Source: Oscillospiraceae bacterium
GTDB lineage: Bacteria > Bacillota > Clostridia > Monoglobales > WRAG01
Direction: 5' to 3'
NCBI GenBank assembly: GCA_009780345.1
Contig: WRAG01000006.1
Location: 1-64,000 of the forward strand
DNA: 64,000 nucleotides
In this document: piece after piece, positions 1 to 64,000 of the stretch
Layout of the letters: each line of letters starts with the position of its first letter
How positions within the stretch are numbered: position 1 is the first letter of the stretch
Program-made: the position numbers and the translations under genes
Notes under the pieces: model-generated
Seen by the model: only the letters and a program-made list of their open reading frames with translations
The model's database searches: none
What the model was told of the DNA's origin: nothing

Positions 1-490
1 ACAGTAGGTTTCAACCAATCAAACTTCGTCAAAAGGCGACTTGTTTTCTTGGGAAACCCTTAAGGACGAACCGTTCGCGAAATCAAGATTTCGACGGTTC
101 AGCCACAAACCCCGAAAAACTTTAAAAAGTTTTATCAAACTTGCGGCGCAAACGCGCTATGGCGCTATCGTAAACGCGCCGCTAGAATAGTGCAAACATC
201 TACGTATCAATTCAATGACTACGGCGGCAAAAGCCGCAATCTTTAGTGAAAATTCGTACCGCGCCTAAAAGCGCGAGATGTCATTTGGCTAGGGTGCGTT
301 GATTGCACTAAGTATCGCCCGCGGTTCCGCCAAACGGGGCACCCGCGCGTTTTTTGCGTGGGTCGTGGCGGGGAGGGCGACGGTTTTGGTCAAACTTTTG
401 GCGCGCAAAAGTTTGCTGGATTGTCAAGGACTGGTCCTTGACGCGCCGCGCGCGCCCGCGCAACGCCTGCCGCCGTAGCGGCAAAAATGC
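1..490. repeat. interspersed palindrome-mosaic repeat, copy 1
   Basis: There is no credible gene here; the 67-aa ORF on the minus strand is an artefact of GC-rich hairpins. The stretch is a chain of palindromic modules. One has arms GAACCGT/ACGGTTC around CGAAATC/GATTTCG (about 70-105). Another is the GCGGCGC...GCGCCGC hairpin containing ACGCGCTATGGCGCTAT (about 144-191). Others are GGCAAAAGCC (about 222) and a TCAAGGAC/GTCCTTGA dyad (about 424-441). The same modules recur, in either orientation, at 27.7-28.2, 36.9-37.4 and 39.5-40.4 kb and inside the 5' end of the recombinase gene near 53.8 kb. Confidence 0.8.
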
Positions 491-491
491 C

Positions 492-2249
492 CTAATCAGG
501 CAAATTGACACAAATTCCTAACTCTTCAAGTTGCTTCATATCCACCGTTCCGGGCGCGTCGGTCATAAGCTCCGCCGCGGTTTGCACTTTCGGGAACGCG
601 ATAACGTCGCGGATACTCTCGCTGTTCGTCATAAGCATTACCAATCTATCCAGTCCATACGCCATTCCGCCGTGGGGAGGAACGCCGTACTTGAACGCTT
701 CCAACAAAAATCCGAATTTCTCGTTTGCTTCCTCTTTCGACAAGCCAAGCACTTCGAACATCTTACTTTGCAGCTCGGAATTGAAAATTCGAATACTTCC
801 GCCGCCGATTTCGCTTCCGTTCAGCACAATATCATACGCTTTCGCACGCGCATCTTGCGGCGCAGAATCAAGCAGGTCAATATCTTCGTCCATCGGCGAT
901 GTAAACGGGTGATGTTTCGCGACATACCGCTCGTTTTCCTCGTCAAATTCAAGCAACGGAAATTCCGTCACCCAAAGGAAATTATACTTAGATTTATCAA
1001 TCAAATCGTACCTTTTCGCAACCTCGAGCCGCAGACTTCCAAGCGCGTCGTACACAATCTCGTTTTTATCGGCGATAATTAGAATCGCGTCGCCCGCCGT
1101 CGCCTCGGTTTTCGCCAAAATTCCGGCAATTTCGTCCTCACTTAGGAATTTCGTGATTTGCGAGCGCAGGTTGTCGTCTTCTTCGACAACAATCCATGCC
1201 ATTCCTTTGGCGCGATAGGTTTTCACGTACTCTGTCAAGTCGTCCAGCACTTTCCGTCCCATTTGCGAGCCAAACCCTTTCGCGACAATCGCGCGAACGC
1301 TTCCGCCGGCGTTAATCGCGCCGCTGAATACCTTGAATTCAGCGTTTGCCAAAACGTCCGACAGATCAACAAACTCCATGCCGAATCGCGTGTCCGGCTT
1401 GTCCGAACCAAATCTGTCCATCGCCTCGCTGTACGGCAACCGCAAAAACGGCGTCTGCACTTCGACGCCCAAAATCTCGCCGAATAGTAGTTTTAGATAC
1501 TTCTCGTTCAATTCCATAACCGTGTCGATGTCGACGAACGACATTTCCAAGTCGATTTGGGTAAATTCCGGCTGCCTGTCCGCGCGCAAATCTTCGTCGC
1601 GGAAGCATTTTACGATTTGCATATACCGATCAAACCCCGATACCATAAGCAGTTGCTTGTACAGTTGCGGCGACTGCGGCAGGGCGTAAAAATGCCCTTT
1701 ATGTACGCGGCTTGGCACGATATAGTCCCGCGCGCCCTCCGGCGTTGACTTTATCAACATCGGCGTTTCGATTTCCAAAAATCCGTTTTGGTCGAAATAA
1801 TCGCGGGTGAATTTCGCGACCTTATGCCGCATAATTATCTTCTCTTGCATATCCGGGCGGCGCAGGTCGAGATAGCGATATTTCAAGCGCAGCGCCTCGT
1901 TTGTATCAACGTTTTCCTCTATGTAAAACGGCGTAGTTTCCGCCTCCGACAAAATTTTCAACCCTGTTACGAACACCTCGATGGTTCCTGTTTTAATCTC
2001 GGCGTTGACATTGCTCCGCTCGCGCACTTCGCCCGTAATTTCAATAACATACTCGGTTTTCAGCGTTTCGGCAAGCTCGAACACCACTTTATCCGACTGA
2101 TCGTCGAACACGAGTTGAATAATCCCCGTTCTATCCCGCAATTGCGCGAAAATCAAGCCGCCCAATCTCCGATTCTTCGCAACCCAGCCGTTAAGCGTGA
2201 CCACTCCGTCGTTTATCGTAACCTCGCCGCACATATGTGTTCTATTCAT
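492..2249 (-). CDS. aspS: aspartyl-tRNA synthetase
   Basis: This enzyme charges tRNA(Asp), possibly also tRNA(Asn) in organisms lacking AsnRS, in the cytoplasm. The 585-residue length and order fit bacterial AspRS: an N-terminal OB-fold anticodon-binding domain (about 1-105), the class II core starting around RYLDLRRP, motif 2 around FRDEDLRADRQPEFTQ, a bacterial GAD insertion beginning near GSDKPDTRFGMEF, and motif 3 GMAYGLDRLVML near the C-terminus. The ATG at 2249 gives the usual N-terminus (MNRTHMCGEV). It overlaps the end of hisS by 8 bases, so the two synthetases are translationally coupled, an order common in Firmicutes. Confidence 0.97.
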   Translation of the reverse strand: MNRTHMCGEVTINDGVVTLNGWVAKNRRLGGLIFAQLRDRTGIIQLVFDDQSDKVVFELAETLKTEYVIEITGEVRERSNVNAEIKTGTIEVFVTGLKILSEAETTPFYIEENVDTNEALRLKYRYLDLRRPDMQEKIIMRHKVAKFTRDYFDQNGFLEIETPMLIKSTPEGARDYIVPSRVHKGHFYALPQSPQLYKQLLMVSGFDRYMQIVKCFRDEDLRADRQPEFTQIDLEMSFVDIDTVMELNEKYLKLLFGEILGVEVQTPFLRLPYSEAMDRFGSDKPDTRFGMEFVDLSDVLANAEFKVFSGAINAGGSVRAIVAKGFGSQMGRKVLDDLTEYVKTYRAKGMAWIVVEEDDNLRSQITKFLSEDEIAGILAKTEATAGDAILIIADKNEIVYDALGSLRLEVAKRYDLIDKSKYNFLWVTEFPLLEFDEENERYVAKHHPFTSPMDEDIDLLDSAPQDARAKAYDIVLNGSEIGGGSIRIFNSELQSKMFEVLGLSKEEANEKFGFLLEAFKYGVPPHGGMAYGLDRLVMLMTNSESIRDVIAFPKVQTAAELMTDAPGTVDMKQLEELGICVNLPD

Positions 2250-3522
2250 TGAAAAACGTCCCCCAATCGCTCGTATTAACTAACTCAGCTATTAATACAT
2301 CTTCTTTTGTTTCACCAGTTTGCATATTTTTAAGATTAACTATGTGTTTCACCCTTTTATCTTCTCCCAATTCATCATCGCCCAAAACAACCGAATATTT
2401 CGCGCCGATTTTGTCGGCGTACTTCATTTGCGCCTTCACACTGCGGCCTAGTAGGTCGATTTGCACAGATTTGCCGCTTTGCCGCAAGGTATACGCCAAC
2501 TTTTCCGCCGCTTGCAAAGCCACATCGCCGATGGTCGTAATAAACAAGTCACAACCGTTGGTTTCAGCTTCCTGCTGTTGTCCTAATATTCGAACAAGCC
2601 GCTCTAAGCCCATTGCGAAGCCGATTGCGGGCGTTTCACTTCCACCGAGGGTAGTGACCAATCCGTCATACCGCCCGCCACCGCACAGCGCGGATTGCGC
2701 GCCAAGCGCGTTGCTTGTCAACTCAAACACCGTTTTGGTGTAGTAATCCAGCCCGCGCACGATGTTTGGGTCGATATTATAGGTTATGGACAAGTTATCA
2801 AGCCCACTTTTCACCGAAGAAAAGTGCGTTTCGCAACTCTCGCACAAGTGATCCGACACTTTCGGCGCGCCTTGCGCAATTTCGCCGCACACGGGCGATT
2901 TGCAGTCGATAATCCGCATAGGATTTTTCTCAAGCCGCCCCAAACAAGTTTCGCACAGCTTGTCCTTTCGCGCCTCGAAGTGCGCGCGCAATTTCTCGTT
3001 ATAACTCGGGCGGCAATCGGGGCAGCCGATGCTGTTAATATTTAGTTCAACCCCGCTCACGCCAAGTCTTTCCAGCAAATTCACCGCCAGCGATATAACT
3101 TCAACGTCTACCGTCGCGCGCGCGGCGCCGAACACTTCTACGCCGAATTGATGAAACTCGCGCAAGCGCCCCGCCTGCGGCTTCTCATAGCGATAGCAGG
3201 GAATGATATAGTACAATTTCGTCGGTTGCGGATTCGCGTAAAGCGAATTCTCCAAAAACGCGCGAACAACCGACGCCGTTCCCTCGGGACGCAACGTCAT
3301 ACTGCGCTCGCCTTTGTCCAAAAAGGTGTACATCTCCTTTTGCACAACATCGGTAGTGTCGCCGACGCCGCGCTCAAAAAGCTCGGTCGCCTCAAACGTA
3401 GGCGTGCGAATTTCGCCGTACCCGAAGTTTTCGCAAACTTCATGTATGGTGTTCTCAATCTTGCGCCAAAGCGCCGAATCCTTTGGCAGTATATCTTCCG
3501 TCCCTCGTGGCTTATTAATCAA
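2242..3522 (-). CDS. hisS: histidyl-tRNA synthetase
   Basis: This enzyme charges tRNA(His) with ATP and histidine. The 426-aa class II synthetase shows the typical start INKPRGTEDILP, RPEGTASVVRAF, the motif 2 region RYEKPQAGRLREFHQFG, the histidine-specific segment GLDYYTKTVFE, and a C-terminal anticodon-binding domain from about residue 325. The start is TTG, placed 9 bases after AAGGAG; a nearby ATG is out of frame and stops at once. The gene is first of a hisS-aspS pair. The mid-protein cysteines (CPDCRP, CETC, CESCETH) lie in the insertion domain seen in many bacterial HisRS. Confidence 0.97.
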   Translation of the reverse strand: MINKPRGTEDILPKDSALWRKIENTIHEVCENFGYGEIRTPTFEATELFERGVGDTTDVVQKEMYTFLDKGERSMTLRPEGTASVVRAFLENSLYANPQPTKLYYIIPCYRYEKPQAGRLREFHQFGVEVFGAARATVDVEVISLAVNLLERLGVSGVELNINSIGCPDCRPSYNEKLRAHFEARKDKLCETCLGRLEKNPMRIIDCKSPVCGEIAQGAPKVSDHLCESCETHFSSVKSGLDNLSITYNIDPNIVRGLDYYTKTVFELTSNALGAQSALCGGGRYDGLVTTLGGSETPAIGFAMGLERLVRILGQQQEAETNGCDLFITTIGDVALQAAEKLAYTLRQSGKSVQIDLLGRSVKAQMKYADKIGAKYSVVLGDDELGEDKRVKHIVNLKNMQTGETKEDVLIAELVNTSDWGTFFNE

Positions 3523-3602
3523 ATTGCATATCTCCTTTTAAATTGGATTTTCACGATATTTTGTATCGTGAAAATCTCACAATCATTGTCAATTGTCAAT
3601 TG

Positions 3603-4367
3603 TCAATTATCCATTGTCAATTGGTTCCTCAACGTTCCGATTCCCTCGATATAAATCTCAATAACATCGCCGACTTTCATCTCGCCAATACCGGACGGAG
3701 TGCCCGTCGCGATTACGTCGCCCGGTTCAAGCGTCATGATTTTCGACGCCGCGCTTACCAAAAATTCGATTTTATGTATTAACTGCGCAGTTGTGCTATC
3801 TTGCCTCACTTCGCCGTTTAATATTGCGCGAATTGCCGTATTGCTCGGATCAAACTCGTCCGAAATGATCGGCCCGATTGGGCAGAACGTGTCAAACGAC
3901 TTCGCGCGCGCCCACTGTCCGTCAATTTTCTGCAAATCCCGCGCGGTTACGTCGTTTAGGCAAGTATATCCTAAAATATAATCCCGCGCGTCCGATTCCT
4001 CGATATTCTTCGCACTCTTGCCGATTACAACGGCAAGCTCCGCCTCGTAATCAACCTGCGACGAATAATGCCGCGGATAAACGATATTATCGCCAGGGCC
4101 GATAACGCTTGTTTGCGCTTTTAGAAAGAACACGGGAAATTCCGTCGTTTTCATGCCTAACTCCACCGCGTGATCGGCATAGTTAAGCCCCACCGCGATA
4201 ACTTTACTCGGAACGCACGGCGCAAGCAGCTTCGCGTCGTCAAGCGGAATGAAGATATCGGTTTTCGTGTGCGCCGCAAATATATCGCCGTCGATTAAGT
4301 TGATTTTATCGCCGTCGATATAGCCGTATGTCGGCTTGCCGCCGTAATCAATCCTCGCGATTTTCAT
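3603..4367 (-). CDS. fumarylacetoacetate hydrolase-fold protein
   Basis: This 254-aa protein belongs to the FAH superfamily, which are Mg2+-dependent enzymes cleaving or decarboxylating acylpyruvates and related 2-keto acids in the cytoplasm. Family signatures are visible in order: VGLNYADHAVELG, the metal-binding acid cluster DYEAELAVVIG, GYTCLNDVTARDLQ, KSFDTFCPIGP and GDVIATGTPSGIG. The length fits the short single-domain group. The ATG follows AAGGAGCAAAAAA. The exact substrate cannot be read from the sequence; oxaloacetate decarboxylase or acylpyruvase activity is possible. Just downstream, AT-rich direct repeats of the type ATTGTCAATTGTCAATT lie between it and hisS. Confidence 0.85.
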   Translation of the reverse strand: MKIARIDYGGKPTYGYIDGDKINLIDGDIFAAHTKTDIFIPLDDAKLLAPCVPSKVIAVGLNYADHAVELGMKTTEFPVFFLKAQTSVIGPGDNIVYPRHYSSQVDYEAELAVVIGKSAKNIEESDARDYILGYTCLNDVTARDLQKIDGQWARAKSFDTFCPIGPIISDEFDPSNTAIRAILNGEVRQDSTTAQLIHKIEFLVSAASKIMTLEPGDVIATGTPSGIGEMKVGDVIEIYIEGIGTLRNQLTMDN

Positions 4368-4474
4368 TTTTTTGCTCCTTCAGTCGCAAAAACGCAGTCC
4401 GTCATTAGAGTCCGCCGAGCCGGCGACCGGGACGTTTCCCGGACCCTCATTAAACAGAAATCCGTTTTGCGGAT

Positions 4475-5083
4475 TTAATGCGTTTCCATTGCCTCCGTGT
4501 AAATCTCGTCGATAAACGATTGAAGTTCTTCCTTACCTGTCCGCTTTTCGGCGGAAAAAGGAATCAAAATCGAATCGCCGTCCAATTTCAGCGTATCGCG
4601 TATCAGCGCAAGCTGACCCTCCACCTGCGCTTTCTTGATTTTATCAAGTTTGGTCGCAATCACGACGGGAACATATCCGCAATGCCGCACCCAATCCATC
4701 ATTGCGCAATCGTCCACCGACGGCTTGTGCCGAATGTCCACCAATTGGAAAATTCGAAGCAAATTTTCGCGTTTCGCGAGATATTCCTCAATCATTTTGC
4801 CCCATTTTTCCTTTTCAACTTTGGAAACCTTGGCGTAACCGTATCCCGGCAAGTCCACAAAATTCAACTTATCGTCGATGTTGTAGAAATTCACGGTTGC
4901 GGTTTTCCCCGGCGTTCCGGAAGTTCGCGCAAGGTTTTTACGGCTCAGCAAACAGTTGATAAGCGAAGATTTCCCAACGTTCGACCGCCCGACAAACGCA
5001 ATCTCGGGCACATCGGTTTTTGGATAATCTCTCTCTTTCGTAACGGTTGTAATAATCTCTGCTTTTAAAAAATTAATATTCAT
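4475..5083 (-). CDS. engB: ribosome biogenesis GTPase EngB (YsxC/YihA)
   Basis: This is a small essential GTPase needed for late assembly of the 50S subunit. The 202 residues carry all G motifs: G1 GRSNVGKSS, G3 DLPGYG, G4 TKLDK and G5 SAEKRTGKEE. In many Firmicutes engB lies directly downstream of a lon gene; here lonB (also minus strand) is just upstream, matching that neighbourhood. The two are separated by about 200 bases that contain a repeat copy (5169-5290). Confidence 0.96.
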   Translation of the reverse strand: MNINFLKAEIITTVTKERDYPKTDVPEIAFVGRSNVGKSSLINCLLSRKNLARTSGTPGKTATVNFYNIDDKLNFVDLPGYGYAKVSKVEKEKWGKMIEEYLAKRENLLRIFQLVDIRHKPSVDDCAMMDWVRHCGYVPVVIATKLDKIKKAQVEGQLALIRDTLKLDGDSILIPFSAEKRTGKEELQSFIDEIYTEAMETH

Positions 5084-5168
5084 TTGGATATTATACCTTA
5101 CAGAATATACAATGTCAATAATTTATCCTAATTTGTTCCCCCTATGAGGGGGACGCAGGGGGTGGATA

Positions 5169-5290
5169 GGGCTCCCGAAAAATGAGAGCCATTGCTCGAT
5201 TTTTTTGGGAAAGAGGCGCAACCGCCCATAATGTGAGCTTTTGTCGCGTTTTCTGCGACAAAATGAGCAAAAAGGGCGAGTTGCGACGAC
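5169..5290. repeat. about 120-bp dispersed repeat, copy 1 (GGGCTCCC...GAGTTGCGACG)
   Basis: This segment starts GGGCTCCCGAAAAATG and ends GGGCGAGTTGCGACG. It shares most of its sequence, including TTTTTTGGGA and CGCCCATAA, with 52096-52215 on the opposite strand. It abuts the lonB stop codon; the other copy abuts the recombinase stop codon. One frame reads MRAIARFFWERGATAHN, and the other copy reads a similar MQALAEIFWDKGAKRP before a stop, so it may be a decayed or mobile ORF-like repeat. Confidence 0.7.
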
Positions 5291-5292
5291 TA

Positions 5293-6960
5293 TCAATAAT
5301 TTATCAATATTTCGTGATTGTCACGCTTATTTTGGCTTGCCGCAACCTTTTCGGCAACTCCGAAAACCATTCGCATAACTTCCGCAATGTCGGTTACCGC
5401 AACAACATCCACGCCCATATTTTCATATCTCTGCTGCCAATTATCTTGTGGAATAATCACGCGCCGCGCCCCGGCAAGTACTGCCGCGTCTATCTTTTCG
5501 CTTACGCCGCCAACGGCGCATATTTTGCCTTTAATCGAAATCTCGCCCGTCATCGCAAGATAATTATCTACCGGAATCTTCGTAATCGCCGAATAAACGG
5601 CGCACAAAATCGCGATTCCCGCCGACGGCCCGTCAACCGGCGCGGAATTCGGGAAATTTATGTGGATATTATAATCTTTCGGATTTATGCCGTACCGTTT
5701 TTGCAAAATCGTCAGCATATTATAAATGGACGACCGCACGAAGCTTTGTCCTTTCAGCTTCTGTCCACGGGCTGCAAGTTCTTGCTCGTCCACGATTCCC
5801 GTAACCGTCAAAGTGCCGCGTGTCGGAATCGTTTTCTCCGCCACCGCCTCGATATTCAGCACGGTTCCGACGCTTCCCGTCACCGCCAAGCCGTTCACAA
5901 CGCCGAAATTTTTGCCGTCGTTCAGCTTTGGTGCAAGCCGCGGCGAATGTTTGCCAGCCTTGAGTACGAACTCGATATCTTCGGCGCGTATTATGCTCGG
6001 CATACCGCTCGTCGCCGCCACACTTGCGGAAGTTTGCACAATATTAACCGCGTCCCGCCCGTTATGCGAATACTTCGCGACCAACGCGGCGTCCGTGTCG
6101 CTAATCACAAATCCGCCTTGGCGCGCGGCGTTTTTGGCAATCGTTTGGATTTCTGCCGTATGAAGGTTTCGGAAAAATATCTCAACACACCGTGAACGAA
6201 GCGCCGGCGGAATATCTTCGGGGTTTTTCGTCGTTGCGCCAACAAGACGAAAGTCGGCGGGCATCCCTTTTTGAAAAACATGATGAATATGCGGCGGGAT
6301 ACTCCGATCGCCGCCGGCGTAATACGCGCTTTCGAATGTCACTTTGCGATCTTCCAACACTTTGAGCAGCTTATTCATTTGCGTCGGATGAAGCTCGCCG
6401 ATTTCGTCGATAAAAAGCACGCCGCCATGGGCTTTGGTAACCATTCCCGGCTTGGGTTGCGGAACGCCCGCGCTGCCATACGCGCCCGCTCCCTGATAAA
6501 TCGGATCGTGAACCGAACCGATCAGCGGATCGGCGATTGATCGCTCGTCAAACCGCATAATTGTCGCGTCCGCCTCGATAAACTTCGCGTCACTTTTAAA
6601 TGGCGATTGCGCCGCCTTTTTGGCTTCTTCAAGTACTACGCGCGCCGCGGCGGTTTTGCCGACTCCCGGCGGGCCGTAAATCAGCACGTGCTGCGGATTC
6701 GGTCCGCAAAGCGCGGCGGTAAGCGCCTTTAAACCGTCCTCCTGCCCGATAATATCCGAAAATTCAGTCGGGCGCGTCTTCTCTGAAAGCGGAGCGGTCA
6801 ACTTAATCTCATTCAGCCGTTTAAGCTTGTCAAGTTCCCGCTTACTGTCACTTTCAATTGAATTTCTCGCCTGGTTTTTGTTGCGAAGCTGACCGAAAAA
6901 ATAAAGACCGACAATCACCGAAACCCCGAATTGCGCAAACATTAAAACAGTCATAACCAT
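5293..6960 (-). CDS. lonB: LonB-type ATP-dependent protease (sporulation Lon)
   Basis: This is a membrane-tethered Lon-family protease. An N-terminal hydrophobic segment (MTVLMFAQFGVSVIVGLYFF) is followed by an AAA+ domain with Walker A GPPGVGKTAAAR and Walker B VLFIDEIGEL, then a C-terminal Ser-Lys protease domain with the catalytic serine in DGPSAG and lysine in GGVSEKIDAA. It closely resembles Bacillus LonB through the LSEKTRP...GQEDG...CGPNPQHV stretch, and in Bacillus LonB is sporulation-associated. The ORF track starts upstream at a GTG too close to AGGAG; I prefer the ATG at 6960. Its stop codon touches a dispersed repeat. Confidence 0.92.
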   Translation of the reverse strand: MVMTVLMFAQFGVSVIVGLYFFGQLRNKNQARNSIESDSKRELDKLKRLNEIKLTAPLSEKTRPTEFSDIIGQEDGLKALTAALCGPNPQHVLIYGPPGVGKTAAARVVLEEAKKAAQSPFKSDAKFIEADATIMRFDERSIADPLIGSVHDPIYQGAGAYGSAGVPQPKPGMVTKAHGGVLFIDEIGELHPTQMNKLLKVLEDRKVTFESAYYAGGDRSIPPHIHHVFQKGMPADFRLVGATTKNPEDIPPALRSRCVEIFFRNLHTAEIQTIAKNAARQGGFVISDTDAALVAKYSHNGRDAVNIVQTSASVAATSGMPSIIRAEDIEFVLKAGKHSPRLAPKLNDGKNFGVVNGLAVTGSVGTVLNIEAVAEKTIPTRGTLTVTGIVDEQELAARGQKLKGQSFVRSSIYNMLTILQKRYGINPKDYNIHINFPNSAPVDGPSAGIAILCAVYSAITKIPVDNYLAMTGEISIKGKICAVGGVSEKIDAAVLAGARRVIIPQDNWQQRYENMGVDVVAVTDIAEVMRMVFGVAEKVAASQNKRDNHEILINY

Positions 6961-7017
6961 ATCGCCGCACACGCTCCTATCAATGTAATATTTTCCACAA
7001 CGATAGTTTTGCCAAAA

Positions 7018-7046
7018 AAAATAAACCGCAAACGCGGTTTATTTTC
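7018..7046. terminator. bidirectional terminator between merR and lonB
   Basis: The hairpin ATAAACCGC/GCGGTTTAT with an AAAC-type loop is flanked by A-rich and T-rich runs on both sides. On the minus strand it ends in a long T-run and would terminate the merR transcript. Confidence 0.7.
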
Positions 7047-7058
7047 TATTTGTAAGCA

Positions 7059-7784
7059 TTACGTTTCCTCTTTCGCAATCGTCTCAACGCAATAGCCTTT
7101 GTGCCCACACTCTGTGCAGGTAAGCCATCTTGCTTTCGTCGTTCCGCTTGTTCGCATAAGTTTGCTAAACGGCGGTTTAAACACAGCGTTGCACTCGGGA
7201 CAAATAAACGCCGCGTCTTTGAAGTAATGTTTCGCCAACAATATGCCAAGCAGCGTTTGAATCGGAAACCACACCACAAACGGAATCCACATTCCCTTGA
7301 CAATCCACAAAGCAATAAAAGCAAATTGCGGAATGGATAGAAAACACGCGGTAACGACCAACTTCCTAAACTTCTTACGTACTTTTTTATTATTTTCCAT
7401 GATGACACCTATGTCGCTGATTGAATTAACCGGAATGGCTTCCCTGTCGCCGATACTTTCCTTGATAAGTTTAATCGCTTCAACCTGCTCTTGCTTTTCC
7501 TTGATTTCACCGTCAAGTTGCTTTGTGTGTTCGTCAAGCAGCAAGTTCAAAACTTTCGCCGGTTTTTCGCTTTTTAAAATCCCTTGAATCGAATCAAGCG
7601 TAAGCCCCAACGTTCTCAGCATACAGATTAAACGCATTTGAACCAGATCATCGTCGGTGTACAGCCGTCTGCCGCCCTCGGTCAGTTCGCTCGGGTGCAA
7701 AATTCCTTTTGTATCGTAAAATTGCACGGTTCTGACCGACACGTTACACATTTTCGCCATTTCTCCGGTCGTATATTTTGACAT
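7059..7784 (-). CDS. MerR-family regulator with membrane segments and a zinc ribbon
   Basis: Residues 1-70 form a MerR winged helix (YTTGEMAKMCNVSVRTVQFYD, then GGRRLYTDDDL), followed by the usual coiled coil to about 125. The C-terminal half is unusual: two hydrophobic segments (about 140-160 VTACFLSIPQFAFIALWIV and 165-185) and a Cys4 zinc-ribbon-like domain (CPEC...CTECGHKG). The protein therefore looks like a DNA-binding regulator anchored in the membrane with a metal- or redox-sensing tail. Its own promoter has the 19-bp spacer typical of MerR targets, suggesting autoregulation. The inducer is unknown. Confidence 0.85.
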   Translation of the reverse strand: MSKYTTGEMAKMCNVSVRTVQFYDTKGILHPSELTEGGRRLYTDDDLVQMRLICMLRTLGLTLDSIQGILKSEKPAKVLNLLLDEHTKQLDGEIKEKQEQVEAIKLIKESIGDREAIPVNSISDIGVIMENNKKVRKKFRKLVVTACFLSIPQFAFIALWIVKGMWIPFVVWFPIQTLLGILLAKHYFKDAAFICPECNAVFKPPFSKLMRTSGTTKARWLTCTECGHKGYCVETIAKEET

Positions 7785-7807
7785 AGATTTTCACCTCCTC
7801 GTAATGC

Positions 7808-7838
7808 ACTTTACAGCATTACCTTACGTCGCAAGCAA
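7808..7838 (-). promoter_or_regulatory. MerR-type promoter with 19-bp spacer and operator dyad
   Basis: On the minus strand TTGCTT (-35) and TAAAGT (-10) are separated by 19 bp, as in MerR-activated promoters. A perfect dyad GTAATGC-8 nt-GCATTAC (7801-7822) overlaps the -10, and TTACGT half-sites occur on either side of the -35. The merR ATG follows a strong GAGGAGGTG. Confidence 0.65.
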
Positions 7839-7955
7839 TAGGTTACGTTAGGGGATTTTTCGAAAGTTGTCAAAATCTTTGATTTTGTTAACAACTTTCA
7901 TGAAGATTTTGTGGGTTTCAAAATCTTTATTCCCGTTTTTTTTTATTCGCAATTT

Positions 7956-9323
7956 TTACGAACCTCTCGCGCACTCCACATATAATGCGCACTCAACTCG
8001 CTTCTTCTGCAACTCACAACTCACCTTGTGCGGCACATTGACGTCGCCGTTGTAAATCCCCGCGTTCGCGACACAGCCGCCGCCGCAGTAAAACTTCGCG
8101 AAACAATCGGAGCAAACATCTTTGGTGTAAACATTGCAACCATTGAGTTTCGTGCGGATTTCTTCGTTTTGAATCCCATTTTCAATGTCGCCGATTTTGT
8201 ACTCGATCATACCGACGAACTGATGGCACGGATAAATATCGCCCTCCGGCGTAACCGCGACGTACTCACAGCCCGCGCCGCAGCCCGACAAACGTTTAAT
8301 CACGCACGGTCCCTGCTCCAAGTCGATCATAAAATGGAAAAATCGGAACTCATCGTCCTTTTCCCGCATACGCCGCGCGTATTCCGCCGCCAATCGCTCG
8401 TATTCATCAAACAGCCGGGGTAAATGCTCCTCTCGAAGCGCGTACTCTTTATCGTCCGCAGCGACGGCAGGCTCCACCGATGTTTGCACAAATCCCAAGT
8501 CGGCAAGGTGCAAAACATCGGCGGCGAAATCCAAATTATATGCGGTGTAAGTCCCGCGAACGTAATAGTTGTCTTGATTTCGGCTCTCCGCCATGGTGAG
8601 CAGCTTCTTCAAAACCAAATCATACGAGCCTCCGCCGCCCGCGGTCTTGCGAACTCGGTCGTTTACATCTTTCCGCCCGTCTAAACTTAGCACCACATTG
8701 TGCATATTTTCGTTGATATACTTCATATTTTCGTCGTTTAACAAAACGCCGTTTGTCGTAATCGTAAACCGAAAATTTTTATCAAATTTCTTCTCAAGCG
8801 CGCGCGCGTATTCCACCGTTTTCTTGACAACGCCGAAATTCATAAGCGGCTCGCCGCCGAAGAAATCGATTTCCAAATTTCGACGGTTCGCCGAATTTGC
8901 AACCAGAAAATCCACCGCTCCAAGCGCGATTTCCTCGCTCATAAGGGCGCGCGAACCCTGATATGCGCCGTCGTCGGCGAAACAATACTTACACCGCAAG
9001 TTGCAGTCGTGCGCAACGTGCAAACACATCGCCTTTACCGGCGGCAGTTCGCCGTCACTCGGCAATATCATTTCCTTGTAAGTATCCTCCGAAAACAACT
9101 GCCCCGCACGGGAAAGCGCCAAAATTTCGGTATAAACTTCTCGAATTTCATCTGCCGAATATTCGGCGGATAGTTTTTGCAAAATATCGTCACTCAATTC
9201 CTCCGCAAGCGGCGGCGTTAAAGCGTTCATAACATCAAAAGCAAGCTTGTCCACATCGTGGACACAGCCGCTGTAAACATCCAACACAATATATTTCCCG
9301 TTCATTTCGAATGAATGTACCAT
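7956..9323 (-). CDS. scfB: SCIFF peptide maturase (radical SAM/SPASM thioether-forming enzyme)
   Basis: This radical SAM enzyme installs Cys-to-alpha-carbon thioether crosslinks on the SCIFF precursor. After an N-terminal peptide-binding region, the CNLRCKYCF cluster motif binds the SAM [4Fe-4S] centre. The C-terminal SPASM region has many cysteines (CGAGCEYVAVTPEGDIYPCHQF, CSDCFAKFYCGGGC) for auxiliary clusters. I chose the ATG at 9323 (MVHSFEMNGKYIVL), which follows TTAGGAGCGACGAAA; the longer ORF start lacks a ribosome site and runs through a hairpin. Its substrate gene lies directly upstream (9375-9530), with a possible attenuator hairpin between them. Confidence 0.95.
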   Translation of the reverse strand: MVHSFEMNGKYIVLDVYSGCVHDVDKLAFDVMNALTPPLAEELSDDILQKLSAEYSADEIREVYTEILALSRAGQLFSEDTYKEMILPSDGELPPVKAMCLHVAHDCNLRCKYCFADDGAYQGSRALMSEEIALGAVDFLVANSANRRNLEIDFFGGEPLMNFGVVKKTVEYARALEKKFDKNFRFTITTNGVLLNDENMKYINENMHNVVLSLDGRKDVNDRVRKTAGGGGSYDLVLKKLLTMAESRNQDNYYVRGTYTAYNLDFAADVLHLADLGFVQTSVEPAVAADDKEYALREEHLPRLFDEYERLAAEYARRMREKDDEFRFFHFMIDLEQGPCVIKRLSGCGAGCEYVAVTPEGDIYPCHQFVGMIEYKIGDIENGIQNEEIRTKLNGCNVYTKDVCSDCFAKFYCGGGCVANAGIYNGDVNVPHKVSCELQKKRVECALYVECARGS

Positions 9324-9341
9324 TTTCGTCGCTCCTAACAA

Positions 9342-9368
9342 AATGGGTTGCACTAAGTGCAACCCATT
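9342..9368 (-). terminator. attenuator-like hairpin between scfA and scfB
   Basis: A perfect 12-bp stem AATGGGTTGCAC/GTGCAACCCATT with a 3-nt loop is followed on the minus strand by only TTTTG. It sits between the SCIFF precursor stop and the maturase ribosome-binding site. I infer partial termination or mRNA stabilisation, which would give more precursor than enzyme. Confidence 0.65.
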
Positions 9369-9374
9369 GATTTC

Positions 9375-9530
9375 CTACTTAGATTCTTTTTGTACTCGCT
9401 CGCAGCCTTGATTTCCTACTGTGCAAGAAGTTTTGCAAGCCGATTGACAAGACGTTTGACACTCGCCGCAACCGCCCTCGCTTGCACTTTCTTTCAAAAC
9501 TGCTGAGTTCAATGTTTTAATGTGTCCCAT
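9375..9530 (-). CDS. scfA: SCIFF ranthipeptide precursor (six cysteines in forty-five residues)
   Basis: This 51-aa ORF is too short for the track. It reads MGHIKTLNSAVLKESASEGG followed by a cysteine-rich core with six Cys (C21, C24, C28, C32, C36, C43), including CQTSCQSACKTSC. This is the SCIFF family hallmark, including the near-invariant MKHIKTLN-like leader. A ribosome-binding site (AGGAGGAATTATT) precedes the ATG. The peptide is matured by the adjacent scfB enzyme into a sactipeptide-like ranthipeptide. The order yajC, TIGR04086 protein, SCIFF, maturase is a conserved clostridial arrangement. The biological role is not established from sequence. Confidence 0.95.
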   Translation of the reverse strand: MGHIKTLNSAVLKESASEGGCGECQTSCQSACKTSCTVGNQGCERVQKESK

Positions 9531-9560
9531 AATAATTCCTCCTATGTAAAATTAAAAATG

Positions 9561-9989
9561 TTATCGTCTCTTGCGTTTTTTTGTATTTATTCCCACAATT
9601 CCGCCTAGCGCGCCCAAGAAAAATCCCATAACGCCAACAATCAAAGTATACAGCGTAATCGAAAAATCAAGCATGATCAAACTTCCGAATATATACAAGA
9701 ATAACGCGTATAAAAGCCCGCAAGTCGCGCCGCTAAGCCAACCTTGCCGTCTTGATTTGCGCGCCGTAACAAGTCCCGCGAAAAGCACGCTAATCCCTGA
9801 AACCGCGATTGTTACCGCCCTTGTCATTTCATCGGGAATGGGCGAATAAGTCATAATCACCGCACTTATAAGTATCAGCACAATGGATATAACAAACGCA
9901 AGCGCGACTCCTTTAAGAATTTGCTTAAACTCGAACGCGCCGCTGTCCGAAACCATGTCGCGCGGTGAACTAAGTTCAAATCTTGCCAT
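9561..9989 (-). CDS. TIGR04086-like four-helix membrane protein
   Basis: This small integral membrane protein has four predicted hydrophobic segments (ILKGVALAFVISIVLILISAV, AVTIAVSGISVLFAGLV, the region ending ALFLYIFGSLIML, and TLYTLIVGVMGFFLGALGG) and a basic C-terminus (KKRKRR). Its location between yajC and SCIFF matches the conserved clostridial TIGR04086 family. I place the start at 9989 (MARFELSSP), which follows AAAGGTGG; the ORF track start six codons upstream overlaps that site. Function is unknown; the neighbourhood hints at secretion or SCIFF export, but that is inference. Confidence 0.8.
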   Translation of the reverse strand: MARFELSSPRDMVSDSGAFEFKQILKGVALAFVISIVLILISAVIMTYSPIPDEMTRAVTIAVSGISVLFAGLVTARKSRRQGWLSGATCGLLYALFLYIFGSLIMLDFSITLYTLIVGVMGFFLGALGGIVGINTKKRKRR

Positions 9990-10046
9990 ATGTAAACCAC
10001 CTTTCATGTTCTATATCTATGAAAAGTGATTTTTAATTATGACAAA

Positions 10047-10613
10047 TTATGCGTTGTCGCCGCTGTCTTGATATTCCGGTTCGTTATTGTCATCGTCAAA
10101 ATCAGAGGATACGTTTTTCCCCGAACCCTCTTTTGTAACACGTGAAATAGCCGATCTGTCAAGCTGAACAAAAGATTTTTGCGTTCCGATTCCGCTTTCG
10201 ATCACGTAAGTATCATCTTTAACGCGCACAATTTTCCCATGAATTCCGCCGATTGACACAACTTCGTCAGAAACTTTAATTGTTGAAACCATTTCTTTGT
10301 GCTCTTTGCTTTTCTTACGCTGCGGCCGAATCATAAGGAAATAAAACACCGCGATTAGTAAAACAGGCATTAAAATCAACGACATATCAAAGCCGCCAGC
10401 TTCTTCCTCTTCCTCTTCGCGCAGTTCTTCCTCAAGCTCGCCACTAATTGCCACAATCCCTGTATAGCTGTCGCCGTTTGAATCAACCGCATCGCCATTT
10501 TCGTATGCTTCTGTGCCGTTAGGCGGGTCTGCGATAACCTGCGTCGCCGAAAAAACTACTGTCATCATTAATACTAAAATCATAATTGCAACTATTCTTC
10601 TTTTCATATTCAC
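10047..10613 (-). CDS. yajC: preprotein translocase subunit YajC with N-terminal extension
   Basis: YajC is an accessory subunit of the SecDF-YajC complex in the inner membrane. The family core is visible from about residue 75: a single transmembrane helix (LILMPVLLIAVFYFLMIRP), the RPQRKK motif, then the cytoplasmic DEVVSIGGIHGKI domain. Unlike compact YajC (about 85-110 aa), this 188-aa version has a signal-peptide-like N-terminus (IVAIMILVLMMTVVFSATQVIA) and an acidic linker with EEEEEE before the helix, plus an acidic tail. It is the first gene of the SCIFF operon. Confidence 0.9.
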   Translation of the reverse strand: MNMKRRIVAIMILVLMMTVVFSATQVIADPPNGTEAYENGDAVDSNGDSYTGIVAISGELEEELREEEEEEAGGFDMSLILMPVLLIAVFYFLMIRPQRKKSKEHKEMVSTIKVSDEVVSIGGIHGKIVRVKDDTYVIESGIGTQKSFVQLDRSAISRVTKEGSGKNVSSDFDDDNNEPEYQDSGDNA

Positions 10614-10813
10614 ATCTCCTTAATTAGTAAGCGCTTCATAAGCGCTTGGGCTTGCTTAAAAAATAGCAATATGCGCAATGGCGAGAGATTTTTTTGTCCA
10701 ACAAGGCAAATTTTCACAGGCATAATTTGTTTATGGCAAGGAAATTTAACGAAATTGGGCGGAAAAAGGTCCGCAATTGGGTATGTTGACATTTTTTAAG
10801 CAAGTACTAATCC

Positions 10814-10842
10814 AGTATACCCTATTTCGGAAAATTTTTCAA
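10814..10842 (-). promoter_or_regulatory. promoter of the yajC-SCIFF operon
   Basis: On the minus strand TTGAAA, a 17-bp spacer and TATACT form a sigma-A-type promoter. The leader to yajC would be about 190 nt and contains the palindrome AAGCGCTT-AT-GAAGCGCTT near its 3' end. Confidence 0.65.
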
Positions 10843-10860
10843 TACTTTTTTGAAAAAAAC

Positions 10861-10889
10861 TTGACATAGTTGAAAATCAATAGTATAAT
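10861..10889 (+). promoter_or_regulatory. promoter of the HPr gene
   Basis: TTGACA, a 17-bp spacer and TATAAT form a perfect consensus sigma-A promoter, divergent from the yajC promoter. The HPr ATG at 10944 follows TAGGAGCG. Confidence 0.85.
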
Positions 10890-10943
10890 AGCTCTACCAA
10901 GGCGTATTACGCACAATTTCCACTATGAAATAGGAGCGATATT

Positions 10944-11207
10944 ATGTTTTTAAAAGAAGTTGTGGTTCAAAATCAAGTTGGGCTTCACGCAAGGCCGGCG
11001 ACGTTCTTTATTCAAAAAGCGAACGAATACAAATCTAATATTTGGGTTGAGAAAGACGAGCGCAACGTTAACGCGAAAAGTCTTCTCGGCGTTTTGTCGC
11101 TCGGAATTACACGCGGAACAAGCATTACCATAGTCGCGGAAGGTTCAGATGAAGAAGCTGCTGTGACCGGTTTGGTTGATTTGATTTCTTCTAATTTCGC
11201 AGAGTAG
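10944..11207 (+). CDS. ptsH: HPr phosphocarrier protein
   Basis: HPr accepts phosphate from enzyme I and passes it to PTS enzymes II, and in Firmicutes it also acts in carbon catabolite control. The 87-aa protein keeps both regulatory sites at canonical positions: His15 in GLHARPA and Ser46 in NAKSLLG, the latter being the HPr kinase target. It therefore fits true HPr rather than Crh, which lacks His15. It is monocistronic here, with a consensus promoter and a terminator at 11254; no ptsI is nearby. Confidence 0.93.
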   Translation: MFLKEVVVQNQVGLHARPATFFIQKANEYKSNIWVEKDERNVNAKSLLGVLSLGITRGTSITIVAEGSDEEAAVTGLVDLISSNFAE

Positions 11208-11253
11208 CGAGCAAGCCTGCTGAACGGACGCGCTGTAAATACAGGATATAAGC

Positions 11254-11292
11254 AAACCTTTGTGCCGCGAGGCATAAAGGTTTATTCTATAT
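11254..11292 (+). terminator. terminator after ptsH
   Basis: The hairpin AAACCTTTGTGCC-GCGA-GGCATAAAGGTTT is followed by TATTCTAT. It lies 46 bases after the HPr stop codon. Confidence 0.7.
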
Positions 11293-11634
11293 AATGAGAG
11301 TGTGTTGACGAAATAGCCAAGCTATTTCGTCGCGACACAAAACGCCGCCAAAAATTTTCACCGAAAATTTTTACACACATCATTGCAATGGGCATTGCTT
11401 GAATTTTTCAAATTCAATATGCAAAATCTTTGATTTTGCAGTAGAAATGCAAGTATTTCTACTTGCAATACCCATTATAACACAAACTACGTGTTGAAAC
11501 GAACAGATGAAAGAAAAAATTTCTACAATCGAAATTTTTTCTGCTTATTTCGTTATAACACAAACTACGTGTTGAAACGACACAAAGTAATTGTTGGCGT
11601 TTTACGCCAACTGTCATTATAAAGGATTATCACT
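11290..11634. repeat. hairpin-cluster intergenic region with 28-bp direct repeats
   Basis: There is no gene between ptsH and uvrC. The region is a run of local palindromes: GACGAAATAGC-CAA-GCTATTTCGTC, AAAAATTTTC-ACC-GAAAATTTTT, CAAAATC-TTT-GATTTTG (11422-11438, also at 7871-7887), and AGAAAAAATTTC-7-GAAATTTTTTCT. A direct repeat TTATAACACAAACTACGTGT (continuing TGAAACGA) starts near 11474 and again near 11553. A last hairpin GTTGGCG-TTTTA-CGCCAAC (11593-11611) sits just ahead of the uvrC ribosome-binding site and could modulate uvrC expression. Confidence 0.7.
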
Positions 11635-13500
11635 ATGAAAGATTTTTCAGACAAATTAAAGAATCTGCCTAAAAAGCCGGGCGTCTATCTTATGCGAGAT
11701 AGTGAGGGGCGCATTATTTACGTCGGCAAGGCGAAGATTCTTAAAAATCGAATAAGTCAGTATTTTCAAAAATCCGCCGCGCACTCGCCGAAAACTTTGT
11801 CAATGATAGTAAACATTGACGATTTCGACTATATCATAACCGAAACCGAGGTCGAGGCGCTGATTTTGGAATGTCATCTTATCAAGCGGCACAAACCGAA
11901 GTACAACATTCTGCTCAAGGATGACAAGCACTTCCCATACATCAAAATCACGAAAAACGAAGAGTTTCCGCGGATTTTAATAACGCGTAAACACGAAAAA
12001 GACGGCGCGCGCTATTTCGGCCCTTTTATGAGCGGTTTCGCGGTAAAAGATAACGTCGAAATCCTCCGCAAAATCTTTAAAATTCGAACTTGCACCAAGG
12101 TTTTCCCCCGTGACTTAGGTAAAGGACGACCTTGCCTGATGTATCACATAAACCAATGCGGCGCGCCGTGCGCACGTAAGATTTCCGCCGCCGAATACAA
12201 CGAAAACATCGCGCAAGCGACCATGATTTTAGAGGGCAAATTCGCCGACATAACCGCAAGTTTGCAAGAACAAATGCAAGCCGCGTCAGACAACCTCGAA
12301 TTCGAACGCGCGGCGCGAATCCGCGACAAAATCAAGCATATCAAAACTTTGGGCGAAAAGCAGAAAATCACCTCAACGCAGGAGGACAACCGCGATATTT
12401 TGGGCTTTTTTCAAGCCGACGACGCGATTTGTGTCCAAATTTTTTATATGCGCAACGGCAAAGTCGCGGGCGCGGAATATTTCGTATTTGAAACGCCGGA
12501 AGAGTCTGACAGTTGCGAGGTTTTCAGCGAATTCGTGCGGCAATTTTACTTCAACCTTACAAATATCCCTAAAGAAATCCTGCTTCCTTGCGAGCTAAAC
12601 GACATGGAAGTTTTCGAGCAGTTCGTCTCCGAAAAAGCGGGACATCGTATATACGTCAGCGTTCCTAAGCGGGGCGATAAGGCGCGGCTCGTAAAAATGG
12701 CAATCGAAAACGCCGAAGAATCCTATCGCCGTCACAAGTTCACCCGCGACAAAGAGGAAACCGACCAAAACGACGCGCTTGCAGGGCTTATGGAAGTTCT
12801 ATCGCTCCCCGCGCCGCCGTTTCACATCGAAAGCTACGACATCTCGAATATCTCCGGCGAAAAAAGCGTTGGCGCTTGCGTGGTATATCAAAACGCAATG
12901 CCGCAGCGCAAAAGTTATCGCAAGTTCAACATTAAAACCGTTGACGGCGCCGACGATTACGCAAGTATGCGTGAGGTCGTCTACCGCCGAATCAATCGCG
13001 CGTACGACGAACAGGACAAAATCGCCGCCGGCGAACTTGCGCCGGAGTTGGCAAAATTTCTGCCGCTTCCCGATTTAATCCTCCTCGACGGCGGACGCGG
13101 GCACGTTGCGGTAATCAAAGAACTGCTTGCGACAATGGGCGAGGAAATTCCGGTTTTCGGAATGGTAAAGGACGATAAACATCGAACGCGCGGCTTAACG
13201 TCCGACACAACCGAGTTCGATATTCCCCGCGACAGCGAAGTTTTCCGTTTCCTCACGCGATTGCAGGACGAGGTTCACCGATTCGCCATAACCGCCTACC
13301 GCAAGCGACACGAGAGCGATATGGTTCATTCCGAACTTGAGGATATTCCAAACGTCGGCGCGGCGACGCGGCGCAGGCTTCTAACCCATTTTTCGAATAT
13401 CGAACGCATTAAATCCGCGACGCTTGACGAGCTTTGCGAGATAATAAACAAACGTGCCGCGCAAAGCGTGTACGACTATTTCAATAAAAATGCCGAATAA
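11635..13500 (+). CDS. uvrC: excinuclease ABC subunit C
   Basis: UvrC makes the two incisions around a lesion in nucleotide excision repair, acting on the UvrB-DNA complex. The 621-residue protein shows the GIY-YIG domain (KPGVYLMRDSEGRIIYVGKA), a cysteine cluster (about 160-180), the UVR motif (DNLEFERAARIRDKI, about 220-233), the RNase H-like C-terminal nuclease (SYDISNISG, LLDGGRGH) and a terminal helix-hairpin-helix (DIPNVGAATRRRLL). It is preceded by AAAGGATTATCACT. The region upstream is rich in hairpins, so its expression may be post-transcriptionally controlled. Confidence 0.97.
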   Translation: MKDFSDKLKNLPKKPGVYLMRDSEGRIIYVGKAKILKNRISQYFQKSAAHSPKTLSMIVNIDDFDYIITETEVEALILECHLIKRHKPKYNILLKDDKHFPYIKITKNEEFPRILITRKHEKDGARYFGPFMSGFAVKDNVEILRKIFKIRTCTKVFPRDLGKGRPCLMYHINQCGAPCARKISAAEYNENIAQATMILEGKFADITASLQEQMQAASDNLEFERAARIRDKIKHIKTLGEKQKITSTQEDNRDILGFFQADDAICVQIFYMRNGKVAGAEYFVFETPEESDSCEVFSEFVRQFYFNLTNIPKEILLPCELNDMEVFEQFVSEKAGHRIYVSVPKRGDKARLVKMAIENAEESYRRHKFTRDKEETDQNDALAGLMEVLSLPAPPFHIESYDISNISGEKSVGACVVYQNAMPQRKSYRKFNIKTVDGADDYASMREVVYRRINRAYDEQDKIAAGELAPELAKFLPLPDLILLDGGRGHVAVIKELLATMGEEIPVFGMVKDDKHRTRGLTSDTTEFDIPRDSEVFRFLTRLQDEVHRFAITAYRKRHESDMVHSELEDIPNVGAATRRRLLTHFSNIERIKSATLDELCEIINKRAAQSVYDYFNKNAE

Positions 13501-13511
13501 TCAAAAAACAC

Positions 13512-13541
13512 TTGATATTTCTCGTCAATTTGTGGTATAAT
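13512..13541 (+). promoter_or_regulatory. promoter of the thioredoxin gene
   Basis: TTGATA, an 18-bp spacer and TATAAT lie 12 bases after the uvrC stop codon, so trx and the following gene can be transcribed independently of uvrC. Confidence 0.75.
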
Positions 13542-13561
13542 ATGACAAAGAGGTGAAAACT

Positions 13562-13888
13562 ATGTCAAAAGTAATTCACATTACCGAAGAAAGCGCGTTT
13601 GAATCGCAGGTTCTAAACGCCGACATTCCTGTTTTGGTTGATTTTTGGGCTGATTGGTGCGGTCCTTGCAGAATGATAGGTCCGATTTTAGACCAACTTG
13701 CCGACGAATTTGACGGTAAGGCAATCATTGTGAAAATCAATGTTGACGAGCAGCCGGATCTTGCTCGAAAGTATGATGTGATGACGATTCCGACCGTAAT
13801 AACATTCAAAAATGGTGAAATTTCAGAAACTTCGACCGGCGCGAAGCCGAAAAGTGAATTTGAAGAAATGCTAAATAAGCTGATTTAG
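13562..13888 (+). CDS. trxA: thioredoxin
   Basis: This is a small cytoplasmic dithiol oxidoreductase. The active site WADWCGPCRM, the cis-proline region MTIPTVITFKNGE and the length of 108 aa are typical. The ORF track begins at a GTG that is part of the ribosome-binding site AGAGGTG; the ATG at 13562 (MSKVIHITEES) is the likely start. A thioredoxin reductase gene (trxB) occurs in the same window at 24840-25748, but the two are not linked. Confidence 0.96.
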   Translation: MSKVIHITEESAFESQVLNADIPVLVDFWADWCGPCRMIGPILDQLADEFDGKAIIVKINVDEQPDLARKYDVMTIPTVITFKNGEISETSTGAKPKSEFEEMLNKLI

Positions 13889-13911
13889 CAAGAAAAAAGG
13901 GGGACACCCAC

Positions 13912-14361
13912 ATGGCTAGAGATAAAAAGAAAGTTTTATTTAGAACCGATCTGTTCGGATTTCACAAGAAAGACGTTTTGTCGTATCTAAAAGAGTACGA
14001 CCAAACAACGATGGAAAAAATCATTTCTCGCGATACTGAAATACAGTTGCTGAAAAATGAAATTGTAATGCTGAATGCAAGAATTCCGGATTTAGAACGG
14101 CAACAAAATTTGCTTGCCGCCGAACGTGACTTGATTGCGCAAACCCTTATAGTTGCGAGAGAATCCGCCGACAAAATCATAAATGACGCAAAAGTTGAAG
14201 CGGCGAAGAAGCAAGCCGAAATGCAGCAAAATTACACCATGGAAATCAATAAACTCGCGACCATTCGAAACGAAATTATACAAATTCGCAAATTCGCGAC
14301 AGACGCAATCCGCACATTCGAGCGCGAGCTGTCGTCGCTGGAGCAATCGACTGTGGAGTAG
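13912..14361 (+). CDS. DivIVA-like coiled-coil protein
   Basis: The N-terminus (KVLFRTDLFGFHKKDVLSYLKEYD) resembles the DivIVA/GpsB membrane-curvature-sensing motif, which targets proteins to septa and poles. The rest is one long coiled coil (about 30-145) rich in E, K, Q and R. At 149 aa it is shorter than DivIVA and longer than GpsB. It follows trxA by 23 bases and likely shares its transcript. A role in division or polar organisation is inferred from the family; no partner is visible here. Confidence 0.65.
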   Translation: MARDKKKVLFRTDLFGFHKKDVLSYLKEYDQTTMEKIISRDTEIQLLKNEIVMLNARIPDLERQQNLLAAERDLIAQTLIVARESADKIINDAKVEAAKKQAEMQQNYTMEINKLATIRNEIIQIRKFATDAIRTFERELSSLEQSTVE

Positions 14362-14382
14362 GTTTTTGCGCCTATCCGGCAC

Positions 14383-14430
14383 GGGTTTTAGGATATTGTC
14401 CTAAAACCCTGCGCCCGTTGGGCGCAAAAG
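14383..14430. terminator. double hairpin between the DivIVA-like gene and ksgA
   Basis: Two stems lie in tandem: GGGTTTTAGGA-5-TCCTAAAACCC and TGCGCCC-GTT-GGGCGCA. They separate convergent genes and use the same modules seen in the long interspersed repeats. Confidence 0.6.
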
Positions 14431-14433
14431 ACT

Positions 14434-15303
14434 TTAAACTGCAAGTTTATCTGATAATTCCGCAAAATCTTCAACGCTGAAAGTTTCGCCCCGCACGTCG
14501 GGGCGTTTTTTCATATCTAAAAGCGCCGCTTGCACTTTTTCTTTTTCAAATTGAAGCTCCGAACTGCCTGCAATCGCGTTCACCAACGTTTTGCGCCTTT
14601 GCCCGAATGCCGCTCGCACAAGCGCGAAAAACAGCGCTTCGTCACGAACCGCAACACTTTTGTTCGGCAAAACCTCTAAATGCACAACGCTCGAGCCAAC
14701 ATTCGGCGGCGGCATAAAGCAATGCGGCGAAACATCTGTGACGATTGACGGCTTTGTATGATACTGCGCCGCAATTGACAGAGCGCCGTAGTCCTTCCCC
14801 CCCGGCTTCGCGCAAATCCGCGCCGCAACTTCTTTTTGCACCATTACCGTCAGGCTCTTCAGCCCCGAAAGCGAACTTTCAAGCAGTTTCATAATAATCG
14901 GCGTCGTGATATAATACGGCAAATTTGCGGCAACCCGCACGTCAAGCCCCGCAAAGTGTTCCTCGAATAACCGGTTTATGTCAACCTTTAATATATCATC
15001 TGATATTATGTAAACGTTGTCGAATCCCGCGAGATTATGTTCCAAAATCGGGATAAGCGCGCGGTCGATTTCAACCGTCACAACTTTTTTTGCGGCGGTT
15101 GCCATTTCGAACGTCAAAACTCCCGCGCCCGCGCCGATTTCCAGCACCGCGCAATTCGCGTCAACACCTGAGGCGTCAACAATTTGGCGCAAAATATTTT
15201 TGTCGATCAAAAAATTTTGCCCCAAGCTTTTACGGAACTGAAAATTATGCGATTTTAATATTTCTTTTAAATTTGACCAATTTGCAATTTTATTTTCCAT
15301 TTT
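14434..15303 (-). CDS. rsmA: 16S rRNA adenine dimethyltransferase
   Basis: RsmA (KsgA) dimethylates A1518 and A1519 of 16S rRNA (E. coli numbering) during 30S maturation. Family motifs include RKSLGQNFLIDKNIL, the SAM-binding VLEIGAGAGVLTFEM, the catalytic NLPYYITTPIIMKLLE and the C-terminal FGQRRKTLVNA. The ORF starts five codons upstream, but MENKIANWSNLK (ATG at 15303) fits the family better. It lies 29 bases downstream of the gerB-type gene on the same strand; whether it is in the germination operon is uncertain. Confidence 0.95.
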   Translation of the reverse strand, partial: KMENKIANWSNLKEILKSHNFQFRKSLGQNFLIDKNILRQIVDASGVDANCAVLEIGAGAGVLTFEMATAAKKVVTVEIDRALIPILEHNLAGFDNVYIISDDILKVDINRLFEEHFAGLDVRVAANLPYYITTPIIMKLLESSLSGLKSLTVMVQKEVAARICAKPGGKDYGALSIAAQYHTKPSIVTDVSPHCFMPPPNVGSSVVHLEVLPNKSVAVRDEALFFALVRAAFGQRRKTLVNAIAGSSELQFEKEKVQAALLDMKKRPDVRGETFSVEDFAELSDKLAV

Positions 15304-15332
15304 TTTATTATACCACAACCATAGGCAAACGT

Positions 15333-16421
15333 CTATATTTTTTTGCGCAAATGCGCTATGGCGAAAACCACTATCGGTAGGGCGATTCCAAGGATTACAT
15401 TCACCGGAACCGCAATTCCTGCCGAAAATCTGTTCAATTCAAAAAAGCTATTCGCCAAAACCAGCGCAAGCAAATAAACGCACAAAATAATTGGGGCGGT
15501 AAGCTTTCGTGGTTCTTTAATCGGAAGCAGTTTCTTTAAAATGTTGACAAAAACGTACATAAATAGCGACACAATCACTAAATCCGCAATCACCCAAAAT
15601 GTTAGGAATATCGCCTCTAACCGCTCGACAACGTTTAGTATCCGAATCGTCTGCACCGCCGTGAAAAACGGCAGGCTTAGCCGCTCGGTCCAGTTTGCGC
15701 CTAAAATTCCGATGGTGATAAAAAACGTAATCAGCGCGGATAGCGCCAATAAAATTCCACTTTTTATGCCGTGCTTTTTGAGGTTCGACATGTCTGTTAC
15801 ACCGCCGCCCAAAAACAAACCGAACGTTAGATAGCTCCAGATTCCAAGCACAACAAGCGACCCGCGAAGTATCGGAACCGCGTCCATTGTGGTTACAGGA
15901 AACAAATTGGCGACCTCGATTGTCGGTAGCGAAACAGCTAAAAGAAACACAAACATTCCGGCGAATAAGTATAGCGACAGCTCCGAGAACCGCGCGAATG
16001 ATTCGAATTTGCCGTACATAAATATCGCGGATAATGCGAGAAGCGTTATGAGGAAAAATTGCAGCGGTGTGTTCGGTAATATCGACGCCATAAACCGTTC
16101 GGCGAACGCGCGAACGTAAAACGCGATTAGTATGAACGTCCAAATTCCGTAAATCACGGTTATGAGTTTCGCCAAAAACTTGCCGATCACTTTTGTGAAC
16201 AGGTCGTATAAATCGGTTGCGTGAGATTTCGTGAACATTCGCGAGAGCATTAAAATAAACAGCAAATAGAATCCGAACGCAAGTAAAATTGAAACCCAGC
16301 CCGCTCTGCCCGCTTCGTTTCCGACCAATCGCGGGATGGTTTGTATCGCCGACGAAAATGTCGCGACAATTACTATGATTAGCAGCTGCCGAACGCTTAT
16401 TTTGTTGTTATCGTATTGCAT
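15333..16421 (-). CDS. spore germinant receptor B subunit (GerAB/GRAFP permease family)
   Basis: This is a polytopic inner-spore-membrane protein of the amino acid-polyamine transporter superfamily, which forms the ligand-binding subunit of germinant receptors. It has about ten hydrophobic segments in 362 residues and starts with ISVRQLLIIVIVATFSSAI. It is the last gene of an operon in the order A, C, small D, B. Its ATG lies inside the end of the small D ORF, giving an overlap of about 14 bases. The germinant cannot be predicted from sequence. Confidence 0.92.
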   Translation of the reverse strand: MQYDNNKISVRQLLIIVIVATFSSAIQTIPRLVGNEAGRAGWVSILLAFGFYLLFILMLSRMFTKSHATDLYDLFTKVIGKFLAKLITVIYGIWTFILIAFYVRAFAERFMASILPNTPLQFFLITLLALSAIFMYGKFESFARFSELSLYLFAGMFVFLLAVSLPTIEVANLFPVTTMDAVPILRGSLVVLGIWSYLTFGLFLGGGVTDMSNLKKHGIKSGILLALSALITFFITIGILGANWTERLSLPFFTAVQTIRILNVVERLEAIFLTFWVIADLVIVSLFMYVFVNILKKLLPIKEPRKLTAPIILCVYLLALVLANSFFELNRFSAGIAVPVNVILGIALPIVVFAIAHLRKKI

Positions 16422-16557
16422 AAAGTACCCCCGCCGTAATTGCCGCCGCCATAAAGAAAATATATATCGTCATATCCTTGCGCTCTTTTCGTTTGACGTA
16501 GTCGATTATATCAACCACCGTGAAAATTCCCGCGATTAGTAGAAATCGTATTAACAA
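16408..16557 (-). CDS. small two-helix protein, candidate D-type germinant receptor subunit
   Basis: This 49-aa ORF is absent from the track. It starts with TTG 8-9 bases after the GGAGG that ends the gerC-type gene and stops inside the gerB-type gene. It reads LIRFLLIAGIFTVVDIIDYV, a basic loop KRKERKD, then MTIYIFFMAAAITAGVLYAI, so it has two transmembrane helices. Small two-helix 'D' proteins encoded beside ger operons modulate germination in Bacillus, and this ORF matches that description. The overlaps on both sides support real translation; function here is inferred. Confidence 0.75.
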   Translation of the reverse strand: MLIRFLLIAGIFTVVDIIDYVKRKERKDMTIYIFFMAAAITAGVLYAIR

Positions 16558-16559
16558 AT

Positions 16560-17762
16560 TTACCAACCTCCATAAATCTCGGACAAATCAACATTCACGA
16601 CCACATGAATGGGCAAAGTCGCAAGTGTTTCACGCCAATTTTCGCGCAAGCGTTCCCATCTGTATGGGTGCCGCATACGCAAGCGTTCGCCAAGTCCTAA
16701 AAAGTCGCTTCTGTATCGTTGCGAAAGCCCGATAACGCTTTCAATTTGACTTGTAAACCGCAATTTCGCGAGCCGCTCCACTTCTTCGACTGACGCGCGG
16801 GACAAGTTTCTTTGCGCCTCGTTGACATTCGCGGATATATCTGTGGAAATCGTGATTCCGAGCAACGTGTTCTCGTCAAAATTGAATCCTATCCGCGTGT
16901 TGAAGTCGGTAACTCGAATCGAGACGTAACTTTCTTCATGCCGCACATCAATTTCGCCTGCATGTTCGTTTTGCCGAATCAAATTATAGCCCGCCGCTTG
17001 GTCGATATCAACAAAGCCCGCGAACCGCCTATCCGCGATAATAGCGTATCCGCCTAACGCCATGCTTTGCTGACCGTTTTGCGCAACCAACTGAACGTTC
17101 GGAACAAGCATATCGCCCGATTCCGAATGTATATTTCTGAAGAAATCCGCCAACGTTGTTTCCCGCGATATCGCTGAAACTCCCGAATATTTTCCGAAAT
17201 TTGAAAGTTTGTCTGCCAGCATAAAATTCTCCGGTAAAGTGTTTAGCAAATCCTTCGCGCTTGACCCGCGGACGAAATAAATTCGCGCCGAAAGCCGCGC
17301 GCCGCTGTCTCTTGCCAAGTAATCCATATACTTCAAAACATCATATTTCACCGCATCTTCGCCGATTAGGATGTACGATATATGCGAGCTTAGCACCTCG
17401 CGCTCCATCGATCGCCGAATTTCGGCAATCGCGCGCGCGACGGTCGGTCCTGTGCGGCTTATTGTATTTCCAGCATCCTCGTTTGACGGCGGATCGCCGC
17501 CCGCCGCGCCCTCGGCGGCAGCGCCTTCAGCGCCGCCCTCTTCGCCGCCTGCCTCTTCTTCCATAGGTTCAATTCCGCCACCCTCGGTGTTCGAGTAATT
17601 CCGCACCCATGTCACCTCAACGCTGCCGCTAGCAGTTCTATCGATTCCCATAACGCGTACAATTTCAAGTTGGCTCATCTCTCGTTGGTTGGGCATAACA
17701 CGAGGCACGCCGACAAAACAGACAGCAAGGCTTATTATGATTAGGATGATTCGTTTGGTCAT
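16560..17762 (-). CDS. spore germinant receptor C subunit (Ger(x)C family)
   Basis: This is the lipoprotein-type C subunit of a germinant receptor. N-terminal signal sequence RIILIIISLAVCFVGV contains a cysteine, but the preceding residues (LAV) do not make a canonical lipobox, so lipidation is uncertain. The central region has an Ala/Glu/Gly-rich low-complexity insert (EEAGGEEGGAEGAAAEGAAG). The C-terminal part (GIDRTASG..., GYAIIADRRFAGFVD, RYRSDFLGLGERLR) fits the Ger(x)C family. The ATG at 17762 follows AAAGGAGCAAATCC; the ORF start eight codons upstream overlaps the gerA-type gene. Confidence 0.88.
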   Translation of the reverse strand: MTKRIILIIISLAVCFVGVPRVMPNQREMSQLEIVRVMGIDRTASGSVEVTWVRNYSNTEGGGIEPMEEEAGGEEGGAEGAAAEGAAGGDPPSNEDAGNTISRTGPTVARAIAEIRRSMEREVLSSHISYILIGEDAVKYDVLKYMDYLARDSGARLSARIYFVRGSSAKDLLNTLPENFMLADKLSNFGKYSGVSAISRETTLADFFRNIHSESGDMLVPNVQLVAQNGQQSMALGGYAIIADRRFAGFVDIDQAAGYNLIRQNEHAGEIDVRHEESYVSIRVTDFNTRIGFNFDENTLLGITISTDISANVNEAQRNLSRASVEEVERLAKLRFTSQIESVIGLSQRYRSDFLGLGERLRMRHPYRWERLRENWRETLATLPIHVVVNVDLSEIYGGW

Positions 17763-17782
17763 GGGATTTGCTCCTTTTGTTT

Positions 17783-19216
17783 TCACCTCTTCGTCCTCTT
17801 AAAAATCGGTAGCCTTAAAACCGTGTCCTGCGCGATTTTTTTACCCTCGTTGGCAACATACGGCATCATATAAGGTACGTTGAACGTTTTGATGCTGCAA
17901 AAATAGTAAATCAACATTGCGAACCCGATCGCCATACCAAAAAGTCCCGCTATTTCGGCGATAATCACAAACACGAACCGCACAATTCGGAATGAGTTCG
18001 CCATATCTTGGCTTGGGATGATAAACCCGCAAATTGCCGCGATTGCGATAACCACAACTACTACCGGCGATATGAGTCCCGACACCATTGCCGCTTCGCC
18101 GACGATTAATCCGCCGACGATGGATACTGCCGCGCCGATTGTGTTCGGAAGCCGAATTCCCGATTCGATCATCACCTCAAACGCCAGCAGCATAAATAGA
18201 ACTTCCATAAACACGGTCAGCGGCACTTCCTGCTTACTTCGAATTATAGAAATCGCGAGTTGCGTCGGTATCATTTCGTGATGAAACGTTCCGACGGCGA
18301 CGTAAAGCGCCGGCAGGATTATTGTTATAAATATGCAAACATACCGCAAAATCCGAATCAGCGAACCCACGAAATAATTGTGCGAATAATCTTCCGGCGC
18401 TTGGAAAAACATATTAAATACCACCGGAACCATGTAAACATAGGGAAATCCGTCAATGATCAGCCCGATTTTTCCCTCCGCAAGGTTGGCGCACAGTTTG
18501 TCGGGCCGCTCGGTATATAAAACTTGCGGAAATATCGAATATTTGTTGTCGCCGAGCTGCTCCTCGACGCACGCGGTGGAGGTTATATCGTCAATGTTTA
18601 TCGAATCTATCCTGTCGAGCACCTGTTGGAGCATCTTTTTGTCCGTCGTTCCGTCGAGATACAAAATTGCGACGTCGGTTCGGGTCACGTTTCCGATGGA
18701 TTTTTGCAAGATTTTCAGCCGCGGGTCGCGAATTCGCCGTCGAATCAGCCCTGTATTCATTCGAAGGGCTTCGGTGAACGCGTCTTTCCCGCCTTTGATT
18801 ACGTTTTCGTCAATCGGCGGGCTGATTCCGCGCAGCTGGAACCCTTTCATCTCGAAAATAACCATATCGCTCGTATCGTCGAACATAAGTGCGACATGAC
18901 CGTTTAGCAGGTCGGTCGCGACTTCCGCAACGTCAGTTTTCACTTCCTGTGACGCGTGATAAACCGTGCCGTGGTTGATAAGCTCGATAATTTCGGCGGA
19001 ACTCTTCGCGCGAGATAAAACATCCGCTTGGTTCAGCGGTTTTAGCAAAACTTCCGAAACCATTTGCGTATTCGCCATTCCCTCGACATACGCAACTGTC
19101 GCGGGGAGGTTTCGGTTGCTGTTAATATAAATATCGGTAAACAACGCGTCGCCGCACTCGAGAAATATTTCCTCAAGCCGCGCGCGCGTAGTTTGGGTTG
19201 TAGCGGTCGTTACCAT
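17783..19216 (-). CDS. spore germinant receptor A subunit (GerAA family)
   Basis: This first gene of the receptor operon encodes a protein with a large N-terminal soluble region and several C-terminal membrane segments in the inner spore membrane. Family signatures include NRNLPATVAYVEGM, the conserved segment GKIGLIIDGFPYVYMVPVVF, and PTQLAISIIRSKQEVPLT. I prefer the ATG at 19216 (MVTTATTQ), which follows CGAGGTGTATTGC. It overlaps or abuts the gerC-type ORF. A terminator (19264-19294) separates this operon from the surface-protein cluster upstream. Confidence 0.93.
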   Translation of the reverse strand: MVTTATTQTTRARLEEIFLECGDALFTDIYINSNRNLPATVAYVEGMANTQMVSEVLLKPLNQADVLSRAKSSAEIIELINHGTVYHASQEVKTDVAEVATDLLNGHVALMFDDTSDMVIFEMKGFQLRGISPPIDENVIKGGKDAFTEALRMNTGLIRRRIRDPRLKILQKSIGNVTRTDVAILYLDGTTDKKMLQQVLDRIDSINIDDITSTACVEEQLGDNKYSIFPQVLYTERPDKLCANLAEGKIGLIIDGFPYVYMVPVVFNMFFQAPEDYSHNYFVGSLIRILRYVCIFITIILPALYVAVGTFHHEMIPTQLAISIIRSKQEVPLTVFMEVLFMLLAFEVMIESGIRLPNTIGAAVSIVGGLIVGEAAMVSGLISPVVVVVIAIAAICGFIIPSQDMANSFRIVRFVFVIIAEIAGLFGMAIGFAMLIYYFCSIKTFNVPYMMPYVANEGKKIAQDTVLRLPIFKRTKR

Positions 19217-19263
19217 GCAATACACCTCGAGGTTAGTATTGCGATAATTTCCATATTTTATGC

Positions 19264-19294
19264 AAAAAAAGACGAGCTTTCGCTCGTCTTTTTT
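19264..19294. terminator. bidirectional terminator, gerA / SLH gene
   Basis: The perfect hairpin GACGAGC-TTTC-GCTCGTC is flanked by an A-run and a T-run. On the minus strand it ends the SLH protein transcript. Confidence 0.85.
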
Positions 19295-19317
19295 AATTAT
19301 TTAAGAATTAGAGAAGA

Positions 19318-21891
19318 TTAGTCTTCGTCTTCCTCGTCATCTTCCTCTTCGTCGTCTGCTTCTTCATCATCTTCCACGTCTTCTTCATCTACTTCTTCCG
19401 GAAGAGTAGTAACAGGCTCGTCACCAAGCTCAAGAGTATCCCAGTCGATGTTTAAGAAGTTTCCAAGTCTGTACATCATAACAGCAGCTTCCGCGCGAGT
19501 AGCGTTATCAGTCGGTCCGAATCTTCCATCCGGGAATCCAGTGATAATTCCAGCCGCGTACATAGCTGTAACAGCCGCGTTTGCGTAACCCGCGATTTGT
19601 GCAACGTCGTTAAACGCCAAAGTGCGAGGTTGCGGAGTCATTCTAGGACCAAACGCTCTGTAAATCATAGTCGCCAAATCTTGACGAGTGATGTTCAATC
19701 CAGTACCGAATTGATCATCAGCAATACCCATAACGATACCTTCTCTAACTGCAGTGTTAACGTAGTTAGTGTACCATCTGCCCGCAGCAACGTCGCTAAA
19801 CGGACCGGTTGTAACAGTTGGGTTGATTCCTTTAAATCTCAACAAGATCGCAACAAATTGCTCACGAGTGATGTTGTAGTTCGGTCCGAATCTGTCTGCG
19901 CTAATACCGTTGATAACGCCAGCACGTGCAAGAGTGCAGATTGCATCAAATGCCCAAGCTACTCCACCGATATCAACGAAATCACAGCAATCATCTGGAT
20001 CCGGATCTGGTCCTGGACCAGGACCTGGTCCAGGACCTGGTCCCGGTCCTGGTTGTCCCGGAGGTCCTGTTGTGATTGGCGGTGGAGCTTGGTTCACGAT
20101 TTGGAATCTGTTTTGACCTTCAGTCACAGGAGTGTAACCGTCAATCGTAACTGTGTAGAATCCAACCGGGAAGTTAGCTCGCGGTAAAGTAAACGTAATA
20201 GTGTTTCCAGCGATAGTGATTGTAGCGTGCTCTGTTACATCTACATTTGCAGAGTTTCTGATTTCAATGTCAGCTGCTGTAACACTACCTAAAGCGCCAC
20301 CGAATACGATAGTAACAGGTCTATCTCTGTTAACACGAGGAGTAGTAATTACGAATTGGTTAGCACTTGCAGGAATAACTGTCAAGTAAACAGGGATAGT
20401 TAAATCTGAAGGCACATACCAAGCCGGAATAGTTGTAGCTCCAAGAGTTCCGGCAGGAGTTACAGGTCTAGCATAACCTACACGAACTCTTCTAAAAGTC
20501 TCAAAATTAACGTTTGTCGGTTCTGTAACCCATTCAATGTCAAGAGTAGCTTCACGAGGTTCGCCCGGTAATAATGCTCCGGTTTCAGGGTTGCGAAGTC
20601 TGTATTCTACTTCCGCATCTCTGCCTGCAAGTTGAGCAACCCAATTAGTAATTGCAGTACCTGCTACAGTAGCAAGTTCAATTACTTCCGGCTCAATGAT
20701 TGATTGAACAATTCTTTGTCCGGCAGGTCCAACAGTCAAAACAGCGTGAACATTAATCGGATGCGAAAGACCAGTTACAACAGCAGTACCGGTAGCTTGA
20801 ACTGTATCACCTTCTTCTCCTAAATCCAATGTGCCTGACAAATTAGGATTCCAAGTAATAGTAGCAGTTTGATTTGTCAACGAACCTACGTTAACCGTCG
20901 CCGTTGTCGGAAGAGCTTCCATACCAGCAGCAATAGCTTCAACAAGAGTATCGATAGTAACATCATCAGCGTGATCAATCTCTCTTTCGAAGGGACCCGG
21001 TGCTGTATGGATTGTTCCAAGACCGATATTACCTGTAAGGGTAAATGTGCCAGCAGTTGCGCCAGTAACAGTTACAGTCCAGTTATGTGGAGCAGTTCCA
21101 AGTCCGGTGAATGCGCTTGCAACAAGGTCGATTCCTGCAAACGGAGAACCTGACGGAAGTGAAACCGTACCTGTAAGTGTTTGTGCCACTTGGTTCGGAT
21201 TAAATCCTGTCCAAGCGATGTTAACATTGCCTGCGCCAGCCGGGAATAAAGTCGGAAGTGCTGGAGCAGTTCCGCCAACAACAGTTGTTGTAGCGTTCAA
21301 CATGTTAGTAGCCGCCACAAGGTCAGCACCGTCAACATTTGTTGTACGCTCGATGTTTAGAACAAGATTTTGAGCTGTAATAGTAAAACCAGCAAGTTCA
21401 TAAAAATACCAGCTTATAGTTGTTGAAATCGGAGTAGTACCCGGGTCAGCTACTCGTAAAGTAACATTACCAAACGATGGAGCAGCTACAGGACCTGCCA
21501 AAGATAAAAACTGTATGTCCATACCTCTAGTAGCAGCTCTTACATCTGCCGAACGTACACCAGCAGCGCCTGAAGTCGGATCATCAGTCCAACGATTCGC
21601 ACCTGAGTACGGCAAACCAGCAGCATCAGCGAACGCGTGACCAGTCACGTGAGCCGGGTTAAAACCAAAACGCGCTCTTCCTCCGCTTGCTTGAACCCCA
21701 CCTGACGTACTAATCGTCAGAGTGATATCAGTAGTTCCGCCTGCCGGAACCATAACAGTTAAAGCATTGTTAGCGACACCCGTGCCCGTAAAGCTAAGAG
21801 TTGTCGCACTTGCAACTACGGTTAAAGGTAATACGCTCAAAACCATTACCATGCAAACCAATAGTGCAAGCATTTTTTTAGTGAATTTCAT
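19318..21891 (-). CDS. S-layer-homology anchored surface protein with cohesin-like N-terminal domain
   Basis: This is a secreted 857-aa protein. It has a signal peptide (MLALLVCMVMVLSVLPLTVVASA), then a beta-rich domain of about 150 residues with cohesin-like features (ARFGFNPAHVTG, NVTLRVADPG). Several Ig-like or repeat segments follow, then a PGPGPGPGPGPGPGP linker (about 635-650). Three SLH repeats follow (each ending FGP..N.TRE or similar), which bind secondary cell-wall polymer, and an acidic DEEEDDEEDED tail completes it. The first domain is shared with the next gene upstream. It is the last gene of a three-gene operon and is the likely cell-wall anchor of the set. Confidence 0.88.
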   Translation of the reverse strand: MKFTKKMLALLVCMVMVLSVLPLTVVASATTLSFTGTGVANNALTVMVPAGGTTDITLTISTSGGVQASGGRARFGFNPAHVTGHAFADAAGLPYSGANRWTDDPTSGAAGVRSADVRAATRGMDIQFLSLAGPVAAPSFGNVTLRVADPGTTPISTTISWYFYELAGFTITAQNLVLNIERTTNVDGADLVAATNMLNATTTVVGGTAPALPTLFPAGAGNVNIAWTGFNPNQVAQTLTGTVSLPSGSPFAGIDLVASAFTGLGTAPHNWTVTVTGATAGTFTLTGNIGLGTIHTAPGPFEREIDHADDVTIDTLVEAIAAGMEALPTTATVNVGSLTNQTATITWNPNLSGTLDLGEEGDTVQATGTAVVTGLSHPINVHAVLTVGPAGQRIVQSIIEPEVIELATVAGTAITNWVAQLAGRDAEVEYRLRNPETGALLPGEPREATLDIEWVTEPTNVNFETFRRVRVGYARPVTPAGTLGATTIPAWYVPSDLTIPVYLTVIPASANQFVITTPRVNRDRPVTIVFGGALGSVTAADIEIRNSANVDVTEHATITIAGNTITFTLPRANFPVGFYTVTIDGYTPVTEGQNRFQIVNQAPPPITTGPPGQPGPGPGPGPGPGPGPDPDPDDCCDFVDIGGVAWAFDAICTLARAGVINGISADRFGPNYNITREQFVAILLRFKGINPTVTTGPFSDVAAGRWYTNYVNTAVREGIVMGIADDQFGTGLNITRQDLATMIYRAFGPRMTPQPRTLAFNDVAQIAGYANAAVTAMYAAGIITGFPDGRFGPTDNATRAEAAVMMYRLGNFLNIDWDTLELGDEPVTTLPEEVDEEDVEDDEEADDEEEDDEEDED

Positions 21892-21948
21892 GTTTTATCC
21901 TCCCTATATCCTTAATAAATAAATTAATTATTTCTCGACGCATACAGA

Positions 21949-23076
21949 CTAATCACGCCCGTAATTGTTAATCAACACGGAAACCATTTCCGCAGTTGTG
22001 CCATTCCAAAAATCAATCATATTCAACAAGCCAGACAGACTAATGTTCCCTTCCCCACGAACATCAAATGATAACAACATACGCGGAGTTATATCTATTG
22101 GAACACTACTTCCATCGACTAACATGCCGTTCCACAAGCCTACTGCGATCAGAATATCAGTCATTGTAATTATATCGTCTGAATCCAAAGCGCCGTGCGC
22201 TCCATAAAACGCAAGCTTTCTTCCAATATGATTTCCTTCAAACAGTTCAAAATCTATAGCCGGCAAATCTCCAATCGTAGCAGGAGTCCACTCGACCAAT
22301 CCGTCGAATGCGTGCAACTGTGGTGACCAGAACCAGTATTGATTTGCAACTCCCGGAATATAAGGAACAAAATCCTCATAACTGTCATCCGTAAGTCCTA
22401 TTCTAACCAAAATTCTGCTCCAATCACTGTGGTCGCTCATCCAACTAATAACTCCATCCAAGTCAGGGAATAAATCATCCGAAGCCAATACTATTACATC
22501 ATAAACTTCCGGCCCCTGCCTTCGCTCAATTGTTACTGTAAGATCTTGTGATGTAACAGTCAAGCCGGCAAGGTCATAATAATACCAACTTATAGTGGTT
22601 GTAACCGAAGTATCACCCGGATCAGCTACTCGTAAAGTAACTGATCCAAGGTTAGCAACATTAACCAAACCACCCAAGCTTAGATAGTTTATATCGACCC
22701 CTCTGGTATACGCTCCCACATTTTCTGAGCGCACAGTCGCGGTGCCTAAAGTCGGGTCATCAGTCCAACGATTAAGACCGGAAAATTGCAAATTTCCGAC
22801 CGTAGGGGAAGCAACGCTTACCCCAGTCATGCGAGTCTGCTCAAAACCAAAACGCAGTCTTCCACCGTTCGACTGAACTTCACCTGATGCATTAATCGTC
22901 AATGTGATATCAGTAGTTCCGCCTTCCGGAACTCTAACAGTTAAAGTGTTGTTCACAACACCTGCACCGCCAAAGCTAAGAGTTGTCGCAGCATCTGCAA
23001 CTACCGTTGAAGGCAATACAGTTAAAATCATTACCATGCAGACCAGCAGTGCAAGTATTTTTGTAGAGAATTTCAT
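21949..23076 (-). CDS. secreted protein with cohesin-like N-terminus and dockerin-like C-terminus
   Basis: The signal peptide is nearly the same as in the SLH protein (ILALLVCMVMILTVLPSTVVADA). Residues about 30-185 match the SLH protein's first domain (TTLSF.G.GV.NN.LTV, LRFGFEQTRMTG). The C-terminal 190 residues match those of the next gene: a VYDVIVLASDDLFPDLDG domain with WFWSPQLHAFDGLVEWTP, then two short helix-loop segments with WNGMLVDG and DVRGEGNISLSGLLNMIDFW. The latter resemble the two degenerate F-hand repeats of type I dockerins. It could both receive and donate a cohesin-dockerin contact; that is inference. Confidence 0.8.
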   Translation of the reverse strand: MKFSTKILALLVCMVMILTVLPSTVVADAATTLSFGGAGVVNNTLTVRVPEGGTTDITLTINASGEVQSNGGRLRFGFEQTRMTGVSVASPTVGNLQFSGLNRWTDDPTLGTATVRSENVGAYTRGVDINYLSLGGLVNVANLGSVTLRVADPGDTSVTTTISWYYYDLAGLTVTSQDLTVTIERRQGPEVYDVIVLASDDLFPDLDGVISWMSDHSDWSRILVRIGLTDDSYEDFVPYIPGVANQYWFWSPQLHAFDGLVEWTPATIGDLPAIDFELFEGNHIGRKLAFYGAHGALDSDDIITMTDILIAVGLWNGMLVDGSSVPIDITPRMLLSFDVRGEGNISLSGLLNMIDFWNGTTAEMVSVLINNYGRD

Positions 23077-23118
23077 ATTTTATTCTCCTTAAATATTAAT
23101 ATTATACCTACACACAGA

Positions 23119-24426
23119 CTAACGTCCGTAAGTGTTAAGCAACTCAGAAACCATTTCAGAAGTTGTGCCATTCCAGAAGTTGATAATATCCAACAACCCG
23201 TTCAAGCTAATTTCGCCTGTGCCAGCAACATCAAATGACAACAACATTTGTGGAGTAATGTCTATTGCAACACCATTTCCGTCAACCAACATACCGTTCC
23301 ACAAACCTACAGCAACAAGAACGTCAGCCATCGTAACTACATCGTCTGAATCCAAAGCAGTATATGCTCCGTAGAATGCGATAGTTCTATCAGTATTATC
23401 TCCGGTAAACGGCTCAAACTCTATAGTCGGTACATCTCCGGCTGAAGCTGGAGTCCACTCAACTAATCCGTCAAACGCTTGTAACTGTGGAGACCAGAAC
23501 CAGTATTGGCTCGTCGCGCCAGAAATATTAGGTACAAAGTCAGCATAGGTTTCGTCGCCAAGGTCGATTCTAACTATAACTCTGCTCCATGCACTATGGT
23601 CAGTCATCCAGCTGATTTCTCCGTCCAAATCAGCGAACAAATCAGAAGCCAATGTTATTATGTCATAAACTGGCGGTCCTTCAATTACATCAACTGCCCA
23701 ATAAACGTTTACTGTAGTTGTATCACCATAGTAATCAGTAACAGTAACCACGATTACTCCGTTTGCAATAGTGTCATCAAAGCCACCTGCAGGTGCAGTA
23801 ACAATCATGTTTCTTCCGGTAAATGAAACAGTAGCGCCGTCCGGCAATGTGCTTGCGCCGGCGTCAAGTGCTAATGTAAACTCAGACATGTCACCACCGG
23901 TAACAGCAGCAACAATATCTCTGCTAGCTTGTGCTGCTCCAAGTCCAAAAATTGTAGGATACGCCGCAGAACCGATATCTTCGCCTGTAAGAACAGGAAT
24001 TTCAGTATTTACAAGCGCGATACCAACATTTGATTGAGCAGTTGCGCCTTCTCCACTAATCCAAAGCGCGTATAACATGTTTGAACGGATAAAGTCAGAT
24101 GTTGCACGAATTTGCAATGTTCCGCTTTGTGTTGCTTCGTCAAACTGATTAACGTAAGACAAGCTAGAACCTGCAAAAGGCGTGTTTACATCAGCTGCCG
24201 CCGCTACATTCCACATCATAACTGTAGTTTGGTGCCCCGCAGCAGGATTGTTGTCGTTGTACGTAACCGTGTAGTCAACGTAAATTGTACGAGTAGCCAC
24301 ACTCCACGTAACTTCGTCAATCGTCACCGCTAAATTCGCAAAAGCGGTTGCACCCATAACTGCCAATACCATTGCCACTACTACTACTAAACTTAAAACT
24401 TTCCACAACTTACTATTTCTCTTCAT
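23119..24426 (-). CDS. secreted protein with dockerin-like C-terminal module
   Basis: The likely start is ATG 24426 (MKRNSKLWKVLSLVVVVAMV), which follows GGGAGGATTAAAA; the ORF track start lies 19 codons upstream. After a signal peptide (cleavage near AFA-NLA) come two beta-rich domains of about 100-120 residues each. The remaining C-terminal region shares the VYDIITLASDLFADLDGEIS domain and the duplicated WNG segments (DSDDVVTMADVLVAVGLWNG; DVAGTGEISLNGLLDIINFW) with the next gene. Calcium-ligand positions of canonical dockerins are partly missing, so binding is uncertain. It is first in the operon, behind a consensus promoter and a 200-nt leader. Confidence 0.78.
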   Translation of the reverse strand: MKRNSKLWKVLSLVVVVAMVLAVMGATAFANLAVTIDEVTWSVATRTIYVDYTVTYNDNNPAAGHQTTVMMWNVAAAADVNTPFAGSSLSYVNQFDEATQSGTLQIRATSDFIRSNMLYALWISGEGATAQSNVGIALVNTEIPVLTGEDIGSAAYPTIFGLGAAQASRDIVAAVTGGDMSEFTLALDAGASTLPDGATVSFTGRNMIVTAPAGGFDDTIANGVIVVTVTDYYGDTTTVNVYWAVDVIEGPPVYDIITLASDLFADLDGEISWMTDHSAWSRVIVRIDLGDETYADFVPNISGATSQYWFWSPQLQAFDGLVEWTPASAGDVPTIEFEPFTGDNTDRTIAFYGAYTALDSDDVVTMADVLVAVGLWNGMLVDGNGVAIDITPQMLLSFDVAGTGEISLNGLLDIINFWNGTTSEMVSELLNTYGR

Positions 24427-24631
24427 TTTTAATCCTCCCTTAAGTGTTTCTCTATTTTCAAGATTGCATAAATAACTCCTCATAAGGTTATAAGCCTAAA
24501 AACATATTTGGCTTAACTATTCCTCCTTCCTTAGTGATATATATTGAAAATGCCGACACAAGTGGGTTTACACCACCTGGCCTTTATTATTTTTCGATAT
24601 TAAGTGCCTAAATTCTCGCACATTTGTACCT
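24427..24631 (-). promoter_or_regulatory. long leader of the surface-protein operon
   Basis: About 200 nt separate the promoter from the first ATG. The leader has a 7-bp stem CAGGTGG/CCACTTG (one G-T pair) with a TGTAAAC loop, and a second purine-rich AGGAAGGAGGAA stretch that looks like an unused ribosome-binding site. I compared it by eye with c-di-GMP-type riboswitches and found no convincing match. Beyond it, 24661-24839 is very AT-rich with no gene. Confidence 0.45.
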
Positions 24632-24660
24632 ATTATACAATGTTTTTGAAAATATTTCAA
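24632..24660 (-). promoter_or_regulatory. promoter of the surface-protein operon
   Basis: On the minus strand TTGAAA, a 17-bp spacer and TATAAT form a strong sigma-A-type promoter driving the three secreted-protein genes. Confidence 0.8.
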
Positions 24661-24839
24661 TACTTTTTTTAAAATTTTTATATAAATTTGCAAGTTTTTT
24701 TTGAGCAACTTGCACAAAAATTCATGTAACCATTGAAACATAAGACTTTGAGGAGTTTGTAAAATTTATAAATTTTTTAAAAATTTTATAAATTTAATAT
24801 TCCCATATTTGAAATTTTTATCTTTTGCAAAATTTTCTT

Positions 24840-25748
24840 CTAAATTCGGCTAATTTCGTTGGCAAAAACCGTCGCCGCAACTGCTCCGTCCGCCGCCGCG
24901 GTTAAAACCTGCCGCAAAAGCTTGTCCCGAATATCGCCGACAGCATAAATTTTGTCAACGTTTGTACGCATATTTTCGTCGGTAATAATATGCCCGCTCG
25001 GCGATAAAACAACCAAATCCCTAACCAACGCAGTTTGCGGCGCGGTTCCGACCGCGACGAATAGGCCGCTGACTTCAACATTACCTGAAAAACCGGTTTT
25101 CACGTTCTCGACGGTGACACTTTCCACCTTTTCACCTAAAATTTCGGTAACAACGCTGTCGAACACCGTTTCAATCTTCGGTTCAGCCGAGATTTTCTTC
25201 GCAAGCACGCTGTCCGCCCGCAAAACGTCACGCCGATGAATCAAATACACCTTGTTGCAGAAGCGCGCGAGGAAAAGCGCGTCCTCTGCCGCCGTATTTC
25301 CGCCGCCGACAACCGCAACGTCCTTACCTTTATAAAACGCGCCGTCGCAAGTCGCGCAATACGAAACGCCGCTTCCGATAAGCTGTTTTTCCCTCGGAAT
25401 TCCGAGCGGTTTCGGATTCGCGCCCATCGCGAGAATAATTCCGCGCGAAGCATGCTCGCCTTTCGACGTTTTAACGATTTTCGCGTCATTTTCGATTGAA
25501 ATTTGCAGAATTTCTTCATATACAATATTGACATCAAATTTTCTCGCGTGCGCTTCGAACTTGTATGCCAAATCAGGTCCGCTTATAAAATCAACCATTC
25601 CCGGATAATTTTCGATTTCGTAGGTGGACACAACCTGCCCGCCCGCAAACATTCGCTCGAACACAACAACGTCAAGCCCCGCCCGCGCGGCATAAATCGC
25701 CGCCGACAAACCAGCCGGCCCCGCACCGATAATAATTAGATCATACAT
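24840..25748 (-). CDS. trxB: thioredoxin reductase
   Basis: This FAD- and NADPH-dependent enzyme reduces thioredoxin. The 302-aa protein has the N-terminal FAD-binding GAGPAGLSAAIYAARAGL, the redox motif SYCATCDG, the NADPH-binding VVGGGNTAAEDALFL and the C-terminal AVGDIRDK...TAAADGAVAA. The ATG at 25748 (MYDLIIIGAG) follows GAGGGGCGATAAATAT; the ORF track start is eight codons upstream and overlaps the apbE end. The gene lies just downstream of apbE on the same strand, which may reflect a shared flavin/redox theme. Confidence 0.96.
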   Translation of the reverse strand: MYDLIIIGAGPAGLSAAIYAARAGLDVVVFERMFAGGQVVSTYEIENYPGMVDFISGPDLAYKFEAHARKFDVNIVYEEILQISIENDAKIVKTSKGEHASRGIILAMGANPKPLGIPREKQLIGSGVSYCATCDGAFYKGKDVAVVGGGNTAAEDALFLARFCNKVYLIHRRDVLRADSVLAKKISAEPKIETVFDSVVTEILGEKVESVTVENVKTGFSGNVEVSGLFVAVGTAPQTALVRDLVVLSPSGHIITDENMRTNVDKIYAVGDIRDKLLRQVLTAAADGAVAATVFANEISRI

Positions 25749-25752
25749 ATAT

Positions 25753-26730
25753 TTATCGCCCCTCAAACTCAAAATATATATCGTATTCCGAAAATAATTC
25801 CCGCAATTGCTCTTCTGAATACCCGCGAGCAGTCATAACAAACACCGCCGTCGCAACCGCGTCCGCCCTTGCGGCAGTCGAGCCAACAACCGACACGGCA
25901 TACAACTCTGACGGGCAACATTCTTTACTTCTCGCCGGTCTTCCCGTCCACGGATCTATAATATGGTGATAAATTTGGAGACCTTCAATAAAATATCTCT
26001 CATATATGCCACTCGTCACAATCGCCGAATTCCGCGATTCAACAACTTTCCAATACTCGCCGCGCGGGGCGAAAGCGCGTTGCAGTCCGATATTAAACGC
26101 CCGATTGCCGAACACAACAATATCGCCGCCGAAATCTACGATTCCCCAACGAGCGCCGCGTTCTCGCAAAACTTCCGCCGCAATGTCGGCGGCGTATCCT
26201 TTCGCGATACTTCCCAAATCAATCCGAATCTCGTCCGCGGCTTTGCTCACCGTTCCGTCGGCGTGCAGCGTAATTCCACGGAAATCCACAAACGGAAGCA
26301 AGACGGCAAGTTCGTTCTCTCTCGGCACTCTCGGTTCGCCTCGAAAGTCCCACAAATCCATAACACTCGCAACCGTAATATCAAACGCTCCGTCCGACAG
26401 TTCCGAAATGCCCCGCGCAATCGTCAAAATTTCGAAAAGATGCGGCGATATGGCAATCCGCTCGCCCGCCGCGGCGCGGTTTATCGCTGAAACCTCGGAA
26501 TTTTCGTCAAAATAATCGGTTATCCGCTTGATTTCCCACGCTTCAGCAAACGCCGCGTTTATCGCGTCACGCGCGGAATTTCCACGACCATGAATTCGAA
26601 TTGTCGCCATGGTATCCATCAAAAATTCGGTTTGCGAAATTTCCGCGCCTGAATTATTATTACCAATTACAACTGCGGCTACACAAACCAGCACAAATAT
26701 TACGGTTAAAATTAGTTTCAATTTTTTCAT
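25753..26730 (-). CDS. apbE: FAD:protein FMN transferase (ApbE family)
   Basis: ApbE enzymes attach FMN covalently to Ser/Thr of extracytoplasmic redox proteins such as Rnf and Nqr subunits. The protein starts at MKKLKLILTVIFVLVCVAAVVIG, a signal or anchor sequence with a poor lipobox. It carries the family blocks MDTMATIRIHG, GAFDITVASVMDLWDF, IDLGSIAKGYAAD, GIVDFGGDIVVFG and HHIIDPWTGRPA. The start at 26730 is preferred over the track's ATG 13 codons upstream. No rnf or nqr genes are in the window, so the target is unknown. Confidence 0.92.
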   Translation of the reverse strand: MKKLKLILTVIFVLVCVAAVVIGNNNSGAEISQTEFLMDTMATIRIHGRGNSARDAINAAFAEAWEIKRITDYFDENSEVSAINRAAAGERIAISPHLFEILTIARGISELSDGAFDITVASVMDLWDFRGEPRVPRENELAVLLPFVDFRGITLHADGTVSKAADEIRIDLGSIAKGYAADIAAEVLRERGARWGIVDFGGDIVVFGNRAFNIGLQRAFAPRGEYWKVVESRNSAIVTSGIYERYFIEGLQIYHHIIDPWTGRPARSKECCPSELYAVSVVGSTAARADAVATAVFVMTARGYSEEQLRELFSEYDIYFEFEGR

Positions 26731-26772
26731 GCTTCCATTATATATTACGCGTACTATTTTTGCAAGCAAATG

Positions 26773-26801
26773 TTGACAATTCTTTCGATAAGGTATATAA
26801 T
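26773..26801 (+). promoter_or_regulatory. promoter of proB
   Basis: TTGACA, a 17-bp spacer and TATAAT form a consensus sigma-A promoter 33 bases before the proB ATG, which follows AAAGGAAG. Confidence 0.85.
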
Positions 26802-26834
26802 TGAATTCGCGTAAAAACCGAAAGGAAGATTCAT

Positions 26835-27608
26835 ATGAAAGAATTCAAAAGAATAGTAGTTAAAGTCGGAACTTCAACTCTAACCCACGAAAGCGGCAAG
26901 CTAAACCTGCGCCGCGTTGAAATGTTAACCCGCGTGCTATCCGACTTAATGAATCAAGGATTGGAAATCGTTCTTGTGACAAGCGGCGCGATTGGCGTCG
27001 GCGTTGGAAAAATGGGATTGTCGGAACGTCCGACAGAAGTGCCGCAAAAACAGGCAATGGCGGCGGTCGGGCAAGGACAGCTTATGTCAATTTACGACAA
27101 ATTTTTCTCGGAGTATTCGCAAACTTGCGCACAGGTTTTGCTTACTCGCGACGTTTTGGACGACGAAGATCGGCGCAACAACGCGATTAACGCATTTTCA
27201 ACCATGTTCGAATACGGAATTATCCCAATCGTCAACGAAAACGACGTGATTTCAACTTTTGAGATCAATTTCGGCGATAACGACACACTATCCGCATATG
27301 TCGCACGACTTGTGAGCGCCGACCTTCTTATTATATTGTCGGATATCGACGGACTTTACGATAAAAATCCGAAAGAAAACCCCGACGCGATGGTTATTCC
27401 TGTGGTTTACGAGATTACCGATAAAATTACATCTCTCGCCGGCGATACGAGCGGCAAATTCGGAACAGGCGGAATGGTTACCAAAATCAAAGCCGCCGAA
27501 ATCGCGACAAAATACGGCATTAACATGATTATCGCGAACGGAAGTAAGTTGGACGAACTTTACGATATTTTCGACGGAAAATCGGTGGGCACGCTGTTTA
27601 CGGCGTAG
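26835..27608 (+). CDS. proB: glutamate 5-kinase, short form
   Basis: This enzyme phosphorylates glutamate in the first step of proline synthesis. The amino acid kinase fold is clear: VVKVGTSTL, VTSGAIGVG, VNENDVISTFEINFGDNDTLSA, ILSDIDGLYDKNP and GTGGMVTKIKAAEIA. At 257 residues it ends with the kinase domain and lacks the C-terminal PUA domain of the longer form, as in several Firmicutes. Usually proA is adjacent, but here proB stands alone between its own promoter and a terminator at 27641. Confidence 0.93.
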   Translation: MKEFKRIVVKVGTSTLTHESGKLNLRRVEMLTRVLSDLMNQGLEIVLVTSGAIGVGVGKMGLSERPTEVPQKQAMAAVGQGQLMSIYDKFFSEYSQTCAQVLLTRDVLDDEDRRNNAINAFSTMFEYGIIPIVNENDVISTFEINFGDNDTLSAYVARLVSADLLIILSDIDGLYDKNPKENPDAMVIPVVYEITDKITSLAGDTSGKFGTGGMVTKIKAAEIATKYGINMIIANGSKLDELYDIFDGKSVGTLFTA

Positions 27609-27640
27609 AACTGTAACTTTAATAGTTTGAAACCAATATA

Positions 27641-27667
27641 AAAACCGCCGAAAAGGCGGTTTTTTTA
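27641..27667 (+). terminator. terminator after proB
   Basis: The hairpin AACCGCC-GAAA-GGCGGTT is followed by a run of T. Confidence 0.9.
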
Positions 27668-27678
27668 TACTATAAATT

Positions 27679-28165
27679 TTTATAATTAACTTTGTCAAGG
27701 ACTAGCCCTTGACAATCCCACAAGTTTTTGTGCGTCAAAAACTTAACTAAAACCGTCGCCCTCCCCGCCGCGACCCTCCCCGACAAAAAGCGTCGGGCGG
27801 GTACCCCGCCGGCGGAACCGCGGGCGATCATTAGTGCAATCAACACACTCTGCTCAAACAACATCTCGCGCTTTTAGGCACGGGCCGTTCTCGAACGGAA
27901 GCGGCGTTCGTATAAACTAATCTTTCCGCGAATGCGGCTATCTCGCCAAAATGGCGGCGCGCTTTTGATAGCGCCATAGCGCGTTTGCGCCGCTGTTTTG
28001 GTAAAACTTTTTCAAAAGTTTTTCGGGGTGTGTCGAGGGTATTCGATAATACCCTTGACGACCTTAGCTCGCGCCCGCAGGCGCAAAATGGTTTTAGCCC
28101 TGCCGCCGCAGCGGCAAAAATGGTTTTTAGGGCAACGCCATAAAACCCCGCGCCCGTTGGGCGCA
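27679..28165. repeat. interspersed palindrome-mosaic repeat, copy 2 (inverted relative to copy 1)
   Basis: There is no gene in this stretch of almost 500 bases. It carries the modules of copy 1 in reverse order and orientation: the TCAAGGAC-TAG-CCCTTGA type dyad, GGCGGAACCGCGGGCGAT, ATTAGTGCAATCAA, then ATAGCGCCATAGCGCGTTTG within a GGCGGCGC...GCGCCGC hairpin, AAAACTTTTTCAAAAGTTTT, and GCGCCCGTTGGGCGC. It ends against a terminator at 28168. Confidence 0.8.
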
Positions 28166-28167
28166 AT

Positions 28168-28197
28168 AAAAAAACCGCTCTCTCAAGCGGTTTTTTT
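28168..28197. terminator. bidirectional terminator
   Basis: The hairpin AAAAAAACCGCT-CTCTCA-AGCGGTTTTTTT lies just after the stop of the minus-strand gene 28204-28863. Confidence 0.85.
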
Positions 28198-28203
28198 ATT
28201 AGC

Positions 28204-28863
28204 CTAACACCTGCAAACCACGTCGCACATCAAATTACTCCACGTTTCGCAATCGACAACGCAGTCAACAACTAATCCTCTCTTCCTTTGATAAGCTTTC
28301 ACCGCGTGTGCGGTTTTATTATCGAAAATTCCGTCTAACTCGCCGACATCGTAGCACAAATGCCTCAAAACGTCTTGCAACACAAACACGTACACTCCAC
28401 GACTTCCATGTCTCACCATAGGATATCCACCTGTTTTGCAAGCGGATTTTCCGCGGCGATTATCAAAATGAACCCAACTCGGCGTGTTTAACACATGATC
28501 GACAAAGCTCAATATTCTCGAGTGATTCGCATGCCTTCTCATGTGCAATCTTTCGGTGTTGCAAAGATTTTGCCCCACATCGAAAGCGACGCCGGCGTAA
28601 TGTTGCGACTGCTGGCTATGTCCGCCCTCAAACGGACGTCTGAAGCCGCTTCCGACACGAATCGGCTTTCCGTACGAACTTCTGAACCTATTCCACGCTT
28701 GCATCGCGCGCTTTTCTGTCCATAAGATGTCACTTCTGCTTGTTCCGCGAAACTCTCGAACCGTTAGTGTGTTTCCGGTTATATACGGCATGGTTTCACC
28801 GTCACAGCGGAAATATGTTTCAATTCGGTTGGTATCGTTGTTATAAATTTTTATAATTGGCAT
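28204..28863 (-). CDS. M15-type DD/LD-carboxypeptidase-like protein with peptidoglycan-binding domain
   Basis: Residues about 55-150 carry M15 peptidase features: the zinc-site segments SQHYAGVAFDVGQ and WVHFDNR, with SGFRRP ahead. Residues 150-215 are a PG_binding_1 repeat (LQDVLRHLCYDVGELDGIFDNKTAHAVKAYQRKRGL). No signal peptide is seen, so it may act inside a spore or be released otherwise. It lies 11 bases downstream of the SleC-like gene, on the same strand, and the two are likely co-transcribed and act on the same wall or cortex. The exact bond cleaved is not determined. Confidence 0.78.
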   Translation of the reverse strand: MPIIKIYNNDTNRIETYFRCDGETMPYITGNTLTVREFRGTSRSDILWTEKRAMQAWNRFRSSYGKPIRVGSGFRRPFEGGHSQQSQHYAGVAFDVGQNLCNTERLHMRRHANHSRILSFVDHVLNTPSWVHFDNRRGKSACKTGGYPMVRHGSRGVYVFVLQDVLRHLCYDVGELDGIFDNKTAHAVKAYQRKRGLVVDCVVDCETWSNLMCDVVCRC

Positions 28864-28874
28864 ACGCTACCTCC

Positions 28875-31376
28875 TTACACCAGCAAACTACGCTGATCCA
28901 ATACCGCATACCATGTTATCGGGCCGATAATTCCGTCGGCGACAAGTCCTTGCCAACGCTGAAACGCGCGAACCGCTTCTTCGGTTCTTGGTCCGAAGAT
29001 TCCGTCAACGGCAATGAGCGGCAAGTTCGGATTTAACGCGCGAACATCTACCAACGCTTGCTGCATAAACCGCACATCGTCGCCGCGAGAGCCGTTGCGC
29101 AGGAAAACTCCGGGATACGGACGATTCGCGTTTGGCGGTGTCGGCGGCGGAGTGGTGGGCGCAATAGGATTGCCCGCAAGTATACTTGCATAAACTTCCA
29201 CAATTCGGTTCCATGTAAGCGGACCGATAATTCCGTCGGGATTTAATCCGTACTGCCGCTGAAACGCGCGAATCGACGCATCTGTAAGCGGGCCGAAGAT
29301 TCCGTCCGCGGTTAACGCAGGCACATTCGAGTTCACCCTGCTGATCGCGGTGAGATATGTCTGCATAAGCCGCACATTGTCGCCTCTCGCGCCTTGCCGA
29401 ATCAACGTTCCCGGATATGGTGGGGGAACAAATGGTCCCGGTGGTGGGGGCGGCGGTGTAACAGGCGGCGTTGGAGGCACCACAGGCGGCGTGGTCTCAC
29501 TTCCGTCCTGCAAAGATTCGTAAACGTCGAAAATCTTATTCCAGGTAATAGGCCCGACAATTCCGTCCGGAACTAAGCCGAACTCTCGTTGGAACGCGCG
29601 AACCGACGTATCTGTAAGCGGCCCGAAGATTCCATCCACGTTTAGTGGCGGTATACTTTGGAAAGATCTGCTTATCGCGGTGATATAAGATTGAATAATT
29701 CGCACATTTTCGCCGCGCGAGCCTTGCCGGGTCAGCACTCCCGGATACGGCGGACGAACCCAGCTCGGCGTCCCCGGCGGAGTAACAACAGGCGGATGCG
29801 GAATATTGGTGTTTCGGTCGATTCCTCTGTAAACTTCGTATAATCTGCCCCAAGTAAGCGGGCCGACAATTCCGTCAACGTTCAATCCGAAACGGCGTTG
29901 AAATTCTCTGATCGAATTTAACGTGCGCGCGTCAAAAACGCCATCCTCGATAACCGACGGAACTTCGGGATAAAATCGCGATACGATATTGAGGATAAAT
30001 TGCAGCTGCAGAACATCCGTGCCGCGGGAACCGCTCCGCAAGACGACATTCGGCGGACGCTCGCCAATAGTATTTCTTATTCCCTCGGAAGTCAACTCCG
30101 CAAGATCGGTTACCGCGACAAATATGAAATTTATTCGATTCCATGTCGCGGGACCGACCACTCCGTCGACAGTTAAGTTGAACGTGCGTTGAAACGCCCG
30201 AACCGCGGCATCGGTTTGCGCGTCAAACGTTCCGTTCGGGGTTTCGATTCGAGGAATCGCGGGGAAATTTACCCGAACTCGGTTAAGCATATTTTGCATT
30301 CGCCGCACAGAGTCACCGCTGCTACCTAATCGCAACGCGGTTCCGGGGTAAGATGCGGCAATTCCGCCGATATTATTGCTGGTAATCAACTCAACATCCC
30401 GCGGATAGTACGAGCGCAAAATTTCAAGCGGCGATAGACCGCGATTGGCAAGGGTTACAGACCCCCATTGCGACATACCGGGGCAAGTTGCGGTGGTTCC
30501 GTTGCAAAACTCGGTGAAAAACGGATCTTCAAAACCGATTCGGCGAACGTATGTATTGAAAACTTGGTCAACCATTTGACTGATGTTTTGGAAAACCTGC
30601 CCGCCGTATACGAACATCATATCGTTTCGGGTGGAATTGGTTATGTCGAAATTATATCCGCGGCTCCTGTACCACTCGGTGTAAATCCTGTTCAAGGTGA
30701 ATGTTACAATAGCGTGGATATTTGCCAGTATTGCGTTCCGCGGCCACGTTGCATAAATTTCGTGCGAGGTGACGTTTTTTATGTAATCGGCGAAACGGAC
30801 GCGGACGTTTCTCGCCGACGTGTTGGAAAAATGTCCGAGGTGAACCGTTATAAACTCGGGAATTCGAACGCCTGTGCCGATTGTTCCGCCAACTGTCGCC
30901 GCACTAGCTGCCATTAGCGGAGGATCAATCGCCGCCATAACGTTTTCACCCGATTCAGGCGCGGGCGGCGGCGGAACGGCTTGCAAATGAGGTTCCTTGC
31001 TTAAAAGCGCGTGCTGCGGAACGTCTATGTACTCGTCGGTTTCAACCATATTGCCACTCGAAAGCGGCGTCAACTCTTCGGTTAGAATGGAAGTTTCTCC
31101 ATCCTCGACGTAAATGCCGCTTATGTGCCGCGTCACATATCCCGGAGCTTTTATAACAACATCGTATGTAGAATATGGAATTCCTTTGTAATTCGGCATA
31201 AGCGTATATTGTTTATCCGGTGCGCTTAGGCGGAATATGCCCGATTCTCCGCTTTCGTCTGTTGTACCTTGATGAATTATTCTTCCGTTGGGATTTGAGA
31301 CAATGACCGTTGCGCCCGGTATCGGCAGCGCGTCATATGCGGTATGAACCTCAACCTTTAAATATCCCGTACCCAT
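28875..31376 (-). CDS. SleC-like spore cortex-lytic protein with five peptidoglycan-binding repeats
   Basis: Residues 1-110 form a carboxypeptidase-regulatory-like beta domain (YLKVEVHTAYDALPIPGATV). Residues about 165-350 match the SpoIID/LytB-type domain of clostridial SleC (FADYIKNVTSHEIYATWP, NRIYTEWYRSRGYNFDITNS, FCNGTTATCPGMSQWG), where the glutamate in SHEIY is the likely lytic residue. After about 360 come five tandem PG_binding_1 repeats, separated by Pro-rich linkers. SleC hydrolyses cortex during germination after activation by Csp proteases; none is encoded here. The N-terminus has no signal peptide, as expected for a protein made in the mother cell. Confidence 0.82.
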   Translation of the reverse strand: MGTGYLKVEVHTAYDALPIPGATVIVSNPNGRIIHQGTTDESGESGIFRLSAPDKQYTLMPNYKGIPYSTYDVVIKAPGYVTRHISGIYVEDGETSILTEELTPLSSGNMVETDEYIDVPQHALLSKEPHLQAVPPPPAPESGENVMAAIDPPLMAASAATVGGTIGTGVRIPEFITVHLGHFSNTSARNVRVRFADYIKNVTSHEIYATWPRNAILANIHAIVTFTLNRIYTEWYRSRGYNFDITNSTRNDMMFVYGGQVFQNISQMVDQVFNTYVRRIGFEDPFFTEFCNGTTATCPGMSQWGSVTLANRGLSPLEILRSYYPRDVELITSNNIGGIAASYPGTALRLGSSGDSVRRMQNMLNRVRVNFPAIPRIETPNGTFDAQTDAAVRAFQRTFNLTVDGVVGPATWNRINFIFVAVTDLAELTSEGIRNTIGERPPNVVLRSGSRGTDVLQLQFILNIVSRFYPEVPSVIEDGVFDARTLNSIREFQRRFGLNVDGIVGPLTWGRLYEVYRGIDRNTNIPHPPVVTPPGTPSWVRPPYPGVLTRQGSRGENVRIIQSYITAISRSFQSIPPLNVDGIFGPLTDTSVRAFQREFGLVPDGIVGPITWNKIFDVYESLQDGSETTPPVVPPTPPVTPPPPPPGPFVPPPYPGTLIRQGARGDNVRLMQTYLTAISRVNSNVPALTADGIFGPLTDASIRAFQRQYGLNPDGIIGPLTWNRIVEVYASILAGNPIAPTTPPPTPPNANRPYPGVFLRNGSRGDDVRFMQQALVDVRALNPNLPLIAVDGIFGPRTEEAVRAFQRWQGLVADGIIGPITWYAVLDQRSLLV

Positions 31377-31446
31377 TTTATCAGCTCCTTTTCGGTCTTT
31401 TGACCATTATTATTTAATTTTTCATACAATCATAATATAGTTAAAT

Positions 31447-31490
31447 AAAAAAAACGTTACAATTGTAACCACAATCATAACGTTTTTCTT
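31447..31490. terminator. bidirectional terminator between cca and sleC-like genes
   Basis: Nested hairpins AAAAACGTTA...TAACGTTTTT with an inner GTTACAATTGTAAC are flanked by A and T runs. Confidence 0.75.
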
Positions 31491-31493
31491 TTT

Positions 31494-32849
31494 TTAGCGA
31501 AGTAAGCGCGCTTGCTCAAACAATTTCTCTCTATCATTCAGCTCAGGATTTTCCAGTACGATATCCAGTAATTTCTTCAAAACATCGCCAATCTCTTTTC
31601 CCTCGGGAACGCCAAGTTCAATCAAATCTCGCCCACCTATCGCAAGATCGGCAATCGTGAGCGCCTCTTGGTTTTCCTTGATTTCAAAGTAGATTTTTCG
31701 CAGGTCGGCGGCAAGTTTTTGCCGTTCGCCTGAATATTCGGGGTTTTGCGACAATGTATCCGCGATTTTCAAGTCCAACAAATCTAAAAACAGCGTATCA
31801 TCGACTTTTTCGGAGTGTTTGAGCAGCTTATTAATCGCGCGTTTGACGGCTTTTTTTTCAGGATTGATTTGCGTGTCGTGATATTTTACAAGCGGCAAAA
31901 CGGCGTCCTTGATTTTGTTGCTGTACTTTAGGCGACTTAGGAAATTTTGCGCAAGTTCAACCGAAATTTCGCCGTGCCCGTAAAAATGATCAACGCCGTC
32001 TTCGTCTGTCGTGCGCGTCGCGGGCTTTCCCCAATCGTGCAACAACGCCGCAAGGCGAACGTTCAACCGCTTCGGCGTGTTTTCCACCGCACGCAGCGTA
32101 TGCTCGCCGACGTCGTAAATATGGTACTTCGTATTTTGCTCTGTCGCGAAACACTGCACAAATTCGGGAAATATAAACTCGCCCAACCCGGTATTTACAA
32201 TGGTTTCAAGGCGGCGCGGATTATCGGATAACAATATTTTATCAAGTTCGGCGCGAATTCGTTCGGCGCTTATATTTTGGATAAGCTGAGCATTCAAGCA
32301 AATGGCGTCGTAGGTTTTCGGCTCGATTTCGAACCCAAGCTGCGCCGCGAAGCACACGGCGCGCAACATGCGAAGCGCGTCCTCGCGAAATCGCAGGCTC
32401 GCGTCGCCGACACAGCGGATCATGCCATGCCGCAAATCATCAATACCATCGTATAAGTCGATAAGTCCGCCGCTTTCGTTGTACGCCATTGCGTTTATCG
32501 TAAAATCGCGCCGCGCGAGATCGTCGGACAAGTTTGGCGTAAATATAACGCTGTCCGGTCGGCGATTATCGGTGTAATCACCGTCGATACGGTAGGTTGT
32601 GACTTCAACAATATCATTACTGCCGAATATCACGCCGACGGTACCATGTGCAGAGCCGATGTCTACGCTTTTCGGGAAGATTTCGAACAATTGCACAGGC
32701 AACGCGTTGGTGGTAACGTCCCAATCGTTCGGTTCTTTTTCAAGCAGCAAATCCCGAACGCACCCGCCAACAATGTAACCCTCGAATCCGTTGGTTTCGA
32801 GGGTTTTTAGAATATATATAACATTTTCGGGCAATTTAAACATTTTCAT
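31494..32849 (-). CDS. cca: CCA tRNA nucleotidyltransferase
   Basis: This enzyme adds or repairs the 3' CCA end of tRNA. The class II nucleotidyltransferase head has GYIVGGCVRDLLL and the DWDVTT metal site, RRDFTINAMAYNESGGLIDLYDG, and RFREDALRMLRA. A following HD domain is visible in LLHDWGKPATR and FYGHGEISVELA. The most likely start is ATG 32849 (MKMFKLPENV), which follows CGGTGAGTTT; the track start overlaps the glycosyltransferase gene upstream. The length of about 450 aa suits the HD-containing bacterial form. Confidence 0.95.
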   Translation of the reverse strand: MKMFKLPENVIYILKTLETNGFEGYIVGGCVRDLLLEKEPNDWDVTTNALPVQLFEIFPKSVDIGSAHGTVGVIFGSNDIVEVTTYRIDGDYTDNRRPDSVIFTPNLSDDLARRDFTINAMAYNESGGLIDLYDGIDDLRHGMIRCVGDASLRFREDALRMLRAVCFAAQLGFEIEPKTYDAICLNAQLIQNISAERIRAELDKILLSDNPRRLETIVNTGLGEFIFPEFVQCFATEQNTKYHIYDVGEHTLRAVENTPKRLNVRLAALLHDWGKPATRTTDEDGVDHFYGHGEISVELAQNFLSRLKYSNKIKDAVLPLVKYHDTQINPEKKAVKRAINKLLKHSEKVDDTLFLDLLDLKIADTLSQNPEYSGERQKLAADLRKIYFEIKENQEALTIADLAIGGRDLIELGVPEGKEIGDVLKKLLDIVLENPELNDREKLFEQARLLR

Positions 32850-32853
32850 AAAC

Positions 32854-34023
32854 TCACCGTTGTTCACGTTCGTCGTCGTACGTTTTTTTCACTATTTCAT
32901 ATCGATCCACCGAACGTTGTATCACCTTATTCCATGGCAAAAATACTTCTTCGGCGGCAGTTGCGGCGATTGTTTCGAGATTCTCACGATTCGAGAACGC
33001 CTTTTGTATGGCTTCCGCCACACTTTCGGCAGTTTCGGCGGCGAAAAAGCCGGTAACTTCGTCTTCTAAAATCTCGGAAGTTGAGCTTCCGCGCACCACT
33101 ACCGACGGGCAAGAACAAGCCGCCGCCTCGCGCACAACAAGCGGCGCGTTGTCGTATACCGACGGAAACAGAAACAAATCCGAGCGGGTATAATAAGCTT
33201 TCAACATCTCTCGATCATTCACCCGTCCGGCGAAGTGTATAACGTCGTCAAGCCCTTTATCCGCCGCAAGTTTTTGCGCTTTCGGCAAATCTTCGCCGTC
33301 ACCCACGAAAATCATACGAAATTCGAACTGTTGCCGCCGTAGAATGTCAAGCGCTTCGATTATCAGTCCGATATTTTTGTACATCATCATTCGCCCGACA
33401 AAAAGCATGGTCGGAACGTCATTCGGCAGGTTAAACCGCGTTTCAATGTCCGCCAAAAATTCGGGATTAACGTTTCCTTGCGAGAAATCGGTTCCGTTCG
33501 GCATCACTATATATTCGCCGTCGTAGCCGTGTTCGTTTAGGTATTCGCCCGTGCCGCGGCTAACCGTCCATACTTCGTTCGCGGCGCGAATGTTGTTATA
33601 CGCAAAGCGCAAAATGTTGTTTTGCAACAACTTCCCAGGAACGGCGCGCTTAATATCAAAATCCCATTTCGTATGCTGCGTAAACACGATCGGAACTTTC
33701 AAAAAATACCGAAGCTCGCGCGCGATGGTCATGGCGGTAAACGGGCTGTGAACATGAAGAATATCAATGTTCATCTTCTTCAATTTCGAAGCCAGCGTCG
33801 GAATAAACGGATGCCCCGCGCGGTATTCGGCATACGGCAAGCCAATCGACACAAACCGATAAACGGGGAAAGGATAATTGTATTTCGCCTTCGGCACCTG
33901 CGGCGCGATAACGATACAATCACCGTAATCTCCTTCGTACAAGGATTTAGCGTATCCCAAAGCACACTTACTTACGCCGTCCACCATAGGCGGGAAAGAA
34001 TCCGTAATTATAGCAACATTCAA
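32854..34023 (-). CDS. GT4-family glycosyltransferase
   Basis: This GT-B fold retaining glycosyltransferase is likely cytoplasmic or membrane-associated. It has NVAIITDSFPPMVDGVSKC at the start, HVHSPFTAMTIARELR, VPIVFTQHTKWDFDI, the donor-site VGRMMMYKN and the C-terminal EAAACSCPSVVVRGSSTSEI. This resembles glycolipid synthases acting on diacylglycerol, but the substrate is not certain. The track's GTG start is part of the ribosome-binding site AGAGGTG; TTG at 34023 six bases later gives the family-typical N-terminus. A 106-nt structured element lies directly upstream of the ribosome site. Confidence 0.88.
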   Translation of the reverse strand: MNVAIITDSFPPMVDGVSKCALGYAKSLYEGDYGDCIVIAPQVPKAKYNYPFPVYRFVSIGLPYAEYRAGHPFIPTLASKLKKMNIDILHVHSPFTAMTIARELRYFLKVPIVFTQHTKWDFDIKRAVPGKLLQNNILRFAYNNIRAANEVWTVSRGTGEYLNEHGYDGEYIVMPNGTDFSQGNVNPEFLADIETRFNLPNDVPTMLFVGRMMMYKNIGLIIEALDILRRQQFEFRMIFVGDGEDLPKAQKLAADKGLDDVIHFAGRVNDREMLKAYYTRSDLFLFPSVYDNAPLVVREAAACSCPSVVVRGSSTSEILEDEVTGFFAAETAESVAEAIQKAFSNRENLETIAATAAEEVFLPWNKVIQRSVDRYEIVKKTYDDEREQR

Positions 34024-34037
34024 TATGCTCACCTCTC

Positions 34038-34143
34038 GGTTTGCGTGAAATCACGCAATCTTCCGCCGAAAACGCATGGTCGGGTATCTTGTATACACGC
34101 TCCCATGCGTTTTCGACGAAATATCACGTAATTTGACGCAAAC
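34038..34143 (-). promoter_or_regulatory. 106-nt structured leader element, copy A
   Basis: On the minus strand this runs from GTTTGCGTCAAATTACG to GATTTCACGCAAACC. A central stem (AAAACGCATGG/CCATGCGTTTT) encloses AGCGTGTATACAAGATACCCGA. The 3' end can fold alone (TTGCGTG-ATTT-CACGCAA) or pair with the 5' end (GTTTGCGT/ACGCAAAC), so two structures compete. It ends 1 nt before AGAGGTG and a TTG start. A second copy, about 88 percent identical, lies at 43586-43691 in the same orientation relative to its downstream gene. Confidence 0.75.
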
Positions 34144-34181
34144 TTAGTTTGTGCTTTTGTAATTTCACGCAAATTCGCAAA

Positions 34182-34739
34182 TTAGCGAACTCGCTTGATA
34201 ATATGATACCCAAACACCGACGGGACGATTTCGCTTATTTCGCCCACCGCAAGGGCGAACGCCGCGTCTTCAAATTCGGGAATCATTTCACCTCTGCCAA
34301 ATGTATATCCACCCGGGAACATAGCCGTGCCGGGGTCAATCGAGAATTCCCACATTAACTCGTCAAAGTCGATTCCCGCCCAAAGCGCTAATTCAATAGC
34401 CTCGGCTTGCTCATATGTTTCAACCAAAATATGCTTCGCCGTAATATGTCCGATTACATATACGGTGTAGTTATCGCTATCCCATTCAACGACAAAGCCG
34501 AACGTTTCCATCATTGCTCGAAGAGGAATGAAAGTTCGATCGTTGTAGATCATAGGTTCGATAGGATTTCCCCGGTCGTCGTTAAGCTCCATTGGAAAGT
34601 CCATAAAATATACGTTAATCCCGCCGCGGGCAATATTAATCGTCTCCAAAGCCGGCGCGGCAAAAACCGAGCCTATAACCAAAGCCGTTACGATAACTCC
34701 TACCAAAAATCCTTTGAAATTCTGTTTGATAATTTTCAT
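34182..34739 (-). CDS. small secreted parvulin-type peptidyl-prolyl isomerase with copper-amine-oxidase-like domain
   Basis: After a signal or anchor helix (GFLVGVIVTALVIGSVFAAPA), residues about 35-95 match the copper amine oxidase N-terminal-like domain common in clostridial secreted proteins (IYNDRTFIPLRAMMETFGFVVEWD). Residues 97-185 form a compact parvulin domain (HITAKHILVETYEQAE, DPGTAMFPGGYTFGRGEM, FGYHIIKRV). It is therefore a minimal PrsA-like foldase of 185 aa acting outside the membrane. The fusion is unusual in its small size. It precedes the glycosyltransferase gene, with the structured element between them. Confidence 0.85.
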   Translation of the reverse strand: MKIIKQNFKGFLVGVIVTALVIGSVFAAPALETINIARGGINVYFMDFPMELNDDRGNPIEPMIYNDRTFIPLRAMMETFGFVVEWDSDNYTVYVIGHITAKHILVETYEQAEAIELALWAGIDFDELMWEFSIDPGTAMFPGGYTFGRGEMIPEFEDAAFALAVGEISEIVPSVFGYHIIKRVR

Positions 34740-34868
34740 TTGTACACTACCTTTCGCTCATTTTATTATAATTTTAATGGTAGTATATCACATTCGCGCA
34801 AAAATTACAATATGTAAATTAATTGTAAATTAATTGACATTATCTTACGATTGTGATATTTTAGAATT

Positions 34869-35663
34869 ATGATAAATATTACGAGTAAAGATAATAAAAT
34901 ATTGAAACATACGAAGAAGCTTTGGCGTTCTTCATATCGTGCGAAGTCGGGCGAGTTTGTCGCGGAGGGCGAGCGATTATGCGCCGAGGCGCTGACTTAC
35001 GGCAAACCTCAAATTTCCTATGCCATTTTGACCGACGAGTTTGTGCGGCAAAACGTGAATTTTCAAAAAAAGCTTGACGATTTGGGCGTTTGCGTATATA
35101 CTGTATCCGAAAAGCTGTTTTCGATGGTTTCGCAAACAACCACTCCGCAAGGAGTTTTGTTGGTGATTCGTATTCCTGATGGCAAAGCGCCGAACTTCGC
35201 GGATTTGAGTCGGGTTTTGATACTTGATGGAATTAACGAACCGGGGAATATGGGAACGATTATCCGAACCGCCGACGCATTTGGATTTTCGACGATTGTG
35301 TTGTGCAACAGTTGCGTGGATATCTATAATCCTAAGGTTGTGCGCTCTAGTATGGGCGGAATTTTTCGGACGAAGTTTATTAATGCGCCAAATGTTTCAG
35401 AAACCATAGAAAGCATAAAAAACGCAGAATTTCAAGTGGTTGCGACTGCGATAGAAGAAGCGGTTGATATAAATACCGTTCATTTCACCGAAAAATGCGC
35501 GCTTATTATCGGAAACGAGGCGAGCGGCGTATCGGACGAGCTTTTAACATTGTCCGACAAGAAGGTGAAAATTCCAATGGCGAACGAAACAGAATCGTTA
35601 AACGCCGCGGTGGCGGCAGGGATTGCGATGTTCAAAGGATGGAGCGATATAAATGGAAAATAA
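34869..35663 (+). CDS. SpoU/TrmH-family RNA 2'-O-methyltransferase
   Basis: This SPOUT-fold methyltransferase likely acts on rRNA or tRNA ribose. The N-terminal substrate-binding domain (NKILKHTKKLWRSSYRAKSGEFVAEG) is followed by the knot with motif 1 NEPGNMGTIIRTADAFGF, motif 2 ALIIGNEASGVSDELL and motif 3 IPMANETESLNAAVAAGI. It resembles the RlmB/TsnR-like group; the exact nucleotide target cannot be assigned. Its end overlaps the dprA start by 11 bases, so the two are coupled. Confidence 0.92.
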   Translation: MINITSKDNKILKHTKKLWRSSYRAKSGEFVAEGERLCAEALTYGKPQISYAILTDEFVRQNVNFQKKLDDLGVCVYTVSEKLFSMVSQTTTPQGVLLVIRIPDGKAPNFADLSRVLILDGINEPGNMGTIIRTADAFGFSTIVLCNSCVDIYNPKVVRSSMGGIFRTKFINAPNVSETIESIKNAEFQVVATAIEEAVDINTVHFTEKCALIIGNEASGVSDELLTLSDKKVKIPMANETESLNAAVAAGIAMFKGWSDINGK

Positions 35664-36897
35664 TATACTTTATCAGCTTTGGTTGAACTTGCGTTTAGGA
35701 CATGATCATTATAAGGTGGATAAGGCGATTCGCCTGTTTGACAGCGCGGAAAACATTTATCACGCCGAAAAATTGGATAAATCGAGAATTTTTCATCTTG
35801 GGCTTGGTTCGCTTTTCGCATTTCGAGATAAAAGTTTAGACGAGGCAAAGCGAATCGTCGAAGAATGTGAAAAAAAGAACATTCAGATGATTACCATGGA
35901 CGATGAGCGGTATCCCAAGCGATTGCGGCAAATCCCGGGGCATCCGAGCATACTGTACGTTAAAGGCGAACTTCCGGACATTGACAATCTTGTCACAATC
36001 GGGATTGTCGGAACGCGGATTTGCACGCCGTACGGACAAAAAATGGCGCACGATATAGCATACGAGCTTTCAAAGTGCGGCGTTTTGATTGTTTCGGGAA
36101 TGGCGGACGGAATTGACCGTTGCGCGCATGTTGGCGCGCTTAAAGCGGGCAAGCCAACTGTTGCGGTGCTTGCGGGCGGTGTTGATGTGATTTATCCCCG
36201 CACGAACAAGGATTTGTATGATAAAATTCAAGAGCCCGGTTTTGGCGCTGTAATTGCCGAAGAGCCGCCGGGATATCCGACAAAAGGGTTTAAATTTCCG
36301 ATTCGCAACCGAATTATTGCCGGACTTTCGATGGGGTCGGTTATTGTTGAAGGTTTGAACCGAAGCGGCGCGCGACATACCGCGAATTACGCGCTTGAAT
36401 TTAATCGCGACCTATTCGCCGTGCCGCATAACGCAAGCACGTCGACGGGACAACTGCCTAACCGCTTAATCGGTGACGGCGCGAAGATTACGCGCGGCGC
36501 GTTTGACGTTTTATCGGAATATTTGGCGGAATATCCTGAATTGTTAGTAAATAATCTTGACAAAGACAGTATTCCGGAGTATGAGTATAGAGATTACAGC
36601 GCAGATAAGCGACGAGGCGGCGGCATGCGAAAACAAGCGGCACCTGCGCAACCGAAACCGACTGCGCCGATTGTTAAGCCAAAACCGGCAAGCGTTGAGC
36701 AAATTCCTAAATACAGTGAGTTGAATAACACCGAGCAAATGATTGTAAAATACATATACGATCACGACACAACGCATATAGACGAAATTATACGAGGAAG
36801 CGAACTTGATGTTACCGCAGTAAATAGCGGCGTTATGATGTTGCAAATGAAAGGTGTAATTGCCGAGTTACCGGGGAAGAAATATACGTTGGCGTAG
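35653..36897 (+). CDS. dprA: DNA processing protein DprA/Smf
   Basis: DprA binds single-stranded DNA and loads RecA during natural transformation; in non-competent species its role is less clear. The Rossmann core shows GIVGTRICTPYGQKMA, SGMADGIDRCAHVGAL, VLAGGVDVIYPRTN and FPIRNRIIAGLS. An N-terminal helical region and a C-terminal winged helix (about 350-414, ELNNTEQMIVKYIYDHDTTHIDEII) complete it. It is coupled to the upstream SpoU gene, and topA follows after a 520-base repeat region; dprA-topA order is common in bacteria. Confidence 0.95.
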   Translation: MENNILYQLWLNLRLGHDHYKVDKAIRLFDSAENIYHAEKLDKSRIFHLGLGSLFAFRDKSLDEAKRIVEECEKKNIQMITMDDERYPKRLRQIPGHPSILYVKGELPDIDNLVTIGIVGTRICTPYGQKMAHDIAYELSKCGVLIVSGMADGIDRCAHVGALKAGKPTVAVLAGGVDVIYPRTNKDLYDKIQEPGFGAVIAEEPPGYPTKGFKFPIRNRIIAGLSMGSVIVEGLNRSGARHTANYALEFNRDLFAVPHNASTSTGQLPNRLIGDGAKITRGAFDVLSEYLAEYPELLVNNLDKDSIPEYEYRDYSADKRRGGGMRKQAAPAQPKPTAPIVKPKPASVEQIPKYSELNNTEQMIVKYIYDHDTTHIDEIIRGSELDVTAVNSGVMMLQMKGVIAELPGKKYTLA

Positions 36898-36899
36898 GG

Positions 36900-37395
36900 G
36901 TTTTTGCGCCTGCGGCGCAAGTTTTTAGGGCGTTGCCCTAAAAACCATTATTCAGAGCAAGGCTCTGTAGTCTTTTGCCCTTGTCAGGGCAGGACGACAA
37001 GGATTTATCGAAATCCTTGTCAATCCACGAAAAACTTTTAAAAAAGTTTTACAAAACAGGCGGCGCAAACGCGCTATGGCGCTATTAAAAGCGCGCCGCT
37101 TAATTGAGGATTGCAATCAACATCCATTTAGTCAAGTACGTACGGCGGCAAAAGCCGCAATCTCGACTGACAGCGACATTTCATCTCGCTAATCTTTCCG
37201 CGAACGCGGTTAGCTAACCAATGCTTTTATCGTCGCCGCTCGCGGCACAAATCGCCGTTTTTTGGCGTTTGTGATCGCCAGGCGACCGGGATTATTAAGG
37301 GTAGAACCCTTAATGCCCGTCCGGCAGGACACAATGCCCGCAGAGCCTCGCTCTGAAAAAGAGCTACAAAGGCTTCGCTCTAACAAAATTTGATA
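36900..37395. repeat. interspersed palindrome-mosaic repeat, copy 3
   Basis: There is no gene between dprA and topA. Modules in order include GCGCCTGCGGCGC, TTTTTAGGGC-GTT-GCCCTAAAAA, AGAGCAAGGCTCT, CAAGGATTT-ATCG-AAATCCTTG, AAAACTTTTAAAAAAGTTTT, GGCGGCGC...GCGCGCCGC with ACGCGCTATGGCGCTAT, GGCGGCAAAAGCCGC, and paired CCGCG/CGCGG motifs. The arrangement overlaps that of copies 1, 2 and 4. Confidence 0.8.
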
Positions 37396-37421
37396 TTAAA
37401 GACCATAAGGAGATCACATAA

Positions 37422-39530
37422 ATGCCAAAAAAATATTTAGTTATTGTAGAGTCGCCTGCTAAGGCGAAAACTATTAAGAAATATTTGGGAAGTAACTACA
37501 GCGTTCTCGCGTCAATGGGACATTTGCGGGACTTGCCCAAAAGTCAGTTCGGCGTGGATATCGAAAATAATTTCGAGCCGCGCTATATTAATGTGCGCGG
37601 GAAAGCGCCGCTTATCAACTCGCTTAAAAAAGAGGCGAAAGCGGCGGATAAAGTGTTTCTCGCAACCGACCCTGACCGTGAGGGCGAGGCGATTTCGTGG
37701 CATTTGGCGCATCTTTTGGGGATTGACGAAAAATCCGATTGCCGAATCGCGTTTAACGAAGTTACCAAGACCGCTGTAAAAGCGGCGGTAAAAGAAGCGC
37801 GCGCGATTGATTTGGATTTGGTGGACGCGCAACAGGCGCGGCGGATTTTGGATAGAATCGTGGGTTATCAGTTGAGTCCGCTGCTTTGGAAAAAGGTAAA
37901 ACGAGGGCTTAGTACAGGACGTGTTCAGTCGGTTTCAACTCGGTTGATTGTTGATCGCGAGGCGGAAATTGACGCGTTCGTAAGCGAGGAATATTGGACG
38001 ATTGACGCGCATTTGACGAACGACGGCGGAAAGTTGCCGTTTATCGCGAAGTTTCACGGAACGGCTGATGGGAAGAAGTATCCTTTGCCGGACGAGGAAA
38101 CAGTACGCGGAGTTGAGAAAGATATTAAGGGCAAGGATTATACGGTGAAATCGGTTAAACGTTCGGAGAAGAAGCGAAATCCCGCGCCCCCGTTTACGAC
38201 GAGTACGTTGCAGCAGGAAGCGTCACGGAAGCTTAATTTTATGGCGCGGCGCACAATGATGGCGGCACAACAGCTTTACGAGGGAATCGACATCAAGGGA
38301 AAAGGTTCGGTTGGTTTGATAACTTACATGAGAACCGATTCACTGCGGATTGCGACGGACGCGCAGAATGAGGCGCGTTCGTTTGTCGCGCAAACTTATG
38401 GAAATGAATTTATCCCCACGACACCGAGGGTTTACAAATCGAAAAAAGCGGCGCAAGACGCGCATGAGGCGATTCGCCCCACAACTATGGAATTCGCGCC
38501 GGACGATATTAAAGCTTCGCTGACCGCCGATCAATACAAGCTTTACAAGCTGATTTGGAATCGCTTTTTGGCGTCGCAGATGTCGAGCGCGATTTTGGAT
38601 GCTGTTTCATCCGATATTTCGGTTGGGAATTATATTTTTCGGGCGACGGGTTCGACGATAAAATTTCCCGGGTTTATGAAAGTTTATATCGAGGGAAAAG
38701 ACGGCGACGAGGAAAAAGAAGGCAAATTACCGGTGCTTACCGAGGGACAAATGCTTAAATTGAAAGAATTGGTAAGTAAGCAGCATTTTACGCAACCGCC
38801 GCCGCGATATACCGAGGCGACGTTGATTCGCGCGATGGAAGAAGAGGGGATTGGACGTCCGAGTACGTATGCGCCGACCATTACTACCATTACGGCGCGC
38901 GGATATGTCGCGCGAGACGGGAAAAACCTGTTTCCGACCGAGCTTGGAAAAATTGTTACCGATTTAATGAAAGATAATTTTAAAGATATTGTCAACATTG
39001 AGTTTACCGCGCATATGGAAGAGCGGTTGGACGAAGTGGAGCATGGGAATACCGATTGGAAAAGTATTTTAAGTGACTTTTACACGCCGTTTGCCGCGAC
39101 TTTGGCGGAGGCAGAGGAGAAAATCGGACATATTGAGATTAAAGACGAGGAATCTGACATTCCTTGCGAAAAATGCGGACGAATGTTGGTTTATAAACAG
39201 GGGCGGTTCGGGAAGTTCCTTGCTTGTCCGGGGTATCCCGAGTGTAAGAACACTAAGTCGATTACCGAGGAGGTTCCGGGAGTTGTTTGCCCGAAGTGCG
39301 GCGGGAAGATTTTGGCAAAGAAGTCGAAAAAGGGCATAAAATACTATGGTTGCGAGAAAAATCCGACCTGCGACTTTATGACATGGGACGAGCCGACGGC
39401 GGAAAAATGTCCGAAGTGCGGCGATATGGTGCTGAAAAAGCGGGCATTCCGCGGGAAAGGTCCATTGCAGATGGTGTGTTTGAGCGAGAATTGCGATTAC
39501 AAGGAAATGGTGAAGAAGAAGGAGAATTAG
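37422..39530 (+). CDS. topA: DNA topoisomerase I
   Basis: This type IA enzyme relaxes negative supercoils. The TOPRIM domain is at the start (LVIVESPAKAKTIKKYLG; DPDREGEAISWHL). The catalytic tyrosine is in GLITYMRTDS near residue 305. The active-site lid (PPRYTEATLIRAMEEEGIGRPS) follows. Three C-terminal zinc ribbons are visible: CEKCGRMLVYKQGRFGKFLAC, CPKCGGKILAKKSKKG and CPKCGDMVLKKRAFRGKG. The total of 702 aa fits Firmicute TopA. The ATG follows AAGGAGATCACATAA. Confidence 0.97.
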   Translation: MPKKYLVIVESPAKAKTIKKYLGSNYSVLASMGHLRDLPKSQFGVDIENNFEPRYINVRGKAPLINSLKKEAKAADKVFLATDPDREGEAISWHLAHLLGIDEKSDCRIAFNEVTKTAVKAAVKEARAIDLDLVDAQQARRILDRIVGYQLSPLLWKKVKRGLSTGRVQSVSTRLIVDREAEIDAFVSEEYWTIDAHLTNDGGKLPFIAKFHGTADGKKYPLPDEETVRGVEKDIKGKDYTVKSVKRSEKKRNPAPPFTTSTLQQEASRKLNFMARRTMMAAQQLYEGIDIKGKGSVGLITYMRTDSLRIATDAQNEARSFVAQTYGNEFIPTTPRVYKSKKAAQDAHEAIRPTTMEFAPDDIKASLTADQYKLYKLIWNRFLASQMSSAILDAVSSDISVGNYIFRATGSTIKFPGFMKVYIEGKDGDEEKEGKLPVLTEGQMLKLKELVSKQHFTQPPPRYTEATLIRAMEEEGIGRPSTYAPTITTITARGYVARDGKNLFPTELGKIVTDLMKDNFKDIVNIEFTAHMEERLDEVEHGNTDWKSILSDFYTPFAATLAEAEEKIGHIEIKDEESDIPCEKCGRMLVYKQGRFGKFLACPGYPECKNTKSITEEVPGVVCPKCGGKILAKKSKKGIKYYGCEKNPTCDFMTWDEPTAEKCPKCGDMVLKKRAFRGKGPLQMVCLSENCDYKEMVKKKEN

Positions 39531-39539
39531 GACGAATGC

Positions 39540-40440
39540 CCTAAGGCACAAAAACTTTTGAAAAAAGTTTTGCAAAATTTGCGCCTGCGGCGCGGGATTT
39601 GTAGGACTTTGCCCTAAAACCCATTATTCAGAGCGAGGCTCTGCGGGCATCGTGTCACTGATTCGGCAAAAAGCGCCGAGGAAACGGCATAATGTAATGC
39701 CACGCGCTAAAGCGCGGGCTGCCGTTACCGGACGGGCGATAAGGGCTCTGCCCTTATCAATCCCGGTCGCCTATGGACGCAAACGCCAAAAAACGGCGAC
39801 AACAGTTGAAACTCCTCGCATAAAGCGCTTCGGAGGGCTAAATCTCTAAGCAGTAAACTGCTAAGAGCTTTATGCCAAGCCGGCGACGATAAAACTGGGT
39901 TAGCGAACCGCATTCGCGGTAAATGAGACTTAGCTTGCGTATTATGCAAGCTGTAGTCGAATTATCCAGTGAGCGTAAGCGAGTCGGGAAAGATTAGCGA
40001 GATATAACACCGTTTCAGTCGAGATTGCGGCTTTTGCCGCCGCACATGCTAAACTGAGAAGATATTGTTTGCAGTCCTCATATAGCGGCGCGCTTTTAAT
40101 AGCGCCATAGCGCGTTTGCGCCGCAAGGTTGGCATAAAGGCTCTTAGCAGTTTACTGCTTAGAGTTTTAGCCCTCCGAAGCGTTGTTTGCGAGGAGTTTC
40201 ATTATTTTTTTTGAAAAAATTTTTGGGGCTTGAGGCAGAACCGTCGAAATCTTGATTTCGCGAACGGTTCGTCCTTAAGGGTTTCCCAAGAAAACGAGTC
40301 GTTTGTTGACGAAGTTTGATTGGTCGAAACCTACTGCAAGGGTGTCAACACACCCTTGTCGTCCTGCGCTGACAAGCGCAAAACACTCGCCGCCGCAGCG
40401 GCAAAAAGGGTTTTTAGGGCAAATGTCCTTGACAAAGTAA
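39540..40440. repeat. interspersed palindrome-mosaic repeat, copy 4, with nested inverted-repeat element
   Basis: No gene is visible in about 900 bases; the 74-aa minus-strand ORF looks spurious. The block includes the hairpins AAAACTTTTGAAAAAAGTTTT, AGAGCGAGGCTCT, GATAAGGGCTCTGCCCTTATC and CGCGCTAAAGCGCG. It also has the GCGGCGCGC...GCGCCGC module inverted, and at about 40221-40330 the reverse complement of the first 110 bases of the window (GGTTTCGACCAATCAAACTT...). A 393-bp sub-element with about 71-bp terminal inverted repeats is nested inside. Confidence 0.8.
39808..40200. mobile_element. MITE-like element with ~71-bp terminal inverted repeats
   Basis: The left arm (39808-39878) begins GAAACTCCTCGCATAAAGCG and ends TTTATGCCAA. 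The right arm (40129-40200) is its near-perfect reverse complement, ending GCGAGGAGTTTC. Each arm holds its own hairpin CTCTAAGCAG-TAAA-CTGCTAAGAG. There is no transposase inside. Target-site duplication was not obvious by eye. Confidence 0.55.
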
Positions 40441-40469
40441 AAATAATGATATAGAAAGGATTGGTTAAA

Positions 40470-41885
40470 ATGAAGAAAGTTATAGCTTTATTTGTTATGT
40501 TGATAATGGTTTTTTCTGCTATTACCGCATTTGCAGATGGACCGGAGTTTAATCGGCTTTGGTTTATGCAAAATATTATCGCCGACAATAATTTGTATGC
40601 GGAAGTTGACGGAGAATATCTTTTCGCGCTTGCGCTTAGGGAAATTTTAGATAATCATCCCGAGCTTTACGAATTGGCGGCGCGGGCGATGCTTTCGGGG
40701 ATTGACGAGAATTCGGTTTTCCGAAACAGAGAGGAAACGCGCGATTGGTTTGAGGCGCTTGAAGGAGAGTTTGGCGGAATCGGGGTTCATGTGCTGCAAG
40801 TTGCGCGGGGGCTTTTGATAACCGGACTTATTCCCGGCGGCGCGGCGATGGACGCGGGAATAATGCTTGACGACGTTATAATCGCGGCGAATGGCACATC
40901 TTTTGAAGGACTTACGCAAGATCAGATGGTTAGCCATGTTCGCGGCGAGGTTGGATCTGAGGTTCAAATTTCAGTTCGACGTTCGGGAGAGCATTACCCG
41001 CTTAACTTCACGGTTACGCGGAGGATTGTGGAAGAAGTTCCGGTAATATATGAAATTTTAGAAGATTATGACATTATGCATTTGAGAGTTCTAACGTTTA
41101 ACTCAAGAACCGATACATACGTTGAAGCGGCACTTGCGGCGGCTGACGAGGCGGGAATCACGAAAATTTTGTTGGATTTGCGCAATAACGCCGGCGGATT
41201 TATGGAGCAAGCAGTTCTGCTTGCGAATAGGTTTGTATATGGCGAACGAGTGATTGTGACCGAGCGATATAGAGAAGGAGTGGACGATGAAGTTTTCGTA
41301 TCTTCCCTTGTTTATAAGAAGTACGACGTTGTTGTGCTTGTGAACGAACGTTCGGCGTCAGCGGCAGAGGTTGTCGCGGGCGCGATTGCCGACAACGAAG
41401 TCGGCCCTGTTGTTGGAACCCGCACGTTCGGAAAAGCGACTATTCAACGGTGGAACACAATGCCGTGGGGCGAGTCAATCGTATATACGATTGCACATTA
41501 TTTAACGCCCAACGGATATTTCATACATGGAAACGGAATTATTCCTGACGTTTTGGTTACAAACACACCGGAGAGGTTTAATGTTGAGGAATTCGGAAGA
41601 TTTTCGTTCGAGGCTGACTATTGGTTAGGGTCTCGAGGCGAGAATGTAAGGCTTGCGAGAGAGGCGCTTAGGGTTCTTAACATACATATCAGCGATGTTT
41701 ACAGCGAGTATTTTGACGAAAATTTGCGAGATGCGTTGATTACGTTTCAGTATAGCGCGGGACTTTATCAAAGCGGAATGCTTTGCGTAAATACGCAAGT
41801 AAATTTGTATATTCGGTTGCAAAACGCCATGGTTGTTGTGGATAGGCAGTTTGAAGTCGGACTTAGACTTTTGTCGGAGATGTAA
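40470..41885 (+). CDS. secreted S41-family C-terminal processing protease with peptidoglycan-binding tail
   Basis: Signal peptide KKVIALFVMLIMVFSAITAFA is followed by an N-terminal helical region, a PDZ domain (FGGIGVHVLQVARGLLITGL to about 180) and the S41 core. The catalytic serine is in VNERSASAAEVVAGAI and the lysine in GTRTFGKATIQ. The last 100 residues form a PG_binding_1-like repeat (YWLGSRGENVRLAREALRVLNI...ALITFQYSAGL). The start at 40470 follows AAAGGATTGGTTAAA. This resembles CtpA/CtpB proteases of spore-formers, which cut signalling or wall proteins; the target is unknown. Confidence 0.9.
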   Translation: MKKVIALFVMLIMVFSAITAFADGPEFNRLWFMQNIIADNNLYAEVDGEYLFALALREILDNHPELYELAARAMLSGIDENSVFRNREETRDWFEALEGEFGGIGVHVLQVARGLLITGLIPGGAAMDAGIMLDDVIIAANGTSFEGLTQDQMVSHVRGEVGSEVQISVRRSGEHYPLNFTVTRRIVEEVPVIYEILEDYDIMHLRVLTFNSRTDTYVEAALAAADEAGITKILLDLRNNAGGFMEQAVLLANRFVYGERVIVTERYREGVDDEVFVSSLVYKKYDVVVLVNERSASAAEVVAGAIADNEVGPVVGTRTFGKATIQRWNTMPWGESIVYTIAHYLTPNGYFIHGNGIIPDVLVTNTPERFNVEEFGRFSFEADYWLGSRGENVRLAREALRVLNIHISDVYSEYFDENLRDALITFQYSAGLYQSGMLCVNTQVNLYIRLQNAMVVVDRQFEVGLRLLSEM

Positions 41886-41989
41886 AATCAGGCACGCCTG
41901 CACCATAAAAAACACGAAATGTGAACAAATTGTAAAAATTTGGCAAAAACTATTGACAAAAAAATTTAATATTCGAAAATCACCTTTGA

Positions 41990-42016
41990 AAGCCTGCGAA
42001 TGCAGGCTTTTTTTGT
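41990..42016 (+). terminator. terminator upstream of the phage cassette
   Basis: AAGCCTGC-GAA-TGCAGGCTTTTTTT is a strong intrinsic terminator that isolates the phage-type cassette from the protease gene. Confidence 0.85.
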
Positions 42017-42129
42017 GCTTTTGAAAGATTTTGCAAAATTTGGAAAATGTTGTTAACTGAACCCTTTCTCGTGCTAAAGTGTGTTTGTGAAGCGCATCAC
42101 AAAAAATTTTTCAAGGAGGTTTGGGAATT

Positions 42130-42663
42130 ATGGAATACCCAAAAGTCGGCAAAATCGACGACACATATGAAGTTGAAAACGCCGAAAAGACGCAAGAAAC
42201 TGCGAAAGCGGACGAGACAGAGTACGCAAACGACTACGAAGCGGCAAACGAAGAGCGATTCATTCAATTTCTTCAAAACTTACCCGAAGTTCAGGAGCTT
42301 ATCCGAGGATACTGCAAATACGAAAGAGAAGTTGCAGACAATATGATGCGGGAAGATTTTGAGAAAATTAAAGAAGCTTATCCCGAGGTTAAAGCGACCT
42401 GTGTCGCGGACTTGGGCGAGGAATATTGCAAACTTGTCGCGATGCAATATGATCCTGTTGTCGCGTATGAAGCAGTTCGGGCGAAAGCTTTGCGAGAAAC
42501 GAAAAATCCGCCGCCGTATATCGGCGCAGTCAACAACACAGACGGCGAGGAAAAAGATTATTATTCTCCCGAAGAGGTGGACAAGCTTACTCGTGAGGAT
42601 TTTAGAAAAAATCCGAGGTTGCTTGATGTTGTTCAACGATCAATGCGGAAGTGGGCGGAGTAA
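42130..42663 (+). CDS. phage scaffolding-like acidic protein
   Basis: This highly acidic, helical protein of 177 residues lies directly upstream of the capsid gene, the usual place for a scaffolding protein. The first 45 residues are low-complexity Glu/Asp/Ala/Thr; the rest is helical (FIQFLQNLPEVQELIRGYCKYE) with a basic C-terminus. The ATG at 42130 (MEYPKVGK) is 10 bases after AAGGAGG; the TTG used by the track is too close. No sequence family was recognised with certainty, so the role is assigned from position and composition. Confidence 0.55.
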   Translation: MEYPKVGKIDDTYEVENAEKTQETAKADETEYANDYEAANEERFIQFLQNLPEVQELIRGYCKYEREVADNMMREDFEKIKEAYPEVKATCVADLGEEYCKLVAMQYDPVVAYEAVRAKALRETKNPPPYIGAVNNTDGEEKDYYSPEEVDKLTREDFRKNPRLLDVVQRSMRKWAE

Positions 42664-42724
42664 ATCTGCCTAAAAGAGTACAAATTGTATCAAAAAAATC
42701 AAAATTCAAAGGAGAGATTTAAAA

Positions 42725-43555
42725 ATGGCTTATTCAAAATTTAAACCAACTGTATGGAGCGAAAACATACAACGGCAATTGGAAGGGCACTTAGTTCTAA
42801 AGCAAGACTGTGATTTTGGGTATGACGGCGACGCGAAACGCGGTGAGAAAGTTAAAATTTTGGGAATCGGACGTCCGACGGTGGGCGATTACACCGGCGA
42901 CGACATAGGCGCACCCGAAACGGTTGACGGAACCGCTATGTTCCTTGAAATCGACCAGGCAAAGTTTTTTAACTTTATGATTGACGACGTTGACCGAGCG
43001 CAAGCAATAAACGGACTTATGGAATCACTTGTCAAGGAAAGCGCGGCGGCGCTTGCAACCGAGGCGGATTCGCATATCGCTAAAGTTATCTACGAGGAAG
43101 CGATTGACACGACTACCGATAACGCGACACCGAGCACGAAAATTGCCACCGCCGAAGCGGCGAAGAAAATGGTTGACAAAGCGTTCGAACGACTTTGGGC
43201 GAACGGCGTTCAGACAAACGACACGATTACAATCACTATTTCGCCGTGGTTCTATAACCTGTTTAAAGATAGGTTGACCGAACTTGCGAGCAACAACGTT
43301 GATCTGATCAGACAAGGCGCGATTGGGATGTACAACAACGCGCTTGTGCGATTATCGAACAATTTGCATAATGACGGAACCGACGATTTTATGATTGTTC
43401 GAACAAACAACGCTATCGCTTACGCGGGTCAGATTGATGAGACCGAAGCTTATCGCCCCGAAGGATTGTTTGCCGACGCGGTGAAAGGACTTTACACCTA
43501 CGGCGCGAAAGTAGTTCGTCCGAAGGAAATGGTAGTACTAAGAGCGCATAAGTAG
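42725..43555 (+). CDS. phage major capsid protein (HK97-fold type)
   Basis: This 276-residue protein has the look of a coat protein of the P22/phi-KZ-independent 'capsid' families: N-terminal FKPTVWSENIQRQLEGHLVLKQ, a beta region (KVKILGIGRPTVGDYTGDD), a long helix (AINGLMESLVKESAAALATEAD), and a C-terminal domain ending in ADAVKGLYTYGAKVVRPKEM. The ATG follows AAAGGAGAGATTTAAAA. It is the best-defined virion gene of the cassette. No prohead protease is fused or adjacent. Confidence 0.75.
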   Translation: MAYSKFKPTVWSENIQRQLEGHLVLKQDCDFGYDGDAKRGEKVKILGIGRPTVGDYTGDDIGAPETVDGTAMFLEIDQAKFFNFMIDDVDRAQAINGLMESLVKESAAALATEADSHIAKVIYEEAIDTTTDNATPSTKIATAEAAKKMVDKAFERLWANGVQTNDTITITISPWFYNLFKDRLTELASNNVDLIRQGAIGMYNNALVRLSNNLHNDGTDDFMIVRTNNAIAYAGQIDETEAYRPEGLFADAVKGLYTYGAKVVRPKEMVVLRAHK

Positions 43556-43585
43556 GCAGTTCAGAGGACAAGTAACATAAATTAT

Positions 43586-43691
43586 GTTTGCGTCAAATTG
43601 CGTAAGATTTCGTCGAAAACGTGAGGGAGCGTGTATATAAAATACCTGACCTCGCGTTTTCGGCGGAAGATTGCGTGATTTCACGCAAACC
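43586..43691 (+). promoter_or_regulatory. 106-nt structured leader element, copy B
   Basis: This copy runs in the + orientation from GTTTGCGTCAAATTGCG to GATTTCACGCAAACC. The central stem is AAAACGTGAGG/CCTCGCGTTTT; compared with copy A, two base pairs have changed on both sides and one became a G-T pair, so pairing is preserved. It ends 4 nt before AAAGGAG and a TTG start. It begins 31 bases after the capsid stop codon. Confidence 0.75.
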
Positions 43692-43710
43692 CCGAAAGGA
43701 GATGAACAGT

Positions 43711-44079
43711 TTGACTTGGTATGACATAAAATTAATTACACTACAAAAGATGTTTGCGTTGAATGGAGATCGAATTGTTGAGGACGACACCACCATGCCA
43801 TATCTTTCAGCGATGCCTTATACTTGCAACGAAGGTTTGTCACTTTTGTACGCTGACGATGATAAGATTACACCGGTGACGCCTGACGATTACGAGTTTA
43901 AGTTGGACGATAAGGGCGCGGAATTGCTTCCGCTTTACATGGCATCGCAACTTTATAAAGACGAGGATGTCGGACTTGCCGCGATTTACCGCAACGAGTT
44001 CGAAGTTGGGCGAGAGCAGTATCTGCGAAGTGGTCAATCTGACGTTGGCGCGGCAAAGGTGGTGCGGCTTCGTGGTTAG
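43711..44079 (+). CDS. phage head-tail-joining-like protein
   Basis: The start is TTG at 43711, eight bases after AAAGGAG; an ATG at 43702 overlaps that site. The 122-residue product begins TWYDIKLITLQKMFALNGDR and is acidic and helical (LLPLYMASQLYKDEDVGLAAIYRNEFE). Position after the capsid gene suggests a head-completion or connector component, but no family was recognised. It is directly preceded by structured element B, and the next gene overlaps its end. Confidence 0.55.
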   Translation: MTWYDIKLITLQKMFALNGDRIVEDDTTMPYLSAMPYTCNEGLSLLYADDDKITPVTPDDYEFKLDDKGAELLPLYMASQLYKDEDVGLAAIYRNEFEVGREQYLRSGQSDVGAAKVVRLRG

Positions 44080-46042
44080 GTTTAACGTTCCGCCGACCGT
44101 TGGGCGCAAAGTGCTGAACATTGATAACTTTCGCGGTGTGGACTTAACCAGTTCGCCAACGCAAGTAAGTTTATCACGGTCGCCCGAGGCGATAAATATG
44201 ATACGTGACTCTGTCGGCAGTATACGCAAACGTATGGGCTATGAGAAAGTCGGAGAGTTTTCGAACAGAATACAAGGTGTATATACCTACAACGGAGAAA
44301 CCATTATTCACGTGGGGCGGCGGCTTTTTGATATAAATGGAAATGAAATCGCCGATACGAATCACGCGATTGCGGCTTCCTCAAATTTTGTCGGATTTGA
44401 AATGGGCGGCAAGTTATATATCAAAGGTGTTACCGTCGGTGGCGCCGGCACCGGATACTTTGTATATGACGGAGAAACGATAAGACATGTTTCCGCCGCC
44501 GAGGTTGCATATGTTCCGCATGTGTTTGCCGGCAAAGGATTTGGCGGCGGAACGGCGTTAGTAACTCCGCAGGGCGGCGAGTTTGTGGAACCTTTTAATT
44601 TGATTGGATATAGATGGTCAGAAACTTTTGGCGGTGATATGCCGCTTTTTGACTTAGGAGGATCTGCTTTCGCGGACCTTGCAAGAAACACCACCTCTAT
44701 AATAAGTGTTGAAATATTACAATCAAACGGCGAATGGGAAGAGCGCCCAGCCAACGCTTCCACAACTCCGGGAAATCCTCATAGAGTTCATTTTTGGACG
44801 CATATTACACGACCGTCGTATGTATTACTTGGCGAAGACTGGCTACGAATTACTGCAGAATATAGACCCGCCGCAATTCCCGACAATGTAAGATCGTTCA
44901 CGAGAACCAATATCATAGGATTTTCCGGTGTAAACGGAGCACGAAACGTGGCACTTTTTACCGGTGATAGCGAAAATCCAAATCGGTTCTTCTATTCAAA
45001 GGAGGATAATCCGACTTACGTTCCCGATACAAATTTTACTGTTATCGGCGAACCGAACTCGGCGATTATGGGATTTTCTACTGTGGATGGCAGGCTTGCG
45101 GTACATAAAGACGGACGTGAGGACGTTGCGGTTTATATGTGCCAGGGCGAGTTTGACAAAGGCGATGACGGTATTTTGAAAACCATTTTTCGCACAATTG
45201 GCAGCGTAAAAGGCGACGGCGCAATTTCGCGGCGGTGTTTTTCGTCGTTGGATAACGACCCGCTATTCCTTACCCGAAACGGAGTGTTCTCGCTTACCGC
45301 CCGCGATATAATGGGCGGAATAATCGCGCAATCACGGAGTTATTTCGTAAACGGCGCGCTTAGAAACTTCTCGCCCGACGATCTCGCAACTGCGCACGCT
45401 TGCATTTATCGAGATTTTTATATGCTTTGCGTTGGCGGGCAAGTGTATGTGCTTGACGGACTGCAAAAATCATACGAGCGGAACGAGCCGCAATCGGCTT
45501 TCCAGTACGAGTGCTATGTTTTGGACAATATAAAGGCTGATTTCATGTGGACGCAAGGGGATGATTTGTATTTTGCGCATAATTCAGGCGGAGGGGGCGC
45601 GGGAGCAAGCGCGGTTTACAAATTTTTCTCGGATTCCGGCAATATAGAACATTTTAACGACGACGGCGAAGCGATTGAGTCATATTGGGATTTGCCCGAG
45701 CTGTACGGAAATTTATTTTATCGTAAAAAGACATTTATATATTTAGCGGTTCAGCTTGACGCGGCAATTGCGACCGGGCTTGAATTGTGGGCGCAAGTTC
45801 GCGGGTTTTGGAGGAAAATCGGCGAAAACTTCGTCCGCGGACGATATTTTAGTTGGAGCAACATCAAGTGGAGCAGATGGACGTGGTCAACCGATAGAAC
45901 AACTCGCACGCTTAGCCGAAAGTTCAGAATAAAAAAGGTGGATAAGGCGAGGTATCGTTTAATGAACAGAAATTTAAACGAACCGTTCGCGATTTACAGC
46001 GTCGCGCTTGAATACACCGAAAACGGAAAATACCAAAGATAG
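44072..46042 (+). CDS. phage DNA-stabilisation / tail-hub-like beta-propeller protein
   Basis: The start is GTG at 44072 (VVRFNVPPTVG), 10 bases after AAAGGTGG; the track's ATG lies inside the previous gene. About 656 residues, beta-rich, with the typical opening DNFRGVDLTSSPTQVSLS...SIRKRMGYEK shared by packaged-DNA stabilisation (P22 gp10-like) and tail tubular proteins. Repeated GVFSL, GFSTVDGRLAVH and VYVLDG segments fit a propeller. It overlaps the upstream ORF by 8 bases. Family assignment is by pattern only. Confidence 0.6.
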   Translation: MVRFNVPPTVGRKVLNIDNFRGVDLTSSPTQVSLSRSPEAINMIRDSVGSIRKRMGYEKVGEFSNRIQGVYTYNGETIIHVGRRLFDINGNEIADTNHAIAASSNFVGFEMGGKLYIKGVTVGGAGTGYFVYDGETIRHVSAAEVAYVPHVFAGKGFGGGTALVTPQGGEFVEPFNLIGYRWSETFGGDMPLFDLGGSAFADLARNTTSIISVEILQSNGEWEERPANASTTPGNPHRVHFWTHITRPSYVLLGEDWLRITAEYRPAAIPDNVRSFTRTNIIGFSGVNGARNVALFTGDSENPNRFFYSKEDNPTYVPDTNFTVIGEPNSAIMGFSTVDGRLAVHKDGREDVAVYMCQGEFDKGDDGILKTIFRTIGSVKGDGAISRRCFSSLDNDPLFLTRNGVFSLTARDIMGGIIAQSRSYFVNGALRNFSPDDLATAHACIYRDFYMLCVGGQVYVLDGLQKSYERNEPQSAFQYECYVLDNIKADFMWTQGDDLYFAHNSGGGGAGASAVYKFFSDSGNIEHFNDDGEAIESYWDLPELYGNLFYRKKTFIYLAVQLDAAIATGLELWAQVRGFWRKIGENFVRGRYFSWSNIKWSRWTWSTDRTTRTLSRKFRIKKVDKARYRLMNRNLNEPFAIYSVALEYTENGKYQR

Positions 46043-46054
46043 GAGGATAAGATT

Positions 46055-47011
46055 ATGAAGATGAAAAGAATTACCAATGCGGATTTGCACGGAAGAGGCG
46101 TTTGGAATCAACCTGATACGCCGGGGCTAGACAGACTTGAAATGCAAAGAAAAGTTGAGGAAATCGCGCGCGAGGTTATTATTCCGGTGATAAACGATAA
46201 TTCCGACACTTTTGAGCAATTTGCAGAAAACACAGATAACCGTCTTGACGAGAAAGCAGATAAAACCGACCTGCAAAGTCAACTCGACGAGAAAGCAGAC
46301 CGATCAGAGCTTGCCGCCGAACGCACCGCACGAATTGCAGGCGATAATGAGTTGCAAACGAACCTTAACGCGCATAGCGCCGACAACGTGCGGCATATCA
46401 ACGTACAAGAACGTGCTAACTGGAACAATATGACACCAATTACTATGTTTAACACACACAACAATGATAACGTGCGGCATATCACAGGAGCAGAACGCAA
46501 TAGTTGGAACAATATGACCCCGGTTTCAACGTTTAATGCGCATGATAATAACAATGTGCGGCATATCACGGCGCAAGAGCGAACCAATTGGAACAGTATG
46601 ACGCCTATGTGGGTATTCGGCAATCATACTAACGATTTCGAAAAGCATTTAAGTTTAACCGACCGTGAAACTTGGAACGCTAACATTAAAATGCTTGACG
46701 AAGTTCTAGACAATGTTAGAACTATCGCCGCCGGAGGAACCGGCGGATTTGCCGGAGGTTGGAACGCAGGCGCAGGCAACGGCGGCGCAGTAGGGCGCAC
46801 CGCAATGGCGGAGCATGGATTTGCCGGAGGCGCAAGCGCAAGGTCAATGTCAAATAACAATATACAGTTAGGCAGCGGTGAAAATATAGACGAATTAACG
46901 TTTCAAGTCTACCAATTCTGTATGATGAACTCGGACGGAACCATTCCGCCCGAGCGAATTCCGCAAATCGGCGATATTTCTGCGTCGCTAACCGCGATAT
47001 TGGGGGTGTAA
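46055..47011 (+). CDS. phage tail-fibre-like protein with tandem 31-residue repeats
   Basis: A helical N-terminal coiled coil (EQFAENTDNRLDEKADK and DEKADRSELAAE) leads into four tandem units of about 30 residues: N.H..DNVRHIT..ER..WNNMTP (about residues 108-225), followed by a Gly-rich stretch (AAGGTGGFAGGWNAGAGNGG) and a terminal domain. Such repeats form trimeric beta-stalks in tail fibres. The repeats vary at the residues between the conserved NVRHI and ERxxW. The host-binding end may be supplied by the next gene. Confidence 0.65.
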   Translation: MKMKRITNADLHGRGVWNQPDTPGLDRLEMQRKVEEIAREVIIPVINDNSDTFEQFAENTDNRLDEKADKTDLQSQLDEKADRSELAAERTARIAGDNELQTNLNAHSADNVRHINVQERANWNNMTPITMFNTHNNDNVRHITGAERNSWNNMTPVSTFNAHDNNNVRHITAQERTNWNSMTPMWVFGNHTNDFEKHLSLTDRETWNANIKMLDEVLDNVRTIAAGGTGGFAGGWNAGAGNGGAVGRTAMAEHGFAGGASARSMSNNNIQLGSGENIDELTFQVYQFCMMNSDGTIPPERIPQIGDISASLTAILGV

Positions 47012-47014
47012 GCG

Positions 47015-47566
47015 ATGAATAACGAAAATTTGACAATCGCCGAACAATTAACTGCGGTGAATGATGTTAAGCACGAAATAAAAGACGCATTGGTTGATAA
47101 AGGCGTAGATATGACGAATGTTCCGTTTACCGAATACCCTTTGAGAGTCAAGGAAATACAAGGCGATGGAGTTGAACAAAATTTTCTCGATTTCGCGAAC
47201 GGTAATAGTCATATAACCCTGCCAAAAGGACTTACTCGTTTAAGACCATTTCTGTTCAACCCTCAATGTATAGAAATTTGGCGCGTCACGATTCCGGAAG
47301 GTGTAACATCAATAGAGTGGGGCTCTTTTACTAACACTCAAATAGGGCAAGTTGATTTCCCGAATAGCCTTGTAACTATAAATGGCTGGGCGTTTGAAAA
47401 CTCCTCACTTTTTGGAGACATTAATCTTGGTAGCAATATTCAGTCGATTGGAACCGACGCGTTTGTCGGAACTTGGGTTCAATCAATTACTATCAACAGG
47501 CCGCCGGGAAGCGTTAGTGGCGCGCCGTGGGGCGCGACGAACGCGACGGTTATGTGGACAGGATAA
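47015..47566 (+). CDS. BspA-type leucine-rich-repeat protein in the phage cassette
   Basis: The N-terminal 50 residues (LTIAEQLTAVNDVKHEIKDALVDKG) resemble a fibre-attachment region. Residues 55-183 form BspA-type leucine-rich repeats (ITLPKGLTRLRPFLF, VTIPEGVTSIEWGSFTN, INLGSNIQSIGTDAF). These repeats often mediate binding to host surfaces. It lies three bases after the fibre gene, suggesting it is the adhesin tip or a receptor-binding module. Confidence 0.7.
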   Translation: MNNENLTIAEQLTAVNDVKHEIKDALVDKGVDMTNVPFTEYPLRVKEIQGDGVEQNFLDFANGNSHITLPKGLTRLRPFLFNPQCIEIWRVTIPEGVTSIEWGSFTNTQIGQVDFPNSLVTINGWAFENSSLFGDINLGSNIQSIGTDAFVGTWVQSITINRPPGSVSGAPWGATNATVMWTG

Positions 47567-47613
47567 CAAAGCAGAATATATTCAATTGTAGAATTATAGA
47601 AAGGAGTGAGATT

Positions 47614-47775
47614 ATGCAAAAACTAAAAATGTTCAGACTCGTCGCCGAGGACGGAAAAATTTTGACCGACGGCAAGTTAAAAGGTTCGGTTGTCGATGTT
47701 TTGGAGGGAAAAGTTCAAGATTGGATGGAAATTGAAAACGAGGACGAGGAATTTGAAAATAAGGAGGAAAATTAA
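47614..47775 (+). CDS. small acidic phage protein
   Basis: This 53-residue acidic ORF (MQKLKMFRLVAEDGKILTDG, ending EDEEFENKEEN) follows AAAGGAGTGAGATT, and its stop overlaps the amidase start (TAATG). Small acidic ORFs in this place are common between fibre and lysis genes in Firmicute phages (XkdX-like position). No function is assigned. Confidence 0.6.
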   Translation: MQKLKMFRLVAEDGKILTDGKLKGSVVDVLEGKVQDWMEIENEDEEFENKEEN

Positions 47776-48536
47776 TGAAAGTATTTTTAGATCCAGGGCA
47801 TAACTTCGCCCCGCCTGATACCGGAGCAACCGGATTCGGGCTGCGCGAGCAGGATGTTACGTTTCAGGTTGCCGATACCGTTCGAGCGCTATTGGAACTT
47901 AGCGGCGTAGACGTTCGAATGAGCCGAAATAATCTAACCGACATTCTCGGACGAACGGTTACCGAAAGCCTTACGTTGCGCGCGCAAGGAAGCGACGACT
48001 TCGGCGCGGATTATTGCGTGTCAATTCATTGCAACGCCGGCGGCGGGATTGGCGCCGAAACTTATGCGTTTGTCAGCGGCAGTTTTGGCGATCAATTGGC
48101 GCAAAAAATTCAAGCACAACTGGTAAATATGGGCATGAGAAACCGCGGCGTTAAATACTCACAAGATTTGTTTATGTTACGCCGTCCGAAAGCGCCCGCG
48201 GTGCTCGTAGAGCTTGGATTTATCGACAACGCGAACGATAACGACATTCTGCGAAATCGACAGTTTGATCTCGCCGAAGCGGTAACGAAAGGCATTTGCG
48301 AGCAGCTAAATATCGATTATAAAGGAGGCGAAGATGACGTGACAGATGTTGTTGATACTACTGACACTAATGATGTTACTGATACAACAGAACATTGGGC
48401 GAAACAATATCTTGACAGCTTAACGGCGGCAGGCATTGTGGAAAATCCCGAAAAGTGGGAAGATTTCGATAATCCGGTAACAAAAGGCTTGCTGCTTGCG
48501 CTGGTTGATAAAATGATGGATAATCTGAAAGGATGA
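47775..48536 (+). CDS. N-acetylmuramoyl-L-alanine amidase (Amidase_3), endolysin-type
   Basis: This zinc amidase cuts the bond between MurNAc and L-Ala. It has the first zinc motif LDPGHN at the start, a conserved Glu in LREQDVTFQVAD, the second His in YCVSIHCNAG, and the catalytic Glu in VLVELGFIDN. From about residue 180 the chain continues with an acidic linker and an SLH-like segment (HWAKQYLDSLTAAGIVENPEKWEDFDNP). In this context it is the lysis enzyme. It is distinct from the split cwlD in the same window. Confidence 0.9.
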   Translation: MKVFLDPGHNFAPPDTGATGFGLREQDVTFQVADTVRALLELSGVDVRMSRNNLTDILGRTVTESLTLRAQGSDDFGADYCVSIHCNAGGGIGAETYAFVSGSFGDQLAQKIQAQLVNMGMRNRGVKYSQDLFMLRRPKAPAVLVELGFIDNANDNDILRNRQFDLAEAVTKGICEQLNIDYKGGEDDVTDVVDTTDTNDVTDTTEHWAKQYLDSLTAAGIVENPEKWEDFDNPVTKGLLLALVDKMMDNLKG

Positions 48537-48542
48537 GAGATC

Positions 48543-48632
48543 GTGCAAAACGAAAGACAAAATTGGTTTAAAGAATGGGGATTTTTAATACTGAAAATCC
48601 TTAAAAAAATATTAAACTTCATAAAACACTAA
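48543..48632 (+). CDS. 29-residue amphipathic peptide beside the endolysin
   Basis: This ORF was not in the track. The GTG start at 48543 follows AAAGGATGAGAGATC, and the peptide reads MQNERQNWFKEWGFLILKIL then KKILNFIKH. It is amphipathic and cationic, similar in style to membrane-active peptides. Its position 6 bases after the endolysin stop suggests a holin-like or lysis-assisting role; this is inference. The next gene starts 16 bases later. Confidence 0.55.
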   Translation: MQNERQNWFKEWGFLILKILKKILNFIKH

Positions 48633-48647
48633 AGAGAGGTGAAAAAC

Positions 48648-49739
48648 ATGAGCAATAATAACAGGCATCAGTTCTTCGCGCCGGGAAGTACGCCGAATAC
48701 TTTGGTTCCGCGATACGGATATATGAGTCCGCAAAACAGAATGTACCAAGATTCGAATTTTCAGAATCGTATTCCGGTCGGTTCGGTCGTTCACACGACA
48801 GGCGGCACATACCAACTGACGAGCAACGGCGGTCAGCGGGTTCAACCGCAGCCCGCTCCGAACTTCATGTCGCAGAATAACTTCCAAACGCAAGCGCATG
48901 CCAACAATATGCGACAGCTTCAAACAAACGCGCTGCATTCCGCGATTGCGCAAAATAATTTTGCGGCGCAGCAGAGAGTGCAGGACTATAACAATATGCG
49001 CCGCGAAGTGAATCAAACCGCCGAAGAACGGGCGAGACAAGCGTATGTTCAGCGACTGCGTTCAATGAACAGTTTGCCGCGCTTACTGCAAGCGCAAGGA
49101 ATTTCGGGCGGCGCGGCGGAAAGCACCGCCGCAAGAATGTCGAGCAATTTCGATAATTTGCAATTCGGCATCATGCAAAATCGCGATAACGAACTTTTCA
49201 ACATTCAAAACCGAATCGCGCAAGCGAGAACGCTTGCCGCGCAAAACGAAGCGAATATCAGAAGTCAGCACGCAATGCAGCAAATGCAACTAGAGCAAAA
49301 TCTTGAAGATCGGCGTATGCAAGCGTTTGACCGCGAGCGAGCGGATTGGGAACGTCAACGACAGGAGATGATTGCGACAATTCCGCAACATTACGACGAT
49401 TTCCAAGCGCATATCAACTATTTAAGAGCAGTTGGCGACCCATACAACTTGATTCCGCACGTTACAATGGCAAGAAATGAGAAGATCAGAAATCAAGAGT
49501 TGGAAACAGAGTCACGACAGGCGGAAGACGAAGCAAGATTCAATCAATACTTAACAACCATTCAAGCTCTTCCGCCGCATATGATCTGGAATCATATGTT
49601 GCATTACGAGCCGAATAGTTGGGTTTACAATGTACTTCGAGGATTTTACGAAGCAGCGATAGAGCGCGAACGGCTGATAAGGCAAAACATCGAAACGCAC
49701 AACGCAAACACCGCCCATAGATGGGGACTTGTTCGGTAA
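48648..49739 (+). CDS. Gln/Asn-rich coiled-coil phage protein, possible ejection protein
   Basis: The start at 48648 (MSNNNRHQFF) follows GAGAGGTGAAAAAC. The 363 residues begin with a low-complexity Asn/Gln/Pro region and continue with a long helical region (about 80-250) rich in Q, R and A (RQLQTNALHSAIAQNNFAAQ, RMQAFDRERADWERQRQEM). This composition resembles virion-internal ejection proteins of podoviruses; no family match could be confirmed. It ends the cassette ahead of a 46-bp palindrome. Confidence 0.5.
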   Translation: MSNNNRHQFFAPGSTPNTLVPRYGYMSPQNRMYQDSNFQNRIPVGSVVHTTGGTYQLTSNGGQRVQPQPAPNFMSQNNFQTQAHANNMRQLQTNALHSAIAQNNFAAQQRVQDYNNMRREVNQTAEERARQAYVQRLRSMNSLPRLLQAQGISGGAAESTAARMSSNFDNLQFGIMQNRDNELFNIQNRIAQARTLAAQNEANIRSQHAMQQMQLEQNLEDRRMQAFDRERADWERQRQEMIATIPQHYDDFQAHINYLRAVGDPYNLIPHVTMARNEKIRNQELETESRQAEDEARFNQYLTTIQALPPHMIWNHMLHYEPNSWVYNVLRGFYEAAIERERLIRQNIETHNANTAHRWGLVR

Positions 49740-49746
49740 GAGAACA

Positions 49747-49792
49747 GTCAATTTAAAAAATGCCCTGCTAGCAGGGCATTTTTTAAATTGAC
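49747..49792. terminator. 46-bp perfect palindrome: terminator merged with the Rrf2 -35 box
   Basis: Both arms of 23 bases match exactly (GTCAATTTAAAAAATGCCCT... and its complement), around a GCTAGC centre. It functions as an intrinsic terminator of the phage cassette in the + direction and also reads as one in reverse. Its right arm ends inside TTGACA, the -35 of the Rrf2 promoter. Confidence 0.85.
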
Positions 49793-49816
49793 AAATAACA
49801 AAACAAATGTTACAAT
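49788..49816 (+). promoter_or_regulatory. promoter of the Rrf2-family gene
   Basis: TTGACA, a 17-bp spacer and TACAAT. The -35 is the last part of the palindromic terminator, so cruciform or read-through from upstream could affect its use. Confidence 0.75.
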
Positions 49817-49851
49817 GCTAACTGATATATGTACAGAACGGAGCATATTAA

Positions 49852-50250
49852 ATGTATTTAACCAAAGAGTGCGACTACGGTATAAGGGTGATTCGAGCTT
49901 TAGCGACGGGAAATAAGAAAACCGTAAAAGAAATATGCGGCTCAGAGCTTATTCCTAAGCAGTTTGGATATAAAATCTTAAAAAAGTTAGAACATGCCGG
50001 CTTTTTGCGAAGCATACGCGGCTGCGACGGCGGATATCAATTAATCAAACCTCCTGATACTTTTACGATTTTTGACATAGTATCCGCAGTCGATCAAAGC
50101 TTGTTTATAACCGACTGCCTGCGAAAAGATAATGACTGCAATTTCAAAAGCAGAGCACAAGTTTGCGCTGTTCATCTAGAATTCGAGCGCATACAAAAAG
50201 AATTATCCACCGAATTGAAACGATATACCATAGCTGAACTGATGTCATAA
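49852..50250 (+). CDS. Rrf2-family transcriptional regulator
   Basis: This winged-helix repressor has the Rrf2 opening YLTKECDYGIRVIRALATG, the recognition region LIPKQFGYKILKKLEHAGFLRSIRG and a GGYQL wing. Three cysteines (C82-type cluster: TDCLRKDNDCNFKSRAQVC) match the [Fe-S] or redox-sensing pattern of IscR/NsrR-like members. The 132-residue length is typical. It is convergent with the chromate-transporter pair, with a shared bidirectional terminator. Confidence 0.88.
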   Translation: MYLTKECDYGIRVIRALATGNKKTVKEICGSELIPKQFGYKILKKLEHAGFLRSIRGCDGGYQLIKPPDTFTIFDIVSAVDQSLFITDCLRKDNDCNFKSRAQVCAVHLEFERIQKELSTELKRYTIAELMS

Positions 50251-50258
50251 AACATCAT

Positions 50259-50287
50259 AAAAAAAGAGCCAAATTCGGCTCTTTTTT
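50259..50287. terminator. bidirectional terminator
   Basis: The hairpin AAAAAAGAGCC-AAATTC-GGCTCTTTTTT lies between the convergent Rrf2 and chromate-transporter genes. Confidence 0.88.
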
Positions 50288-50291
50288 AGTT

Positions 50292-50825
50292 CTATAACAG
50301 TAATATCCCCAAAATCGCGGAGATAAGTATAATCAACACAGGATTTATCTTTTTAACGAATGACAGCGAACCCGCAACCATGAAAATCGCGACACTTGCG
50401 GCGACATTACGAACATCGCCGAACGGCGACATCATAAAAAACGTATATCCCGCACTTGCGATAAGCCCAATGGTTACAGGGCGAACGCCGTGCAGTATGC
50501 TTTGCGTCAAGCTAGCTTGGTAGAATTTTTTGAAAAAATGAGCAACCAACAAAACCAGTATAAACGACGGCGCGATCAGTCCTATTATCGCCGCAACGGC
50601 TCCAATAGGTCCCGCCATTGCGTAACCAACGTATCCCGCCGCGTTCGCACCCATAGGGCCGGGACTTATCTGTGTAACCGCGACAATATCCGCGAATTCG
50701 TAAAGCGTCATCCATCCCCGGTTTACAACCTCGTATTGAAGCAACGGAATAATCGCGTACCCGCCGCCAAACCCAAGCAACCCGAGCATAAAAAACACCC
50801 AAAACAACTCTAAAAGTATGGTCAT
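50292..50825 (-). CDS. chromate transporter, half-length subunit (ChrA family)
   Basis: The short ChrA (CHR) family protein of 177 aa has about five hydrophobic segments and the signature FGGGYAIIPLLQYEVVNRGWMT and QISPGPMGANAAGYVGYAMAG. In the short-chain group two half-size subunits act together; the partner is the next gene, and they overlap by 4 bases (ATGA). Natural substrates may include chromate or sulfate-like anions. Confidence 0.88.
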   Translation of the reverse strand: MTILLELFWVFFMLGLLGFGGGYAIIPLLQYEVVNRGWMTLYEFADIVAVTQISPGPMGANAAGYVGYAMAGPIGAVAAIIGLIAPSFILVLLVAHFFKKFYQASLTQSILHGVRPVTIGLIASAGYTFFMMSPFGDVRNVAASVAIFMVAGSLSFVKKINPVLIILISAILGILLL

Positions 50826-51376
50826 GACTTATCATTCTCCTTCCCACGCTTAAAAAGGAAAATTAAAAGCCCGGCAACCGCGCCGAATAGTATGATATAA
50901 ACTTTATTGATTCTCAACACAACTGCCGCAACGATTGCAACAATCAAAAGTACGATACCGATCCAATTTTTGATTGTTCGCCTGCCTAAATCAAACGCGA
51001 GATGTAAAAGCATAGCCGAAAGTCCGATAGTTACCCCACGAAACGCCCTTTTAACATAAACATTCTCCACCGCCGCGGGAAGTACTGCCGCAACCGTAAA
51101 TATCGCTATTAACGACGGCAGGATAACGGCAAACGCCGCAATAAGCGAGCCGAATATTCCGCCGACTTTATATCCAACGTAAAATGCAACTTTTACGATA
51201 ATCATTCCCGGCAAAGTTTGCGCTACCGCGAAAATATCCAAAATTTCGTCCCTTGAAATCCAATCACGCTTGTCCACAACCTCACGCTCAATAAGCGGAA
51301 GCATAACAAGCCCTCCGCCTACTGTAACCACCGATGTTTTAAAGAAAATCCAAAATAGTTGCAGATTCTTTTTCAT
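50822..51376 (-). CDS. chromate transporter, second half-length subunit (ChrA family)
   Basis: This partner to the next gene has signature VTVGGGLVMLPLIEREVVDK and AQTLPGMIIVKVAFYVGYKVGG, with several hydrophobic segments in 184 aa and a basic C-terminus. It is first in the two-gene operon, with a ribosome-binding site GAGTTCTCGAAATTT that is weak. The two together form the size of a full-length ChrA. Confidence 0.88.
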   Translation of the reverse strand: MKKNLQLFWIFFKTSVVTVGGGLVMLPLIEREVVDKRDWISRDEILDIFAVAQTLPGMIIVKVAFYVGYKVGGIFGSLIAAFAVILPSLIAIFTVAAVLPAAVENVYVKRAFRGVTIGLSAMLLHLAFDLGRRTIKNWIGIVLLIVAIVAAVVLRINKVYIILFGAVAGLLIFLFKRGKENDKS

Positions 51377-51510
51377 AAATTTCGAGAACTCCTCGCCACA
51401 TCGCTATTCTACACCATCAACTGTAAGTTGTCAATGATTTCCTAATTTTGCGCCCTCGGAGATGACCTCTAAAAAACGAAAGCGGTAAATTACCGCCTTA
51501 ATTATAAAAA

Positions 51511-52071
51511 TCACATATCATTAAAATACCTCACTATCCCCGAAAATATCCCCCACGCAAGTTTGCGTTGATACTCCTCGGTTCGAAGCATTGCCGCCTC
51601 GGCGGGATTGCTTAAAAACCCACACTCCACCAACACCGCCGGAACCATTGAGTTTTTCAACACGAAAATTTGCGTATTCACCGGTTTAATCTCCCGCGGA
51701 TTATCTTCTCCAACCGCTTGCGCAATCCCTGCCCTTATGCTCGTCGCAAGCGTTTGACTTCCCTCGTTTGAAGTGCTGTAAAACACCTGCGCGCCGCTAT
51801 ATCGGCTATCAGCGAACGTGTTCATATGTATGCTGATAAACATATCGGCATTTGATTCGTCTCTATCGCGAACACGCTCAAGCAAGTCGCTGCGCCGCTG
51901 CGTCATTCCGGCGGGACGATCAGGGTCAAACGTTCCGCGGTCGTCATATCGGGTAAGAATCGCAACCCCGCCGCTTTGCTCGATAAACTCTTGAAGTTTC
52001 AGCGCAATCGCAAGGTTTATCTCCTTTTCGATTGTTCCATGCCCCGACGCCCCGTCGTCAATCCCTCCATG
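51511..52071 (-). pseudogene. cwlD: cwlD-like amidase, 3' part (interrupted gene)
   Basis: The 3' section of a sporulation-type N-acetylmuramoyl-L-alanine amidase. Reading starts at the CAT codon of the shared CATGG: HGGIDDGASGHGTIEKEINL, then VAILTRYDD, ADMFISIHMNTFADS with the second zinc His, and VLVECGFLSNPAEAAML with the catalytic Glu. The ORF track shows only the last 131 residues. The frame remains open to 52170, but upstream of 52072 it reads unrelated sequence (TYAYAP). The first zinc motif is cut; its other half lies at 63843-64000. I call it interrupted rather than dead, because excision would restore it. Confidence 0.93.
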
Positions 52072-52095
52072 AGGAGCGTACGCATAAGTACAACC
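52067..52095. other. attachment junction of the cwlD element, 3' side
   Basis: The core CCATG (52067-52071, read CATGG on the minus strand) is shared with the other junction. Inside the element the arm TAAGTACAAC (52085-52094; GTTGTACTTA on the minus strand) lies 13 bases from the core. The same arm occurs at 63823-63832 in inverted orientation relative to the circle junction. Confidence 0.85.
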
Positions 52096-52215
52096 GTCGC
52101 AACTCGCCCTCGAACTCGTTTTCGTACAAAAATCGTCCGAAAAGCTTCGTCTTATGGGCGTTTTGCTCCTTTATCCCAAAAAATTTCGGCTAAAGCCTGC
52201 ATTTTTCGGGAGCCC
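52096..52215. repeat. about 120-bp dispersed repeat, copy 2, inside the cwlD element
   Basis: This is the second copy of the repeat at 5169-5290 in the opposite orientation (GTCGCAACTCGCCC ... CGGGAGCCC). It fills the space between the recombinase stop and the attachment site. Identity is imperfect by eye; blocks such as GGGCTCCCGAAAAATG, CGCCCATAA and GGGCGAGTTGCGACG are shared. Confidence 0.7.
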
Positions 52216-52217
52216 TA

Positions 52218-53900
52218 CTAAAAATTCCACACAATTTTGATTTCCCTCGGCACATTTTTATCGCCAACCTTGCCGACATAAATCGTTTTGATAAATCCAC
52301 CCACGATTTCGTGAGTAAGTTTATCAATCCGCGAATACTTGACGATTATCTTCTCTTTAATATTGTCGTCAGCTAATCCCTGCTTGATAGCTTCAATTTC
52401 CATATCAATCCTTGAAACACGCTCGTTGAAGGTATCAATGCTATCCTGCGCGGTTTTGCTAAACTGAATAAATTGCTCCGATGTGATAATTCCGTCAACT
52501 CGGTCGGAATAAAGCAACTCTATAACCTTATTCTTCTTTTCGAGTTGCGCCGCAATGTCCGACTTCTCCTTCGCAAGCTTATCCAACTTGCGTTGCTTAC
52601 CGGCGTCGTCAACCTTGATTTTCGCGGAATCGTGATATTCAGTCAGCAATTTATTGACCTCAATCAAGACAATATCCTCTAACGCGTCAAATCGAATAGA
52701 CTTTCCGTTATCGCAAACATCAGTTGAATTGTTATAGGTTCGGCACTTCAGATACCGAAATCCGCCCTTGTTCTCCGGTGTGTTCACCTTTGTCAGCGTA
52801 TTTTCGCAAACACCGCAGAACACTTTTCCGTTAAAGATATGCTTCTCGCCTGTTCGCTTATCGGGACGAGTTCTCGTGGAAAGTTTCGCTTGAACTCGCT
52901 CCCAAATATCCATACCAATAATCGGCTCGTGCGCATTGAAAGTCCGTGTCCACTTATCACGAGAATGAATCCGCCGCTTTTTATTCTTATAACTGATATT
53001 CTCGGTTTTGTTTTGGCAAAGCGTTCCGATATATTCCTCTTTGCGAAGTATGTAGTAAATCGTGTCATTCGTCCACATATTGCCCGTAACGCGCTGGCGA
53101 TTACTGTCGCGATTGCTGTATTTTGAACCTTTCGATTTTTTGTAATTAGCCGGATTGAGGATTCCGCGATTATTCAAATTTTGAGCAATCGTTAAATATC
53201 CCATACCGTTCAAGAACATATCGAAAATCTCGCGAACAACTTCCGCCGCTTCCTCGTCAATCACAAGATGATTTTTATCAAGCGGGTCGCGCATAAACCC
53301 GTACGGCGCGAACGAACCCGTCCACTCGCCGTTCTGCTTTTTGTGATTGAGCGTTCGGCGAATATTATCCGATAAATCTTCGAGATACCATTCGTTAATC
53401 AGTCCGTTGATTTGCCGCGATTTTTTGTTTCCCTTAATATCGGTATCGGCGTTGTCAACAATCGAAACAAATCGGATATTCCATTCCAAAAATTTATCGT
53501 GGATATATTTTTCAACCATTTCCAACTCACGACTAAAACGCGATTGAGTTTTGCATAAGACAATATTAAATTTTTGTTCTTCCGCATCTGCGATTAGCTT
53601 GTTCCACTCGGGGCGACTTTTGTCCGCGCCCGAATAATCTTCATCGCAGTAAATTTTATAAACATCCCAGCCCTTTTCCATTGCATACGCGACAAGCATG
53701 GATTTTTGATTCTGTATGCTTTCACTTTCATCCGTCGCGTTACGCTTGTCCCTGTCCTCGTCCGACAGGCGGACGTAAATTGCCACTTTGCTGAGTTGTC
53801 CAAATCTCTGATTTGGCGAACAACTCGTACTTGAAGATTTCCCAAGAACGCAAGACGGGCTTTTGTCGCCGCGTGATTGGTTGAAATCCACCGTGTTCAT
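52218..53900 (-). CDS. large serine recombinase of the cwlD-interrupting element
   Basis: This 560-residue site-specific recombinase has a resolvase-like catalytic domain starting near residue 39 (VAIYVRLSDEDRDKRN, with the nucleophilic Ser in RLS; VLCKTQSRFSREL), a recombinase domain (APYGFMRDPLDKNHLVIDEE...), a zinc ribbon (FCGVCENTLTKVN...YLKCRTYNN) and a coiled coil (about 430-500). This is the SpoIVCA/TnpX/phiC31 architecture used to excise elements. Residues 5-37 are encoded by a copy of the interspersed repeat (DFNQSRGDKSPSCVLGKSSS...). The ATG at 53900 follows GGAGGG and overlaps a tiny upstream ORF. It is the gene next to the junction at 52067. Confidence 0.95.
   Translation of the reverse strand: MNTVDFNQSRGDKSPSCVLGKSSSTSCSPNQRFGQLSKVAIYVRLSDEDRDKRNATDESESIQNQKSMLVAYAMEKGWDVYKIYCDEDYSGADKSRPEWNKLIADAEEQKFNIVLCKTQSRFSRELEMVEKYIHDKFLEWNIRFVSIVDNADTDIKGNKKSRQINGLINEWYLEDLSDNIRRTLNHKKQNGEWTGSFAPYGFMRDPLDKNHLVIDEEAAEVVREIFDMFLNGMGYLTIAQNLNNRGILNPANYKKSKGSKYSNRDSNRQRVTGNMWTNDTIYYILRKEEYIGTLCQNKTENISYKNKKRRIHSRDKWTRTFNAHEPIIGMDIWERVQAKLSTRTRPDKRTGEKHIFNGKVFCGVCENTLTKVNTPENKGGFRYLKCRTYNNSTDVCDNGKSIRFDALEDIVLIEVNKLLTEYHDSAKIKVDDAGKQRKLDKLAKEKSDIAAQLEKKNKVIELLYSDRVDGIITSEQFIQFSKTAQDSIDTFNERVSRIDMEIEAIKQGLADDNIKEKIIVKYSRIDKLTHEIVGGFIKTIYVGKVGDKNVPREIKIVWNF
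53791..53888. repeat. interspersed repeat module within the recombinase coding region
   Basis: On the minus strand this reads GATTTCAACCAATCACG ... TTCTTGGGAAA ... GTTCGCCAAATCAGAGATTTGG. It corresponds to the module at about 8-110 of the window (GGTTTCAACCAATCAAAC ... GTTCGCGAAATCAAGATTTC) and to about 40221-40330 (reverse complement). The hairpin arms differ by compensatory changes (CCAAATC/GATTTGG versus CGAAATC/GATTTCG). Confidence 0.8.
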
Positions 53901-53950
53901 TGCAACCCTCCAAACAAAGCGACTATTGAATCTTGGGTGTATATTAACAT
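53897..53950 (-). CDS. 17-residue coupled leader ORF before the recombinase
   Basis: The ATG follows GAGGTGGAGCT, and the peptide is MLIYTQDSIVALFGGLQ. Its stop TGA overlaps the recombinase ATG (CAATGA), so recombinase translation may depend on ribosomes that finish this ORF. It may be a regulatory leader peptide rather than a functional protein. Confidence 0.55.
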   Translation of the reverse strand: MLIYTQDSIVALFGGLQ

Positions 53951-54090
53951 AGCTCCACCTCGTTTGCCAAGTCTTTTTTTATTAAATTTGAAATTTTCCG
54001 ATTTATTATCTCGGCAAGTTCCGTCTTATCTTGGGTGGAAATTATGTTGATGATTTTGTATTCAACCTTTTTCGATGTGTTATTTTTCAT
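53944..54090 (-). CDS. 48-residue ORF in the recombinase leader
   Basis: Reading from ATG 54090 (the stop of the upstream 27-residue ORF overlaps it as ATGA), the product is MKNNTSKKVEYKIINIISTQ followed by a helical segment (DKTELAEIINRKISNLIKKD). It is basic and helical. The end contains the ribosome-binding site of the 17-residue ORF. No family was recognised; similar short ORFs precede recombinases in clostridial elements. Confidence 0.55.
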   Translation of the reverse strand: MKNNTSKKVEYKIINIISTQDKTELAEIINRKISNLIKKDLANEVELC

Positions 54091-54170
54091 AAGAAATCAC
54101 ACTCCCAAAATGCAATTTGATTCCCTACAATTTTATTATTATTTGTGCGCTTGTATTCCTTTTTGTACAT
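54087..54170 (-). CDS. 27-residue ORF, first of the coupled chain
   Basis: ATG at 54170 after GAGAGGAAGGTGCG; product MYKKEYKRTNNNKIVGNQIA then FWECDFL. Its TGA overlaps the next ATG. It is the first of three tiny ORFs leading to the recombinase. Confidence 0.5.
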   Translation of the reverse strand: MYKKEYKRTNNNKIVGNQIAFWECDFL

Positions 54171-54320
54171 CGCACCTTCCTCTCATTCTTTAGATTCGCA
54201 TCGACATCAGCAAATAAATTCGCTATAATCAATACGAGTTAATTATAATTCATTTTGCAAACAAGGCCAATGCTTTTATGTAAAACGCAATCGATTTTAA
54301 CAAGGAGGACAAAGTTTAAT

Positions 54321-54644
54321 ATGAATGTCAAAAATAATTACGAATCACCATTTCCGACAAGGTTGCGGAAATTAATTGAAGAAAAACGGACGAGCCAAAA
54401 ATCGCAGATTTCGCTGGAGTTACAAGTCAGTCGGTCGCACAATGGAAAGATGGAAAAGCAATCGCAGAGGGGAAAAAATTTTGGAAAATGGTTGAATATT
54501 TACAACGCGCGATAAAAGAATATCGCAATTATGAAACGGTGAGTCAAAATGAGTTTTGCGGCGCAATTCCCGATGTAGTCGGAGCAGAAAACGAAGGAAG
54601 ATTTCTGGTCGAAAGTTTTGGCAAGTCGATTATCAGGGCGAATT
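54321..54644 (+). pseudogene. frameshifted XRE-family repressor
   Basis: The reading begins MNVKNNYESPFPTRLRKLIE and continues in the +1 frame after about 54391 with KIADFAGVTSQSVAQWKDGK and a C-terminal tail to a stop at 54644. The two halves together give a normal helix-turn-helix repressor of about 100 aa. An extra or missing base in the CCAAAAATCGCAG stretch breaks the frame. It is divergent from the recombinase operon, the usual place of an element repressor; its loss may leave recombination uncontrolled, though a slippage site at the A-run is also possible. Confidence 0.7.
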
Positions 54645-55417
54645 AGGTGTCAATTTTTTGTACATATCAAGCGGTGGATTTATTTAAGAAGATTATTGAG
54701 GATTTGCCTGAGGATTTTTGGTAAAAATCCATTGGGTTGAATTGAAATTAACGGCGAGATTTTTTTGCTGATTCAGAACAAGCAACGCGGTAAACATTGA
54801 GAAATATCCGTACGCCGCACGCCGAGTCAACGCGTGCAATAGGGCGTTTATAGAATTCACAAGCAATGCACGTGGTCACCTACTGTGCGGCACTTCACAA
54901 AAATTTCCTGTCAGAATCTTTTGGTGAAGTTGCTTGTTGGGAAGTATCCCAAACCCTCGAAGTCGTCCGCAAAAATCGGACGATTTTCAAGCCGCTTCGC
55001 GTCTGCTAAACGTTCAAATTTCTACAAAATTTGAACGTTGAAAAACTGTAAAAACGAGTGAAGCTTTCACGATTAGTTTTTCTGAATTAGCAAAAATTTA
55101 TTTCAAATGTTTTGAGGAAACCTTTAAAAATTTTTGTAGTTTTTTTCAAACCTTTTCATCGAAAATTATAACATTTATTTTTGAATTTTTCAAAAATATC
55201 AGCAGGCGCAAAGCGGCTTAAAAAGTAAAAATCGCCACAATCAACTTATGACGATTTTTGATTTACTGGGAGTTTTATGACAAATCCTCAACAAGTGCTT
55301 TTGTAGTTTTACCGAATAGGTAAATTTGCAAAAAGTTAGCGTGTGTTACAACACATGCATTGCTTGCGAGTTCTGCAAACGACATTTTTATAAAATATTA
55401 AAAATATTTAGAATAAT
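54645..55417. other. non-coding region with nested inverted repeats
   Basis: About 770 bases with no credible gene. Near 55,013 is a 13-bp perfect hairpin AACGTTCAAATTT/AAATTTGAACGTT. TCGTCCG/CGGACGA lies just before it. Around it, AAGCCGCTTCGCGTCTGCT (about 54,990) is inverted at about 55,205 (AGCAGGCGCAAAGCGGCTT), so the intervening 200 bases can form one large fold. AAAAATCG/CGATTTTT follows at about 55,225-55,257. A structured RNA or an old repeat are both possible. Confidence 0.5.
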
Positions 55418-58400
55418 TTAATTATCTGCCCACATTTCACACTGGGTCATAACTGTTGAGATTACATCTTCCACGCCTTCCGGCGGATATTTATATTTTT
55501 TAAGAAGTCGTTTAACCATACGTCGCATATCAGCGCGAGCAGATTCTTTTTTCTGCCAATCAATAGTACGACTTTTACGAAGCAAATCTGTAAGCTCTTG
55601 TGTCATTTCAATAAGAACATCATTTTGATAAAAATCTTTTATTGCCGTTGATTTTGTAAGCGCGTCATAAAAAGCCAATTCCTCATAGGACAACCCAAGT
55701 TCATCGCCTTCTTCTTGCGCTGTTGTCATATCTTTTGCCATTTTCATCAACTCAGCGATTACTTCCTCGTTAGAAATCATACCATTTATATACTCTTTAA
55801 TCAAGCGGGACATCATTTCAGAAAACTTTTCCGATTTTACGAAATTGGTTTTTCGATAAAGTGAAATTTGTTCCGCTAATAGTTTTTTAAGTATCTCAAC
55901 CGCCAAGTTGCGTTCTTCCATATTCGCAATTTCAGCAAGAAACTTCGAGTCAAATAACGAAAATTCTTTGTCAATATCCGAAAACAAATTGATTACGCCT
56001 TTACTTTGAATGCTCGCTTTTAAAAGTTCGTTCACACGTTCGTTGATTTCTTTGAGCGACAAAGGTTTGTCTTCGCTGGAAATGCGAGTTAAAAGTGTGC
56101 GTACAGTTTCAAAATATGCCGCTTCAAGTCTTTGTTGCGAATTCAACAATGAACGACAAAGCGACAATGCTTGACGTAACAACATTGATTCTTTGATATA
56201 TTCTTCTTTTTGTTTTTCTTTGTCGATTGCAGATAAGAAATTTACACCGCCGCTAATAGTCTTTGCTCTTTGCAAGTCAGTAGATTTATCGTCCATAAAT
56301 TCTGAATGATCAAATCCGTGCAACAAGTCTCGACAAACTTCCAATTTTTCAATAAATTTCGGCAAGGCGGTTTTGGCAATATCTTGTTCGCTATAATTTT
56401 GCTTGTCGCGTTTAGTGTAGTCGTTCATCGCTTGCTTTAATGCGCCTGCGATACCGACATAATCCACAACCAAACCACCCTCTTTTTCCTTATAAACACG
56501 GTTGACGCGCGCGATTGCCTGCATAAGATTGTGTCCGGACATTGGTTTATAGACATACATTGTTGCAAGGGATGGCACATCAAATCCTGTCAGCCACATA
56601 TCCACAACAATAGCAATTTTCAACGGGTCATCGTCGTCTTTAAATTTCTTTGCCATTTCGTCTTTGTGTCTTTTGTTTCCGATAATCCCTCGCCATTCTT
56701 CGGGGTCTTTATTATCAGAAGTCATTACAACGCCGAGTTTTTCGTTCCAATTCGGCCTCATTTGTAATAACTTTTTATAAATATCCATTGCAATCGGGCG
56801 TGAATATGCTACAATCATTGCTTTACCGGTTAATTCATACTGTCGATTTTCTTCATAGTGCTTAATGATATCTTCGCATAGTGTAGTTATGGTTTGTTCG
56901 TTGCCGAGAATAGAATCCATTTTCCCAAGTTCTTTTTTACTTTTTTCAATCGCGTGTGGTTCAGCGTTTGCTGCCATAATTTCATATTCGACATCAATAA
57001 GTCGTAAAATATCTTCGTCAAGTTTCAGGTGAATAACACGGCTTTCGTAATAAACGGGACGTGTCGCGCCATCTTCAACCGCCTGCGTCATATCATATAC
57101 ATCAATATAATCGCCGAAAACTTCAATAGTTGAACGGTCTTTTGAGGAAATTGGGGTTCCTGTAAATCCTATGTAAGTTGCGTTCGGTAAACTTTCGCGA
57201 ATAATTAGTCCGAATGATTTTTTGATTTGCCCTTCCACGCTCACTTTTTCGTCAACAAATTGACTGCGATGCGCTTCGTCCGCGATAACAACTATATTTC
57301 GGCGATCTGAAAGAACGTCAAACGATTCCTCGAACTTTTGCGCCGTAGTAAATATGATACCATTAGCTTCTCGCCCTGCTAACAATTCTTTCAAATTTGC
57401 ACGGCTTGTAGCGCGTTCCGGAGTTTGTCGAAGAAAATCGGCGCACTTTGAAAACTGTCCATAAAGTTGGTCGTCAAGGTCATTTCGATCGGTTAATACG
57501 ACAATCGTTGGTGAATTAAGTGCATCTTGCAACAATTTTGCGTAAAACACCATTGACAACGACTTGCCACTACCTTGCGTATGCCAAAACACACCGCCTT
57601 TGCCATCTGTTTCAGTAGCTTTTGCAGAAGATGTCACAGCCTTACAAACCGCAAAATATTGGTGATAAGCGCCTAAAATTTTTGCATCGTCAGAAAAACA
57701 GATGAAATTCTTAATAATATCGAGTAAACGCGCTTTGTTAAATATTCCTTCAATTAAGGTATCATAATCCGCATACTGTGTGCTTTCGTAACTACCGTCT
57801 TTACTTTTCCATTCCATAAAACGGTCTTCGCTTGCCGTAATGGTTCCGGCTTTTGATATTGCAAGGTCACTTGTTATCAAAAAAGCGTTATAAGTAAACA
57901 AAATTGGGATTTCGTGCATATAATTGCGAAGTTGATTGTATGCTTCACTTACATCGGCTTCCTCGCGCGACGGTGATTTCACCTCAAACACCACCAACGG
58001 CAAACCGTTTATAAATATAATAATATCCGGGCGTTTTGTACTATTTTCTGAAATAGTCCATTGATTAGCGACAATAAAACTATTTTTACCGGGGTTTTCA
58101 AAATCTATCAGTCGTACCAAGGTCGCATGTTGTTCGCCGTTGTCGAAATAATTTACTTCAACACCGTTTTGAAGGTAATCCGTAAACTGTTTATTCTTTT
58201 GTATAAGAGCGCCGCTTCCGAAGTCGCGTAATTTGGCGACCGCCTCACTTAACGCACTTTCCGGCAGTTTCGGATTAACACGCCGCAGAGCTGACATAAG
58301 CTCGTCTAAATAAAGCGCATCAGAATAATCCCGCGCCACATCCGGTCCGTAAATATGCGTATAGCCCAACGTGTTACGAAGTATTTCAATTATAGCATTT

Positions 58401-58426
58401 TCGTAGTTAGCTTCGGTGAACGACAT
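55418..58426 (-). CDS. hsdR: type I restriction enzyme, R subunit
   Basis: This is the motor and nuclease subunit of a type I restriction-modification complex. The start at 58426 (MSFTEANYENAIIEILRNTL) follows AAGGTGGTCATCCT; the track's start overlaps the gene upstream. The PD-(D/E)XK nuclease has RPDIIIFINGLPLVVFEVKS, the helicase has Walker A HTQGSGKSLSM, DEAH in VVIADEAHRSQF, and the later motif ARVNRVYKEKEGGLVVDYVG. The C-terminal helical region is full length, ending near residue 1002. It is the last gene of the operon. Confidence 0.95.
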   Translation of the reverse strand: MSFTEANYENAIIEILRNTLGYTHIYGPDVARDYSDALYLDELMSALRRVNPKLPESALSEAVAKLRDFGSGALIQKNKQFTDYLQNGVEVNYFDNGEQHATLVRLIDFENPGKNSFIVANQWTISENSTKRPDIIIFINGLPLVVFEVKSPSREEADVSEAYNQLRNYMHEIPILFTYNAFLITSDLAISKAGTITASEDRFMEWKSKDGSYESTQYADYDTLIEGIFNKARLLDIIKNFICFSDDAKILGAYHQYFAVCKAVTSSAKATETDGKGGVFWHTQGSGKSLSMVFYAKLLQDALNSPTIVVLTDRNDLDDQLYGQFSKCADFLRQTPERATSRANLKELLAGREANGIIFTTAQKFEESFDVLSDRRNIVVIADEAHRSQFVDEKVSVEGQIKKSFGLIIRESLPNATYIGFTGTPISSKDRSTIEVFGDYIDVYDMTQAVEDGATRPVYYESRVIHLKLDEDILRLIDVEYEIMAANAEPHAIEKSKKELGKMDSILGNEQTITTLCEDIIKHYEENRQYELTGKAMIVAYSRPIAMDIYKKLLQMRPNWNEKLGVVMTSDNKDPEEWRGIIGNKRHKDEMAKKFKDDDDPLKIAIVVDMWLTGFDVPSLATMYVYKPMSGHNLMQAIARVNRVYKEKEGGLVVDYVGIAGALKQAMNDYTKRDKQNYSEQDIAKTALPKFIEKLEVCRDLLHGFDHSEFMDDKSTDLQRAKTISGGVNFLSAIDKEKQKEEYIKESMLLRQALSLCRSLLNSQQRLEAAYFETVRTLLTRISSEDKPLSLKEINERVNELLKASIQSKGVINLFSDIDKEFSLFDSKFLAEIANMEERNLAVEILKKLLAEQISLYRKTNFVKSEKFSEMMSRLIKEYINGMISNEEVIAELMKMAKDMTTAQEEGDELGLSYEELAFYDALTKSTAIKDFYQNDVLIEMTQELTDLLRKSRTIDWQKKESARADMRRMVKRLLKKYKYPPEGVEDVISTVMTQCEMWADN

Positions 58427-58451
58427 AGGATGACCACCTTCTTCTTTATTA

Positions 58452-58916
58452 TCATTGATTGCTATAGTAACATCTCTTAACTTCATCTCCAAACTTATCA
58501 AAAACCCACTCAATGCCTTTTTCTCCATATCTAATAACAATATATTTTGGAATATTATCGGTATGCCATCTTAGCCTGTCTTGATATTCATTATATTCAG
58601 CTAATGTAGGATTATAGTATGAAGCGAAGAAAGGGTTATAGGTTGACGTTTGTTGCATTTGTGGTCTTGGCTGATTGATAAAATTTTTAGCGGCAAGCAT
58701 TGCATTGTAAACCACAATTTCTTTTTCATAATGCTCTTCGGTTTTTCCCAGTCTATAAACGGGGGCAAAAATATTCGATGAATTTATTGCAATTAAATTG
58801 TCGTCCCGAAAATTTCAATCTTCTTTTAATTCAACTGCATTTTTGCCGATAGTTATAATAAAATCAACTACATCTTGTGGTGTAACATTGAAACTCCAAT
58901 AATTATTATTTATCAT
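58452..58916 (-). pseudogene. hypothetical protein with in-frame UGA, between hsdS and hsdR
   Basis: From ATG 58916 (after AAAGAGGTAAGAAT) the frame reads MINNNYWSFNVTPQDVVDFI...VELKED, then TGA at 58815-58817, then continues in the same frame with NFRDDNLIAINSSNIFAPVY to a stop at 58452. The total would be 154 residues if TGA were a sense codon, for example TGG. The ORF track shows only the last 87 residues. The continuity of frame over 120 codons after the TGA suggests a recent nonsense mutation or read-through. Function unknown. Confidence 0.65.
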
Positions 58917-58940
58917 ATTCTTACCTCTTTCTTTAAATCA

Positions 58941-60359
58941 TCATTTAGCGGTGAGGTCTGCGACGAATACCTCGCCGGACATTAGGCGAGGTAATAAAGT
59001 GTCGCGGAGTTCCGCAAGGCGAGCGTTTTCTGCGTTATTGTGTGCTATTTGTTCAACAAATCCATTAAACAACCCAAATGTTTCATCATCGCAAGGCATA
59101 AACAGTTCAAAATTTTCTATACTACCTTTTGTGATGAACCTAATAACCGAGCCTCTGAAACCCGATGTAATTTCAGAGAGGCAATGTTTGATAGCATAAT
59201 ATAAGAACCCTAAATGTTTTTGTTCGTTTGGTATTAAAACATAAGTGCGTTGGTAGGCTTCAAATTTACCGCTATAAACCTTGACATTGAAGTCGCCGTT
59301 TCCTGCAAGCAATATAGCGTTTGCGTCAAATGAGTAATTATCGGTATACAAAATATTTTGCGAGCAACTAAAAAAAGGATATATCCCGCCTTTGGCAACA
59401 TTGGCGTCTTTCTTGCCGGTAATGACAGGAAACCAATCACCAAGTTTGCAATTTGGCTCACGGTTTCCAAATCGTTCCGCCCATACCGCCCTTGCCATCT
59501 GTTCTAAATTATGATTTATCGCTGTGTTGTTGGCGATTTTATCGTCGAATGAAGAGAGTGTGTCGGCGACGGTGCGTTGCGTGTCGAGGTCGGGCAGCTC
59601 GATTTCATACGACAAAATTGTTTTTGGCGCAGTATGTTTTACCGTACTTCCTGATGCGTGATTTACGATATACTTTTGATAATCCCTTGTTCGCATAATC
59701 CAATACACATATTCACTTAAAACATTATCACTATTTATAGTTACTAAACCAATACGCTGATTGTGCAAATAACGATTATCCTCCGGAATAAAAGCAGAAT
59801 ATCCCAATGTATCCCCTTGTTTGCTTAAATCAGTCATTGTTACAATTAAGTCGCCTTCGTTTAGCATATAATCCTTAGGAATAGGTCCATTATAATTTTT
59901 GGGCTTGCCGAATTGAAAACCTCCGCCTATTGCAAAATTTCCGGGAGTAACTAATAAATATTCTGTTGGGGTATCACAAAAATATTCACCTTTGAAAGCG
60001 AAACCGTGCTTTATATCGCACACATCACCAAGTTTACACCTCAAACCCAATCGCTCGCGTTTTCCCTTATATATCCTCTCATTTCCTGCGTCAATAATTT
60101 TTTTAAAACTTTCGCTAATCGCATTATAATCAATTACATCTACCTTAAACGGCAAATCACTTTCCATAAAATCTTCTTTGATTTTGCTTATAACACTATA
60201 TCCGATTTTATCCTCGCCAATTAAAGCCAAATCAAGGTCGCTTGTTTCGGTATTCGTCCATTTGTAGCGCGAACCGAACGCTAACACATCATAATTTGGC
60301 GTGTGCTTTTTTATTATATTAAGTATAATTTCCATTTCAAACGGACTAACCGCTATCAT
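58941..60359 (-). CDS. hsdS: type I restriction specificity subunit fused to an MNT nucleotidyltransferase domain
   Basis: Residues about 1-100 match the minimal nucleotidyltransferase family (MNT/HI0073): LAFGSRYKWTNTETSDLDLALIG with the GS and D-x-D motifs, and LPFKVDVIDYNAIS for the third Asp. Residues about 105-470 are a normal HsdS with two target-recognition domains (KLGDVCDIKHGFAFKG, KLGDWFPVITGKKDANV) separated by helical spacers ending ELRDTLLPRLMSGEV. MNT domains usually work with a HEPN partner, and the gene immediately upstream encodes one; they overlap by 4 bases. A single polypeptide carrying both functions is unusual. Confidence 0.88.
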   Translation of the reverse strand: MIAVSPFEMEIILNIIKKHTPNYDVLAFGSRYKWTNTETSDLDLALIGEDKIGYSVISKIKEDFMESDLPFKVDVIDYNAISESFKKIIDAGNERIYKGKRERLGLRCKLGDVCDIKHGFAFKGEYFCDTPTEYLLVTPGNFAIGGGFQFGKPKNYNGPIPKDYMLNEGDLIVTMTDLSKQGDTLGYSAFIPEDNRYLHNQRIGLVTINSDNVLSEYVYWIMRTRDYQKYIVNHASGSTVKHTAPKTILSYEIELPDLDTQRTVADTLSSFDDKIANNTAINHNLEQMARAVWAERFGNREPNCKLGDWFPVITGKKDANVAKGGIYPFFSCSQNILYTDNYSFDANAILLAGNGDFNVKVYSGKFEAYQRTYVLIPNEQKHLGFLYYAIKHCLSEITSGFRGSVIRFITKGSIENFELFMPCDDETFGLFNGFVEQIAHNNAENARLAELRDTLLPRLMSGEVFVADLTAK

Positions 60360-60808
60360 CGGCGTTCCTCCAACCTTTTTATAAAGTCCGTTAAGTGCTT
60401 TTCAAATTGTTTTGCAGCCACGTAAACTTCTTCAGCAATTTCTTCATGATAAGTGTGCGATGTTTTATTACGGGCGGCATAAAAATTCCACCAGCTTTCC
60501 GGGTCAGCTATTAGCCCGCTATTGTGAGCTATGCGGAAAAGCTCGCGTTTGGGTTTTTCCGCGATGCCGCTGTCAGCGTTTATTTTAATCCAACGTTGCA
60601 TTATTTTCCAGGCGCTTTCTATCGTTGTTTCAAATACTTGTATAACCGCAGAACGCGCAAATTGATACTCAAACGAATAGTCGTTTTCATCACCTAAAAA
60701 AACTTTTGGGTCTCTCGCTTCAAGTTTTAAAGCTCTCGCTATAGTTTTTTTGAAATTTTCCGCGCACTTAACCATATCTGAAATATTTAATTTTTCATCG
60801 AATTTCAT
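60356..60808 (-). CDS. HEPN-type nucleotidyltransferase-substrate-binding protein (HI0074 family)
   Basis: A helical 150-residue protein of the HI0074-like group that pairs with MNT nucleotidyltransferases. The motif RNKTSHTY (about 110-117) matches the R-x4-H signature of HEPN RNases. In HepT-MntA systems the HEPN toxin is neutralised by AMP addition from the MNT partner. The MNT here is the N-terminal domain of the next gene, HsdS. It overlaps hsdM by 14 bases and hsdS by 4, so the three are translated as one unit. Confidence 0.82.
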   Translation of the reverse strand: MKFDEKLNISDMVKCAENFKKTIARALKLEARDPKVFLGDENDYSFEYQFARSAVIQVFETTIESAWKIMQRWIKINADSGIAEKPKRELFRIAHNSGLIADPESWWNFYAARNKTSHTYHEEIAEEVYVAAKQFEKHLTDFIKRLEERR

Positions 60809-62318
60809 ACCCGATTCCTCCTAATCGTTTTTTGATTTCATTTTCCAACTCATGCGATTTAGCAAACATCCCCGAAAGCTCGCCCGTCAATCGTTTCATT
60901 TTATCGTCAAAAGGTTCGCCGTCGTCCTCTTGCTCCTCAATCCCAACATATCGTCCGGGCGTAAGTATGAAATCTTGTTTTGCAATTTCTTCGGTGGTAA
61001 CAGCGGCACAAAAACCTTTCACATCTTCAAGAGTTTCGTTGTTGAACGCTTCAAAAGTCGCAGCGATTTTGGCAATATCTTCGTCGGTCATTTCGCGGTT
61101 TTTGCGTGAAATCATAGTTCCCATTTTTCGTGCATCTATAAATAGCGTTTTGCCTTTTTGCGTTTTGTTGCGATTAATAAACCACAACGAAACCGGAATT
61201 TGCGTTGTATAAAATAATTGCGTAGGCATTGCGACGATACCTTCCACAAGGTCGTCTTCGATAATTCTTCTTCGAATTTCGCCCTCACCGCCACTTTGCG
61301 ATGACAGCGAACCGTTTGCCAAAACCATTCCAATTTTACCATTAGGAGATAAATGGTGAATCATATGTTGTAGCCACGCAAAGTTTGCGTTACCTGAGGG
61401 CGGCAATCCGTATTTCCAACGAACATCGTCAACTAATTTATCCGCGCCCCAATCTGAAAGGTTAAACGGAGGATTTGCTAATATGTAATCTGCTTTAAGG
61501 GTTGGATGACAGTCATTGAAAAAAGTGTCGGCATTATATTGTCCTAAATCCGCGTCCAAACCACGTATGGCAAGGTTCATTGCCGCCATTTTCCAAGTTG
61601 TTGGGTTGGAATCTTGTCCATATATAGCAATATTTCTAATATTTCCTTGATGATGTTTTATAAAATCCGCAGATTGAACAAACATTCCGCCGCTACCGCA
61701 ACAAGGGTCATAAACTCTGCCGTTAAACGGTTTAATAATTTCAACAAGCGTTTTAACCACGCATTCGGGCGTAAAAAACTCTCCTGCAAGTTTCCCTTCC
61801 TGCTCGGCAAATTTTCGAAGACAATATTGATAAGTTTTTCCGAGAATATCCTGTGCGCCATTATGATCGTTCATTTTAAAGTTGGTGAACAAATCCACGA
61901 CGTCACCAAGCCTACGTTTGTCAAGTTCCGGTCTTGCGAAATTTTTAGGCAAAATTCCTTTCAACTTCTTGTTTTCTTGCTCAATTGCACGCATAGCATT
62001 ATCAATAACTATGCCAATTTCGGGCGAACGCGCCTCATCGCGAATAATATCCCACCGAGCCGACGGCGGTACATAAAAAACATTTTCTGCAGTATATTCG
62101 TCAACGTCTTCTTCGAAACCATCGCCTTCTTCTCGAAGCTGATTATATCTCTCGTCGAATTTATCCGAAATATATTTAAGGAAAATCAAACCAAGAACGA
62201 CGTGTTTATATTCGGATGCGTCAATATTTCCGCGTAGTATATCTGCGGCTTTCCATATTTTCTGTTCAAATTCAGTTATTAAGATTGATGAGTCGTTACT
62301 TTTGTTTTGTATTGCCAT
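60795..62318 (-). CDS. hsdM: type I restriction enzyme, M subunit
   Basis: This is the adenine methyltransferase of the type I system. The N-terminal helical domain (LITEFEQKIWKAADILRG) precedes the SAM-dependent core: VYDPCCGSGGMFVQSADFI for SAM binding and ADYILANPPFNLSDWG as catalytic NPPF. The chain ends with a C-terminal helical tail (LTGELSGMFAKSHELENEIKK). It is first in the operon hsdM - HEPN - MNT/hsdS - (UGA gene) - hsdR, driven by a promoter at 62375-62403. Confidence 0.96.
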   Translation of the reverse strand: MAIQNKSNDSSILITEFEQKIWKAADILRGNIDASEYKHVVLGLIFLKYISDKFDERYNQLREEGDGFEEDVDEYTAENVFYVPPSARWDIIRDEARSPEIGIVIDNAMRAIEQENKKLKGILPKNFARPELDKRRLGDVVDLFTNFKMNDHNGAQDILGKTYQYCLRKFAEQEGKLAGEFFTPECVVKTLVEIIKPFNGRVYDPCCGSGGMFVQSADFIKHHQGNIRNIAIYGQDSNPTTWKMAAMNLAIRGLDADLGQYNADTFFNDCHPTLKADYILANPPFNLSDWGADKLVDDVRWKYGLPPSGNANFAWLQHMIHHLSPNGKIGMVLANGSLSSQSGGEGEIRRRIIEDDLVEGIVAMPTQLFYTTQIPVSLWFINRNKTQKGKTLFIDARKMGTMISRKNREMTDEDIAKIAATFEAFNNETLEDVKGFCAAVTTEEIAKQDFILTPGRYVGIEEQEDDGEPFDDKMKRLTGELSGMFAKSHELENEIKKRLGGIGYEIR

Positions 62319-62374
62319 TTTGATTTTCCTTTCCGTTCCTTATAAGGCGAAATTCTCACATACTCTATTATGCA

Positions 62375-62403
62375 ATTATGCACTTTTTGTCGGTAAAAGT
62401 CAA
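62375..62403 (-). promoter_or_regulatory. promoter of the hsd operon
   Basis: On the minus strand TTGACT, a 17-bp spacer and CATAAT lie about 57 bases before hsdM, which follows GGAAAGGAAAATCAAA. Confidence 0.7.
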
Positions 62404-62443
62404 TTATTATTTCGCTTCTTTATACTATATATTTCAACGCATT

Positions 62444-63667
62444 TTAAATCATCCCCGCGGGTAATATCCAAACATTATCGGTAAGCGGCAATCTATCTTT
62501 CGCAAGACAGATAACCGCGCCCGTACCGACCTTTTTCGTCGGAACTTTATCAAGACATTGGAACGCGCTAATCATTGATTTTTTCGGGTCGCTTGTTGTT
62601 TTAATCTCAATCGGGTGAAGTGTGTCGCCGCTCTCAATAATCAAATCAATTTCATTTTTGTCGGTATCACGATAGTAGTAAAGCGGCGGCTTCACAATGC
62701 CGTCGTTGTAGTAGCTTTTCAAAACTTCAGCAAATACAAAACTCTCGAAAATATGCCCCCACATCGCGCCGTTTGCCAATTGCTCCGGAGTGTTCCAACC
62801 AAGCAACCAACACGCAAGTCCTGTGTCAAGAAAGTATAACTTCGGCGATTTAATCATTCGTTTGTTGAAGTTGTTGTGATACGGTTCGAGTAAATATACA
62901 AGCCCGCTCGATTCCAAAACCGACAACCACGCGCGAACAGTTTTAGCATCCTTGCCGCAAATTTCGGCGATAGTAGACATATTCAACATTTCACCCGTCA
63001 GCGACGCGCAAGCCTTGACGAATTTGATAAACGCCGACTCGTCTTGGATATTCAAAACATCTTTGATATCCTTTTCGATATAAGTTTGAAAATATGAGCT
63101 GTGATAATCCGCCCAATCCTTCAAGTCAGATTCTGTTTCGTGCAATTCGGGGAAAAATCCTTTATGAATATACGAAACAAGCGTTGAATAATCAATGTCG
63201 ATATTATCATTTGGCGACATTTGCTCAATCGTTGGCAAAAACGGCTCGCGGTAGGTTGACTTCGCAAGTTCACGCACCGAAAGTCCGAGCATTTTGATTA
63301 TGCCCGCCCGTCCGGCAAGACTCTCGCTAACATTTTTCATCAGTTTCAAACTTTGCGACCCTGTAAGATAGAATTGCCCTTTTGTTTTATCCTCGTCTAC
63401 AATATCTTTGATGTAATCGAAAAGCTCTGCTGCCTTTTGGATTTCGTCCACAACAACGGGCGGTTTATTTACATCGAAAAACAGCGACGGATTTTCTTTC
63501 GCCGATTCTCGTACAAGCGGACTATTCAGCGTAATGTAATTTATATCGCTGTAAATTTCTTTAAGCATAGTGGATTTGCCAATCTGCCGCGCGCCCGTTA
63601 TAACCAAAACAGGCTTGCGTTTTGATATTCGTGCCACAACAGGTTCAATATGTCTATGAATATACAT
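62444..63667 (-). CDS. AAA ATPase with DUF4143 domain
   Basis: The N-terminal P-loop domain has Walker A VITGARQIGKSTM and Walker B PPVVVDEIQKAAEL with a sensor segment QFYLTGSQSLKLM; the C-terminal DUF4143 region ends with a nuclease-like pattern (LYYYRDTDKNEIDLIIESGD...HPIEIKTTSDP). This family is common in defence islands and mobile elements; its role is mostly unknown. It lies just inside the junction at 63843, with a consensus promoter, and precedes the hsd operon. Confidence 0.88.
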   Translation of the reverse strand: MYIHRHIEPVVARISKRKPVLVITGARQIGKSTMLKEIYSDINYITLNSPLVRESAKENPSLFFDVNKPPVVVDEIQKAAELFDYIKDIVDEDKTKGQFYLTGSQSLKLMKNVSESLAGRAGIIKMLGLSVRELAKSTYREPFLPTIEQMSPNDNIDIDYSTLVSYIHKGFFPELHETESDLKDWADYHSSYFQTYIEKDIKDVLNIQDESAFIKFVKACASLTGEMLNMSTIAEICGKDAKTVRAWLSVLESSGLVYLLEPYHNNFNKRMIKSPKLYFLDTGLACWLLGWNTPEQLANGAMWGHIFESFVFAEVLKSYYNDGIVKPPLYYYRDTDKNEIDLIIESGDTLHPIEIKTTSDPKKSMISAFQCLDKVPTKKVGTGAVICLAKDRLPLTDNVWILPAGMI

Positions 63668-63692
63668 TCAACATCACCCTTTCGTTAAATCG

Positions 63693-63734
63693 GGAATCCG
63701 ATTCCATTATACACGAAACGTATTAAATTGTCAA
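63693..63734 (-). promoter_or_regulatory. promoter and operator-like dyad of the DUF4143 ATPase gene
   Basis: On the minus strand TTGACA (63729-63734), a 17-bp spacer and TATAAT (63706-63711) form a perfect promoter. A dyad GGAATC-C-GATTCC (63693-63705) covers the start of transcription and is a good candidate operator. Confidence 0.8.
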
Positions 63735-63750
63735 TAGTTTTATTAACAAA

Positions 63751-63779
63751 AAATTCTCGCACTTTTGGTGCGAGAATTT
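63751..63779. terminator. bidirectional hairpin at the element edge
   Basis: The stem AAATTCTCGCAC-TTTTG-GTGCGAGAATTT is perfect, with T-rich sequence at both ends. It separates the truncated cwlD 5' part from the element genes. Confidence 0.8.
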
Positions 63780-63822
63780 CATTTAATTTTTCAGATTCAA
63801 TAGTCGCTTTTTCTTTTGTTTA

Positions 63823-63847
63823 GTTGTACTTAACACAACGCACCATG
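63823..63847. other. attachment junction of the cwlD element, 5' side
   Basis: Core CCATG at 63843-63847, shared with 52067-52071. The element-side arm GTTGTACTTA (63823-63832) lies ten bases away. When the two element ends are joined, the arms become inverted repeats 48 bp end to end, with their dyad centre at the CA of CATGG. Confidence 0.85.
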
Positions 63848-64000
63848 CCCCGCGTCGATAACAATCACACGTCCGCTTGACGGAGATGCAAACGTCGCTA
63901 TCGCTTCCTCCGCAGGCTCCGCGCGATTCAACCAAAGCGAAAACGCGTAAAAAGACGTCAGCATTATGCAAACAAGCAAAATCAAATTACTTCTTCGAAC
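63830..64000 (-). pseudogene. cwlD: cwlD-like amidase, 5' part (interrupted; truncated by window end)
   Basis: From the window end the frame reads VRRSNLILLVCIMLTSFYAF (membrane anchor), SLWLNRAEPAEEA, then SSGRVIVIDAGHG, and after the shared CATGG only ALC and a stop. VIDAGHG is the first zinc-binding motif of Amidase_3, and joined to the 3' part it gives DAGHGGIDDG. The codon frame of CAT is the same in both halves. The start codon lies beyond the window. CwlD makes muramic-delta-lactam in the spore cortex together with PdaA, in the mother cell of sporulating cells. Confidence 0.92.

Follow-up and report, generated by a model that had tools for sequence, protein, structure and literature searches.

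A probable family of non-coding, MITE/ERIC-like palindromes that places hairpins in the operon messages of an Oscillospiraceae bacterium

Small palindromic repeats are usually regarded as dead DNA transposon ends. Among those described, the enterobacterial repetitive intergenic consensus (ERIC, also IRU) is a 127-bp intergenic imperfect palindrome which forms a long hairpin and is co-transcribed with the flanking genes, and its orientation has been shown experimentally to matter for the effect on the mRNA (PMC2229807); a target duplication and TA at the ends are listed for it (PMC2229807, Table 1). Correia/NEMIS elements of Neisseria are of about 107 and 155 bp and RUP of Streptococcus pneumoniae is of 107 bp (PMC2229807). 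Some of the repeats bcr1-bcr18 of the Bacillus cereus group are MITE-like and some have a conserved RNA structure, and they are often located in UTRs or operon spacers (PMC3446304). For REP sequences, end tags GTAG/CGTC are described (PMC3733652).

From our analysis of a 64,000-nt stretch of an Oscillospiraceae genome (the window), we describe two imperfect palindromes of 105 nt each, copies A and B, with limits set by covariation of the outermost pair and by the covariance-model match. The copies, the parts of copy A and the neighboring genes are as follows.

34039..34143, minus strand: copy A, subfamily F1, with the structured strand sense to the downstream glycosyltransferase gene
34040..34071, plus strand: L arm of copy A, TTTGCGTGAAATCACGCAATCTTCCGCCGAAA, with no mismatch to the family consensus
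34080..34102, plus strand: conserved apical core of F1 in copy A, TCGGGTATCTTGTATACACGCTC
34118..34142, plus strand: R arm of copy A, GAAATATCACGTAATTTGACGCAAA, with 2 mismatches to the family consensus
32854..34032, minus strand: group 1/4 glycosyltransferase gene, downstream of copy A (Pfam PF00534, 3.6e-32; PF13439, 1.7e-19)
34182..34739, minus strand: PPIC-type peptidyl-prolyl isomerase gene, upstream of copy A (PF00639, 5e-14)
43586..43690, plus strand: copy B, subfamily F1, with the structured strand sense to the downstream phage gene
42725..43555, plus strand: phage major head protein gene, upstream of copy B (PHROG 267, 4.2e-40)
43621..44079, plus strand: phage gene, downstream of copy B (weak match to PHROG 13046, of unknown function)

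The duplicated element reported in the first-pass annotation is real: copies A and B are 88% identical over 116 nt and 90% over 106 nt, and the similarity is far above chance, the end motif occurring 69 times in the genome vs. once for a reversed control pattern. Its limits had been placed at 34038-34143 and 43586-43691, which is one base off. Of the 52 full copies recovered from the genome, 50 have complementary bases immediately flanking TTTGCG...CGCAAA (the mean in shuffles is 21.7, and 50 was never reached in 2000 shuffles); the flanking base is complementary rather than identical and nothing is clearly complementary farther out, which sets the limits at 34039-34143 and 43586-43690. Covariance model R1 scores copy A at 119.4 bits on the minus strand vs. 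66.4 on the plus strand, and copy B at 115.4 bits on the plus strand vs. 56.5 on the minus strand; the corresponding RNAfold energies are -59.2 (minus) vs. -42.4 kcal/mol (plus) for copy A and -58.1 (plus) vs. -35.5 (minus) for copy B. As had been noticed, each copy leads within a few bases to an RBS (CGCAAAC-CGAGAGGTG on the minus strand for copy A and CGCAAAC-CCCGAAAGGAG for copy B). A TTG start is plausible for both downstream genes, with an in-frame GTG also present three codons 5' of the TTG after copy A, but it is no feature of the family, most copies of which precede an ATG. The isomerase gene stops about 39 nt before copy A. The listed ORF 43621..44079 overlaps copy B, and the true start of this phage gene is likely the TTG about 22 nt past the element. 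The surrounding 42121-47011 is a prophage head region with matches to the major head protein (PHROG 267), a virion structural protein (PHROG 3287) and tail proteins; in L097, a phage contig of 54% identity, only 20 nt separate the head gene from the next gene, which is a different one. The suggested phage derivation is not supported: copy B does lie among prophage head genes, but the other copies lie in housekeeping operons and the element was not found in viral contigs or in phage or plasmid collections.

The family amounts to at least 55 copies in the 2.05-Mb draft genome (59 contigs), a census based on DNA searches of the own genome and on retrieved sequence stretches. The DNA search gave 59 matches with copy A and 53 with the 123-nt subfamily, many of which are partial or self-complementary and fall on the same copies. 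Pairing of L and R ends in the retrieved stretches yielded the 52 full copies, i.e., 25 of F1 (101-103 nt between the conserved ends, 103-105 nt with the outer pair), 21 of F2 (120-123 nt) and 6 composites (159-301 nt), and model R1 adds divergent copies (e.g., C38:4599 and C1:60009). The subfamilies are modular, with common ends and exchangeable cores, and comprise forms of 103 nt, 123 nt, composites and minimal forms of 30 nt. Three such 30-nt forms stand solo (TTTGCGTGAAATCACGCAATTTGACGCAAA or near variants) and consist of the outer arms without the inner module. The direct repeat TCACGCAA borders this module in full copies, so that the 30-nt forms may have preceded the full ones or arisen from them by simple deletion. 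The apical core of F1, read on the minus strand, holds two G.A mismatches, a G-C pair, a C.C mismatch, a short stem and a variable loop, and its pattern has 19 matches in the own genome, copy A included. As in bacterial MITEs, the elements (103-301 nt) are dispersed, fall in the class below about 300 bp and code for no protein; terminal inverted repeats are present, the L and R arms being complementary over the outer 8 bp and further, and sequence homology reaches the ends in all copies.

Other repeats were also observed. The ribosomal-protein operon region at C1:42000-64000 (L144, L145), with about ten copies of the element, contains further short repeated sequences (e.g., the ORF-like LAHFEFFA... 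and MRLDFVGFCKV...). A long hairpin at window positions 10667-10788, with 35 bits (E 3e-6) by model R2 and an R-like arm GAAATTTAACGAAATTGGGCGGAAA, is likely a further, diverged palindrome family, and other recurring inverted-repeat families, about 72-94% alike, were found at 1-450, 27690-28170, 36910-37400 and 39530-40420; palindromic repeats seem to abound in this genome. Duplicated stretches at 21347-23421, 75-82% identical and about 1.18 kb apart, are probably tandemly duplicated genes.

The consensus on the R-to-L strand is one long hairpin of 41 pairs in F1 and 50 pairs in F2, in which 97.2% and 98.4% of the pair cells are kept and double changes are seen in 17 and 14 of the pairs, respectively. 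All covariation measures were above 500 shuffles, which do not remove relatedness, and above every slid control. The compensatory change between the central stems of A and B, to which the first-pass annotation had drawn attention, is real and becomes stronger across the full copy set, although one of its seven pairs in copy B is a G.U pair. The R-to-L strand folds better in all 52 copies, by 0.3 to 29 kcal/mol, including about 26 which are antisense to the host operon. One-sided departures from Watson-Crick pairing comprise 71 G.U vs. 7 A.C cells (29 vs. 4 in antisense-placed copies), cells that are not independent as variants are shared within subfamilies. Private changes within subfamilies, 6 G.U vs. 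4 A.C, divide into 5:0 in copies with the structured strand sense (RL) and 1:4 in copies with the weaker strand sense (LR); the corresponding figures are 4:0 and 2:2 with the arms pooled and 23:3 vs. 18:5 by parsimony. Private changes are thus too few to separate selection at the level of the element from that on the host mRNA. G.U pairs are conserved on one strand only (GU in 21/25 and UG in 23/25 copies of F1; 19/20 and 20/20 of F2). Judged from these sequences, the folded strand looks to be maintained by the element itself.

We consider it probable that copies A and B belong to a family of interspersed, non-coding palindromes, MITE/ERIC-like and restricted to one lineage, which spread via a folded strand and put hairpins in operon messages, with no ligand switch. 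The earlier picture of a structured element with selection-like pair covariation, scattered before unrelated genes and probably mobile, holds in this wider set. We infer that spreading would proceed by transposition or copying, via a step in which the R-to-L strand (R arm first, L arm last) is folded as RNA or single-stranded DNA, and would be carried out by a putative enzyme acting on the element. A copy within an operon transcript would then form an intercistronic hairpin which, by analogy with ERIC, probably affects the processing or stability of the flanking messages.

The ends of the copies bear on the rival that survives best, a rather unlikely one in our estimate, in which the element is a MITE at the DNA level only, its palindrome serving as transposase-binding ends and its covariation arising from hairpin-templated correction between the arms. 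Such correction occurs in long palindromes, and several LR copies depart from the consensus in their outer 8 bp on both arms together, matched block changes that resemble copying in one event (TTGGATT/AATCCAA at C12:51405, TTTGAAT/ATTCAAA at C30:9514, TTAGCGTA/TACGCTAA at C35:8310, and others). Correction would yield perfect palindromes, yet the G.U pairs are conserved on one strand only, and neither a target duplication nor a matching insertion sequence was found. No target-site duplication and no excess of direct repeats were detected at the natural ends of the 52 copies; the apparent AATT repeats, considered as a target duplication, are a consequence of the palindrome itself. No autonomous element with the same ends was seen near the retrieved copies of the draft, from which long repeated elements may be missing as the assembly is in 59 contigs. 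Two candidate partners were rejected, a Y1 transposase (a single locus with an internal stop) and a reverse transcriptase (a single protein of group II intron type, encoded at the end of a contig), and for neither was a link to the element ends found. In the three copies named above, the upstream reading frame terminates inside the changed arm; the matched changes could be due to block copying, to ends templated by the target or to compensatory selection. A bolder version of the preferred reading, to which we give little credence, is that the folded single-stranded intermediate (RNA or ssDNA) of a spreading non-coding element has its terminal stem rewritten by the target, in that, where a copy overlaps the final codons of a gene, one arm would have outer bases specific to that gene and the opposite arm their complement.

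Copies sit between co-directional genes with very few exceptions, often ribosomal-protein genes, and in both orientations. In most LR copies no more than about 10 nt separate the L end from the stop codon upstream, and in RL copies it lies a few nt 5' of the RBS. RL and LR copies number 19 and 6 in F1, 7 and 14 in F2, and 0 and 6 among composites (Fisher p = 0.0007, with a few copies uncertain in orientation). The structured strand is therefore sense in only about 26 of the 52 copies, and the claim that it always is does not hold. A large number of copies in random orientation and position had been named as favoring a simple MITE-like palindrome; the number and the orientation are as in that case, but the position, nearly always between co-directional genes, and the structure are not. 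Downstream genes, identified by eye from N-termini with only L3 and L5 backed by a family search, include rplE, rplI, rplK, rpsL, rpsP, rpsR, rpsD, rpsJ, rplC, rplD, rplV and rplT as well as infC, fusA, leuS, clpP, clpX, ssb, acpP, adk, secD and pyrD.

A cis-regulatory RNA (a riboswitch or protein-binding leader) controlling a set of genes and copied before each of them would account for the 19 of 25 F1 copies that place the structured strand sense and end just 5' of the RBS, for the strong pair covariation with a conserved apical internal loop, and for the share of translation genes downstream (about 16 of 51 by eye; p ~2e-7 against an assumed background of 7%, with the C1 copies clustered). 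We find this distinctly unlikely: 6 of 25 F1 and 20 of 27 other copies are reversed, so that the transcript carries the weaker strand, and the genes, spanning translation, transport, proteolysis, pyrimidine synthesis and prophage, share no common pathway. No second, mutually exclusive conserved structure was found across the copies, and none of 4,227 Rfam families was reached at gathering score, the weak matches being mostly long-hairpin miRNA models. A weak Alpha_RBS match (L135) was set aside, as it is below gathering score and spans the rpsM region and a short copy of the ends. The two-state switch of the first-pass annotation finds no support in energy or conservation: the local hairpin TTGCGTG-ATTT-CACGCAA, when forced, costs 12.1 (A) and 10.7 (B) kcal/mol with a pair probability of about 1e-7 or less. 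Of 46 copies, only 11 have this hairpin fully intact, as against 99% of outer pairs preserved in the long stem.

Spacers of relatives support insertion. Between rplC and rplD, 27 of 28 same-order relatives have a spacer of 20-29 nt; here it measures 271 nt and consists of a 246-nt composite beginning at the stop codon and 25 nt more. Between rplX and rplE, 25 of 28 relatives have 18-37 nt, as against 147 nt here, of which a 103-nt F1 copy is part. From these spacer lengths in distant relatives, from other families of the order, we infer that both are empty sites in the relatives. DNA matches were absent from 60 relatives at the order and class level, and a 26-mer of the end was absent from 85k GTDB genomes and IMG/VR, sets from which records of the same genome were possibly left out. 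An 18-mer of the core gave 13 isolated single matches in the 85k GTDB genomes, in unrelated phyla, at about the chance expectation and all without arms. Weak covariance-model matches in the relatives G026, G050 and G018 represent different long hairpins between cistrons, in some of which the apical loop is similar; in G026 and G050 (L115/L117) the same gene junction holds a long hairpin with an apical part, CGGAGTGTATATGATATACATGAG, like the F1 apical core, and the strand on which that hairpin is stronger seems to run antisense to the genes. A literature search on clostridial intercistronic palindromes found nothing. That the hairpins are vertically inherited processing sites or insulators, locally arisen and kept alike by gene conversion, is very unlikely, for despite the tight fit between stop codon and RBS in housekeeping operons and the other long hairpins at shared sites in G026 and G050, there is no room for them in the two spacers of nearly all relatives, one copy is inside a prophage head operon and the homology runs to the ends of all copies.

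The significance of the probable folded-strand family lies in dozens of copies within one genome, with selection-like pairing that stays on one strand regardless of how the host gene is oriented, inserted tight against stop codons or the RBS of core operons, ribosomal-protein operons included. If confirmed in sister strains, it would offer a tractable family in which to test whether movement goes through a folded strand, and how long hairpins between the most highly expressed genes are tolerated by a bacterium.

In comparison with known systems, the element is like ERIC in being an intergenic imperfect palindrome of about 100-130 nt with a long hairpin, a likeness by description and not by sequence alignment, and unlike it in having neither a target duplication nor a terminal TA. 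With Correia/NEMIS and RUP it shares a similar size, size classes differing by an internal block, intergenic location, terminal inverted repeats and stable hairpins (PMC2229807), whereas those have target duplications and TA termini and no duplication is seen here; RUP is moreover tied to IS630-Spn1, and no such partner was found here. Like bcr1-bcr18, again by description and not by sequence, it is a set of lineage-restricted Gram-positive interspersed repeats, but the bcr repeats are confined to another lineage. The minimal 30-nt form recalls the short extragenic palindromes of REP/BIME with RAYT transposases; however, the ends carry no GTAG/CGTC, the terminal base pair being G-C, A-T or T-A with TTTGCG inside, and the single Y1 transposase locus of this genome is interrupted by a stop. 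In essence, this is a repeat of the ERIC/RUP/NEMIS/bcr kind, unusual in its strand-fixed pairing and in its lack of a target duplication.

Follow-up and report, generated by a model that had tools for sequence, protein, structure and literature searches.

A two-hairpin DNA repeat inserted in frame at the start of a large serine recombinase gene in an Oscillospiraceae bacterium

Introduction

What happens to a gene when a copy of an interspersed DNA repeat comes to lie within its first codons? This question is raised by a recombinase gene of an Oscillospiraceae bacterium (assembly GCA_009780345.1), located in the first 64,000 nucleotides of contig WRAG01000006.1, here called the window. Residues 3-37 of the predicted protein correspond to repeat, and homologous sequence is found from codon 38 on. 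In-frame palindromic inserts are established for the Rickettsia RPEs and for REPs elsewhere, some of which lie in DNA repair genes or form N-termini (PMC2229807, PMC3767692, PMC3733652). Here we ask whether the repeat supplied the start of the recombinase, entered behind an existing one or forms an untranslated leader, and whether the family to which it belongs is adapted to coding sequence.

A repeat copy behind the apparent native start

By its Resolvase, Recombinase and zinc-ribbon domains and its catalytic serine, the gene is predicted to encode a large serine recombinase. Pfam places the Resolvase domain at residues 39-193, the Recombinase domain at 216-343, a zinc ribbon at 356-412 and DUF4368 at the C-terminus, and the catalytic Ser46 is invariant in 16 sequences together with the other core residues. 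The beginning of the gene contains one copy of a DNA repeat of ~104 nt with two hairpins (Table 1). Within the window, this copy shares 76% identity over 97 nt with the copy at the contig end (E 2e-13) and 73% over 89 nt with the intergenic copy (E 6e-8), and a covariance model based on 32 further copies, with this one left out, recovers it with 102 bits (E 3e-25). Its identity to any other copy used is at most 82%, and all 33 model pairs are standard pairs, with no G-T pair among them. Folded as single-stranded DNA, its hairpin 1 reaches -19.8 kcal/mol (z -3.2); the RNA of this copy also has a strong predicted fold.

Table 1. Features of the recombinase locus and repeat copies in the window
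Feature	Position	Strand	Basis
Large serine recombinase, 560 aa	52218..53900	-	Pfam domains
ATG start codon, judged native	53898..53900	-	Joined flanks match length of homologues
Shine-Dalgarno-like GGAGGG, 5 nt before ATG, outside repeat	53906..53911	-	Sequence
17-codon ORF MLIYTQDSIVALFGGLQ; its stop overlaps the recombinase start (ATGA)	53897..53950	-	ORF reading
48-aa ORF MKNNTSKKVEYK..., overlaps start of 17-codon ORF	53944..54090	-	ORF reading
Repeat copy in recombinase gene, model positions 1-104	53789..53894	-	Covariance model and flank joining
Hairpin 1 (GATTTC/GAAATC, CCAA/TTGG, ACGC/GCGT, GAC/GTC)	53836..53888	-	Covariance model, pairing
Hairpin 2 (GAGTTGT ... CCAAATC / GATTTGG ... 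ACAACTC, with outer pair)	53789..53829	-	Covariance model, fold
Family copy at end of assembly contig	1..104	+	Sequence match and covariance model
Family copy, intergenic	40234..40337	-	Sequence match and covariance model
Degenerate, shortened fourth family copy	7863..7931	-	Covariance model, 30 bits, E 5.5e-6

The inserted part comprises 105 nt (CGGTGG...CTCAGCA) flanked by ATGAACA and AAGTGGCA, its border being ambiguous by an A or two. Joining the flanks around it yields MNKVAIYVRLSDED, which matches the homologue starts MTKVAVYCRLSDED and MAKVAIYCRLSEED and reads ATG AAC AAA GTG GCA, MNKVAIYVRLSDEDRDK, an N-terminus of the same length as in homologues. Homologues from the same order and class begin at our domain start, namely L068 (MTKVAVY; MTKVAVYCRLSDEDR), L071 (MAKVAIY; MAKVAIYCRLSEEDR) and L070 (MTATALY; MTATALYLRLSDEDR), and so does the paralogue L097 (MKNVAIY; MKNVAIYCRLSDEDD); the empty site is modelled on homologues at 44-49% identity rather than on an insert-free strain. 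The closest relatives with an aligned start begin at our codon 38. Among the matches listed from relatives, plasmids and phages, alignments mostly start at residues 28-40 or later (about 28-41 for relatives), the few starting at residues 6-26 are distant (27-33% identity), and no homologue was seen to share the tail. Six recombinase paralogues were retrieved from this genome, none of them with a repeat in frame upstream of the domain, and the viral contigs searched contained no relative of the recombinase.

Since neither the ATG nor the Shine-Dalgarno-like site is part of the repeat, and joining the flanks gives an N-terminus of native length, we conclude that the repeat entered cleanly, in frame, behind an existing start. 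The reading frame is free of stops throughout the insert, whose length is a multiple of three. A second in-frame start, a GTG at codon 39, lies near the native position and has no Shine-Dalgarno site at the usual distance. The 48-aa and 17-codon ORFs upstream are probably part of the same transcript, and the tail itself is probably translated. AlphaFold2 assigns residues 1-34 a pLDDT of about 31 and places the first strand at residue 38; the ~35 extra residues are probably disordered.

The initial annotation had described the N-terminal extension as a repeat copy, and the model built from other copies bears this out. It had also let the catalytic domain begin only at VAIYVRLS; the domain starts at KVAIYVRLS, in agreement with the Resolvase match from residue 39 and with the homologues aligned to locate the native start, and its proposals of an ATG coupled to an upstream ORF and of a probably translated repeat are in line with the ATGA overlap and with our own reading, respectively. 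The three copies that it had grouped together do belong to one family, with bounds corrected to those in Table 1. Homologues with the same residues but no nucleotide repeat, which it had named as counter-evidence, were not seen among the matches listed. For the extra residues, which it had thought might alter activity, the prediction is one of disorder. Its suggestion that the repeat had supplied a new start is contradicted by the position of the ATG and Shine-Dalgarno site and by the native-length N-terminus of the joined flanks.

A high-copy family with strict base pairing

In this 2.05-Mb genome the family has 44 matches by blastn and 136 by the covariance model, a number far beyond chance, and comes mainly in a CGGTAG form of 104-106 nt and a CGGTCA form of 104-111 nt. 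The contig starts inside a repeat copy, and several contigs of the assembly break at family copies, so that copy number and flanks are uncertain there. Three further contig ends carry copies identical to the contig-end copy in Table 1, whose flank is available on one side only.

In one alignment of copies (A1), 98.7% of cells are paired and 21 pairs show changes on both sides. A larger one (A3; 90 distinct rows, 33 pairs) has 97.5% paired cells and double changes in 31 of the 33 pairs; double-changed cells number 722, compared with 236 in shuffles. This alignment was fitted to the structure, and copies within a genome are related, so the pair counts are not independent events. When the alignment was slid as a control, paired cells dropped to 29-47%. 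Only 25 of 2798 pairs (0.9%) are G-T. Because RNA helices usually tolerate more G-U, this scarcity suggests that selection acts on DNA hairpins and not on RNA. The element matches no Rfam family, and a literature search by sequence string returned no match to it.

Beyond this genome, no DNA match to the repeat was obtained in 39 relatives of the same order. The covariance model detected copies in genomes G025 and G008 and in 19 other genomes of the 391 in the class, and copies are present in named Selenomonadaceae and Lachnospiraceae contigs. The first DNA pattern searched in genome contigs gave no match; a looser one hit Selenomonas, Lachnospiraceae, Ruminococcaceae and Oscillospiraceae. The viral contigs searched held no match to the element.

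Insertion into hairpins and into other copies

Copies are found cleanly inside other copies, in the loop of hairpin 2 at A^A (L060, with a second host in L062), and, in three hosts, within hairpin 1 after TTCTTGGG. Furthermore, for the 57 copies whose flanks are distinct, inverted repeats between the two flanks exceed those between re-paired flanks (mean 3.96 versus 2.81, sd 0.14), and none of 200 shuffles was as high as the observed mean. Copies lie within other copies and within host hairpins more often than expected by chance. The recombinase site itself makes a weak case in the test for hairpin tips, scoring only 3; by eye, a looser stem (CTTTGTT/AACAAAG) can be made out across it once the flanks are joined. 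No target duplication is evident at family copies, and no terminal inverted repeats join both ends of the element. A different two-hairpin insert (TTTGAGACTT...CAGCCATCTG) occupies the same place between both hairpins in five hosts (L054 1615-1704, L011, L055, L062 and L169).

An IS200/RAYT transposase was considered as the mover and rejected, because this genome has one Y1_Tnp, which contains an internal stop, and, of the Y1_Tnp loci retrieved, a single one has model matches nearby. Y1_Tnp is also absent from 5 of the 13 other element-bearing genomes. In genome G025, a Y1_Tnp match that also contains an internal stop is followed 187 nt downstream by a family member (L130 1501-1599), an arrangement that looks incidental.

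Rare coding use of the repeat

Among the ~110 copies in this genome screened for overlapping ORFs, the recombinase is the only recognisable gene with a repeat in frame. Other ORFs overlapping copies have either no Pfam domain or a domain together with a plausible start outside the repeat; as fusions they were discarded, since they looked spurious or had their real start outside. The insert length is divisible by three in 3 of 75 distinct copies and would shift the frame in the remaining 72; that the recombinase copy is among the three is as expected if gene insertions survive only in frame. One sense frame is free of stops in 92% of copies, compared with 48% per frame in shuffles, a figure to be read in the light of the copies being related. 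Despite this open frame, we reject coding adaptation of the family, given that relatedness and the 72 frame-shifting lengths. The initial annotation had offered a spread as coding-compatible hairpin as one possibility, which the single recognisable gene and the frame-shifting copies speak against, and the search it recommended for further repeat-derived N-termini produced none besides the recombinase among the ~110 copies screened.

In another genome, a family member (L185 1501-1605) lies antisense in a probable phage structural gene. The alignment of a phage homologue reaches query residue 525 and so runs into the repeat stretch (499-534), which leaves a clean insertion unproven at this locus.

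Discussion

We consider it very probable that a mobile two-hairpin repeat, spreading as single-stranded DNA, inserted in frame after codon 2 of the recombinase, that the native start was kept and that the resulting tail is likely neutral. According to this account, a mobile non-coding DNA repeat of ~104 nt would have landed between codon 2 and the rest of the gene, adding 105 nt; as this length is divisible by three and the frame through it has no stop, the gene would have survived. Translation would most likely proceed from the original ATG with the original Shine-Dalgarno site, giving a protein whose ~35 additional residues are probably disordered and most likely neutral. The family would spread as folded single-stranded DNA and prefer hairpin-forming sites, its own copies included. 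Insertion, retained start, paired structure, copy number and nesting are the firm elements of this account; translation of the tail, its neutrality and the single-stranded DNA route are inferred.

The repeat might instead be a 5' untranslated leader, with translation from GTG39 and hairpins that only tune expression, a role argued for in the case of many REPs where ORFs begin in other species. GTG39 is in frame and almost at the native position, the RNA folds strongly, and many REPs at N-termini may be non-coding, as put forward by Di Nocera et al. 2013 (PMC3733652). However, the upstream ATG has GGAGGG at a distance of 5 nt and overlaps the ORF before it, whereas GTG39 lacks a purine-rich site at the proper spacing and comes after a strong hairpin; the repeat has also kept an open frame whose length fits, something that an untranslated leader could do without. 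We therefore regard a leader as improbable. Still less likely is that the hairpins regulate the recombinase or are its site of action, the insertion being adaptive. All 33 pairs are kept in the recombinase copy despite its divergence from every other copy used, but structure is kept in all family members wherever they are located, so that conservation before insertion explains the intact pairs; moreover, homologues in relatives lack the repeat, as the retrieved paralogues lack one in frame upstream of the domain. That the 37 residues have long formed the N-terminus of this recombinase subfamily and resemble the repeat by accident is scarcely credible given the 102 bits from a model built without this copy and the closest homologues lacking these residues; as far as the sampled homologues go, such a reading is already refuted.

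The fusion adds a further case to a phenomenon already known, and the family behind it is apparently new. Like the family here, the Rickettsia RPEs and the Wolbachia palindromic elements are described in PMC2229807, PMC3767692 and PMC3733652 as interspersed palindromic repeats of 100-150 bp, some of them in frame, including at N-termini. With 104-111 nt, two hairpins and 136 matches, the family is of this kind in size and palindromic nature; an in-frame insertion with the host gene remaining open is seen at the recombinase copy only. RPE-1 to RPE-3 are frequent in ORFs, compared with one clear gene insertion among the ~110 copies screened here. The lineage also differs, and the likeness is one of description. 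The repeat family in gut-type Bacillota appears undescribed.

GTAG/CGTC-tagged REPs with RAYT are likewise palindromic, of high copy number and occasionally intragenic, and Firmicutes are not among the phyla named for GTAG and CGTC repeats in the excerpt concerned (PMC3733652). In contrast to GTAG-tagged REPs, which have a conserved unpaired GTAG end, a single 20-40-bp hairpin and a linked RAYT (Y1 transposase), the family ends in GTAG in 42 of 77 copies, GTCA in 34 and GTGG in one, with the last base of the motif paired, and has two covarying hairpins over 104-111 nt; no RAYT could be tied to it, and G-T pairs are rare. Mitochondrial double-hairpin, or repetitive hairpin-forming, elements resemble it in having two hairpins, looking mobile and occurring in intergenic and coding DNA (PMC2800124). 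They are, however, organellar, and the likeness is one of form. They are also much shorter than the ~104-nt family. MITEs are short, non-autonomous and interspersed as well, but the family has no terminal inverted repeats joining the element ends and no clear target duplication was seen.

Rickettsia and Wolbachia are the best-known sources of in-frame palindromic repeats. That an apparently unrelated family has led to the same result in a Bacillota genome suggests that hairpin repeats, wherever abundant, become protein tails. We give even chances to the broader proposition that this is an undescribed family of two-hairpin mobile elements across Bacillota, recognised as folded single-stranded DNA, which inserts without target duplication into hairpins and its own copies, builds nested arrays and occasionally adds in-frame protein tails. 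With its strict Watson-Crick covariation and nested copies, the family offers a natural system to study site choice by non-autonomous DNA hairpins and movers without RAYT.

The surroundings of the recombinase have features of their own. Near its 3' end, an N-acetylmuramoyl-L-alanine amidase (Amidase_3; window 51511-52130, minus strand) lacks a proper start, its frame becoming unrecognisable there, and may be the integration site of an island carrying the recombinase. Type I restriction-modification genes (HsdR, HsdS and HsdM; window 55418-62318, minus strand) follow the recombinase; HsdS has an N-terminal nucleotidyltransferase-like domain, and an extra 150-aa ORF lies between S and M.
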